This document shows positions 1 through 64,000 of a stretch of DNA of 64,000 nucleotides, piece by piece. The DNA comes from Sipunculus nudus (lineage: Eukaryota > Annelida > Sipuncula > Golfingiida > Sipunculidae), in assembly GCA_026874595.1 (NCBI GenBank), contig CM049307.1, positions 37,800,862 to 37,864,861 on the forward strand. The letters run 5' to 3'. The position numbers and the translations under genes are program-made. Position 1 is the first letter of the stretch, and each line of letters starts with the position of its first letter. The notes below the pieces were generated by a model, which saw nothing but the letters and a program-made list of their open reading frames with translations, searched no databases and had not been told where the DNA came from.

Positions 1-646
1 TAAATAAAGGCAGTGACCGGGGAGATGACATTCAGCCCAGGAACTCTTTCTACCAATACAACCACACAAATCCCACTCTGGCCCTGCAGTCACTTGTATA
101 CAGAATTATCAGGCATACACAACATAATTTTTGGGGGTAAAAATATTGTCACTTATGAACCTTCTATGACTCCAATGCTTAAATTTCTGTCATCATATGT
201 ACAAGTAAGACCAGCAGTTTATCACTGTTTAGTGAAACCATGGATGTTAAAATCTATGTCAAACATCATGGAATACATGGAACTAAAGCACAGAGAGCCA
301 AGAAATATGTATTGCTCTAAAAATGACAGTGTTTATACCCTGTTTCTGAGATACTTGTAGTAATTCACCTGTTAAGTGCTTATAAATGTCCTGTGTTTCT
401 AGCACTGACATGTTTTTACACGCTGAGCTCACGTGCTAATTTACTCACCAGAACATGCACCACCATATCACACTGTTAGAGACTTAACAGCACAGACAGA
501 GTGACCAAACTTAACAAACCTGCTGTAAACCAGCAGTCAGACATAAAGTAACCATGGAGCATGCCCGACGAGGAGCGCCAAGGACGAGGGATACATCACT
601 CCTAGACCTTGGCACATTGCCAAAAGCAGCCGTCGGGGAGCCCCTC
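1..646 (-). other. 3' UTR or downstream flank of the TCF/LEF gene
   Basis: This follows the TGA stop on the minus strand. I see no minus-strand AATAAA or ATTAAA (TTTATT or TTTAAT on the plus strand), so the 3' end of the transcript probably lies left of the window. A donor-like TG/GTGAGTAA stands at 449/448 on the minus strand and could start an intron in the 3' UTR. The short plus-strand open frame at 13-360 resembles nothing I know and is probably chance. Confidence 0.5.
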
Positions 647-1022
647 TCAGGATACCATAACTGTAGATGAGAGTCCGGAGCTGTCACTAGATACAACGTC
701 CCCTGAGCTGGCCAGCCCTGTCACTGTGCTGCTGCTCCCGGATACTTCGTTATTGTTTGTCTCCTGCATTTGGCCAGTCTCTGTAGGTGGCTCCGTGGGC
801 GTTGGAGCTTGGTCGCTCTGGGTGACTGCAGGAATTTGAATGTGGTCTTCTACTTTTGAAATGGAGGAAGAAAGAGGGCTGCCTATATCAGAGTCGGCGT
901 CCGTGGTGGAATCAGCCGTTCCAACACTCCCCAGACAAACGTGGTCATCGCCATCGTCGGTACCACTCATGTCCGGGTCTCCATCTTCCCCGGTCAAAAA
1001 TCTAATGCACTTTTTCTTCCGT
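647..1022 (-). CDS. TCF/LEF: TCF/LEF last coding exon: end of C-clamp and C-terminal tail
   Basis: The exon opens after CCTTTTGCAG at 1023 and completes a split Arg codon (AG/A). It then reads RKKKCIRFL, the last block of the C-clamp including its fourth cysteine. The C-clamp is the second DNA-binding element of E-tail TCFs and reads GC-rich helper sites next to the HMG site. After it come about 115 residues that are acidic (EDGDPDMSGTDDGDDH) and then rich in Ser, Thr and Pro, ending in TVMVS and TGA at 649-647. The PLSLV-type CtBP-binding motifs of vertebrate TCF7L1/TCF7L2 tails are not present. Low-complexity tails are normal in this family and diverge fast. The stop is clear; a further 3' alternative exon outside the window is possible. 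Confidence 0.93.
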
Positions 1023-2651
1023 CTGCAAAAGGAAAAAGCACACTTTGAAACATGATGTGTCAGCTCACTGAAGAAAACAATCATCTCCTTGTCACCCATC
1101 TGCCAAAAAGTCCCACGTTCAGTGTGTTAGCAATAAAAAAGTGCCTTAACCACAGTGAAGTTCCCCTGAAGTAAATAGCAAAGACTGGACTACGTATAAT
1201 CCAACATGGCTGCTAAGCAGCTTTTTCTTTTGTTTAGAAAATTTCCCTTGCTAACCAAAAAGACACAAAAATCAGGTCTTCCCTCATGACTATTCTCGCA
1301 TGGCCAACACAACCTCGCAGGAGCCGGAATGTTACGTTCACGCCTCGGGCTATCTACTACAAGGGAATTTGGTGCGTGTGGTTAGAACGTGTTAGTCGGT
1401 CTCTGTTTAGACAGCACTGCTAGATGTTTGCATAAAAAAATAAAATGCTTTAGCCAATTATCTCTCTCTTGTTACATCTACATAGGGAGCGAAGCAACTT
1501 AGGATGGTTTAAAATATCAGCAGTGTGAACTCATGGGTTAAAAGCTTAACAAAATGGTCCTTGCCACAGTGTATTTTGTGGTAAAATCTAGGATGTGCGT
1601 ACTTCTTGCAGGCAGCTGCCACAAGGTAAAACCAGGTACAAAATTATGAATTATTAAGCAACCAGTTATGCAAAGCGGTGGCATGCTAGAGCAATAAGCT
1701 TGGAATCACCTTGGCGGTTTTACTGTCAAGCAAATCTGATTAATACAAAACAGTTAACCAATTGATACACAAGATACATCAACAGTTAACACCACATCAC
1801 TGCGCGGCAGTGGACGTTACAATATTCCATGCATCAGGGAGGGCAGCTTCCAAGAGGGGAACCATTGCCAGCTCACTGGGCCACTTCAGTACAGGTTACA
1901 ATATATAAAACGTAAATGAGAACAATAATGACTCAAATAGAGTGCAGACCTGACACGTTTAAATGATTACTGTGAAAAATATGGAGGTCTTATAAAGAAG
2001 CAAGCAGAGAGCAGTGCTGTCCCCAGGAACAGATGACACAAACACATGCAAGGCGGTTGGACGATCACAAAAATATACATTGGTGGCATGCGAGCAATAG
2101 CCAATCAGGAATACCTGACGGAAGTTGGGTTCGTAGTGTGGTAGGCAGGGCACAATCACAGTTCCGAGGAATCTAACTTTTGCTTGCTGTCTATAGAAGA
2201 GGTGTTTTCCATGACAACCGTAGGTGTGTGCGAATTCTCACTCAGGTTTTCAGTGTCAGATCTGAAATTAAACAGAGGCCACTGCAGAAAAGTTAAGAAA
2301 AACTTGACACAACTGCTATACTGGAGCAAAAGACTGGAGAAAAATACTAAGATTCCAACATCAAATAACTAATCCACACCTGTGTCTTAAGGTACCCACC
2401 AAAAAAACTAGAGACTTTTTTCACGAACAACAAAAAAATATTTTTTTTTTTTTCAGAATCTATAAAACTTTGCATTGAGTATAAACTCTTTCCCCCATTT
2501 ATGATATTATACACTGACAGTGACCATGAAGTTTTCTACTGTGTCTCATTAAATATTAATTGTTCTAATAAAGTCAGAAACTTTTCTGCAAGAGCCTTGG
2601 CTACTGTTGGATATGTATTATCTGTGGTTATGTCTGTTCCCCGGTACTCAC
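1023..2651 (-). other. Intron between the two C-clamp exons
   Basis: This 1629-base intron has donor TGTAG/GTGAGTAC at 2652/2651 and acceptor CTTTTGCAG at 1023. It is AT-rich, with A- and T-runs near 2400-2455. The short open frames within it resemble no known protein. Its position inside the C-clamp, with the Arg codon split AG/A, is confirmed by the protein. Confidence 0.9.
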
Positions 2652-2724
2652 CTACAGGGTTTACACCATTGGCTCTGTTGATCCACACCGAATCTAGCCC
2701 TACACTTCTTTGGGTTATTACAAT
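2652..2724 (-). CDS. TCF/LEF: TCF/LEF C-clamp exon (73 bases)
   Basis: This small exon between TTGTTGCAG and GTGAGTAC reads [16 protein letters not shown] followed by SQWCKPC. Those are the hallmarks of the C-clamp: CRARFG, then W-C and P-C, with the fourth cysteine in the next exon. The first base pair completes a split Asp codon (G/AT) and the last two bases start a split Arg codon (AG/A). The wording SQWCKPC is closer to invertebrate pangolin-type clamps than to the vertebrate NNWCGPC. Its length is not a multiple of three, so skipping it changes the frame and gives a short tail without a clamp (see findings). There is one extra cysteine just before the KKCRARF block. Confidence 0.96.
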
Positions 2725-4422
2725 CTGCAACAACAGAAGAGCCCTGTGATGGCTTTACATACAGAAAAAAAAAAAGAAAGGAAGGCTAATAAATGCTATG
2801 ATTAAAACCACTGTTGTTTTCCACATTTTGAGCATCCATGAATTGTAATCACAGAATTCCAAAGTTTTCCAACAAAAATGAAAAACCAAAAACTATATAC
2901 CACTGTAAAGTGTTTCCAACCTTTCTACTGAAAAAATGATCAGCTTATGGCCAATATATCAGGGTTTCCCCATATTTGTTTGTTTTTTTGTCACAGTAAA
3001 GTGAGTAAGTAAGGGGGTCCAGGCCACAGATTGCTGCGGCTGAAAAAGGGGAACTGGACCCCCTGGACCTCCCCACTGGATTTGCTTATGTACTTCTCAT
3101 GTTCTTGATGGGTCACATTCAACTGAGGTCTGACTCAATACTCTGCCTCTCTGTTGCTCCTGAAGGAGAAGGTGATCCTGAAGAAATTTGCCGCAAACTT
3201 GCCATGGACTGAATTATTAGTGTATTCCATTAACAAAACTTGCAATGGTTTTGATGTAACTGAATCATTAGTAAAGATCATTACAGGGTGGTCCATATTT
3301 TGCTGAATTTCCCCGATTTTTTCTTAATTTGGGGCACCTTGTTTCCAGGTTTCCCCAGATTTCCTGGATGGCTGGGGATCCCGAACTGCCAAAATCTGCC
3401 AAACCTTCACCATCCGCACTCAACTTTTGAAGAACCTTACTGTCCCATGCATTCCTCACCTGCCCTAGACAAGGTCAACAGATCTTCTGGCCTGTGTTTT
3501 ATCTCAAGACAACAAACCACAAAACCAGACAATAAATAAACTGATGCAAACCAAGCACAACTATCTACTCAACTAGATGTGATAGGGTTATCCAATCAGA
3601 AGTCACCTGCATGCAACCAAGGGAGAGCACTGATTCGAATTGTACAAGCTTATTACTCAAACAATTATATAATGGACTTTATGAACTTGCTTCTTAATTC
3701 TAAATTTCTTATTATGCTGTACACTCCTTACATAGGGGTTATAAACAGTACTCGTTCTAAATCTTCATTTTAAACGCTGTTTTGTGAAACAAGATTCTCC
3801 GGGTTTCCCCACCAGGGATGGCATAGCACAAAGAATTGTAATCAGACCAATGAGAGCATGGTATCACAGTATGCATCCGGCTCCCAAGTGTTAAAACTAT
3901 GTCACAACACTTTTGTTGATATGATTCTTGGCCTTGTGCCAGAACCAGTGTTATCAGCCCTAGTGGTGGAACTCGGAGAATCTTGCTATACAAAGCAGTG
4001 GTTAAAAAGAAGGAGATCTAGAACAACTACAATGTATAAACACTACACAAGGTGTGTTATTAAGCTGATGATCTGATAATTTCCCGTAATGATTAGTTCT
4101 TTCTAGCAAACAAGCTGACTACAAGTATATTGATTTAAGGATATATAAATATTAGTGTATATATTTACATATTAGTACTTACATGCTGAGACAAGATCTT
4201 TGAACCAACAACATACTGGCTAAAACAATGGTTCATATTAACTGAATGGGTCTTGATAGTTGAAATAGCTGTACCCAAACTGAAGATTCAAAAGGTTCAA
4301 AGGTGTTTTAGGAGGATGGGTGTATATACAGACAGGTTTCACTATAATGTAAGAGTGGAAGCTTGCTGTGTGCACGTGACACAGATGACACAAATGTCAA
4401 TAAGACGGTTACAATACTGTAC
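2725..4422 (-). other. Intron between HMG-tail exon and C-clamp exon
   Basis: This 1698-base intron has donor CAAG/GTACAG at 4423/4422. It contains the left arm (2996-3158) of a near-perfect inverted repeat whose other arm lies beyond exon 4423-4603. Bases 3280-3440 are less AT-rich and open on both strands (3268-3459 minus, 3288-3539 plus) but show no recognisable domain. The rest shows nothing notable. Confidence 0.85.
2996..3158 (+). repeat. Left arm of a 163-bp inverted repeat
   Basis: This stretch is the reverse complement of 5205-5367 with one mismatch that I can find (AGTAAGTAAG here, AGTGAGTAAG there). Each arm also holds a smaller internal inverted repeat, GGGGGTCCAGG and GGACCCCCTGG, around a 30-base centre. 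It may be a foldback element or two opposed copies of one dispersed repeat. The near identity implies recent insertion or gene conversion. Confidence 0.93.
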
Positions 4423-4603
4423 CTTGGAGTCCTTTAGGATCGCCCGGTTGACTATCTGCTCGCCTCTTTTTTGTCTTTTTCTTCGCATGCGTTGCATAAT
4501 TATCACGAGCACTCCAGCCTGGATACAGCTGCATGTGCAATTCTTTTTCTTTCCGAGCCATCTCGTAGTATTTAGCTTGTTCTGACCTGTCTAAACTGTG
4601 CCA
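4423..4603 (-). CDS. TCF/LEF: TCF/LEF HMG box, second half, with basic tail
   Basis: The exon starts after TTTCTTTACAG with WHSLDRSEQAKYYEMARKEK, continues ELHMQLYPGWSARDNY, and so completes helix 2 and helix 3 of the HMG box. It then has a basic stretch AKKKTKKRR. In the family this tail is the nuclear localisation signal and bends DNA by binding the compressed groove. The exon is in phase 0 at its start and so joins GRK of either alternative first-half exon without change. It ends with one base (G) that completes Asp with the C-clamp exon. All helix 3 landmark residues (W, YYE, LHMQLYPGW) are conserved. The exon sits between the two arms of a 163-bp inverted repeat, so its inclusion could be affected by RNA folding. 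Confidence 0.98.
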
Positions 4604-5204
4604 CTGTAAAGAAAACAGGTGCTGATAAAAACTACAGTTCAATTTTGAACACACAGTAAATGTTACATCTTTTTCAAACCTCAATATCACATCAATACCA
4701 TGAAATGAAGTTCTTACAGTACTTACAGAAAATCTATATTTTCAATCTCAACTGACAATTTTTCGAATCAACTTTGAGTTCATTAAAATATTTGCATGAA
4801 ATTCTTGTATGTGGACATATAAATGAATGAAATTACAGATAGGCATTTTCTGGAAATTTCATACAGATTGCCCACTAAGTTACTGTAATCTTAACCAAAT
4901 CAAATTAATTTAAATTACTTTAGTTCTGAGTAATTAAAATGTATTTAACCAAATTTCATATACAGCAACTTAATCCTGATTAACTTCATTCTACAATAAC
5001 TAATAACAATGAATAACAATGATATAAAAGATTTTCCCCTCAAGAACATAAAATTTAGTGTCATTTTAATTCTTTATATGCAGCAGTTGTAAAGGTTAAA
5101 ATATACATATTGTATCCATAATTTGTTTTGATAAATTTTAGGTTCTTGTATTTTGTGAGTTGTACATTTGTGAATTTGTTTTACAAAGCTCTTTGTGGAG
5201 TCAT

Positions 5205-5367
5205 AGCAACAGAGAGGCAGAGTATTGAGTCAGACCTCAGTTGAATGTGACCCATCAAGAACATGAGAAGTACATAAGCAAATCCAGTGGGGAGGTCCAG
5301 GGGGTCCAGTTCCCCTTTTTCAGCCGCAGCAATCTGTGGCCTGGACCCCCTTACTCACTCACTTTAC
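5205..5367 (-). repeat. Right arm of the 163-bp inverted repeat
   Basis: This is the reverse complement of 2996-3158 with one mismatch. The two arms lie in the same pre-mRNA, about 2.05 kb apart, on either side of exon 4423-4603. A CTCF-like motif starts 20 bases beyond this arm. Confidence 0.93.
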
Positions 5368-5386
5368 CTACCTGTTCACAAAATGG

Positions 5387-5400
5387 CCAGCAGGTGGCAG
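5387..5400 (+). promoter_or_regulatory. CTCF-like motif, forward
   Basis: CCAGCAGGTGGCAG fits the 14-base core CCASYAGRKGGCRS at every position. From that consensus, fewer than one chance match is expected in a window this size. Binding is inferred only. A second good match, reversed, is at 24145-24158. Confidence 0.4.
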
Positions 5401-8400
5401 TGTATGTTAAATGGTGATGAAATCTATATGTACAAGTCAGGTAAGAATGCCTGTTCTAACAGCTTTATTAAGTTTTATAAATCTATCCATCATGCAATCA
5501 GGCTGACAACAGGATGAGGTTAATCAATGATTTCTTATTTATCCTAAATCACTATAACTTCACTACATTTTAACTTCTTTATGATTTATCAATACCAACT
5601 TTGTAAGAAAGAAACTGATTTTTTCTTAACTATAAATAAGTGCATATAACAGAATTTTATCAGGGACTTTTAGTAGTGCCTAGCCAGAGCCCAATCTTTA
5701 TGATACTGATGATAATATAGATGGTAAGTTGAGAGACTTATTAATACCAACACCCTGCAAATGTCTCCAACGATTTCTAAAAGACAAGTCCTGGGATTAA
5801 GACAGCAAGGTCCATCTTATAAAGATACAATTTCAATCCTTGTTTAATATGATTAATCAGAAAGTTGGTAAAAAGTTTAATATCAATCTTGCAGGACATA
5901 TGAGAAGCGCAAAAAAGTGGAAATGTAGGTGGATGGGAGTACAAGAGTGTCTTGAATTTATGTACCAATTAAATCAATGATTTAGTGGCAGCGGCCAGGA
6001 AATGATGAGGCTTCTCTTTCGTGATACAGACTGATGAATTATCTGGTAAACGGGATCAATAAGGAGGATACGACAGCAGGCCACACAGTAGAATAAAGCC
6101 AGGTCACGCTGTTATCAAAGACTGAATTATCTTGTCTCCGTTGAAAATATAAATATCCCCACAGTAGTCATGTGCATTAATTCTTACTGCCAATTAATCC
6201 CAAATGTCAGTTCTATAAAAGGTCTCATTATAATATGGACCTGCAGATGGTAATAATCATTAAAGTTCATGTTGTAAACCACACTAACTCTTGTTTGTGT
6301 AATAAATGGATCCGATGCCTCGCCACCATTTGAATACTCAGTGGCATTGTCCCGTGCCGGGGTAATCATTTGGCTGGGAGAGGCATAATAGTTAACTGTG
6401 GTAAAACAAATACTGACTGCTCAATTGTGAGCACCTATTACTGGTAGAATTACACACAAGTGGGGTCAATTTAACTTGATATATGGCTGCAATGAGTGTC
6501 TAATTCCTGCACTGCCTCATACGGGTCAATTATGACCCGATCATAAAACACTTATTTGTACATGAATATACCAAAACTGCAGAATGTGACAGGCATATTT
6601 TGCCATCTTGAACATCATTGAAATTCAACTGAATTATGGTGCTGATATAAACACAGAAGCACAGACATTTCCTGCCAGGTTTATTATGATAAAAGCACCT
6701 ATATGTTTCAATTGCCACAAAAATTACATTTTTACAATTCAAGACTAATATAACCACTCCATTCCCAGACTGCTGTCAATTAAATTTTAAACCTGCCCTT
6801 AATAAGGAACAATGACTGGAACCTTAAAAACATTAAATAAAAGAAATACCTGGAATGAGGCTGAACATACAAACACAGCATCCACTGTCTCAGCACAGGT
6901 GTGCATATTATTTATCAGTTGATAACCATCTGCAATTAGATGGGTATATCATATATCCTTAGGGGTGGGGCAGGAGATGGTGGGTAAGTATGGAGAGAAT
7001 GCGTGTTTGGAAACTTCCTGACTACACCTAACAGAGTATATATAATATACCAGTAATAAGCTATTATTTTTTAAATATTTTTTTTCTCCTGGAAAAAGTT
7101 AGATGGAAACCCTATTTATACTTAGCTTAATATTTATAAAAGTTTTTTTTCAGTGGCATTTATCTCCCAGCTCTACTTCTGGGCAACCTCCTGAAGTTAC
7201 TTCTGTTGAGAATATTCAAGAGTTAGTCAGATTTTAAAGTGAATCTGGTATGCCCGAAATTGGTCGTGTGACATGACAGAGGCATAAAAAGGAATTTCAC
7301 TGAAACTTTTCACTGCTCCCAGAAATATAACAAAATCGAATTTAATTAGGGGGGGGGGGGGAACCACATACAAAGAAATGAAATGGATGTTGCCATCATC
7401 TGTGTCATCTAATGATACAGGGTCCCTAGGACTCCCAATTATCAATTAATTAATCAAAAATATAACAGATGGGCTGAGGCATGGTAGTCTCACCTAATTA
7501 CAATACATAACAATAGTCAATAATTATATCATGTCTTTGGTAATACTGTGTAAAATTTCATCCCATAAACTTTCCAAAAGGGTATGATGGCAGAGATGGC
7601 ATTATATACAGAACCCCTGAAAGTTTGCGTTTAAGCCTTTACATAACGACAGTAAATCTCTCCCCTCTCCAGCCGAGGTCAATTTTTGTAAAGTGTTTAG
7701 TATAGTGTTTGGCCTCAGGGGTTTATACTGTTCACAATGCAGTCAGTCTGCTATCACTCAGGGAGGAACGAGACTTCTTTTCCACAGGCAATTACCCATG
7801 AACTTTGACAGCGACTGTAGCAGTAGGAGACTTGCTGGAGGAGCTGCTGGGAGAGAAGCTGCTTTCTGCTGGCAGGCCAGTGTCACTTGTCACCAGGAAT
7901 CATCATTAGAACATCCTCGTCCTTTTCCATTGAGTCCTCTTGAATCAAATGCTGGACAAAGCCCAGCTCCATTTTCAACTGATCTATATTCACTCGGTAA
8001 GTTGCCACCTTTGAGTCAACACCATCCATAACACCTCCCTGTCCAAGGGACAGATCCGGTTACACTGACCAACAATAGTGGACCTTCCCTGACCATTAGC
8101 AAAATCTCATCTACCACAATGGCCTCTATTGTAGCAATCTGGACACGGCCACAGAGAAAGCTGAAACATCCAGCCCACTCCATGGCGACACAAGTGGGTG
8201 TTACCGTATCAATGGTTACCAATGGCAACACTAATTATCTACTGCTTATTAACTATAATTATTCACCTTTTATAAATTAGGTTGATTTTTAATTATTGCA
8301 CAAAAGTAATGTATAATCATTGCTGATTACATTTGTATCTTGTAATAAATGAAATATGGCTTTGAAATATGGTTATAAATATTTTTCTGTACTCAGTGCC

Positions 8401-9609
8401 CATGAAAGTTTTAATTAGTGATCATCTAAATTATTATATGGAAACTTGACTTGGCACCATGACAAGGAGCATCCAGTGAAGATATTTCAGATTTTTTTTT
8501 TACCGACAATCCCAAGTGTGGTTTCACTTATCACTTTGTCTAACACAGTACACTATAAATATTATATGACCAGCAATAGCTACTAATTAATAAAACAAAG
8601 GATGGCTTAACAGAGTGAAGACATGCACTTCACACACGTGACAGGATGGAGTATTTTCCCCCATCACTTTTAAAATATCTATGGTAGGAAGGACAGATAG
8701 GAGTTGTTAATCAGGTGGTAGCGAGATACCGAGGCCATGCTGGTGATCTTTTATCTGGTTTCATGTAATTGATGACTGTGCCTAGTGAACAAGACCAGAG
8801 CTGATGTTTACCTTGTCATTTTTCATTTTGCAAACCATAGATAGTACAAAGCCTGCCATGACCGTATTATAACTTCATTAACTCACAGTCAGATTATCGG
8901 TACGTCCTGGCTCCCACACAAGGAGAACACTCACAGACCTGATCATGTACTTTCCTGGGGATGCACATATTTTGGGGCAGGTGACACCTATTGTAGAGGG
9001 ATAAGCCAGCACTTATCCTGCTTATCTGAGACGGTGGCAGCGGCTGATGCCATGGCGATATAACTTAGTGGGCCTCACACCAAACATGACAGACAAGCCA
9101 GATAACTGATGATGGATGGGACGGCGTTTAATGAGTATTGGCCCTACTCATTTAGACCCAGATAAAGGGCCAAAAAACGGCTCCACTCCAGTTTAATCAC
9201 CCTGTATTAGTCAGAACAAAATTAACACTTGGTCTCCCATGTTTCTACCAACCATGAGAAAAATTACACGGCCCACTTGGCTAAAGGCACTGTGCCCATG
9301 GTATCCCAAAGAGATTCACAACAGAAAGGTCGGGCCGCAGGTGACGAAGGGTCAAACAGGCAAAGACCTGGTCTGTAAATTGAAAATGTTCTCTAACTTA
9401 AAAGGGCCACCTAACATGGCCCTATTTGTAAACTAAGGGACTCAGCAGGCAAAGCTGTAAAGCACAGACAAAAGGGGCTGGAACCTTCAATACTGCTCAA
9501 ATTCAGCAGCCAATTCATTGTTCTAGGAAGATAAAACTGTATCGCAACGTAGAGATAAAAGAGAGAATTTCCATAAATTGTCAGTGGTAATCTATTCTAT
9601 TAGGTGTGA

Positions 9610-9995
9610 CAGTTAGTCCGGACTGAGACATGAAATATGAGAGATCACGCTTCAGTTGGTCTGCCAGTCAGACGACCAAATATCAGGCCAAATCATCTAA
9701 CCCGTTTACAAAAGTGTGGCCGGGCCAGAAAATCAACTTGGACGGCAGTCCTACTTCCACCTGATCAAAGCAACGGGTCATGTTTTTATTGGGCCCTCTA
9801 CAAGGCAGTGTGTCACAATGTCATCTTTAATAAGAGAATTTAACAAATTTTGTGTCAAATCGCCAGAGATCAAAGCCGTTGGTGCCGTCTCGAGCCCAGT
9901 GGTGTCATGTATTCTTGGTCAAGTTTGCCCGGCCAATCCTGTAGCCCACAAGAATTTCAATAAACACTGGCTTCTCCGGGCAAATTGTGCCGATT
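9610..9995. promoter_or_regulatory. Candidate intronic enhancer with two TCF-type sites
   Basis: This is a GC-richer block in an AT-rich intron. It holds GATCAAAG at 9763-9770 and AGATCAAAG at 9867-9875, both matching the HMG recognition core. The second is followed by GCCGTTGGTGCCGT, which has two GCCG cores but is not the full GCCGCC helper site of the C-clamp. Open frames on the plus strand here (9637-9843 and 9716-10003) overlap in different frames and look like chance. The regulatory role is inference. Confidence 0.25.
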
Positions 9996-12103
9996 TTTTT
10001 TAAGTACAAAAGGTAATTTGTCAAATGATGACTAGAGCATCTGCCTTAATGGTTACACGCTTGTCCCTAAGCCGTAGCTTACACCATGCTATTTGCCTAA
10101 TGGGTCTACACAACTACATCTGAAGTTAAAACCTTGTTCTCCACCTAATCGTTTTTTTTTTATTCACCCTCTCCGTCCACAGCCAGGACCTGGGTGAGCA
10201 GCACCGCTTAGAACAATAATAAATCAAGGTTTTACATTACAGGTGCATGTGGCTGTATTCTCTTTAAATAAAACGTGAACATCAGCTGAATAAAAACAAT
10301 TCAATTATTGGGGTTAGATAACATTGAACTGTTATGATAAGGTGCTTGGGCAGCCCAAGATACTCTGGACTATTTTATCTGACACCAGCAACTATTTTTT
10401 AGCAACTTTATCCAACACAGGAAGCTTTTCAACAAGTGTGCCTTCCATGAGCAAAGCAGTTCAGGATGTAATCAAAGTGTCGAAAAATGCCTTCAGCTTC
10501 ACCCAACAACAAGACATTTAACTTGTTAATCTCTGCTTGGAAAGAATGCGGGCAAACCACTCTCCTATGGCTACCAATTTCATTAATCCACAAGCAGGTT
10601 AAAAAAGCACCAAACCACAAGGTCTTCACTGCTGATTGATCACAGATAAATTTATTCTGCCACGTATCAATCACGACAATTTCCTTGCAAGGGACCGTTT
10701 TGTAAAATTAATTACCAAATATTGTGATCATGATGTGGAGTGGGGCTGCGATGCAAAACGGTCGAAAATAACCGTATGTACGTCCCGTATACATTGTCCC
10801 TCCCTGATGGTCACGTTTTGCGAGAGAGTAATAATTGTTTCTGATGAATTGGCTTGTCCTGCTGCCTCGGGAGCTAATACAAGTCAATCTCAAGTAGGGT
10901 GCCCATTTATTTCTCATCTGACTTCTTCTAGTTTAATCTAATGACATCTGCAGTATATTGCAGCCTGTGTGGAGATGTAAAATGTTCACTTAAAATTTCA
11001 CTATTCTTAGCCAAATGCCCGACTCACTTAAGAGTATGCTTCAGCTTTCTTCAGGCCATTATAGTGTCAGTAGTATGTTTTCCTGTCCCAGTCACTTACA
11101 CTGTATCTTGGCTGTCATACAATATAAAATCAGTCTTACAAACTTACCCTGCATCATAACAGTCTAGGGCACCAACTTACACTGGACAAGAAAATTGTGC
11201 AGCCCAAATTTCTACCAGGGTCAAATAATACTGCACTATGGTAGGTCTGTGCACAAGCACATACAAATGTGTGAAACCTAATCTTTATTAGCAGTCAGTC
11301 TCATACTTAGTCCAGTAACGGATGTAATTAGCCAGACTTTGGACATTGCTTGTGCTGTGTTTTTTGCTGATAAAATACCATTAAGATATTTGTTTCCTCT
11401 ATGCAGTCACCTTTGACCTCTGTGTCTCCGGAGTTCTAACCAAACAACAATCCATCATTATTAATATTAACAATCCTGTCTGCTGTCTGTGCTGGTCTAC
11501 TAAACTACAGTTTGATTCAGCTGCAATTATATATGGGCTATAAAAGCGTCTGTTTGACACATAATTCATGCTGCCTGCTATGTGGGCCTACGATTTAACA
11601 ACATTTGTCTTGTCAAAGATGATTTAGATTCCACTAGGCCCTTGAGCTTCTTTGTTAAATGCAGTGAACACAGGAGTTAGTGGTGCTTTGTCATTTAACA
11701 TATGGAACAGACATTTATTGGACTTCTATACCAATCTGGCCAATGAATGATAAATTTCATACATTAACCAAAGACCTACCGGTTACAATGCTGATGATGT
11801 GTGTGAGGGTGTGTGTGTATGTTTGGGGTGATAAGACTTCCTCCACATCACTTACCTACCTGACCGCTTCATTACCTGTATGTACCTGGTGTCCGCCGGT
11901 CACAGATACAGTTAACGAGTTTAGCATCTCATACAACAATTAATTCATGCATGTGACTGAGTGAGTGACATCACCTCACATATATAGCTGACAGGGTGAT
12001 ACCCATAGTATAAACGGGTGAGTTCTCAGTAGTGTGTAATAACAAGTGCCTGGTGTGTTTCAACCCAGCTAAGCTGGAGGGGGGTGAGCAGGTGATATCT
12101 ATC

Positions 12104-12105
<2 letters not shown>

Positions 12106-12140
<35 letters not shown>
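12106..12140. repeat. G35 homopolymer on plus strand (C-run in the TCF pre-mRNA)
   Basis: A run of 35 G is followed by further G blocks to about 12156. Because the gene is on the minus strand, the pre-mRNA carries a long C-tract about 250 bases downstream of the exon A donor. In DNA the G strand is the template and could form quadruplexes. Homopolymer length is prone to sequencing error. Confidence 0.9.
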
Positions 12141-12141
<1 letters not shown>

Positions 12142-12393
12142 GGGGGGATGGGGGGGTAAGAAAGCGGCCAGCTCCCCCTGGTGTACCAACAAGAAGAAAT
12201 CACTGATGATTGTTTATGGTTTTCTTCCCTGCACACCTACCATGTGCCTACTGTCAGCCGAGACAGCCGAGCCTATAAAACAATATTAGTACGACACCCC
12301 AAAATGCCACAATTACAAGGCATGGCCAGATGTAAAGACCCGCGGTGACCAATGCACATAAAGAAGATCAACTAGCTACAAGTTGCCACTCAC

Positions 12394-12604
12394 CTTTCGA
12401 CCCAAAATTTGGTTTATTGCCGCTGATTCTTTTATGGAGGTTTCTGCCATAACCTGCGGCCTCATATCGCGCATAAACAGCATAAATGCGTTGAGGGGTT
12501 TTTTGATGTGGGACTTTTTCTTTGCTCGGGACTCTTCTTCTAAAGCGTTGTCGTGAAAGCTACCGTTTAGGGCTGTGTGCTCCAGTGCTGCGTTTGGCGT
12601 GTGC
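12394..12604 (-). CDS. TCF/LEF: TCF/LEF alternative HMG-box first-half exon A (downstream copy)
   Basis: This 211-base exon lies between TTCTCCTTTTAG and donor AAG/GTGAGT. In the frame set by the preceding exon (AG/G = Arg) it reads a 31-residue linker with an acidic-then-basic end ([11 protein letters not shown]). It then reads [29 protein letters not shown] and [11 protein letters not shown], which is helix 1 and the start of helix 2 of an HMG box. The hydrophobic wedge (AFML) and the [12 protein letters not shown] block are intact, so it should still bind DNA. It differs from exon B at 11 of 42 HMG positions, notably RDMRPQV for KEMRAKV. Its linker end (EEE..KKK.HIKK) is closer to vertebrate TCFs than exon B is. 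It is not a decayed copy: no stop, good splice sites, conserved core. Its use in mRNA is inferred from sequence only. Confidence 0.93.
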
Positions 12605-12640
12605 CTAAAAGGAGAACATCAAAAGGGGTTGGACGCTTAC
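12605..12640 (-). other. 36-base gap between alternative HMG exons
   Basis: The gap begins with exon B's donor (GTAAGC) and ends with exon A's acceptor (TCTCCTTTTAG). At 36 bases it is shorter than the usual lower limit for spliceosomal introns in most animals. The B donor and A acceptor are therefore expected to exclude each other by crowding. This is a known mechanism for mutually exclusive exons such as those of alpha-tropomyosin. Confidence 0.9.
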
Positions 12641-12821
12641 CTTTCGACCGAGAATCTGATTAATGGCTGCAGACTCTTTCAGAGTACACTCTTGCATCAC
12701 TTTGGCACGCATTTCTTTCATGAAAAGCATGAAGGCATTTAACGGTTTCTTTACGTAGGGCTTCTTCTGTTGGGGGCTTGGCGGTGTGCCGTTATGGCCC
12801 TTGGACTGTCCAGGCACTGGC
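12641..12821 (-). CDS. TCF/LEF: TCF/LEF alternative HMG-box first-half exon B (upstream copy)
   Basis: This 181-base exon lies between CTTGCAG and donor AAG/GTAAGC. It completes the same split Arg codon as exon A and ends at the same phase-0 GRK. It reads a short linker with Thr-Pro and Ser-Pro ([11 protein letters not shown]), then [31 protein letters not shown] and [11 protein letters not shown]. The helix 1 and 2 sequence is nearly that of vertebrate and fly TCF, so this looks like the ancestral copy. The TP and SP sites are of the kind that NLK and other proline-directed kinases phosphorylate just before the HMG box in vertebrate LEF1/TCF; exon A has none. Joining exon B to exon A would shift the frame. 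Confidence 0.97.
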
Positions 12822-14857
12822 CTGCAAGAGAATAGCACACAGTCACCCCATTTGGACTAGTGAAGTTCTCTGCATACTGAAGAGTTCGCCTCTACAATAA
12901 ACCCACGACCCCTCAGGATCACCCCTCTAGCCCCATGTTCCGGGGTGTTAAATGCCTCCACTGCCTAGCAACGTGTACAACTTCATCAGAAATCCACAGC
13001 CATTATACAGGTATTATTCAACATCATCAACACATACAGGCAGGGAATCCCCCACCTGTGACAATGTCCTCCGACAACACATACACCTGACCGGTGGTGC
13101 TGCACGGACAACAAACAACAGTACTGTTTACTTTGTATCTGTGCACTTTTCAAGTTCAAGAAGAGACTGGAAGAAATAAAACATGATAATCATTAACTTC
13201 ACAATGGAATACCTGCTAGTGGCTATCAGGCCTCAAAATTAACAATCACTGTCAAGGTGCAAGCCTAACAATCAGAATTAATCATACCAGAAAATTGGCA
13301 AAATATGACCTGAATGTAAAAAAAATACATTTCTCTCATTTCATTGCTCTTATAAAATTAATGTTGTTATTGGTTTACATTATAAAGTCAATTAAATGAT
13401 TTATTCTAAATATGACCAGCCAATTGAAGATGGTACCCACTGGCCCATAAGGCAAGCAAAAGCTGAATATGAGTGGTCATGGGGAATAAAGGTTTTGTTA
13501 ATTTCAAGGCCTGTCTTGAGATAAGAATTGCAAGCTGAGGATTCCTGAGGAGTCCACATTACAGGCAATGTACATTTCACTTATCATGATGAAAATGATA
13601 GTTATAACTTCATTACAAATGCTTATCAACATATGCAATCATACTTGGCTTCAATTACTACCACAGTGTATGAAGGCATGTATTGATAAAGGTTTCATAT
13701 TCCAGAGAACAAAGATGGCTCTGTTAAAGGCATGACCTCCATCAAGAATGCATGTCAGTTCAATTCATCAATAAGTCATTAAACTATTCATAATGTGACA
13801 TTACCTTTGTGTAGTTGTAAGAATAGCATAGTTACGCTGATACAAATGGACAAGACAACCCATTCATACTATCAACACAACAGTAACTGATACATTTCAT
13901 TCAACTATTCTCCCTGAAGAAAACGCAAACTGCTTGCTGTAATGATTTAAATGTACATATTATACAAAATGTGCAGAAGAAATTAAGATGTCTGTTGAAA
14001 CAAACCTCAGAGGATAATGGAGCAATTTTAGTGTACATAAGTGACATATAAAATCATAAAGGAACCTTAATTATTCAACAACAAAAAATACATTGAAGGA
14101 TTACAATGAGTAGCTTTAATACACATATTTTAATTATTCCCAAACAGCTAAAATTTATATTTTGTAAACACCAATTAAATCTTTCTTTGACATATGAAAA
14201 AACAATTCATGTAATTTTGGAATCCATTATATTTATTGTCTTTGCCATGAATATATTTTACAAAATTCTTTGTATGAAAACAAGTTAATTATTCTTGTAG
14301 ATATAGTTTGTATTTGGAACATCCTTAACCCTACAATTTCACTCAAAACAAAACTCTTTTTAAAGTTTTATTGATATAATAATTTCGTAAATCAGGGCTG
14401 TCAATTAAAACTGAATCATTTTTCAATGCAAAGACCTCATCTACAAGTTTACAGTACAGTCACTTTATCAAGTTCATGGCATCAACATCATGTTTACAGC
14501 ACAGCCACCACCTTATCCAGGTATATGCAAGGCCAAAAAAATAAAGGTATGGTTCTCAGGCACCACCTGCGTCAATTTAAAACACCCGCATTACATTTTT
14601 ATTATTTTGATTTTCATCTTTAAAAAAAAAAATAATACAATTTTGATAAGATTTTTCTTTGTTTTGTAGTGATTTTACCTGTTAACAGAAAATTTCTATT
14701 ATTATCATGCTTTTCCTTTATCATATGACATTTTTATTGAAACACAAAAAAAGGTAAAAAAAATGTGCCCACCCAAACTGATTTCTGACAAAGTCCCTGA
14801 AAACCATACCTTTTTTTTTTTGCCTAATATGTACAAATTAATAAAGTGTAAGCTCAC
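12822..14857 (-). other. Intron before the alternative HMG exons
   Basis: This 2036-base intron has donor CACAG/GTGAGC at 14858/14857. It shares its donor between the two alternative acceptors at 12822 and 12605. It is AT-rich with A- and T-runs near 14620-14820. I see no clear repeat or gene in it. Confidence 0.85.
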
Positions 14858-15067
14858 CTGTGATTATCTGAAGAGATGGGCGGATGTGATATGTCCTGCT
14901 TTGGTCCCGGAGTAACTATTGCTGGCTGGGGAATGCCGTGGTTAGGCATGCCGGGAGGATGAAAAAAGCTGGTGGGACTAAACCTGGCTAGCATACTGTT
15001 GGGTGGTAGCGCAGAAGGGTACGGACTTCTGAAACCAGCCCCGATCTGGTAACCGCCTGGTCCAGCC
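14858..15067 (-). CDS. TCF/LEF: TCF/LEF exon just upstream of the HMG box (GFRSPYPSALP)
   Basis: This 210-base exon reads AGPGGYQIGAGFRSPYPSAL then PPNSMLARFSP, HPPGMPNHGIPQPAIVTP and GPKQDISHPPISSDNH. It matches the family blocks GFRHPYPTALPVN..SMSRF and GIPHPAIVTP..KQE. It starts with the last base of a split Trp codon (TG/G) and ends with two bases of Arg (AG/G), completed equally by exon A or B. Vertebrate TCFs have VKQE here, a sumoylation motif. This protein has PKQD, lacking the usual large hydrophobic residue. The acceptor lies inside a three-copy tandem repeat that includes the splice site itself. Confidence 0.96.
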
Positions 15068-15195
15068 CTGTAAAAACAGAATGCAAATGCATGTCCTTTA
15101 ACCATCTGGTCCAGTCCTGTAAAACAGAATGCAAATGCATGACCTTAAACCGCCTGGTCCAGTTGGTCAAAACAAAATGTAAATAGATGAGCTTT
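15051..15195 (-). repeat. Three-copy 48-49 bp tandem repeat spanning a splice acceptor
   Basis: Copies start near 15051, 15100 and 15148. The unit includes the first 17 bases of exon 14858-15067, the acceptor and the upstream pyrimidine tract. The second copy keeps a usable acceptor (TGTTTTACAG before 15116). The third has lost its AG. Copies 1 and 2 differ by few bases, so the duplication is fairly recent. Confidence 0.88.
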
Positions 15196-18100
15196 ATCAT
15201 CATTTTGGTCTAATAATATAGAAACTAACATCTCATTTTTCTACTATAATTATCAGTTTGATGATAAAAAATTGACATCAGAACCAAAATTGCCCACCAA
15301 GCCAACAAGGACATGTTAATTATAGAGTCCTGTGAAACTTTCAGTTTAGCAATAACATTTCATGCAATTTCAAGAAGTTATTTAAACCTGTCACATATTC
15401 CTAAAAAATTAATTTTGAAAATATAAAAAAAACTTACCAAAAAATTTTGTTTAAAAAAAATGACTTTACAAAGAAAGAAAAAACAGTAAAGATGTGAAAT
15501 TAAATTTTTACTTTAGAAATGAACCTGATATCTTTATTAATAAATTAAGATTCATGGACATAAAATGAAAAACATAAAATTATATCTGAATGACAACAAA
15601 TGAACAAGAGAGGATGTAATCAGTTGGTGAACTTTGTTGAAACTTCAGAAAAACATGATTAAACAGATATCCGGATACTTCACAAGACCAGACCGGGAAT
15701 CCACAGAAAACACTAACATAAAAAGATAAATTGTCGGAAAATTCAGAATCAGAAAGATACAACTCAGGAAGAAGTTAAAAGTGCCGTTATTACAGATCTG
15801 TGATGAGAGCCATGTTCTCTTTTTACTGCATCTTCCTCAGGTCTGCCATACGTCTACTTGTCTGCCGTCAGGAGATGAACGAGGACGGCCAGATAGAGGT
15901 GTGACGCGGGAAATTACACAGGAAATGGACTAACTCCATCACCCAAGCATGTACACAATCCACATCCCAGACTGATGCTAACAATTGGCGTGATTTGTTT
16001 GAACGACCTGCAGCCACGTCGTACGACTGCAACCTCTTAAAAACGCTGCCATGTAAATCAAATGTATTACTGTTGGTTATTTGTTCCTAGGAGGCCAGTG
16101 CCTGTATGAACTAACAAAACAAACTAAACTGGAAAGGAAACAGTTTGTAACTTAGTGTAGACACAGTGATTTCTTTTTCACTATGGACATGATATTTGAC
16201 GGAGATTTATATTCAAAGCCCTATTTACAATGATTCTTTCTTACTAATGAGCCATAGTTCTCGTGCCTTGTGTTGTTATTAACAAGTGTTCTCTCTCACT
16301 CAAACCCGAGACCTCAAAAAAAAGCCAAATGGGCTTGGATTTACTTGTCAACTTTTCCGCTGAACTTGCCTGTAAGCCATAATCACAAGACTTATTGATT
16401 AAAGGGAAAAAAATGTGATCCCAGGTCTCACTGTTTATTCAAACCCAACTTCACTTTACTTCTCCTAACTTCTCCTTACTCCTATCATAAGCCCTGAAAA
16501 TATCCACCTTTTTATGTTGAGCTGTCAAGCTACACAAAATCCAAGATTTCTAGGCCTTACTGCATGAGATATGGTTCCTAACTCAGATTTGTATGTTGGA
16601 ATATGACCTCAAGGTCAAACTCAAATGGACCATATTACCCATATCAGCCCATTGTTTAATGACCTCTACATTTCAGGCAAATCTAAGAAATGACAGAACC
16701 ACCAACCAAGGCTTCCTAACTATTTCTAGTATTTTCCAACAGAAAAATCTGCAAAGGTTTTATTGCCAAAGTTACTTTCAATCTTCATTCCAAGTACATC
16801 TTTTCTTTATTCTTTCCCATGTTAGCACAAAAGGCAAAATAAAAAAAAATGAACCCTCACTGGATTGATGTTATCCAGACACATCTTTATTCCAAAATAT
16901 TTGAAAATATTTGGCTTTTTAATGTTTGACAATTCTCCAGGTCTATTTCCCCGTGTTTTTAATACACATGTGAGCCAGACTCATGGGCTTTCTAAAGCAG
17001 GATTCTCCTGGGGGCCTGCTCACCTGACCACCAGCTTACAAGTTCAGCTGATCAGCAAAACAGAACATGCGGAGTAGGAATAGATCTAAACATAATCTGG
17101 GATTATTCCCACTAGCAACATGTTAAAGAGACATTCTGATAGACCAGTGTGGCTCACTCGGCTTCTGGGGACGGAGGCCCAAATAAGTACTGGGGCTACT
17201 ACATATACAAGGTGTTACTCTTTTCGGTTTATACCCTGCCTACCCCTACCTTATGTATATTTAATTTCAAGTCTGCAACCCTCCCTTTTTACCATCTTTA
17301 CCAATGGGTCATATAGCTAATAAAAGACATATAAGAATCTGGAGGGATCTTTTCATGGGAGCCACTGATGATGGAGCTTGGGTGTAAGAAGACTAGACCT
17401 AAATGCGAGTGACATCAATCGATTGCACACGACTGTTTTCTTGCCGCAACTATCACAACTGAATCTATCATAAACATCGAGGCTGCAGCTAATTTTGAGC
17501 GTTCAATTAAAAAGACATTCTTCATGAATGGAGCAATTCATCAAGCTCCCCCGTAAAAACGCCCGACCGTCTGACCACACCTCCCAGGCTGGCCCGCACA
17601 TTACGGTGATAAATCTTAATGGATGAAGGCATGTATAATTTAAAACGGATGGACATACAATGTTATTCATCAATCCTTCTGTGAGAGAGAGGTATTTGTC
17701 ATACTAGCACTAGAGAGGAAAGAAAATGCCCGCAAGCGAGCTGGATCTTCGTATCGTGAAACTAATGTATTGGAAGTAACAGACATACTGGGGCCAATAC
17801 CTCTGCTATCAACCCTTATCAATATCTAAAACTAAAGGAAGGATGCAATTAAGAAGCAATATCTATTTGTCAATGAAAAAAGTACAAGTGCCTCTGCTGG
17901 ATACATGAACAAACCTGACAATTTATCATATTAATAAAAAGGTCTTTGCTGTATTAAAGATGGGGATAAAATTTTAATGTATCATCTATGTATGGTGTCC
18001 GAGGAAAATAATAAATGTCACTGAATACACCCACTCAATGATTTAAAATGTACTTAGCTCTTCTATAAAATACTACACACAAGACTTCATAAAATGATCT

Positions 18101-21100
18101 ATTAATATATCATCATGTAATACTGTATTAAATAGTATTTACTATACTCTGTATTGTAAATACAGATTTCCTTAGCTTCAATGTCCCAGTAAACTTGCCA
18201 GGAATTAAGTCTACTAAAACAAACATTTAATAGAAAAGATGTCTTTATCTCAGGGTTAGTAAAAATAGACAGATCATTTTTTTATTCCTGCACAGAACAC
18301 CAGTACAAAATACTTATTTTCTGACATTTTACTATTTAATACATTCTAAATAACAACTTTCAAAGACAAGTTACCAGCCTGTATCATGTTCTTTTATCAA
18401 AATATTTTACACTGTTTTGTACATTCCAAGGTATAAAGAGCAAAGAACATGTCAACATCATGTTCTTCATTTTTAATTACAAGTAAGTAAAATATATCAT
18501 GAGAACAGAGGCTTTTTAATTATTCTGAATATTATTATATATTGCCAAATGATAACACAAGAAACTAATGGCACCAAGGACAATTGGAAGAAAAATTCAA
18601 ATGGTTCTAATGACAATTGTAAGAAGAGGTCAGATGGCAGAAATGACAACTGGTAGAAGAGTTCAAATTGGACCCATGACAATTGGAAGAAGAGTTTAAA
18701 TATGATCAATGACGATTGGAAAAAGGGAGTTCCAATAGGACCAATGGCAATTGGAAGAAGAGTTCAAATAGGATCAATGACAATTGGATCAAGAGTTCAA
18801 ATAGGATCAATGACAATTGGATCAAGAGTTCAAATAGGACCAATGACAATTGGAAGAAGAGCATTACATGAATCACTGAAAGCTTCTTGCCTACTTGACA
18901 TGGAACAGTCATGTATATCGCACTATCATGTCCTAGACTCCTTATTTCACCGTCACCTCTAAGAACAGACATTTTCTCACACCACAAATCTCCAAGCATG
19001 ACAGGCATGACTAGGTTATAAATAAGGTACCTTTACATGCGTGACAGCTCTGAAATACACAGGTGTCTCCGAGAGTGAACCAATCCTCCCTCAACATGAG
19101 CAGTTATAAACATCAGGCCTTGCAGCTGAATTGTTAACTGCAGACTGTGTTACAAAATGTTATCCACTGTTGTTGAAATTAATGTTACTTAACCTTCTTA
19201 AAGTACTGGCCAATTTGTTGTTTAGAATCCATGATTCTGGATCTCTAATGTACTATGTGTTACCTTGGGTACATCTGCTGTGTAACATATAGCACCTGTG
19301 CCATATATGCACAAAAATACACAGATTTCCACATTAAGGGAAATCTTCAATTTATAAATATTTTAATACATGTCTGCCTTTTGCCTTTTAAAAACTAACG
19401 AAAACTCAGTTTAAAGTACAAACTTTTTTTTTTAAAGAAAAAATACCTATATTAAAAAAAATTTTTGGTGATAAATACTGATCAGTCATTTTTTTTTTTA
19501 ATTGTCAGAAATATTTCTATGTAAAACGTCCTGAGATATAAATTGGAAAAAACAGGATCTAAGAATTCACCTTTATGTAAAACAAAGTTACAGATGTTTT
19601 AAAATATTCTAAATATATTTTACAAATCTGAAAAGAACAATTAAGAGTTTAATCATTCAAAAAACTTCAGAAGGGTGCAAATCAGAGTAAGACTTTTTTT
19701 CTTGTCTGTCATAAAATACAATCTCCATAAATAAATATACCAAATCTTTGCCAGCTGATTTCATCCAGAAAATATTACTGTGCGGCTCTAATGCCAGTTC
19801 TACCTGACATTCTTAACATTATTAGCCTTTCAGCTGGGTGGCCATCACCGAGGACAAATTGCTTGCTCTGTTATTAAAATACTGTAAATAAGTCCTGGAA
19901 TCCTAACGTCTATGTGGCAGTTTTACAGGACAGAAAATAAATTTACGCTGACTGTTTAGAATGATAGACACTAAGCTGAAACAAAATAGTAATGATGTGG
20001 ACATTTTGTAGCACAGTAAACAGTACATTTTCAATACTGAATACACCTTTGTGTGAGTTTGGTACTACAAACGGGAATACACAATGAAAGTTTAAGAAGG
20101 GAAGTCTGTTATATTCAGACAGGACACTCATAAAAAAGCCCACATGTTTGCAGGTGTGCTTTGCACAGTGTATTGGCCATTGTTCTCTCAGCATTCGCAC
20201 AAAGGAGTCAAATGTGTGTGAAGACAAATAGGGGTAAAAAACCTGATCATACAAGGTTGTCTTTGCATTTTATGTATGACAGATATCGTACAAATGCATT
20301 AGCTATGTACATGTGTGGTACACTGTAGTGAACAGGTATTAAAACAAAAACCAGCTTGCTATACACAAACTGACAGACAGCCCAGGCAAAGTGACTGACA
20401 AGATTCATGTTCATTGTATTGCGCTGGGTTCCATTGTCTCCGGACATTCGGTGAGCCAATACTGTGAATCAAAGTGGCTTTCATATTAGTCGCTCAGTAC
20501 TGTGCTGGGCTTTTATACGACTGCTGTTGCTGTATTGTTTTATGTGGACAGAATGACTACCTTGTCTTTGTTAAATGCTGCCAAAACAGTTCATCCTATA
20601 CTAATTAAAATCTCAAAAGCATTCGCTTTGTTCAACATTCTATCAGCAGATTCATAAACCATGCTACTTCAAGAATGCAATCACTAACTTAGTGCTACAA
20701 TTTACACCTTTCTAGGGATGGAAAAGTTGCAGATAAATTACATTTTAAATTTTTTTTAACCTTTTTAAATTTAATCATTACAATAAAAATTATGTTTTTT
20801 TCTAAAAGAAAAAGCTAATGAAAATTTATTAGTTAAATCTAAACTAGAAACTGAGCAGCAGAATAAACTATTCATAAAAATCCCAAATAAAATTGTAGAT
20901 ATTTAATTTCTACCTTTTTTCAATTGAGACCATTCAAATGAATTTAATTATCTGTGGTAATTCCTAAAATATATCTATATGATTCTAAAGTGGATCATAC
21001 TTCCACAAACAAAACAGTATATTTATCAGCCTATACAGATATATCTACATGGATATTCACATTTATTAAGAAATTAAACCTGAGGTTCTAAATATCAAAC

Positions 21101-21513
21101 TCCTCCAAATATTTATGAAAAAGCGTTTTAAAACATAATTCAGGAACTATAATATGTTAAAAGGACAAGAACACATTATAAATTGATATAAAACAATAAA
21201 AACATTAAACTCTTATACAATTTTTTCTAAATTATTTGTTTCTCAAATTTCAAAGGGATTAACAAAACTCATTTTGTCAAATATTATTTTTTTCAGCTTT
21301 TCTTTCTTTTGAAAGTCAAATTTTATTCAGCTAAAACTGGAAAAACAATGAATTGTCTTACTTAAACCACTAAATTAAATACCACCTAGTTTTAATTTTG
21401 TTAAAGAATTTTTTTTGCGATAAAACTTACAAATTGAAATAAATGTTTGTGCTATCTTGTGAGCACTTACTCAACACTGTGCGCATAAATGTGTGTGTGC
21501 TAGATGTACTCAC
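15068..21513 (-). other. Intron within the context-dependent region
   Basis: This 6.4-kb intron has donor CCATG/GTGAGT at 21514/21513. It contains the tandem repeat at its acceptor end (15068-15195) and a 33-bp minisatellite (18572-18862). The longer open frames at 16593-16868, 19943-20254 and 20247-20459 are AT-rich, resemble nothing known and are probably chance. Confidence 0.85.
18572..18862. repeat. 33-bp minisatellite, about nine copies
   Basis: The unit is close to ATGACAATTGGAAGAAGAGT plus TCAAATAGGATCA. The right-hand copies (from about 18735) are the most uniform. Because 33 is a multiple of three, both strands show an 11-residue periodic open frame (plus: IGSRVQIGSMT; minus: LIQLSLILFEL). 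This explains the open frames at 18702-18962 and 18706-19008, which I do not count as genes. Confidence 0.92.
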
Positions 21514-21601
21514 CATGGCTGAGATAGGTCTGTAGGATAGATAGGGTGGGGGAACTGCCCCGGGGGTGGGGGTATTGGATACATAGGTGGCCTTGGTAAA
21601 C
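21514..21601 (-). CDS. TCF/LEF: TCF/LEF exon, context-dependent region (PMYPI..PGQFPHP)
   Basis: This 88-base exon lies between CATTGCAG and GTGAGTAC. It reads LPRPPMYPIPPPPGQFPHPI then YPTDLSQP, matching the family pattern IPRPPH..YPLSPGQ.PHPL. It completes the Gly of KTG from the upstream exon (G/GT) and starts a Trp (TG/G) completed by the next exon. This proline-rich stretch belongs to the region between the beta-catenin-binding and HMG domains that contacts Groucho/TLE and other co-regulators. It is phase-matched to both neighbours. Confidence 0.95.
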
Positions 21602-23537
21602 CTGCAATGAAACAAATTCAAAGATAAGAAAAATAAATATATATCAATACATGTAGATAATTATGTTTATAAACACAAAATATAAAAAGTAAAACAGCTT
21701 AAGAAAGACCCAAAAATTTGGTTATATCATTTTTAATTCAACAAACATAATTATTCTTACTTACTCAAATTAAAACCTGATCTATACACGAAACATTTTC
21801 TACTAATTAATAAGTTTTCCAATTGGAAAGTGAAAGATAACATTTAACCTCAGATCCTCCCTAAAAAATAAAGACTTTGTTTTTTTACTTAACCTGATCT
21901 GCAAGTGAATAAATTTAAGAAATGATTTCATACAAATTCTAAACCATTTTTAGATCACATCGGAGGGAACAACAACTCTTCAACAGGCGGCATATTACCA
22001 TAAAATTTCCATTAAAAAACTACACCTGGATAAGTTTTTCAAAGAAATTCAATCAAAAGGTAACCAAAACAGTTTTAACAAAAAAAAAGAAAATTGTTAT
22101 GAAATATTACCTCTTGTCATAGCTACATTTGTTAAACCCTTGAAAATCACCAAAGATTTTTTCTATATAATGTAATAAAACCTTCAAAACAGTCCAAATA
22201 ATCTACTAATAATCTACCATCCATAGTGAGCTGTTATCCAGTCACCTGACACCTGAGCAAAATCCTGTCTGTAAATCACACCTTGTGGAGGGAAGATGAC
22301 CACAAAAAAAAAACTCCTGTGCCTGTCACAGCTAAATCAACAAAGTCCTATGCTTTCACAATGGTTAAACTAGAGACAAGTCCAGCTGTCCACTGTACAG
22401 GTGTGAACACAATTAACAGGTGAGAAATACACCAGCCCCAAAGCCCTTACCCGCAGATTTTCCCTGCTCCCTGTTACAGGCGTATCCTTACTGCCAAGAC
22501 TGAACTGACGGTAAATAACAATTACAGCATCATCCCCCAGTATTATATGTAATCAGCGAGAGGACCTTTTTATCAGGCGTGTAATCAATATAAGGGAGAA
22601 AATGGCATTATGTGCTGCCTGCCCTCAAAGACTTGGCCATTCATCTCACACACTTCATAACATCACCAACAAGGTGTGCGTCTTTGATCCTCGGCTATGC
22701 CTCGGGGCCCTGGCGTGGCCACAAAGCCATGCTACCTGCCGAGTCTCTGACTGTAGCAGGACAAATTCGGATACTGCTGTTATTTCCGAGGGAAGATATA
22801 GGCATGATCCCAGCTTAATTATAAAGGCTGCCAAAGGAGAGAGAGCAATTTTTCATCAGAAACAGGGGACAACTTCAAACAAAGGATCAAACCTTTGTGT
22901 AAGCAATCCTGTTATTTGCCGACGCTACCTGATTCACCCACAAAGACTAATCTTCGTGTCAACACAGATTTTCTGCCACCCCAGCCCTAATATCCTAATT
23001 AGGTAGCTCATACCTGCACGGTACATTAAAGCAAATATGAAATGACAAAATGTATCTGTATTAATGCATCAGCTATCCTGCTGATGTGCTTGGCTTTCAT
23101 GCTGGTTTATCTAGCCGATGAGGCACACAGATTGTGTTTCAACCATTAATAAATCAAAACGCCAGCCCATCAGACAAAAAGCTAATCTTCCTATATTAAA
23201 TCCAAGATCAAAGACCACAGGTGTATATTGTAGCATCTTTCATGTATAAATAGGCAAGGTCTCTTTCTCTCTTAAATCTGTCGTGAACAAGCAAGTCAGA
23301 GGGGAGCTTACAGCTTAATTAATGTGCAAAGGAAGCAGGATCTGTGTCCGCACAGAAAGAAGTTAATTCTATCTGCCTGAAAATAGCTAGAGTTGGCTCC
23401 AGCTTACAGCCCCTGTAGAATTACGACAAAACATGCCTGTTGAATGCGTGCAAGACAGAAGTCAACGATACACATCACCAGTCAACACCTGCTGAGTTTT
23501 GAACTTTGGAACTTCTTTAATTAAACCTAAACATGCA

Positions 23538-23540
<3 letters not shown>

Positions 23541-23568
<28 letters not shown>
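23541..23568. repeat. TA dinucleotide microsatellite
   Basis: About 14 TA units in an AT-rich intron. Confidence 0.95.
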
Positions 23569-23572
<4 letters not shown>

Positions 23573-24144
23573 TATATAGATATTATACTTAAATGTATTA
23601 ATTAATTTATATACATATGAAGTTATAATTAATATATTCATTTACATTTTAACCATTATGTCTACTTTTTTTTATATATTATAAATTCATGTTTTAAATT
23701 AGGCATGTACAGTGAATTAATATTAATATTACATTATATAATTTTTTTCTCTATTAATTCTAAAATTGTTTTGGTGTTAACTGTTAAACAAGAGACACCA
23801 GTACAGACATTCTTAATCATATTTTAATTTATTATTATTACAAACAAAACACATGAATAAAATGGAAGACTTACAGTAAAAAAGTTCTGCTAAAATAAAG
23901 ATCGCTTTAATCAAAGTGATGAGGATTACTTAATAAAACATTCAAGTAGCACAATATCTGAGAGATTACCAAAAAAGCTTAAAAAATTAATCCTGTATTT
24001 TCATTACAGTCTCTATTGTTTTCCTGGTAATCATTATACTGAAATGTTCATATATACAAGAATGAAACAATAAGACAAACATTTAATAAGTTAAAGCTGG
24101 AGCAGGGTAGGGGAATTCAAAAGAAATGTTGGATATGTCAGCCA

Positions 24145-24158
24145 GCGCCCCCTGGAGG
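24145..24158 (-). promoter_or_regulatory. CTCF-like motif, reverse
   Basis: On the minus strand CCTCCAGGGGGCGC followed by TGGC fits the CTCF core at 13 of 14 positions and stands out in AT-rich surroundings. It points toward the forward motif at 5387-5400. Function is inference. Confidence 0.4.
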
Positions 24159-27100
24159 AGAAAACGTCATTACATCTCTGCTGTACATAATATTTTCTAA
24201 AACCAAACAGGGAATCAATGCTGATCTATAATTTTGTATTTTTTTTTATTTAAATCTTGAAGTAAAACCATTCTGTATCAGCAAATATAATGTTTCCATC
24301 TGGGCAAATCAAAACATTTATATGATTAACAGGAAAGTTCTGACAATAGGCTAAAACTGTTCTTGAATATGATTGTATTTCTGAAATACTACAGAATTAA
24401 CTTCATTTGATTTCTCATATCCAGTTTTTATATTCATATAAAAGAGGTGCAAATACTTGTAATATATTTAATGAGAAATTTGTTCAATTCTATTATGGCC
24501 TTTATCAGGCAAAAAGTTTGTATTTTCATATTTAGGTTTTCATACATGTAAAATTTAACTATATTCAACATTAATAAGATTTTATCTCCCTGTAAATTGA
24601 AACACAAATTAACACATAATATACCTGGAGAACTTTCAGTGTTTGCTAGAATATTTGCATGAATAAAATATTTTTGCCACAGTGATACATATTTTACTGG
24701 AAGGACCCCTTTCTGTATCAGTCACATGACTACTTGGTACCATATGTTTTCCAAAAACTAAACACCAGTTGTCAGCATTGAATATCACTAGTACATTCAA
24801 AACCTAAAACCAAATCTTAAATGCATTTAAGTAACAAATGTAACATCAAATAAAATTTAACAGTGTTATTAAAAAGCTGTGTCTAAATTTCTTTAATAGG
24901 AAGATATCACAACAATTGTTATGAATATATTATTCTAGAAAAGAACATTCATGCCCAAAAACCTGGTAATTGTCTTTTTCACCATACATAGTAACATTTA
25001 TTTCTTTATAGGTGAGAAAGCAATTTATCTCAAACTACTTTTTTTGTTTTGCTGTTTCTTCCAAGTTCCCTTGATAACCTGTTTGCATGAAAATAATTAA
25101 TCATCAGCAAAACTGATGATGGTTTCATTAAGTCCAAACACTTGCTGACATATGGGCTTCCCTCTGTTACAATGTTATACAGAAATGAGGTTATTTTGCA
25201 GAAAATTCCGCGATTATCTGGCAGCCTTGCCTGAAAACATCCATTAGCGTCTATTAGGGAGCACTTTCACCATTTTGATCAGGACCTCTGTATCACTGTG
25301 ATCGCAGTGACACCACCTCATATCTGCAGCCCAAAAAATGCCTTACAAAGACCATTGTTAGCATTTCATCTCTGTAGAGCTGGTCAAAAAGCGAAAACAG
25401 GAAACTCAAATGTAATAATCTGTGGGGTTTTCATTCAATCTCTCCAGATATTATCTCCCTTAGAAAATGCCCCCATTGTGCTTGGTCTTGAGGCTTTGCT
25501 TAAAACATTATGATTTTAATCTTTGAGTTGGATGGTAAAACTTTAACAACACCCCAAGGGGGGATGGGGAAAAAAAAGAAAGAAACCACTTGGGGAAGAA
25601 AAAACAGTTCCCCATCTTCATAAATAACAAAAATACCACACAAATGAGGTTTTTTTTTAATTCCCAACAAATTCTTTGGGGATCCATAAAGTCTATGGAT
25701 TAATATAAACAGCACAATTCAGGGCAAAAAAAATCATATAAAATATATAAAAAAAAAGCATCTTCCCCAGGAGCAGAAAACCAGGCTTAGCAGTTGCATC
25801 TTTTAATGAATCTATTTTGGTGAAAAGACACGAGAACAATTTGATGGAATACCATAATTAATATGATGGTGAAACCAAACAGCCAAGACTTATGAACAAT
25901 ATCAAACTTCTTACAAAACTATTTAACAAGGAATCAAGGTCCATCTGAGGAGCTCTTGCGAGTTATTATATTCAATACACAATTTGTCGAAATAATCATT
26001 ATCTGGCATGGAAGAATTCTTGTGGAATTAAAATAAATTTTATACAGTTCTGGTTAAGAACTGGGCTGTACATAATTTGACACGTGTGACTAAATTTAGG
26101 GGTAATTTCTATTATTTTAATTTTAGATATTTAGGGAATAACTTTAACATTAAGATAAGCACTGGAGATATGTTCCATTAATTTTTGAGACCCATATTTA
26201 AAATTTGATTAGGCTCAGACAGAGCAAAATATTTTAAAGATGTGATCTACAAAACAAATTTTAAAGAGGCAGATTGAGTTTTATCAATCTGTTAGTTTAA
26301 ACCTGTGATATTTAACAGACAAGCTTTGCACCTTAAGGGAGGGTTAAATTTGAATTTAAGATATTTCAGTGGCAACATCTATAACAAGAATCAAGTTGCA
26401 TTACATTTTTACCATTTTCCAATGCCTCCCTGGTGACTATTCCACCAGAATGAACACGATCTGAGGCTGTTCTCCAATGCATGCACGCATTTTTTCCTAC
26501 CCATTATCTTACATCAAATTGCTAGTTAGCACTTTGTGAACTCTAAGCTGTGCTAGGAGTGATCGCTGTAACCAACAGTCTCAAACTGCCCGCCCTGCAG
26601 CCCTTTCACAAATTCGTTAGACAAACAGCTTTACACACTGCCTGGCCCCTGACCTGACCGACAGACAGCCTGGCTATCTGTCATCATTTTTCCTCGCAGT
26701 TGTGTTGAATAATGAATGATTAAATATGATGGTTCTGCCCTTTTCCTGGCCTTGTCCAGTATTATCTGGAAGTATCTTAATTACATTGCTACCCATGTTT
26801 GTGTCATAAAAAATTGTCTCCTCATATTCCTGCTATAGTATCCATACATATGCATGTACATGTATAAAAAGGCAGTTTAAGAAAAAAGATAGATGCACAC
26901 ATTACAGTTGCATGTGTGCTTATGTATTCTAGCACACTGCCAGATGATGGTTTTCACACTTTTTTTAAACCTTTATATCACTTTTTATATACCTTTTTCT
27001 GCCAAAGTATAAATAAAATAAACCTATATGGATATATACTGAATCAACAAATCAATGTATGTGTGTGTGCTCATGTGAACTCTTAATAAATTTCCTCCCC

Positions 27101-29636
27101 CCCATCTGCCCACTATTCATTATGTTATGACATAGGTATACCTCGTACCTGCATGTTTATGTGAATGTGTGTGTGTGTGGGGGTGGGGGGAGGGGGATAT
27201 ATGGGAATATTGGTATCCCCTAGTAAATGACTGCTGTCTCTTAATCTATAGAAAAGATCTTTCTAATAAAAATTACAATTACTTGATATATGAGCCTAAA
27301 AACAGTAGAAGCATTTGAATCACATGAATGCCTTTCTTGAACTGCTAAATCATACCATACTTGACCTTTCCCACATATAGCTGTATAAAAAAACATATAC
27401 TTCCTCATCACAATATTTTAAATTAATATTAATTTATTTCTATGAATATGAATATAAATATATTAATATAAACACACATACAATATCATATACACATATT
27501 CATACACACATTCTAGCATGTTCTTACCGCCAGGAAATGATCAATTTTATTACAGCAGTACATGTTCGTTATCATTCATACTTTACTATCTTCACGCTAT
27601 ATACTGTTACATTCAGGGCCATAGTGAGCACCCACTTGACAGAAAGCACACTGGTCCTTCCATCTCATTGCTATATTTGAGGCCTCACTAAATTCGTTTT
27701 AATCATTTTTTTCCATTTAGGACAATGGCCTGAACATGAATGAAAATTTATGACAAACAATGTTATGCTATATCTACTTTTATATATGCGAGACTGAAGA
27801 TAGTTATCTTGTCACAGTTTTTACACATTAAAATTGCTACTACTCATTTTGTGTTCCTCAGAAACCAATGATAGTAACATGTGGTGATTTATAAAAAGAA
27901 AACCTGGGGAACGAGTTTTATTTTCCTGTAAACAACAAGAAATATATCAATTTCCCCATAAAATGATCAGTTGATTAATAATCAATATCACAGAATAAAT
28001 GAGTTTCTTAGAATTTTATCCTGCGCTACTTTAATCCACCTTGGTTATCTGATCACTTCCTGGAAGAGCATCACTTTATCTTTTTTATCATATCACAGGA
28101 TCACACACCCAAACAAACAACACATACGTGTTCTGTGCGTCTGCTATGAAAGGTGATAAAAAATTTGTTGAATTCGTGATGTGAAAGCTCCTGATTATAT
28201 ATATTTTTCATTTCCAACCATCTGATATCATATCTGATCATCAGCATTATCATTCTTCGGTAAACAAGAGGATTGTGTTTTGAACAGGCACAGTTGTTAT
28301 TTTCACTTTCAGATCAAGTCTACTTCTGAGCATTGGTGTTCCTTCCAACACATGGGTGGTATTTATATTATCATAACTATTACATCATTATTGTGTGTGC
28401 TATCAAAGTAAATTTTTCTAAGTTTCATATTCAGTTTATTAGGAAATATATCCCAGTTGCAACATATTCACATAAATTAATAACAGGTAACAAATGCTAA
28501 TGTTATGGTAATTTTTTTAATGTCCAATCTATTATTTGATTATTTAAATGAACCATTGCACTATTATGCAACTAAAATATATTAACTACAGATTCCTTAC
28601 TTTGCTTAAATATTGATGTAAAATATATTTTTATATTAACAAATGACCTCAAAATTGGTAATATTATATACCATAATTTACTCTTTTTTAACCGAAGTGT
28701 TCAATGCTTTACTTCACTGTCCCAGCATCTCACCAGTGCATAACTAGGCTTGTGCATACACATATGGCAAAGTTGGATATATGCATTTGCATATACATGT
28801 ATACATTTATTATTTTACATCTCCTCTGATATTTTTACACACAGTCCGTTTCAGTGATGATGAATAAATCACCGGGAGTGAACAAGCTTTTGATCAAGTA
28901 AAATTCGTCCCCCAGGCTTTCATCAGTCCTGTCATTTACACTCATACATCATTCCAATTTCATGTTCATTATATTTCCTCAGTTGTGCGCTTATGTTCTT
29001 AAGTTTTATGATATTTTGATAGGCTCCCTGCTTTCAAAAAGAGCCGTATGCATCACAGAGGATCAAATACGGACACAAGAACGATTACGAAAAATAGGTC
29101 TGTTACCTAAAATACCTGTGTTGTTGAGCTCAGTAAAAATATGATTTACAGAAGTAATTTAACTTTATTTTTGGTGTTTCATTTTTTTCCACTACAGCCC
29201 TGCAGGAATTACCAAGTCAGGGGAAGCAAGCGATGACACCTGCCAACATTCTTCTGCGTTCTCCCACACCTGCTTTAATGAAATAAGAAACACTGGACAG
29301 AGAATTCGCAAAAGAGACAGACCTCGGGGCAGTGGCCAAAGTAGTCAGAGATGCCAGAAACGCGAGGTGGAACCTTGCGGATCTAACCAGTGGACAAGGG
29401 TGCTTGGACTATATGGTGTTGCAGGTGTTAGTGTCATTTGGCTTTTTCTGGGGACCAGCGTTTTCAGACCGTTAGAATGATATCTCCCCCCCCCCCCCCT
29501 CCAATCTAAGCATCGCTGGGGTAACCTGTAATTCTGCTTCCCGCTCCCCAGGCTTGGAGGAGGAAACACGAACATTAAACCAATCAAGTGCAAGTCTGGC
29601 TCTGTGATCATACTAATCAATTAGGTGCCTAATGCT

Positions 29637-29950
29637 ACATCAAAGGGAACTGCTGGGCCGGCAGGCCGGGAGCGCGGGCGCCCATTCTCCTCACTGTCAT
29701 CAGTACTCCTGCAGGGTCAGTTTTGCCAAGGAATAATCATGTAATGTCTAATATCCTGGCTTCAAGCCCCAGTGCCAGCCTCACACTAATTAGAGAGCTG
29801 CCTGCAAATTGAAATGAGGGGCAAAAATGAGGGTGCTGCCCTGTGCCCTCTGGGCTGTGTATTCTCTCCCATTGTGATATGCAAATAAGGACAAATTGTA
29901 TATGTCATGACAGAATCTGACAGCCCCCTGTGACAGATGGATTTAACAGA
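29637..29950. promoter_or_regulatory. Candidate intronic enhancer, GC-rich block
   Basis: An abrupt GC- and CpG-rich patch (GGCCGGCAGGCCGGGAGCGC at 29655-29674) is followed by clustered homeodomain, POU and SOX-like words: ACTAATTAG, ATGCAAAT, ACAAATTGT. A TCF-type ACATCAAAG is at 29637-29645. The composition differs sharply from the flanks. No gene is visible in it. Confidence 0.25.
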
Positions 29951-30982
29951 TGATATACAGGTACTTTCAACAAAATAATACACTTATATTATCAAACTCT
30001 CACAAATGTACTGATTTATTTACCAATTATTTTCAAAGTTTGTTTCAAACCCTCTGTTTTATAAAATATAAACAGCAGAAAGGACAGCAATTTCATATGA
30101 ACTTACTGAGTGAATATTCAATTTTGTGGTTTTGATCCTATTCAAAATTGACTGTACCAATGTTCTACATTTTTAAAATTTTCAAATTGACTATATAATT
30201 ATATAGAAATGATAACTAGGTATAAATAAATTGGTTAAGGAAAACAAGACAAAACACTGAAAACCTCATATAACATTAAGCAGACCTGAAGTAACTCTTC
30301 CTAAATATTAACTGCCTCCGAACTCTGTCCCCTCGGCAAATACACCAAACTTTACTTTGTTCAGTGTGTATTTTTTAAAAACAAACTTTAATCAGAGTTG
30401 GATTTTTTTCCAGGGTTTCTTTTTTCCAAGGGACCAGAAAAATGTCCATTTGGGTGTTGGCGCTGGTGAATTCATTGCCCGGCCAGTGAAGCATACATTA
30501 CCCTGCAATCACTCATTCATGCTGTTAAACCATTACAGCACTTTGACAACGTGGGTCTCCGGGGATGAGAACATCAAAGGCCAGTCCCACAGACTCTAAT
30601 AGAGACAAATACAGACACAAATTTAGTGCATCAGATAAACCCCACTACCGCACAGACCTCAGCCCCTTAGATATTTGGGGGTATGCCTCCCTCTTTTACA
30701 GGGTTGTGCTCCTTACTCAAAGACTCTAAAAGCCCAGCAGTAAATGCGGCCCTATGTACAAGGTCACACCAGATATATAATATATGAGGCTATTGCAAGG
30801 ATCCACCTTCAGAAAGCAATGGCATCAATCATGTTTCTTGTTGCGACAGTCATGTATACTACCATTACAATTTTCCACACAAAGCTTTAATCTTGTCCAT
30901 CTCCACTCTTGCCACACTTTCTCATTCTTGAACAAAATCTGCCAACTCATTGCCTGTGAATGTGTTACCATCTGACCATCAG

Positions 30983-30998
30983 CCCCCCCCCCCCCCCC
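30983..30998. repeat. C16 homopolymer
   Basis: Run of 16 C on the plus strand. A similar C14 run is at 29486-29499. Confidence 0.9.
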
Positions 30999-33089
30999 AA
31001 GTCCTGTAAGAAATTTCTCATGAACTGTTTTTTGAAAATTTTAAAGTGATACAGCTTTCTGTGAGAGTTGAACACTCTTAAGAAAAATTTTTTTTACATT
31101 AAACTGTCCCGTGTGATAAAAATATGGCAAAAACAAAACAAATTTTTAGTTGTGTAAAACAGATACCTTCAACAGAAATGGTTATGGTTGAGAGAAACAT
31201 GAACTACCTGTGTAGATAAATACTGTACTTTGTTTATATGACAAATACAATTAACAGCCACATTTTTATAACAATAAACAATAACAGTGGACTTTTATTT
31301 AAATACGAACAAAGATATTTTTATTCCTATATAAGTGATAGCATGTTGTATAAAAGATACTGGATTATGGATTATGGGGTGTAATTCCACTGTGATTTTG
31401 TCTTACATGTAATCAAATTTGGTCAGTTTGTGTCATGCTATCCTTGAGTGGCCATCCTCGGGTTGGTTAATTTTTGCCCGCATAGGTTTTGTCAGGACAC
31501 ATGGGACTAATCCCATTCAATCAACACCACAACAAGCCTGCAGACATGTTGACAAGAACAAAACAACCACAATAAAGGAATGGGTCCTGCCAGTCAGACA
31601 GCCGCCCTCATCATCCTGGTCACCACTGGGTGGAACAATCAACACTGGATGATCCCCGGGTACCTGTGAAATAATAATTACACCCCCAGCAGGGATCCCT
31701 CTGTTGCCGGCCTGGTCAAGCTTTGGGAGACACAGGAGAATTAACGCCCCCTTATTTATCCTCACAGGTAGTGTGTTCTTACGGAATACGAAGGAGCAAG
31801 ATCTCGCTCGCCCAAGGAGGGGTTCTAAAGTAATTATGTCACATAACCATGTGTCTTGTGAGTTTCTGTATGGTATAATCCCAGCAGGACCCTCCACCTT
31901 TTAAGCTTCAGCACGACAGGATTATGGGATATATAAAACGTGGGGGCCACAGGAGTTTCAGCGAAGTCTGCTACACCCTACCGATGAAGAAGGAATCTTC
32001 AGACACAAAGTGAAAAAAGTTTCTTTACACTCAAAAGGAAACTTATTTTTCTAATCCATTATAGCTTTCTTTGCTGTCTCTGAACTACTTGGCGTCTCAC
32101 ACACCTTCTGTCGACTTCTCCAGAGAAAACTTAAAAGGTGACTCAATCAAAAGGTGTGACATATTATTAAACACTAACCCCCTACAGTTTTCTCCATGGC
32201 ATCTGAGATGTACACATTTAACTTTCCTTTTGTCTTCTCTTTCATTTCTGCTTAACCTGAATCACAATACTGTCATCTGTGAAATATTTCTTGCCGTGTT
32301 AAAATATGAAAAAGACGATGTAAAATTATTGCACATTTAAATGAACTTGCTGGATGGACTATTTTTCAACTTCCTTCTCTCCAGTAATTTTTTCCCATCA
32401 TAATTTTTTTGGCTAAATTAAAAAACCTTCATTTTTCATGTACAATAAAAAACTAACTAATGCCAGGCAATTTAATTTTTTATTCATCTACACATTAAAC
32501 AACTGACTTTTTCCATGCATGTTCATCATTTGTCAAATGCATGGATTAAATTTTAAAATGTAGGTATACTATTGGTAATAAAATTTGCATGTCTATAATA
32601 ATTAAGCTGTAGAAATTTAAAAAAGAAATATAAGTAGTGGAAAGTTTCCATGATTATTATGATGGGCAAGATATCCAAGGACTGATCCCTGCCACTGCTT
32701 GTTTGCTCAACGTCTATGTCAGCAAGTTCCTGCTAGCCTTGGCATAAAGGAGCTTCTCTTTTCATGTATGAGCTACCCCTCCGAGTATGTTTTTGTATCT
32801 CCTAAATTTCTTTTTCCTAATGGGACACCCCTCAAACATATGGCACTAATCTGCTGCCATACGCAAACGAAACTAATTATGACACAACTATCTCCCCGCA
32901 TACCAAGGGTTGTCTTACCTACCGTAAGCAGAAGCTGGGCTCTATAGGTTCTGAACTGTATACATGCTGGTCTGCTCTTATTTAAGTCTGGTTCAAATCA
33001 ATTTGATGGGTATTCCTTTTTATTCCACTCTAATAATCATTATGAAACTTTATCTACATCTCATCATACAGTATACTTTATATCTATAT

Positions 33090-33161
33090 TGATAATAATT
33101 ATAATAATAATAATTATTATAAAAATAATAATGATAATAATAATAATAATAATAATAATAA
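33090..33161. repeat. AAT/ATT trinucleotide repeat
   Basis: Interrupted ATA/AAT repeat with a central turn to ATT, giving a short self-complementary portion. Confidence 0.9.
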
Positions 33162-36119
33162 GTTCATAATATTAATAAGATTATTAGCAGGAGATTAGTA
33201 TTTAGAAGGAATTTTCAAAAGTCTGTCAATGGCTTTTCCAGGGGGACCATATGCTTTTGTTATGTTACTTTGTTATTAATTAGCTGACATCTGTAGAAAT
33301 TGCCTTTTATAGAGTATATGTCTCAAAGTCATTCAATCAACTAGCAGGAAATTCCATGCTTAAGTAATTTTTTTTTTATCTTACAGTGAAACAGTTCTAA
33401 TTTGTCTTTAAAGTTTATTCTTCCTTTTTAATTAATTGATTTTTTTATAGTGAAATATATTCTGAAAATTGCTTTGCAGTTTCACAAATGTTTGATATAT
33501 TTTTCTTTAACATTATTTAAGTAGGTATTTCTTCACAGTATCATACAAAAACAGAAGAAATAATTTGGTGAAAGTTAATTTTATGGTATGGGATTCATAC
33601 AATTTAGCTCTATTCATCCATGATCACTGAAAACAATTTCCTTTAATATACATCTCAGCATTTAGCTTTCTGTATCAGTAATTCTTTAAATGGCATTGTC
33701 TGCTTAAAAAGTTTAAAGTTGCAAATACAATTTCCCTGAAATTCAAGCAAGTCTGTACAACACAGACACACGACAAATCAGTCACTGGGACCGGTGCCGA
33801 AGTCACCCTGATAAAATAAGAAGCAACCACTTATCTCAAGAGGGCCCTAAGGAAAAGATATCTAAAACTACAGCTTTCTCCTGGAAAAAATATAAGCCCT
33901 GAAGCCTGAGGCAAAGTTTTTGACTTGTTTTACATGTAAGGGAGCCTGTAAAAGTTTTTAAGGAACACTCTCATGCTTGAATGCTAATTTAGTTTTCTTT
34001 TACTCCAAATAAATGATGCACCACAGCCATTATTTCTGCTCTCTACCCATCATCAAGGCATTGCTCTACTGCTGCTTGCAATAAGGTAAGGGCAGTTTGG
34101 TGGCTGTGTTACTTGTACTCTCTTCCTTTCACATCAAAGGACCCCCATACATGATATGATAATAACCAACAGAAATGGCATTACTTGAATAATTAATCTT
34201 TCATTATTCAATAACCTGAATAAGAAAGCAGGGGCCTGATTTTTCTGTGTGGTGCTTCATACATATCATGCCTAACATTAAGGAAGTTTGTCCCCCTGTC
34301 CTCCAGGCAAATTCGTCTTCATATCAGTCAAAATATTAGCCAGAAGAAGATTGAAAGTCAGCAAATTGACAGGATGGACATATTATGCACTTTGATGTAT
34401 AACAATGTGAAATACTCGGCTCAAATCTCGGTTTGGTCTGACTTCCTGATCCCATCCAGTTTGACCTCATGAGCCGGTGCATCCATGTGTGTCTGTAGGA
34501 ACATATGTAGTTTCATTCATTTTTTCAGTAATCCTACAGTTGGTTTATTTTACAAAGCCACTTTGTTGAAGAGCTTTTAAAAACTATTTTATGACCATGT
34601 GCAAAGTTTAAAACAAACATTTAGTTGTCCTCAGTAATTTTCTTTCTGTCCACAATAAATATTTATAGAAGGTACACGTCATTATAAATTTTCTTAATGA
34701 AAGGCTACGCTCTCTGAAGCTGAATAATTAATTAGTTTGTATTGTGTAGGTTTGTAAAACAATATTTAGAGTACAATTAGTCCACCACTGATATTTTTTA
34801 CATTTTTTTCAATGGGTAGCATGTTCAGCATTTAATGAACTATTTACATGTCAATAGTATCATTCTTAATTTGCAAAATAAAAATAAATTATTTTATTTC
34901 AAGTTAACTTTTTTAATATGCAAAGTAATGACACTTTAAAAGCTTTGAAAACACTTACAAAATGCATTTTAAAATAGCTTTTTCCATATTCATTTATTAA
35001 AAAAAAGATGATCTCAAAGACATAAGCCCACTTAAAAATAACAAAGTCATGAAATAACACCAAATCCTTCAGTCCTTCACTTATCCTTCAATAAAAACAG
35101 TCAGTCAACCTATGGGAGTAACAGGCTGACAGGATCTAAGGCCAGGGTGTGAAACATGCCAGTTTTTCTACAAGCTGATAACAAATGTAAACACACCAAT
35201 CAGTACTGTTTGGCCATTCAGGCAAATATCACATCCCTAGGTATACAATGATACAAAAAGCACAGAGTGGGGACTACCTGCCCGAGGCCAGGAATCAGTG
35301 AAAAACAAACCATCCCCTGGGCTAGTGTTATAACTCATGGTACAGAATCCCCACTGACCACCTTGCGGCCATGTGGGTGGCTTAATAGTGGTTGTGGCAA
35401 GTTCCATGTGTACTGGTTACCCTGTTCCATGTGTTGCCACGCTAATGACACTTGTATATATAAATCTGAACTATTTCACAACCTTGCGGTATGTGCAAAT
35501 AAAGCTATCACAATCCTTTACAATGTGTGAAAAAATAAATTTTAAAAGATGTTTGTGTTGTTGCTCTACTACTACATGCCGAATAAGCTAATAATAGTAA
35601 ATTCTTCAAAATTACCACAAACAAAGAACCAAATAAACCTTTGTACAAAGGTAAAATTCACAATTCATTTTAAGAAGTGTTTCTTGAAAATACTGAAAGA
35701 AGACAGCTGCACAACAAACTTCAATTTTTTTTTTTAAAAAGTTCATAAAAATAAAATTTTCTGCCAGTGGTAGCAAATCATTTTTCTCTGTACAAATACA
35801 GACCTTTTAAGATGATAAAAATAAGAAAAGAAATAAAAATCCATTTTTTTTCTATATTTATAAATGTGACATGGTTTTACACTGACAGAGAATTCCCAAT
35901 GTGCTCTTGTGTTGTCATGATCTGTAGCCAAGTCATACACGCCTCTTATAAAATATGAAATGACAAAATCTGGGCATAAATATTTAGAGGAAACCTCTCA
36001 GGCTTAAAACCCACATGGTGAAAACAGAGCAGGATATAAATCTACTGTTAAACAAAAAGTACAGTCACAAATTGTAGCCCACATGCCAAACGTCTGTCAA
36101 CATACATGGGCAGCTAATC

Positions 36120-36560
36120 CCACCCTTTATGGAGTAGGATTGTGAGCAACATGTACAATGGACCAGCACGCAGTCTCACACAGTACAGGGCCGCATAGGT
36201 ACAGAGTGTGACAGAGGGGCACAGGGACCTGTCAGGTACCCATACACTAAACAGTCATCCCCGGGTGTTTGTATGGTTTGATAAATGACCATATACTGTC
36301 TTGTCTGTCATCAGAGGTCATCTCACAGTGACAGGCCCCAGTAAACACAGGCCTCCCTGTATGTCACTCAACAAACCTCCTATCAAATGGAGGCCTCTAA
36401 TCTGACTGGCCACCACAGTTGATTACAATTGCAGGGACATTGAGCCCCACAGTTTACCTGGACCTCACTTTCTTGAGCTACCTGTTGGCCTGGGTCAGCC
36501 CTCCATTCACTGCATCTCTCTCACAACACACGCCCCCCTTGCATCTTTACTTCAAAGTGT
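36120..36560. promoter_or_regulatory. GC-richer intronic block, candidate regulatory
   Basis: Mixed-composition sequence about 1.2 kb downstream-in-window of ordinary AT-rich DNA. It has Fox-like GTAAACA, a homeodomain-like TTGATTACAATTG and CAGGTA words. No open frame resembles a protein. Only conservation could show whether it matters. Confidence 0.15.
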
Positions 36561-37767
36561 TCTCTGCTCTTTGATGCTGACACAGCGAGTGACTTGGCAA
36601 CCAGCCGCTATTACACCCTTATGTTTGCTTCCCTTGAAAATAACAGCCAGGGTCTAACCCTAACCTAGCCTTGAATTAAAGAACACAGGCAGCCGCTGCG
36701 CTAGATCACTGAAAAAGAAGCAGGCGCATTTATTTATGAACACGGCCTGGAAGATACCTCCCTGCGCTTCATCTTCTACGTTATCACCCCTACAGCAACA
36801 TCACCAATCCTTTCATTGGACCAGGCAATACATGTCAGTCTCTTGCAAAACACATCTAATACAAGTCCCAATTAATGCATGCTCATGTTTGAAATTTCAG
36901 ATCTTGATGTCATTTTTTTCACCTCCTGAGCAGAGGATAAAATTTACACCCCAGTTGGTGTCATGATTCACCCTATGCCATCAGTGCTGGCAAATAATGC
37001 ACAGCACGATATATCCGTTTGCCTACCAACACATTTTCAGCAACTTGAACTAGCCCTTTGAAAAAAAATTTACTTATATCCTAATTACTCTGACTTTTAA
37101 TACCGTTTCCTAAATATTTTTGTGATCAAATACTGTCAGGTGAAGCTTGGGCATCTTCTGTCATCTAACTGTATGTTCATTGTATTGTACCTAGTGTCTT
37201 TTATTTGTCCTGGCCATAAATTTGTATATAGGAGCTACAGTGGTCCGGTATAACCTTATTTCTTTAATCAAAGAGGCAATGAAGCTGCAAAAACATTTGG
37301 TCATAATAGTTAACCCACTTGGATCAAACAGGATAAAGCCCCACATACACGCTGGATGGGATTTATTTATATTTCATCATGAAACCCAGGCATTAATTAT
37401 TACCAAAGCTGCTATGAAAACTCCAATAAATCTGGCCAGTTATAGAAACTAGACTCGTTCCCTGTCTTGTCCAAAAATAAAATTAGACTGGCTCCCTCTC
37501 CTGGATTCTCTCCCAGCTGCAGAAATTTAAGCATGATCCTGTCTGGTTTTAAACAATATAAGACTGATGCCCTCTTCATTAAGTGCTAAAATATGAATAA
37601 GGAATATGAATAATTTCCACTTTAAAATCTATATTAAGCTAAATAGACAATCAGTCTGGGTGATCAGATAAGGAATATCCAAGAATAAACAATAACATAA
37701 CAAACACACCCATTTAGAAACATAACTCATATTTAAAAAAAAAATAAAATATAAATATTTTTCTTAC

Positions 37768-37873
37768 CTGTTTTTGGATCTATACCTGGTGGAATACCCA
37801 TATGTGCTGGCGGGGGCTGCGCAAAGTGGTCTAATAACGGAGAAAATGGATTGGGCGGCTGCATCACCTTGCT
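37768..37873 (-). CDS. TCF/LEF: TCF/LEF exon, context-dependent region (SKVMQPP..IDPKTG)
   Basis: This 106-base exon lies between TTGTTCTTCAG and GTAAGA. It reads SKVMQPPNPFSPLLDHF then AQPPPAHMGIPPGIDPKTG. It corresponds to the vertebrate block starting SNKVPVV and ending VDPKTG, with the same phase-0 start and the same split Gly at the end. It is therefore a conserved exon boundary. It is the most 5' exon I can recognise. An in-frame ATG (Met4 here) could serve as an internal start if an internal promoter made a form lacking the beta-catenin-binding domain, as in vertebrate LEF1 and TCF7. No such promoter is evident. Confidence 0.95.
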
Positions 37874-38104
37874 CTGAAGAACAATAAACAACACAAATTT
37901 AAATATAACTAATAAACACCTGATGCTAAAGATACAAATGAAGTATTTCCTAACGGAAAATCTTACAGACACACTTGACTTTATAAAAAGCTGATTTTTA
38001 AGTCACTCTATTTATTATATTTGACTGCGCATATTCATCAAAGATATATAATTCTTTATCATTAACCCTGTTTTACGTTTTATCAATTATACAACTGGAG
38101 GAGT

Positions 38105-38410
38105 TAAAAAAATAAAAAATGTAATTTATTGTCATTTTACAAAAGATTATTTTAAGAAAATAAAATACAACCTAGTCTGATATTATATAATATAAAATAA
38201 TTTAATATAATATAAAATGTTTTATCAAATCAAATGAATTCTAATCAAATTTGAAATGAAATAAAAATAAAATAATAAAATATAATTTAATTTATGAAAT
38301 GTTCTATTCCTTGGAATATAAAATAATACAATATATAATTTTCTATCTAATGTTATATAATATAAAATGTAATACAAAACAGCAAAACTATTTCATATAA
38401 CACATATAAC
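38105..38410. repeat. AT-only low-complexity stretch
   Basis: Degenerate repetition of words such as TATATAATATAAAAT over about 300 bases. Likely microsatellite-derived. Confidence 0.75.
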
Positions 38411-41400
38411 AGTATCATATAATGGCAGGTTTTTTCTTTTCTTTCAGTAAGCATTATCAGTATCATATTACACTGTCCAACATGTGTCACTCACTGCTTT
38501 CAATAATTCTGAAATGTGCCACACCCTGGGTGGATTTGAAATTCAAGCAGAAACGGTTAGGATGCCTAAGTACTGTTATCTAAATGGTATTTAATTAAGT
38601 ATCCAGCTGTGAGAGGGACCAGACAGCCTGGTCATTTAATAGTCCCTGTGGACACCCCGGTCTCTCTTGATGAGATGTAATTAATACTACTGAAGCTGGA
38701 CAAATACTCGAAACCACTTGCTCCACACATAATTTATATCCTATTAGGAAAATAGACGGCTCTTTTCTCCTCTCACCTCACACATTAAAATGGTTTAATG
38801 TTCGTAAACAATATCTATCACATTTTCAATATCATTTACAATTTAAGGTTTATATTTCCTGGGCCTATGGTGTATCTGCCCAATACAACAGATGCACAAG
38901 TATTCACCTGTAAATAATTATACGGCTTGATACATACAGAATGATTCGTGAAGACGGGCATGAAGTTTTGCCTATATCATTTATTGTATACTTTTAGGCC
39001 TTTGAATATTCACAAACAGTTGTAAGAGTATTTTATGTCTGTAACAGTTGCTATATTCATCAGATAAAACTTTTTCACAAAGTTTCTGGCCCAAGATGTC
39101 AAAATTACAAATTTCTGTGACATCAAGCATTTCTGAGACAAGTAGATACAAGACCTTCAATGGCAGATTAGCTCTGTCAAAACAAGGTCAGAGATTCTGA
39201 GTCACAAAATTTCTTCCACAAAATCTAAATCACACTGCAATTAATTATCTAACATGATTTATTTAAGATGATTAGATATTTTAGTTAAATTTTTGTTCCC
39301 AGTGCATAAAAGAGCTAAATTCATTCCCTGAGAGAAAAAAAAAATCCAGTTTATTTGAAAACCAGTTTTAACGGCACTGTTATGTCACTGGGGGGGGGGG
39401 GTTATTCCTGATCTATCAAATTACAATAAAACCTAAGCAGTTAAATCTGCAGTTATTTAGTGATACCACATATAAAATCAACTTCCCAATTTCAAGAGCA
39501 TCCAATACCAGTAGCAACATTTTATTGCAGTTAAATGTGTATATAATGAAATATTACTCCATTCAATACATCCCTCAAGCCTCCGGCAGTCTAAGCCGAT
39601 TGTGGCAATTTTTCACCCTCAGCAAGAAAGCTAATAACGTAATGCTGTCTTGAATGTCACATAGCATATATACATGTGGTTTAATATTCCAGCTTAAAAA
39701 TAATTTAGCAAGAAATATCAATTATAAACCATAAATAATGCCCGAGGGATGAATGCTATCAAAATTATGGTGACATAGACAATGAAGAGCGGGTGTTATT
39801 AGCCTTCTTTAATTCTAAATGTTTTCCTATATGGCGATATGTTTTGCTATTGGAGATGTTATCTCTGATTACGTTCCCTACCTAGACGGGCTCTGGGCCA
39901 CTATTCTTTATGTGGTTTGTCATCAAACCCATAAAAGAAGAAATCTGCCTCTGAAACGACTGAAATAAAAGTGAAGCCAACAGCTCCAAAATGATGCAGT
40001 ATTTCCAACATATGGCAAATTTATCAGGGCTGATTCCTCCATAACAGCTGCCTGAGGGGACTCAGTTCTAGTAAAGCTCCATCCCGAAGGCCAAAGACGC
40101 ATCGCTAAGCCACCAACAACCCATGGTTCATCTGTTCAGCTTATCATTGTACTACACTAACAAGAGACAAAATATTTCTGTGAAACTTATTTCTACTTCA
40201 TGTTATTATTTTATCTGCTGATAACTTATAAATTATTCTAGGTTCCCTTAATTTTTTTTTTATTTATTTACATGTATTTTTACATATTTATACTTGTAAT
40301 TTATTTTTATTTAATAATTACATTTTTATTTTTTGTATGTATAAATAACCAAACAGTTATTTTTTTAATCAATTTATCCAGAAGAATTTACCACAGAAAT
40401 ATTTGTCACTGATCCCTGTAAAGTTTGGAACAAATTTTCATGAAACAATTAAAAAGGCACTTTGTACATTTTGGTTTCTTAACTTATAATATTTGTGGTT
40501 TCGTGTAGTAGTAACCAGTCCTCCTTTCTGTACATAAACTGCAATTTACAATATGTAAAGGAATGGAGCTCATGCCAACTGACTTGGACCTGGACCGAAT
40601 AGAAGAAACATCATTTCTATGGCAATAATGCTATTATATTAACTGAAACTTGGGTACATGAAACTGATTATCTTAAAAGTTAACAGCTGAAGATATAAAG
40701 GCAAAAAAAGTCATTTTGTATGGTACCTATAATCTGAAGAAAGCTAGGGAAACTGATTTGACAAAAAGAAATCCACTCAATCCAGAATGGATAAGCAATA
40801 AATATATGTCATTTCATTAAGTGGCTTCTCAATGATTTTTATCTCCTTACTATCAGCACACCATGCCCACCCAGATGTAATGAATGAACTCTTCTTGACA
40901 ATAGTCAGGAAGGCCCATTCTAGGAGAAATAGGGGTGACAGGCCACAGCATCTAACCATGCACCCTGTGGCTTTAACGAGTGCATACAAAGTGGCTTTTT
41001 AAGTTTCTGGTTTCCCCTTTGATATTTTTTCACCTAAGAGGGATTTTCTCTCTCCTTGAGAGGAAATTGAATCTCTCGTGGCAGTGTACCTGCCAGTTTG
41101 CCCAGCTGCTTTACCTTAAATGCTGCTTCACACATGTCTCAAGTCCCTGTGTCTTTGTAAATTTCTGTGTTCTATACTAATCCAAAGCCCCCCACTTATA
41201 CGCCAGCCCCTTCAACCCCTGTGTTATCTGCATCCTTTCACACTGATACTCCCCAAGTACTCTTGTTATCAACAGAGAGAAAAAACATCTAATAACATGT
41301 CACTGGCATGTCAATTCACTTTCAAAGCTTAATGGGCTTGTTTTCATTTAAATATACTTTTGGGGTTCTTTTTTTCCCCCTGTTCGAGAATAATCATTCC

Positions 41401-41582
41401 ATCACTACTTAAGTAGCATTAGTAACATCTTGAAACTTTAAGGGATAACATTACATCATCCCATGCCAATGCTTTCCCCGCCCCAAAAGGGTTCACCTTA
41501 GGACTGAGAACACTTGTGGAAACAGTACCAGGGTAATTTACCCTAAAGATCAGTCAAATAAAGGGGAAACCCCTCTTAAAGA

Positions 41583-41720
41583 CCACAGGTAAGATGACCT
41601 AAGGTAATGATGACTTAAATTCCACAGGTAAATCGACCTAAGGTAATGACTTTCTTCAGATAAAATGACCTAAGGTTATGATGACATAAAATCCTCAGGT
41701 AAGATGACCCAAGACAATAG
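41583..41720. repeat. Four-copy degenerate tandem repeat with TGACCTAAGGTAATGA core
   Basis: Units of about 28-39 bases start at 41583, 41622, 41655 and 41693. Each has CAGGTAAGATGACCTAAGGT or a close variant. The core joins TGACCT to AAGGTAA, resembling everted nuclear-receptor half-sites (AGGTCA). Confidence 0.8.
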
Positions 41721-43146
41721 CAATGTGATGCAATGGGAGGCTGATGAGGGTTATCACTCTAGGTGTAAGCTCTGCTTCATCTGATGAGTTACAATACGGA
41801 GAGGATCAGGAAGCCCTGTGATGAAGCCCTGGGGATGGGAACAGTCACGACTCAGAGACAGATGGTCTCTAAATACTGCTGTGTGGGAACAATGGGAATC
41901 TTAAGAGAGAATGCTATATAATATCCGCATCTCATCCTGCTTATGAGTGAAGTATTTGTGCTACTGTGGGAAGGGGAATAGCCATGTCCAATCCAATATG
42001 CCCCGGAGCAATGTCCCCTCCCCGCACTGACCATACATTGTCTACAGGTAGTCCTGTGATATATACCTGACTTTGTGTCACTGATCATACCTGTGAAGAG
42101 GTGCTGACACAAAACCAACAAACAAGTCAGCTTCCTAGTAAATACCTGCCTTAACCCCTATCAATTCAAAACTGATCAAGCATGAATCTTGTTATTTTTT
42201 CTCCTCTAAAAACATCCTTCCACAAACTATACACAAAGAAAAAAGTTCTGTCTCTCTGAACAAAGTAGCTTATTTACTCTTTACAATATAATTAGAATAT
42301 AAATGTTAATATGTGTTATGTCAATCTGCAAAATCTTATACTTGCTGCAGTACAAACCCAGTTTATCCCCTTTAATGGGGAATGACCTGTTGCATTGTCC
42401 ATTATTAGGACATGGCCATAGTTCAAGAGGGGGCTTCAAATACAGGATTTACTGTAATAATCATAGAAAATAACATAGATTCCTGCTTGTAATGATCAGA
42501 TTAAAGGTAACATCTACCCAAAACTTTTTTAACATACATACAGGATGGCTGCAGGTGTCTGAGGACATAAAACTTGAACCGTATAAGAGCTGGGCAAAGG
42601 ACAAGTCCCAGTTGCCTGCTCTTCTTATTCCCTTTGTTAATCAACAGAAAGGTACAGCGTTAAGAGGCATAACTGTGCCTTTGACAGTACTGTGGTGTCG
42701 CACATGAAAGGCGCTAATTGGTATATCATCTCGTCATCGGGTGTTGGGTGGCCACATTATGCACAGGTATGCCTTTCCTTCATCTTTTCATCCCATGGCA
42801 CATCAAAATCCTGGCAATGGTTTGATCTGTGCTGGCAGTCCAGCAGGACCTGATGAGGGACTACAGCAGCACCAGGTGACAGCCCTCTTTGATATAATTA
42901 GAATCACAGAGACTAAATGTCAGCGGACCACAGCAGACATGCCACTAAATGATCTCCTCGGGAAGCCTTCCATTAATACGTTAAAACTCCCAAACATCAT
43001 AAGGTGCCGTCCCCTCTGTAATATCCCCTCTCAAATGATTCCCGTTGATATTACTGAAAAACTTTGGATTTATGTTTTTAAATTCATGTTTATATGTCAA
43101 GCCATCCTTTAATAATACAGCTCCTATTAAAGAGAATGCACCATGC

Positions 43147-43188
43147 ATATATATATAAATATATATATATATATACACACACACACAA
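43147..43188. repeat. TA then CA microsatellite
   Basis: Compound (TA)n(CA)n repeat. The periodic open frame on the minus strand here is an artefact of it. Confidence 0.9.
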
Positions 43189-44499
43189 TTTTTTGTACTA
43201 GTCAATTTCTTGTACCAGATATCAATATATAAGCGGTAACACAAATGCAAATATATATGAATATATGTATTCACTACAGAGCTGTGAAATCACACCACAA
43301 AGTGCAACACGTGCTTTGGATACAACCCCCATGTAAAGGTGCAAGGAAAGAAACTGGTGTGGCTGGGGTCCATGGGGTACACAATGTGCCCCACATCTGT
43401 CAGGCATTGGAATCTATCCTTTCCTAAATATACGATTTAGAAAGGCTGTGGGCAAAACAGACAAGATGTTGGGCCAGCAGGCCAAGAAAGCACTGGCACT
43501 CTTTCACTCCCTGCCACTCTCCCAACATGCACAGTGCAACTCTCCTAACATGCACGTCAGATTGTGTTATGCGAGATAAGTTTATCTACCTGTATAAAAT
43601 AGCGCCATTAAAGGTGCAAATGTAGTTCTTTTCATTACTATTTTATGTTATGTTAGTCATTTCTGATATGTGTCACTGTTACACTCAATTGAACAATAGC
43701 TGAAAGTTATTCAAGCTCAAGATTTTAAATCATTTTTAATCAATTTTTATTTAAATTATCAGGAAGAATATTTTATAATATTCTATTGTAATTTGTATAA
43801 ATGTAGTTATAAATTCTCAAAGATCTTCATTACATCAACTGAATTATTATGAAGAAACTCATTTTAAATCACATTTGATAAAGACTTAAATTTCTTTTTT
43901 TTACTAATTTTTTTTGCAATATTTTTAAATTTCTAATTTTAAAACCACAAAAAGGGAACTGGTATAATTGAAGGAAGCAAGTTTACAACAGTGTATTATT
44001 GTACATTTATCTGGTTAGATAGAGCCGTGGCATGTTTTTACTGGGTAATATTATCTCCTGTTTACATACAGATAACAATCTCCTGATGTGGGTCTAAAAA
44101 ACTGACAGGCTGACCCAGGCCACAAGGATCATCTGCAGAGCTGGTTTATGGGAGCAAACCTTTAACTACAGATTAAACTTCCATCACCTAGGAATAAACC
44201 TGTACCCCTTAACTTGTAGGTTTAAAACTTGAATATTTTGGATAAAACACTGTTTTAACCTGCTGACTCAAATACTGTCAGTATGAACCAATATATACAC
44301 AGAAGTTTTCTTTTCTGATCTGAACTTTGTATTTTCTGTATATGTCAAAAAAGGGAATATATTGAACATAAAAAACATGGGATTAAGGTGTATATATGTA
44401 TAATCCTAGAAGAAAGCTTATGTCAGGTTGCAAGGGTTTTCAACAGTAAAATTATCTGATTCTATATAGGACCACAGGGCAGATAGTTATCCTAACAAG

Positions 44500-45080
44500 C
44501 CAAATCAGAAAGCCCACCATGTTTACCCTAGACCTCTTTTTAACCAATCAAACATCAAAACATCATATGCAAATGAGGCTAGAGTAAGCCACCCTTCTTT
44601 GCCAGGCAACAAGATTTGTCCACGAGGGTGACTGGATTAATACCCATCCAGTAGTTTCCGGCTCGCTATTGGTCTCTAATCCCGGTGCTCGGGAGTACGG
44701 TGTTGCCAATATGGACGAGATTTACTGCGGGAATCTGCTGCAATGCCATCTGATTTGTCTGCGTGTAAAGAGCCGTTATATTATATTTTGTATTGATGTC
44801 ACTATTGGAGTAGGTGCGGGATCAATGAAGCAGGGTGATCCATTCGGGGCCTCCAATGGCTACAACCCACTCAAGGGTCCACTGAATCAATGGTTCACAC
44901 CTAATCGTTCTAATAATGAACCTGTATCACCTAAACAGAATTGGGAGTAATTTGCTATCATGTAGTTTCTAAATCTATGGGCAGGTTCCACACTTATCCC
45001 CTATAGCAATGCACCAAGCCTTATAGCTGGCGAAAATCTGCTGCGAAGCATAGCGATTTGCAGCAATTCAATATGCAGCT
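44500..45080. promoter_or_regulatory. Candidate intronic enhancer block
   Basis: A GC-balanced block with a POU octamer-like ATATGCAAATGAG at 44567, CCAAT-like words and many homeodomain cores. The plus-strand open frame at 44669-44950 does not resemble a known protein and has no clear splice sites. The regulatory role is a guess from composition. Confidence 0.2.
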
Positions 45081-45872
45081 GCCTACCACCATCGACCAAT
45101 CATATTAATCCTTGTCCAGCTTGTATAGCAATAATCAAGAACCTCTGGCAACGTGTCAATTGCAAGTACCACGAGAGACAAAGCTCCTTCATCTATGAGG
45201 TGACACCACTGCCGATAATTAGCTTTGCTTCTCCACTCTGCCACCAGGGGACCTACCTGCCATACAATACATGAGCAGGATTCTCCGCACAAGCCTACAT
45301 TGTGAATTCTTGTGTCACCAGGTGTTATAATTATCAAGAATATCAGATTTTATTGTTGATCTGGTTTAACACTAAATATTCTTTTTCTATTCATATTTTA
45401 CTCTTACAAATGGAAATTTTGTAAACATTGTGACACTAAAGTAGTGATACTATACTACATATTGTGGTTGTGTTAAAAATAAACTAGAAATTTTCAATTA
45501 TATTATGCATATAATGCACCATTAATATATGCCACTCTGGACAGATTGATTATACATATGGAAAGGAGAAAAGGGCAAAATACAAGAATTTGAAATAAAG
45601 GGTTTATGTAAATGAAAAGATGAAACCATTTCATTGTTAATCAAGTTCAGCTATTACCATGTTGCCATTTCTGATATTTAGTAGTACAATCAACATGAGA
45701 TGACATCAAGCTTCTAGAAGTTTTTTTATGCTATCAAGCATTAAATGGTAAATTTCATTTCATTTACTCTTAACACATTTTCTCAGTATATACAAGGAAG
45801 GTGTAAAATTTAATAATTCATATTTTTTTGTATATTTAATTTTCTGTTTTTCTTAATTATATTTATATATGG

Positions 45873-46180
45873 TGAAAATTATCTTTGAGATATCCAACAT
45901 TAATTGCTTATAACCTTTCCATTAAATTAGTATTTTATTTCATTGTAATCTTATGGTGTAAACATTAATTTAATAGAATTATCCTATAATTTGTTTCATT
46001 TTTCCCTTTGCCAAAAACAAAATTATGAAAATCACCTTATAGAATTCCAACATTAATGGTTTAAAATAATTATCTTTTCATTATATTAGTACTTTTTTCA
46101 TTGTAATTTTATATTGTTAACATGAATTTAATAGGATTATCCAGTACTTTGTTTCTTTTTTGTCATCGTCAAAAATCTAA
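45873..46180. repeat. Two-copy tandem duplication, about 153 bp
   Basis: 45873-46025 and 46026-46180 align along their length (shared words include TCCAACATTAAT, TTTCATTGTAAT, AATTTAATAG and GATTATCC or ATTATCC), with many substitutions and small indels. An old local duplication. Confidence 0.8.
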
Positions 46181-47533
46181 ACAAAAAAATTCCAACAAAT
46201 TTAGATTCATACACGACTATGTGCACTCACAAGATGTTACACCAGTCTTTGTGTAGTGTAACAAAGGGGCTACACCTTAGGCAGTAGCGGGAAGCTGCGC
46301 CATGTTTATACAGATTAGTACCTGTTACGCATTATTGCTGAAAATCCACATTTCCATTATCCTCCACAAATGTTCCTTCATTTGAATTTCAAATATCTTT
46401 AGGCCATGAACAATGACAGTGCAAACACAGGTGTTTCATAAGTTTATTTATTAGGTCTCACAGTATGCCCCATGAATCAATATTCAAATATATGCACACA
46501 CATATACATGTCATACACCGTGAAATGCACACAAAAAACTACTACGGGTAGCCAGGTAGTATTTTACATACAAAATTACTATCAGAAGCCTGCTGGTATT
46601 TTGAATATGGCACTGCCACAGGTAACTAGCTGGTATGTCATTACTGTAAATGTAACAAGCTAGTTTACTATTGGACAAGAGAAAGCACATATATATATAT
46701 ATGTTAATAAAAAAATTCACAGGCCATTGAAAGTCAGGTGATGCAAAAAAAAAACAACGAAACCATACATAACTGATAAGAACAAGTGATAAAATTTGTG
46801 TATTCATTTTTTTTTACTTCCTGTTAAATGCCTTGATTTTTATGTTCATGCTAATGTGGTGGGAACTATTGTTTGAAATGCCTTGTAATAAATGCATTAC
46901 TTTATACTTGCTAGGGAGTTTCTGTCAAAACCTTACTGATGTGTTCCCCTTGAGACCTGAAAGCGATCATGCATGGTCTATAATTCTGTGTTAAACCTCC
47001 GACATGGCACCTGACATTGATAAAAAGCCCCATACATACAGAATTATGTCAACCACACAGACACTGTCATATTTGCAGAGTCTGCTTTCCTGAATTTTTC
47101 ATGAACATTTTCTGCATGGTAATCACAAATGATACTTATTGGTTTTGGAAAAAAACAGGACTTGATGAACGTGATGAACAAGATCTTGATATATATCTTT
47201 GTATGGGTTTTGAAACAAATTTGGCTGTTTGGACAAAATAAATTACTGTATGCTAAATGCAATTTTTTAATGAAAGTTTACTCTTTTTTCCAATTATTAT
47301 TAACATTATATTTTACATCTATTCTTTTTTTTCTGAAAAACATCTCTCTCGATGGAATGTGACGAAAATAAATACAAAAATATTTGTTAAATAAAATAAT
47401 CATAATTACCAGAGAGAGTTGACTGAATTAGGTTCTAAAGCTATAAGCAGCTACTCACAACATGCACTTCTCTAAATATGCTCAAGGTTGGTTAAATTGG
47501 TCTAGAAATAGGTTTTATTTTTTAACATATTTT

Positions 47534-47536
<3 letters not shown>

Positions 47537-47587
<51 letters not shown>
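47537..47587. repeat. TA microsatellite, about 25 units
   Basis: Uninterrupted TA run of 51 bases. Confidence 0.95.
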
Positions 47588-47589
<2 letters not shown>

Positions 47590-47690
47590 CCATTTATATG
47601 ATTTTAAAATATTTCTTATAGAAATTTTATATAACCAATTTATAATTTTTTTAAATATTTCTTGGTGTGATTAAATTTCTAAAGTATATA

Positions 47691-47752
47691 ATTATTATTA
47701 TCATTATTATTAATATTATTATTATTATTATAAATATTATTATTATTATTAA
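47691..47752. repeat. ATT trinucleotide repeat
   Basis: Interrupted ATT repeat over about 60 bases. Confidence 0.9.
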
Positions 47753-50626
47753 TCAAGACTAATTCTAATTTGCAAGTTTAAATTGTTTTACAATTTTTTT
47801 CAATAATATCTGTATGGCTTGTATAATGCAATGCGTTCCACAATATTTAAACTTTGATTTAAACTGAAACCATGAATATTTTTAAAAAAAGTTCTAAAAT
47901 TACAGGTCCAGGAAAGTTTTCTGACTGAACTCATGTATGGGCAGGACTTCTTTGTTAATTGTTAATCCTGAAATTCTCCAACTTCTAAAGCTGCAAAGCG
48001 CTCGTAGAAACTCTTGTAGTTAAATACAATACGCAACTCCATTCCTTCTGATCCACTGGCGTTCAAAGAACAAACCCTAAACGCTCATTTTTTCCTTTAT
48101 GGGAAGTCATACCTTTAGCTCTCCTGGAATGATATTGTTATCTTTCTTCATGCTTTTTTTAATCTGATTTTTCTATTTGTATCTATCTGCTTAGAGGTTT
48201 AGCTTTCATGGAAATAATACTGTCTTGTCTTTTCCTTGACATAGTTTAACAAGAGGAAAATAACTGGTGTGACATTAGTAGAAAGGCAAATGTCAGCAGG
48301 GCATCGGGGGAACTTTTTTCAATTCCACTGGGGCGGACATGAAAATAAAAGCCCAAACAAAAAATCATTTTTTTTTTTCAAAATACCAATTCATGGGCGG
48401 TCTCCCTTCAAAACATGTCCATACAAGTAATCTCCTTCTTAATTATTTGGTTTATCATGGAATCAAGAGAAGCTGAATGTCATCTGAAACCTGATGCCGT
48501 GGAAAGAAACAAGAAGACATTTAGACAACCAACCATACCTCATGCATAAGTGAATTGACTATTGTATCAGTTCAAATGATATCTAGTTCGTTTTCTCATT
48601 AAAAGTCTCCACAATCAAGGTTTTCTGTACACGGCTTTTGCCCTTTTTTCGAACAAGCCTGTGGAATAAAGCCTTCTGTTGCCATAAATGATTTCATGGT
48701 ATAAGCCTTTATAGGGCTACTCTGGGGCTCGGTAAAAACTGGCGCTGCCTGTCTAGACGGACAATAAGCATACTGGTGGACAGATAAGACATACAGTGTG
48801 TATGTCCTTAGGACCTGATTGCCATTAAAAACTTTGTAAGACACCCAGATTTACTTCATCCTCACCAGAATACCTTTCTTGCAGCCACATTTTCTTATCT
48901 GCCGGTGATTTGACATACAAATGCATCATCAATGTAAAACACCATTTGATCACACACCACAAAATTGCAACAGCACAGTTTAGCAGACCTTGGGACTCAA
49001 GTTGAAAAAAAAAAAATGTTCAGCCTTCCTTTGACAGGCAGCACACTGTGAGAATTTGGTTTTTCTTCACACACAACAGGTCCCCAAAAAATATTTTCCT
49101 TCACTTAAGTACATTTTTCATTATGGATTTGACATAAGTACAGGAATAAAATTTACCAAATTCCGGTCACTTTTATATTACAGTTCTTTAGATTCTGAAA
49201 AAAAGTTGTCAGATTAAAAGAGATATCAGTCCTAGTGTATGTTTACTATTATCTTTTTTTTTTTCTTTCCTAACCTCTTCCACTCATTTTTTAAAGAAAA
49301 AGGATCTCTTAATGGACAACTTTGACAGATCTTTGTAGACCAAAATATACTTAGGAATAACATTTAAATATTAATTGTAACATCAATAATAAATACTTTG
49401 CACAGATGTCAAGACTTGTTATTAGAAACAATTAAATCATTTCAAACAAGATTTTTTTGTTGTGGATGTTGTTTTAAGACATTTTTAAGGCAAAATTAAA
49501 AAATTTATATGATGCTAAAAATTTGTTAAATAATTATTTCTGAAGTCTTGATAAAATTTCAGGAAAAGGTTAAGAATAGATTTGTTTATGGAATCTGTTA
49601 AAACCCCTTACATGTACTCCTGTTCCTGATGAAGCCAGTAAACTTGCAGGGCATTTCAATGAGAAAATGTGTACTTCAACACTTTTTATGAGATAACATC
49701 AGCCATATACCTACTTTTTGTGTTTGCATCCTTTTTTCATATATTTATCAAGGAAACCAGTACATAAGTCATGTTTCCCTTATCAGATATAAAAGCATGT
49801 GAACACACTGTGGGAAATAGAAATATGCAGGCGTGGGCGCAAAAATGTGAAAATTATATTATATTAAAGGCACAAATTAACAGGTAGAAATTAACAGCTG
49901 AAACCAAACATATACTGATGCATATTTCAAAAATATTCAATTTATATGCTGCATGTAAATTATATAATAGGTGTGTCACAAAAGGTGTGCACGTGGGTGC
50001 ACATTCAGGTCCAATGGTATCAAAGCATTACCTAATGTTTCCACCACTTAAAACAATCGTAACCATAGCCCTGTATTTATATGTATTCTGCTGTATATAT
50101 AGTTTAACATACCTCCTATCTAAGCTCTGCAGCTAATGCTAACAACATTATTATTGTAGATGAACAATTCTTAATAGAGGAAAGCGCACCTGGAAAATGA
50201 GAATTAGACAAGTTTATTAATGTGAAAAAATAACAAATTAAAAGTTTACAGAACACCACACAGAGATATATGATGAAGCCAGACATCTACTTCTGCTGTT
50301 CATGTTATTACATAAATGGGTCATAGGACCGTGATCGATCGGTTTGGGAAAAGCAAATAACAGTCTATCTAGTAAACACTGCACTCCACTTTTATGAGTT
50401 GTCATTTGATCCTTGAACAAGGGAGGCTAATTGAAACATACCCACAAACTGCTAAAACACCTCTGATCATAAATATAAATTTAATTCATTTTTTTTTTAT
50501 AAAGAGAAAATAAAAGTAACGATTAATTTGACAGATAAGGAAAATTTGATTTGTTGGTTTGTTTGACATTGTGTTGATATAGGATGAATAACTATTAATA
50601 GTTAAACATCTAACACCACTAATAGT

Positions 50627-50752
50627 TCTCCACATATATTTTAAATTGAGATATATATTTTTTGGAAATTAAATTCTTAATTAAAGGTCACTAAAAGATC
50701 TCCACATATATTTTAAAATTTAGATATATATTATTTGGACATTAAATTCCTG
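50627..50752. repeat. Two-copy tandem repeat, 72-bp period
   Basis: Both copies begin TCTCCACATATATTTTAAA and continue through AGATATATATT..TTTGG and ATTAAATTC. The second copy is partial. Confidence 0.85.
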
Positions 50753-52057
50753 ATGACAATTTAATTTTCCTTTCATATTACACTCACATTTCCTAAATCA
50801 AAATTAATTCAAACAAATCATGTAGTGGGATATACCTGAAAAATATAACAGATATATGCATTACTTTAATCATCATTGTTATAGTTGTGAACTTTACTGG
50901 TCCATGGGAATATTTAACCTTATGTAGTATATAAGGTCTGTTTGGGATCTGGAGTACCAGCAGGCTAGTTAAACTGGACAGCAGCACTTAGAGATGCTGG
51001 CAAAAAGACTGGATACAGATGATGAAGCACCTAGATACCCGAGCAGTCTCCCACTGTGGGTTGTCAAAGAATCTGCGGGAGGTTCTGGGAGGGAGGGTGC
51101 TCCTCATTCCCGCTCAGAAAAGGTACACTAGTGTCATGTCTGGTGGTAAAATGGATGCCCGGGCCATGGTGGCAGTGCCAGCTAGTTCATACAATCCTTC
51201 TTAGCAAATAGTGGAATACATCAATAAAGTGTTGTCTGAGCACTTTTTGGCCAATTGATCTCGTCACTATTCCCCTTGAAACACTTGGCCTGGCCTAAGA
51301 TAAACCATCACAACCTGTAACCAACTCCCATCCTACTTGATCAATAAGGACCTGTCTGCTAATATGTCTGTCAACCGGCCAAGTTGCTCCCGTGCTTTTT
51401 AAAACCACTTGCCTGGGGTCCCAAGGATGATGTTCTCATGAGAGAGAGTAAACTTGTGAAAACATACTGGTCTTGAACAAAAAGCGGGGCCCTCAAGCCT
51501 GCTGGGCCATCGTGAGGGAGAAGAACCGTGAATACTTCTGCTTTACATTTCCATAGTTCACGCCTATTGTTCATCAGGCATAAAATCAAGACCACTCATC
51601 TATCAGACGCCACAGCTATCTGCCAGCACCCGTCATTCCTATAGATATGGCATATATCAATACATTACCAGCTAGTGTAAACAATCTAAATTCACTGTCT
51701 GTATTATAAACAAGAACCATATGGTTTATTCGGATTAGTACACTTGACAATTTTTCTCACTAAAAGTTTTCTGACGATCATCCAGGATGCCTGGGCCGTG
51801 TTCCTCTTTCCATGTTTAAACATACAGCCAACTTCAATTCAACTGTACAACTTCAAGCGTACTTATGGGTCATCTAACTCCCACAGTGTCAGACAGGTTT
51901 TACAGCAGACCGTTCAAAAACTGTTTATTAATACACATTCATACCTCAACACATCTGTGGTACTTTTATCACAGAGACCTTATAACAATTTTTTTTCACT
52001 GTTACAAAATCAATGCATATTAAAACTACATAATACTTTTTTATTCATGGCCTGACA

Positions 52058-52440
52058 TTTTTTAAAGTATTTGCCAAGTAGGGCAAGTGACAACTAGCTT
52101 TTACTTGCCCTACATGAATTTTTTACTTGTCTGTAAAAATCAGTAATCATGATTACAACCACAAAAAATTCGATCCACATAATTTGTTTGTTAATTATAT
52201 TTCTCTTCGGCTTTTGCATAGATAAAACATGCATGTAATTAAAGCAAGAGGTATTAAAATATGATTTTACTTCTGAAAAAGAAAGTCGCCAACTTAGGAT
52301 TGGTCAAGATTCAGGCTTTGTGTAAAGGTTTATGTTGCATCCACTTGCCCAGTCAGGCAATTAGAATCCACTGTTGGTTGCCCTACCACCATTTTCACTT
52401 GCCCAGAAAAGCGGTTTACCATTAATGCTGAGCCCTGTTA
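52058..52440. mobile_element. Possible degraded mobile-element copy (ACTTGCCC repeats)
   Basis: The word ACTTGCCC or its complement recurs several times. An 11-base perfect inverted repeat, GTAGGGCAAGT at 52078-52088 and ACTTGCCCTAC at 52103-52113, makes a hairpin with a 14-base loop. A non-autonomous element is the most likely reason, but no target-site duplication or full terminal repeats were found. Confidence 0.35.
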
Positions 52441-55400
52441 TTATTATAGTCACATTAAACAGATTTCAGTTGGATCACTTGGTCAATTATTCATGTCATA
52501 ATATCAGGTGTTAATTTTGCTGAGAAATTTAACTTACTGCACATGTTAACAATTTATCTGTAATTTTCTGTTGTATGTTATGTGCAACTTCCTGCTGACT
52601 TAATATTGAAAATGTCTTTACAATTTTATGTATAATCCTCTCTAAAAAAAATATTTTTTTTTAAATTTCAGGATGCAAAAATAATAAGAATATCTAATGA
52701 AAGGTTATATCATACACATCCTCAAGACTGTCTGCTAGTGAAAATACAAGATATTATTTAGGTCACAATGTAGTTTTCAATACCACTTGACACTGAATAA
52801 ACGGAACTTGTATTCATAAGTCTCTGATCTTAAAGCAGAGAATGATTAAAACATGTGTAATAAGATTTTTTAGGAAGATTTTGAAACAGCTTATGCATTC
52901 AATAATAGATTACCATTGATAAGTCACTGAATTATAAATATTCTTTCTTTTCTCTGTAACCATATAGCTAAACCAGCACTTTCCTGTACTCCGTATTCTT
53001 ATTGTTGTGATAGTTAACCATATTTTGAACTTATCGCTCTTAACTTTGAATATCACTCATTTAATGTCCTTATCAGAAAAACTCCAGTATATGCCATTTA
53101 GTTTTGACAAAAAATTATTACAAAATATAACATGACACCAGTGGAAAGCTAATTATATACTTTCTTTAAATATTAGTCATCTATTGAACCTAAAACTTAC
53201 TGGTACGTTTGAAATTAAGATGCAACAAATTTATGAAGCCCAGGCTGGCCATTGAAAAGGATGTAGTCATTAACCTTAAACGAAACAAGAGGCAGCAAAA
53301 GTAAGTTGTTTGGCTACAATAGCAGTTGTGTGAGGAAACCTGAGACGGGATAAAAGGTTGCTAGAGGAATTCTAGGATTCCCTGAAATAAAGGCACGCGA
53401 TGAAATGCTGCACATGCAACATCAACATCAAACCGCTTCACAAACTGAACTGAAGGCATACAATTTTGTTCCTATTAACCTTGCTTTCCTACTGATAAAA
53501 AAGAGATTATACTTTTAACAGCTACAAAGAGGCCTAATAGAGCACTGATACCTGCAAGGGGCTACTATAGAATTTAGATCTGTGTGGAGCCGACCTTTTA
53601 AGACACTGAAGGTGACAGCTCATGTTGACTACAGCCGATCTTTTGCTTGTTGTGCTGCAGTAAACAATCTAATCATCCTCTTCATAAAGGTGCACCAGTA
53701 GGTCATAATTTACAGGGTGTTGTGAATGGACGTGGTGGAGTTTTTTTTGCTCGCTATCGAGGCCAGGAATTGTGATCATTGTCCCACTGCTTCGATGTTG
53801 TCATGATGAATCATGCAGACCCTACATGACGATGGAACATGCACGTTTATAAAGATCCATCACACATGGCCAGTGTGGCCCACAAATACATGACACTGAG
53901 GGACTCCAAACCTCGCACGCCTCGCTGCTGACTCACTGATAGGTCAGAGGTCATTCAGGACAAACCAGTGACACTTATAATAGGCTGGCAACACGAGCGA
54001 ATACTGTATTGACACTCGCATAAAACATTCAACACCACAGTTGCAATTTTCTTGTTATCTTGGCCTGACTGTTCTGTGATCAAGTATTTTTACTCATACA
54101 AACACCAAGTCTATAATGATTTACTGATATTGTACCAATTCTGAGCCACATTTAGCTATTGATAAAAATAGAGTGAGAATTATATAATCAAAAAGTGTTA
54201 TTTACATGATACAAGTAGTCAATTAAAATCGCTAAACGATCATTTAAACAAACAACCCGAGTTTACATTTTTTTTATATATCCACGATTTCTTGGTAGAG
54301 ACATAAATTTTTTTTCCTGTAACACATTTAAATGCCAAGGGTAAGGATGACTGGTTGCTGATAGTAATGATAAAAATTCCTGTATCCAAATACAGCTTGA
54401 CCATATGTACACAGTAAATAACAACACTAAAAAGGCACTTCCTGCTATATTATACAGCTGTAGTGCTACTAAGACTGGTTGGGACCATTACAAAAAGGGA
54501 ACTTTCTTGATTTAAATACACAGGTTCTCAAAGGGTCACAAATCTAATTACAACATGTTTGTATTAGATTTTGGTTTCTCTCGGCTTGTTCCAATTTGGA
54601 CATGTTGGCGTCATAATGTCTACAGGCATGTATACAGCCAGTACCAGCGCACGGGGAACACTCACTCTTACTCCATGAATAATGAAAGACAGAAAACTAA
54701 AAAGCAAAGGCAAGTAAAGAGTGAGAGGGATGGAGGGGGAGTAGGGAGGGGGCAGCTGGCTGGCTGAGGAGTGTAACCCAGTGACAATCGGGCCTCATTT
54801 TCCTGTTTCTCAAGCTTAATTTGAGACCCCATATCGCACACACATCCCCCCACCCCTAGGGCCATGATATCATGCAAGCTGTACCAACACAGCAGCTCAA
54901 CATCCTGCTTCTATAGCATCCTCATCCTCTGCCCACTCCCTGAACCTTTCCTTGTTTCATTACTCTGTTTTTGCCTCAGATTATACCCAACAATGAAACT
55001 CATCACCTTGTGTTTAAATTAAGAGTGAAAGTGATCAATTCTCAATGTAATTATCTTCATGAGTCATTTAACTTACATAACATCATTATCTAATACCTAA
55101 ATGAGTTGTGTCTTCATAGAGCTCTCTGTCAACTGAAAACCAGAAAAAAAATTTCAAACAATGTTCTAATGACCTTAAAATTATATTTGGCAAATTCTTC
55201 CCCAAAATAAACACGCAAGTGATCAGCAGCAGAGGTTGACCTGATAGCGGTTAGGCATGACTGTGGTTCAGTTTTTAACATCAGATCTTCAGACCAAACC
55301 GCTGATAGGTGAAACGGGACTGATTTAATGAAGTTTACCTCCTCAGAGTATCAAAGGTAATGTATGCAGAATCAGGAGGTATATAAGAAGTCACATCTTC

Positions 55401-58019
55401 CTCAGAACAATTCCCATTCACGCCAAACCCCACAGGGATCTGCAGTGATTCAAAAAATAGCTTCACTACAAGCAGAGGAGTGATTCAGGACAGTACATGG
55501 ACCCTGATTTGTCCTGTACTTGATGCTACCGTAAAGGGCCTGGCCTGGCGGAGTTCTGACCCTTTTTCCAGGTAACATCAAGTGCTCTCGGCAGCCGGAG
55601 AAAAGTGCCACAAATTGATCAAGCCAACAGTATAAACTGTAGCTGGGGCTGGCATCAGGCTGCAGCAGGCTACTCTCTTGATCTGGCTAATTCTGACGGA
55701 TCCGCCCGGTTTGGTCACATTACACCCAGCCAAGCAACAAGATCTGCTGGCAGAACTGTCAGCAAATGCCAGTGTATTTCCAGCAAGTTCCAAAAATTCA
55801 AAATGCTAGCCGAAACCCTTGCTGTTTAATTCAGCTGCCTTACACTACGAGGTGAGCCTGGTGACAGCACTGGCCTGTAGCCACTATGCAAGTGACTGTT
55901 GACACAACGGCAGCACTTTATTTTCATAATACCTGTTCATCAGAATTCAGTTCAGCCTGATCATCGTTATTACACACTGGCATTAATTAAAACGAAAGTT
56001 TACTGTATCAACAGGAAAGCAAACTTGGTGCTCGTCACAGTGTAGACTCACCAGAATTATTTTTAACGGTTGTTAATAGCTTGAGTGAATACTAATTTAC
56101 TGCAGTTTCATAGCAATTGCAAGGTATCCACTAATGATAATTTTAACATGCCTTTACATGAAATAACTTAAAATAATTTGCAGTCATTTTCATGGTGAAA
56201 ACAGTGCTCTTTTTGGTGAACATACAGCTCAGTTCAATATTTGCTTATTGTACTATTAACAAACTTGACATTGTATTACTGTTACAGGATATGAAAAGAA
56301 AACACTATGAATGTCTTATAATTTTCTTTAACAATAGTTGATTAAATGTAAATTTATTTAAAATTCTACATTTCATTATGTAGCTCAGGTGAAACACAAG
56401 GATCAGGACCATCGGTTAAAATTTGTTATCAAATATGAGATACCCAGGTGAGATCTTCTCATTAAGCCTGAGTCACCTGGAAATTATAACAAACTTTGAT
56501 TTGTGACAACAGCAGTGGCTTGTTTAATTTCAAACCCTGTCATCAGGGGAAAGTAAAACTGGCCATTTGTATATAAAATCACAGACTTTGGTCTGATTTT
56601 TTCATATCTATCAGTGCAGACTGAACACAGTTTAGCAACCCGAGACTTTGTTTCCCTGCGTCATTACATCACAGAGCCAGGAAGTTACTTCTGGCAATCC
56701 CAGCAGGGGCAGGCTGCGCTGTATGCGTTACTGTTGCATCCAAACAACAGGCTGAGTCAGTCAATTCTTTAGATTTACCTTCTTGGAGCAGGAACCCTTT
56801 GGGACCCAGGGAAAACATTATCAGTAATACATTTCAATCCGGAACATTACGGCCTCATCACATGACAGTCTGTATGCATCCCCTGCATGCTTCAGGCCGG
56901 AAGCTGCAGGTATTCATCTGAAGGCATACATTTGTATTTGTTTACAGGAACCCATATCCATACATAAATAATTAACTAGCTACGAATAAACAAAGAATGC
57001 TGAATCAGGGGGAACACCAGGGTGAGAATACTGTACCCCCTGAGGGTATGGGGTGGAGGGGCTGGGCCACTTGTCAGTGCTGTGGGAATGACCTCTATGT
57101 AAGGTGACACTGACAGCCCTATTGCGCTGGGTCTTGAGTATGGTGCTGGATCACCCGGGTCACAAACAACGTGAACTGAGCCCACCCCAGCAATAGGAGT
57201 TAGGGGACCATCACAAAATACACAGCGAGATTCTCCCACTAACCCAAGCTTGGCAGTTTAATGAGCCACTTAAGATTATGCTAGGAGGTTTTTGTAGGAT
57301 TTTTTTCCTGGATACTGCTCACAGCTGGGTGGAATTCAAACAAGTTAAAGCAACTGTGTGGAGAGTAATAAAACCAGGTTAACAGCTGGAGTTTGCTTCT
57401 TCTACATGACGACAAAACGACCACTAAACCCCGATACATCAGAACGCAGGATGGAAACATCTGACGTTTATATCGACTACAAAGCAACTAAACCATCAAC
57501 CCCATCTCAGAGTAAATAAAATCCAAGCAAACAAAAGCAAAGTGAAATATGTACATGAGAGGGCAGGTATCATAACATTTTGCCACTGGATGGGCTCGGT
57601 ATGAATATTCACAAGAGGAATGTTGACACAAGGACAATTCTACATGACTACCCACCTGAGCCATTAATGTCAAGCACTCACACTTGAATGTAGGAACTAC
57701 AAACATATATATTGACCCATTCAGAGCTAACAGACCATTCATAAAAATGTCTGCTTCCTCAACTGGGGAGAAATTACACTTTTCACCAAGCTGACCCAAA
57801 AGGGTAACACAAACACACTAATTGCTTCAAGTTTTTGACAATACACTGCAATAATCAGCAGTAATATTTATAAAACTTGCAATCTCTGAATTTCTTAATT
57901 TTTATTATTACGTTAATCTATTAATAAGGATGTCCTAATATTTTGATTTACAGCATACATTTTTGCCCAGTATTTATTAATTATCTGTATCATAGGGGAG
58001 GTTTTAATTGGTAACTATT

Positions 58020-58320
58020 TAATTAGATTCATAACCCATCTTGAGGGGGCACTCCTGGAGCTTTTCATTAGCTCACATTAATGGAGAACACTGAAGAGCG
58101 TTCACTTATCCACAAATAATCGGCAGCAGCAACGATTATGCAATGCAAGAGACAGGGTGGATAAAAGACAAGGCCTCCCGTAGTCCAATCATGGATTTGT
58201 CATAAAAGGAGATACAGCCCCAGGGTCAAAAGTGCAGATAAAAAGCGAGCCGTTTCATCGTCCATAGAACAAACAGCATCATGTTGATGGTGGCCTGCTC
58301 AGCTCGGACAGTACCGCAGC
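58020..58320. promoter_or_regulatory. Candidate intronic enhancer block
   Basis: A GC-balanced segment with homeodomain, GATA-like and SOX-like words (TCATTAGC, GATAAAA, AACAAAC). No protein-like open frame. A suggestion from composition only. Confidence 0.15.
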
Positions 58321-61189
58321 ATACTAACATGGAATATGTGCTCGTAACCATCCGGCCCGCAGTCCATGCCAGTCATTATACTACCACATAAAACCAGACT
58401 TATTTCTGTGCCACTGTCATTCCAGTATGAAATCATACAGCCTTTTTTACAGATACATCTGATATTAACGCAATAATGACCCAAATAAAAGTGCATCAGT
58501 TACCGAATAAGGGTGTTCTTATTGTTAATAACACATCAATTCCCATTTCTGTGCCTGATCAACATTTCATTGTTTTCCAAGTCAGATTTGGCCATTACCA
58601 TTAGGTCATGTGTGCCCATTTCTGGCTTGAAGTGGCTATCCAGCAGCCCTGTCTATATTCCATTTAACAACCCTTAATGGCCAGCACTGTGCTTCTGCAA
58701 CAGCAACCTTTCTAAGGAACAGATCAGCCTGTACGGCAGCAGAGCTGGCCTCCAGGCGCCAACCCCCATCACCAGAAGAAGTAACAAATCTACATACAAT
58801 TGCTGTGGATGAGAGGTGACAAGTACTATCAATTTCAGCACTGCTGCTAAAACTAATACCAAGCATGACACACAGAGGCACTGCCATGTTTTCATCTTCA
58901 CCAATCATATTTGACAGCTATTTTTCGCTATCCAGTAACTACCAGCTTCTCGAGGATCCACTTGGGTGCAATTTACCGAAGCACTCATTGAGGTTCAAGT
59001 GAAAAACGCCTTCGGAAGGTCATTTGTCCCCAACCCTGCATCTCTCAAGCCTCAGTGAAAACTGCCGAGCCTTCCGCTTTCACAAATGATTAAAGAATGA
59101 AGCCGTATATTAAATATTGGAATGTCTATACAGATGGGGAACTTAACAAGATGTGAGCGGCACCATGTGTGTATGATACAGCTGTAGTGAAGCCCACTCC
59201 ACCACCTCTCTGGTCTCCCTCATGGCATCCCCAAGTTCCACAGCCAATCCCAAGGGGAAGAGGTCCAAGAAATCTTCAAGTACATCAATAAAATTGTGGA
59301 AAAATGGCTTTACACCCGGCAGTTCCACAGTCATGCTCAAATGCCACCATACATACAACCTTCATTGCCTGAACGCACTTGTGAATAATTAAAAGCTGTA
59401 AGGCCCTGCTAGCTGTCAGTGTTAACTGTATATCCCGTCCTGCTACACAGGCCCACTCCAACATGTCAGGACACACAGCGGTGGTGACAGATTTTCATAA
59501 TGGTTAAAAGTAAATATCTTACAATCTATGAAATATTTGTGGAAAATTTGGAAGAACTGTGACAAGCAGATTTGCCACATATGCTTGCTGAAGTGGTTCT
59601 GTTGAAAATGTTACCTTATTAACAGGTTAGCAAGCTTCTGCTGTACAATAGTAAAAAGTAGATTTACCAAAAACTGTTCATTGAAACATGGCTATATATC
59701 GATTGCAACAAATGTTTTACAATTGTTCTGTTAAGCCACATGGGCCGATCTGCAGACTTGAGCAATAATTAAAGTAAATTTCCTGAAACAAAATTTCCAT
59801 AAAAACTCCAAGTAATTCAGATAAATAAAAATTTCTCATTTGTTCTGTCCCAATAAATGGTTCTAAGGTTTCCAATAAGGAAATAAAACACAGGCAGTGT
59901 TTTATACATCATTTTTTGTAAGCCCATAAAAAAGACAAGTCAGCTGAACACATGTATCCCTAAGACTTATAAATGAAAGAAATGGTTGTTTCATTATTTT
60001 TTTAATAAATGGAGAGGATAATTTTGAGAGTTTATGAATCTTTCAGGGACACTAGTTTCATAAGATAATCCAGTCAAAAAGATAGGTGTATAGCCACGTT
60101 CTCAGTGCAAATGAACCCTAATGATAAGGTACTTTAAAGCATTAGCTATAACTCTCTTTGTGGGTACAACACTGCCTGGAGAGGCACACAAGATTAAGGG
60201 TCGAGCAAGGCTCAGATTTAGTCAAGACAGCCTCACTAGATCCCAGCCTTACTACATTGCTGCCACATCTGTTTGAAATGCAGTTACAAGTAAATCCAGT
60301 ATTCCTCGTAATTAGTGCCGATACAACCCGGGCTGTGAAGCTTGGGTCCTAAAAAGATTCATTCAAAAGGGCTCAAGGGGAAAAAATTCCACCCATTAAG
60401 TGTGCCATACTGGGCTGTATTACATCCTGGAGTGTCAGTGTTCTACCAAACCTATCCCCCAACAGCCCAATGAAAACAACCGTGTTTGAGTAAGCACATG
60501 GCCCACAGAAGGTAAAGGGGGAAACACCACTGGTGAGGTCACACATAAACCAGGCCCCCTATGTGCCCCTATTTTATTTGTAGTGCTTTAAGGGTCCAGG
60601 GCAACTGGACAGCCATTTGTCTCTCGCTCTGTTGCCTGGCAGATGGATAGCTCCCAGAGAGAAGTTGGGCCCTCGTGGCAAAAATATGTCTACTGGAATG
60701 GCAGTACTTAACAGAACAGCTGAGGGGAATTTGGTGGCCGGAGGGTGATAAATGGAGCTCTCGGCCTTCCTGATGTCAAGCAAGACATGATTTATTTGGG
60801 CATTCCAGGGGCCCCACTGACACTATGATAACGCTACAATGGGGCTCTCAATGATACTTCAGACGAAGCCCAGTCCACCCACCTTACTTCACCAATACAC
60901 CTGACCCTGGCTACCTTAAAACTGACCTCAGGACACTGACACTGGTACCATAATCCACAGAAAATGTCTCAGACCTTTATTTTGTTATATGATGTATATA
61001 ATGGACAATTTTACACATATTAGACCACAAACTATGGAAACTATATTATAATAATGATAATACAGTTAAAAGATGACAATGAGAAAAATACATTTTTTCA
61101 CATAAGAGGTTCAAAGACTTCAAAGTATAAAATCAATATACACATATATATGTATAAATGTAAATTATCTATCATTTTTACCCTCTGTG

Positions 61190-61320
61190 GGAAAGGGACA
61201 GGATGGAGGATGGAGAGAACAGAGAGAGATGGAGAGAACAGAGAGAAGAAGAGAGGAAGAAAGAGAGTGAGAAAAGGCAGGAAAAAGTGCAGATAGAAAG
61301 AATGAAACAGAGAATGTGAA
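61190..61320. repeat. Purine-rich tract (GA repeats)
   Basis: Almost all purine on the plus strand, with a direct repeat of GATGGAGAGAACAGAGAGA. Long purine tracts can form triplex DNA. It explains the open frames at 61054-61296 and 61165-61455. Confidence 0.85.
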
Positions 61321-62949
61321 GTATTTAATTATATACATAGTTGCTGAGCATATTAGAAATCGGGAATTTTCCTGCAAAGAATGGTAATTTAATTGTACAG
61401 AGCTAAATCTTTTCACTGATGTTGGGCAGATTAGAATATGGTTCTGCACATTCATTTAAGTGAAAAAAAAGCAACCGATGAAAACTTTTTCAATCAATTC
61501 CATATCAAACATGAAAGGTAACATTAATATAAAAAAAAACAACTTTGATTGAAAAAAAAATCAGACTCAACAAGGGAGAGGAGGGAATAAGGAGAAATGA
61601 CTTTTATAAAGGTCATTAAAAGTGACTGGCAATTGAAGCAGGTCACGATGACATTCAGGAACAGCACTGCTCACACTCTGCCAGTCAGCCGCACATCACT
61701 CTGTACTGCAGCCAGGTGAGATGTGGATCCTTTAACATAGACCAGTAAATGCCCCAACCATTGCAGCCCTCTGAACTCACTGTGACAAACTTATGTTTGG
61801 AATAAAACACGCCTGCCCTGGCACACTGGGAAACCATGTCATTTGCATTTCTGCCAATTTGTGTTGTGCCCACTATTTCATGGCGGGCGTGCATGTTTTT
61901 CCACTCCTTTCACCAAGTATAATGCTTGTCAATAGCAAGGCCCAACAACTTGACAGGTGCTACTATATTTCAATGATTCAATGCTGACAAACCATGACAC
62001 AGGAACAGACGCTGGTCATGACAGGGTATGTGAAAAGTGCTTCATTTGGAAAGGGCACCTCTACCCTCGTACCACAGACAATACCATAATGACACCAATT
62101 ACTTCAACTTGAAAGTCACACAATACACTGGCTTAGCTTCCCCTTGCGCAAGACAGACAAGCAAAAGATAGACCAGAGCACACGACCTGACACTAGTTGC
62201 TCTGTATTCTGTTGCTTTTCCTTGTTCCATGGTTACCGGACCTTCAACTTAACTGCCTCAAGTAGAGACTGGCCAGGTTACCTGGAGATTCCCTAGGGGA
62301 CTGAAAGCAGCCATTTTTATCAGCCTATCCAACACAAGAGGTCCCGGAGAACGCTCTGCTATCACCAGGCTCAGGTCTACACCCTCTTCAATCTTCACTT
62401 TTGCTGTGGATGACGAGGAGTTGTATAGGGATCCATGTAGGGACCCCAATAGACACTTGATCCCTTTAAATACTGTATAGAGAGCACCAGTTTCCCCTCT
62501 ACATCTTATGAACAGTTCTGAGCTGACATGCTGGCCTGCTACCAGCCTGGCAAACCTGCCAGGTAACAGCTCAGCCTGCCTAGTTTACAAGTTCCATATC
62601 CTGTGCGGCCTGTCTACCTTATAGCAGAGGTGTTAACTGTTCCCTACCCTAAATATTTCAGATAATACATCTCCCATTTTTCTTCAGCAGTATCACTTTT
62701 ACTGACTGATATTAACATTTTTATTAATATTCTCTTCTCTCAGCCAAAAAGATAAAGTATCTTCAGTTTCTTTAAACATATAAATTCTAATCCCTGTAAA
62801 TATATAAGTATATATTACCATATTTCAGTCTAGATATAATATACAATTATTTCACAAATAAATACATGATTATATAAATGGTTATTTATAAAATTTCTGG
62901 ACACTTACTATATCCTAATAAATCATTTGAATATTTGGTATATATGTCT

Positions 62950-63212
62950 AGGCCCAGATCCCAATCTGGACCAATAGGCGATTGGTCCAGACCAGATCCC
63001 AATCAGGATTTGGTCCGGCCTAAACCCTGATTGGGATCTGGTCCAGCCCTTGTCCAGACCAATTGGGAATTGGTCCAGACCAAATCTCGATCAGGATCTG
63101 GGCTGGACCAATTCCTGATTGATCCAGACCAAATCCCGATCAGGATTCAGTCTGGCCTAAACCCTGATCCGGATCTGGTCTTGACCAGTTCATGATTGAG
63201 ATTCCATGGCAG
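62950..63212. repeat. Palindrome-rich repeat array, first block
   Basis: Degenerate units built from GATTGGTCCAGACCAGATCC, CAATCAGGATTTGGTCC and GGCCTAAACCCTGATTGGG words, many of them self-complementary (CCAAT..ATTGG, GGTCCAGACC, ATCCCGATCAGGAT). Three to four irregular units, flanked by AT-rich DNA. Confidence 0.85.
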
Positions 63213-63831
63213 ACTAGAGCAGGCTTTTGGTGTAAACATTATATTCCATAAGGTTAAGACATGAAAATAATAAACCAAGTTGTGTAAAAAATATAAACTT
63301 ATATATATTAACATATGTTATAAAAACATGAATATATACATATATTTAGTTGAAAATGTTGATAAGAAGTTATAAATTGTTGGTTTTCATGAAATCAGGA
63401 CTTTCACTTGAATGTAAGCTGTTTATGAGTTGATACAAGTTAAGAATATCCATATTTGAAAACTGGGGACTAAAAACTTCATATGATACTTAACTTCTTA
63501 TACATGTTATCCATCTAACAATTTATTCTACCAACAAAATGCATCAAATATATACACTTATTTACACAGTGAGTCAGCTTAAACTAGTTCAATTGTTATA
63601 TAAAAAATTGAATAAACAATCTAATGAAAATACTGGAAATAATATTTCAACTTGAAAAATAATACAAGGACTTGAAAAATAATTACAATAAATATGATCA
63701 CTCAATTAATTCAAACTTAAATATGAATTCAGTTATTAAGGTAGAATAATTAACACTGACTACAAATTAAATTAACATTTGTCATTACTTATTAAGTTAT
63801 AATTTCAGACATCCTATCAGGGATATAGGCA

Positions 63832-64000
63832 TGCTCTGAATCAAGGTCTGGGCTGACCTGAACCTTGATAAGTTCAGACAGGAACTCATTCTCTTTCCTA
63901 AAAGTTAATGATCGGGGTTTAGGCTGGACCAAATTCTGATCGGCATCTGGTCCGGACCAATTGCCGATTGGTCCAGACCAGATCCTAATCGGGATTTGGT
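63832..64000. repeat. Palindrome-rich repeat array, second block, cut by window end
   Basis: Bases 63957-64000 repeat 62971-63014 directly with a few differences, and GGGTTTAGGCTGGACC at 63916-63931 is the opposite orientation of the first block's GGTCCGGCCTAAACCC. The block continues past the window. Confidence 0.85.

Follow-up and report, generated by a model that had tools for sequence, protein, structure and literature searches.

A probable pair of mutually exclusive exons for the first half of the HMG box in the apparently single TCF/LEF gene of Sipunculus nudus

An alternative exon within the DNA-binding domain of a transcription factor is known from the vertebrate gene FOXP1 (exon 18/18b), where the domain is a forkhead and not an HMG box, and alpha-tropomyosin and alpha-actinin possess pairs of exons that are mutually exclusive for steric reasons. 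The closest system described is found in the annelid Platynereis dumerilii, whose only Tcf gene has, according to cDNA and genomic DNA reported in 2018, a choice of two exons to begin the HMG domain (PMC5996498). There, PCR on cDNA from each variant to the C-clamp gave three products apiece, sequencing of a genomic fragment revealed the two exons (GenBank MG952773), an intron-retention isoform, X7, represented the TCF type without a C-clamp, and the isoforms were proposed to compensate for the possession of only one Tcf gene (PMC5996498). TCF7L2 likewise has two exons, XII and XII', for part of the DNA-binding region of a TCF, although their choice alters the C-clamp, whereas that described here for Sipunculus nudus alters the HMG box (PMC9303524). 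The author of the preliminary description of the S. nudus locus knew of no gene that chooses between HMG-box exons, a premise overtaken by the Platynereis case, which was already in print with both kinds of evidence (PMC5996498). Among the open-licence papers listed in our searches we noticed no further report of alternative HMG exons, and a search for the peptide KKPLNAFML found no paper.

The window that we analysed is a stretch of 64,000 nt (contig CM049307.1, positions 37,800,862 to 37,864,861, of assembly GCA_026874595.1), on whose minus strand lies the 3' portion of a TCF/LEF gene, including two tandem exons designated B and A; all exons below lie on that strand, and a slash marks an exon boundary. 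The reconstructed part begins with a common exon for the region before the HMG box (14858-15067), which has an open frame, the acceptor TTTTTACAG and the donor CAG/GTGAGC, and gives one match in the genome by protein search; its 3' end reads ...AATCACAG/GTGAGC, of which the AG opens a split Arg codon. Exon B (12641-12821; 181 nt; acceptor ...TTGCAG, donor AAG/GTAAGC) encodes a linker with the first half of the HMG box; beyond an intron of 36 nt (12605-12640) comes exon A (12394-12604; 211 nt; acceptor ...TTTTAG, donor AAG/GTGAGT), which encodes another linker and a diverged front half. Both complete the split Arg (AG/G), and both end with GRK in phase 0. Common to the two forms are an exon, with open frame and splice sites, that encodes the remaining half of the HMG box plus the basic tail (4423-4603; WHSLDRSEQ...KKKTKKRR), which is preceded by ...TTTACAG and opens with TGGCACAGT (WHS), a C-clamp exon (2652-2724) that joins in frame to 4423 and to 1022, and a last coding exon (647-1022) containing the rest of the C-clamp (RRKKKCIRF) and the C-terminus, with its TGA at 649-647. 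Exon ends are GT and AG throughout the reconstructed part of the gene. The frame of the B form stays open from the upstream exon to a last sense codon at 650, immediately before the TGA, and the A form was joined in frame through the exon at 4603, at which point it has the same phase as B. On re-reading the sequence, the coordinates, frames and splice sites claimed for A and B in the preliminary description were confirmed, as were the shared split codon and the phase-0 end before WHSLDRSEQ.

The gene is of the TCF/LEF type. The HMG-box profile PF00505 scores 75.3 bits against the box of the A isoform and 79.1 bits against that of the B isoform, and exons B and A each clear its cut-off separately; the best solved relative of the A-isoform box is LEF1 (2lef, E = 5.6e-40, with the runner-up at 1e-13), and a C-clamp follows the basic tail in frame, as in invertebrate TCFs. 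When the B-isoform box was searched at the protein level against the 1.43-Gb genome, eight matches were returned, of which three lie in the window (B, the second half, and A, the last at E = 1.3e-12 with 68% identity). The other five, all outside the window, are 29-33% identical, and we take them for other HMG boxes, leaving no TCF-type box outside the window among the eight; PF00505 itself has at least 27 matches in the genome. Hence, within the searchable sequence, from which some stretches are missing, this gene is apparently the sole TCF/LEF member, and two alternative HMG-half exons in a single-TCF genome, as first proposed, are supported by the genome search together with the constraint considered below. 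Exon A has one match in the genome at the DNA level, and the B-isoform box has no second copy, so there is no retrocopy by which a junction might be proved. Motifs of the beta-catenin-binding domain were found nowhere in the window, nor did the profile PF08347 match anything in the genome, although it was silent in controls too. Protein scans for a TCF relative produced 46 candidate stretches in bacterial and archaeal contigs and 17 candidates in viral contigs, none of which was confirmed, as expected of such collections.

A and B are neighbouring homologous internal exons of equal phase and similar length, without stops, and two features of their arrangement go beyond the preliminary description: the intron between them is just 36 nt, and every combination tried, other than exactly one exon, leads to a stop. 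The frame was kept only with B alone or with A alone. Skipping both exons ends the frame at ...DNHSGTV and a stop, joining B to A produces an early stop, and so does retention of the intron, whose last codon is an in-frame TAG. Mutually exclusive exons have been attributed to steric interference where donor and branch point are less than 50 bp apart (PMC5740500), and a donor-to-branch-point spacing of about 50 nt has been given as the steric limit (PMC7969005). No branch point inside an intron of 36 nt can reach that spacing; the 60 nt upstream of A contain the pattern yTnAy at -56, which is within exon B, and at -15. The arrangement resembles exons 4a and 4b of OGDH, which are also neighbouring alternatives whose donor and branch point lie too close for the exons to be joined (PMC7969005), and differs from them in that here the whole intervening intron is so short. 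Since both exons are constrained, the frame survives only with one of them and the intron is below the steric spacing, B and A are very probably a mutually exclusive pair.

Our main reading, to which we assign a probability of roughly 0.88, is that a mutually exclusive pair, derived from an old tandem duplication and kept apart by a steric block, gives rise to two TCF proteins. In each pre-mRNA the donor at 14858 would join either 12821 (B) or 12604 (A), after which the donor at 12641 (B) or 12394 (A) would join 4603, and both exons would be in use in S. nudus. Splicing of B to A would be prevented by the shortness of the intron between the B donor and any branch point for A, and mis-splicing that included both exons, neither exon or the intron would end in an early stop. 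The expected outcome is two TCFs that have the C-clamp and the second half of the HMG box in common, and that differ in their linkers and in the surfaces of helix 1 and the loop between helices 1 and 2.

Several other features of the locus were noted. Splicing-factor motifs around the pair showed no clear excess, the departures from expectation being small; CELF-type motifs, for example, number 2 against 0.4 expected in the upstream 300 nt. Two 18-nt segments, 12501-12518 in exon A and 12607-12624 in its polypyrimidine tract, are 78% complementary, and a hairpin hiding the acceptor of A was rejected, given that 134 of 200 shuffled sequences fold at least as well (z = 0.50). The intron upstream of the pair contains a 30-nt inverted repeat (14534-14563 with 14793-14822; 90% complementary, 229 nt between the arms). 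Read past its donor (4423-4409, minus strand), the second-half HMG exon gains GTVL and then a stop, which would yield a TCF without a C-clamp, a nearby stop of this kind being common by chance.

How the two boxes differ bears on what the choice might do. Over the 39 positions that could be aligned with LEF1 (letters from 2lef), B differs from LEF1 at eight, A differs from LEF1 at ten, and A and B differ from each other at ten. At these ten positions the LEF1 residue is that of B in five cases (14, 15, 18, 25 and 26), that of A in three (1, 2 and 22) and that of neither in two (19 and 24), while A and B share a difference from LEF1 at positions 12, 21 and 39. Hence B is nearer to LEF1 than A is, yet A need not stem from present-day B; most simply, B acquired its changes at positions 1, 2 and 22 after the two copies had separated. 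The proline of A at position 18 has counterparts in the alignments with SOX30 and with the HMGB1 box in 2gzk, and is thus compatible with the HMG fold. The residues identical in A and B presumably include the main DNA contacts, and helix limits as we take them to be place the differences on the surfaces of helix 1 and the helix 1-2 loop. Since box positions 3-13 and 27-39 are the same in A and B, a changed core recognition site is not implied, and the effect of the exchange would more likely be on affinity, partner binding or modification. The same identity, together with the unlike linkers, would suit an alternative that overlaps our main reading, namely that the pair is used and the choice leaves DNA binding unchanged, with A acting through its linker (by phosphorylation or partner binding) or lowering TCF output. 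We consider this possible, if rather doubtful; against it, 8 of the 11 differences across the HMG part lie at box positions 14-26, outside the linker.

The case for constraint rests on the pattern of divergence. Of the 42 residues of the HMG part, 11 are not the same in A and B, the figure reached in the preliminary description and confirmed by our alignment, and the same is true of 44 of 126 bases, while the linkers, as also claimed, are unlike by eye. Base differences in the 42 aligned codons are distributed 13/3/28 over codon positions 1/2/3, and at 20 of the 31 identical residues the codons are different. The value of dN is about 0.20 (NG86) or 0.23 (maximum likelihood), against a dS of about 3.1 by maximum likelihood and not computable by NG86. 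Neutral simulations run to an equal number of base differences retained on average only about 15-16 identical residues, and in each of six settings none of 5000 runs reached 31 or more. These simulations miss the observed identity, which argues that exon A is coding and has been under selection for most of its life, and constraint at the protein level is supported for both exons. With a branch that was neutral for part of its length, runs with at least 31 identical residues and no stop numbered 0 of 1000 where half of the mutation events were neutral, 1 of 1000 at a fraction of 0.3 and 11 of 1000 at 0.2; a recent loss of exon A use could not be seen by this approach.

The same results bear on the view that exon A is a relic, in other words a duplicate that has dropped out of use after once being spliced in. 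The greater distance of A from LEF1 (10 against 8 of 39 positions) is what such a history might produce, but the 31 of 42 residues kept, the absence of a stop across 71 codons and the intact splice sites do not fit a long neutral period. The donor of A is also the best of the three scored: among the 6993 GT sites of the window, a simple weight matrix places the donor of the upstream exon in the top 0.2%, that of B in the top 0.11% and that of A in the top 0.01%. We regard a relic as very improbable. Similarly small credence attaches to the view that exon A is part of another transcript, driven by a promoter of its own or preceded by different upstream exons, instead of being an alternative spliced into the main mRNA; the gene was reconstructed for its 3' part only, which leaves room for such a transcript, but A, like B, supplies the rest of the split Arg codon, both run in one phase into the sole TCF second-half exon that the search revealed, and the Platynereis variants were both joined to the same C-clamp (PMC5996498). 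Chance and artefact are rejected on the homology, the constraint and the 35% base divergence of the copies, a level too high for a duplicated piece of assembly or for alleles. The best explanation of A and B is that the 5' HMG exon of a single TCF gene was duplicated in tandem long ago.

How old the duplication might be is suggested by comparison with Platynereis, in which the pair occupies the same place, at the start of the HMG domain and with a common exon after it (PMC5996498). One of the Platynereis variant primers (PMC5996498) encodes DHTPNDS in frame 0, and exon A of S. nudus starts with RHTPNAA. The six frames of the window offer 127,996 positions, at just one of which HTPN appears, and a 4-mer common to the primer and the A linker arose in 21 of 20000 shuffles of that linker with the frame fixed, or in 156 of 20000 once any frame, either primer and either linker could count, the match being one of four residues that was seen by eye before testing, in a frame chosen by hand. 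The primer has no match in the window DNA at three or fewer mismatches, comparison of both primers with exons A and B at the DNA level gave nothing above background, and the residues of the second primer (DENEVQ) match neither the A nor the B linker. We see in this a weak hint that exon A is orthologous to one of the Platynereis variants. That two HMG exons are ancient in spiralians, the duplication predating the split from Platynereis and A being kept for hundreds of millions of years by single-TCF animals as a second, differently tuned half, is a conjecture to which we would give slightly less than an even chance.

If conserved, a choice of HMG halves would allow one gene to give two TCFs by splicing, where vertebrates have relied on gene duplication. 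The preliminary description had seen in this a single-TCF animal's partial substitute for paralogues, an idea already put forward for Platynereis (PMC5996498). The choice had previously been a side result for one annelid, and the S. nudus pair would be a second case of this published, little-noticed kind, with strong constraint, with an anatomy that may explain its built-in exclusivity and with a hint of deep ancestry. A second case raises the questions of how old the choice is and what role the second box has.

Some sequences in the assembly may be of other origins. Nine near-equal matches to cox1 were found on eight contigs (C60, C61, C62, C66, C72, C74, C75 and C89), and the one stretch examined is bacterial-looking, with approximately 38% GC; against bacterial and archaeal genomes its best relatives among the matches listed (at least 80) are 57-58% identical. 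These contigs may represent an undescribed bacterial lineage in the assembly, possibly a symbiont with several strains. Cytochrome oxidase and cytochrome b hits proved bacterial in those inspected, two by translation and the others by their contig and open frame, and no mitochondrial gene was recognised. Profiles for the annelid erythrocruorin linker (PF16915) and molluscan haemocyanin (PF14830) matched nothing and were silent in controls too, whereas hemerythrin gave three matches, on C118 and C128 and on none of the large contigs, and globin gave 14. A further bacterium-like contig of 53% GC carries an oxidase (C123:9253-10542) that by eye we take to be ccoN, and a COX1 match of 51 residues, containing one TGA and located on a large contig (C5:67852325-67852477), is perhaps a nuclear copy of mitochondrial DNA.
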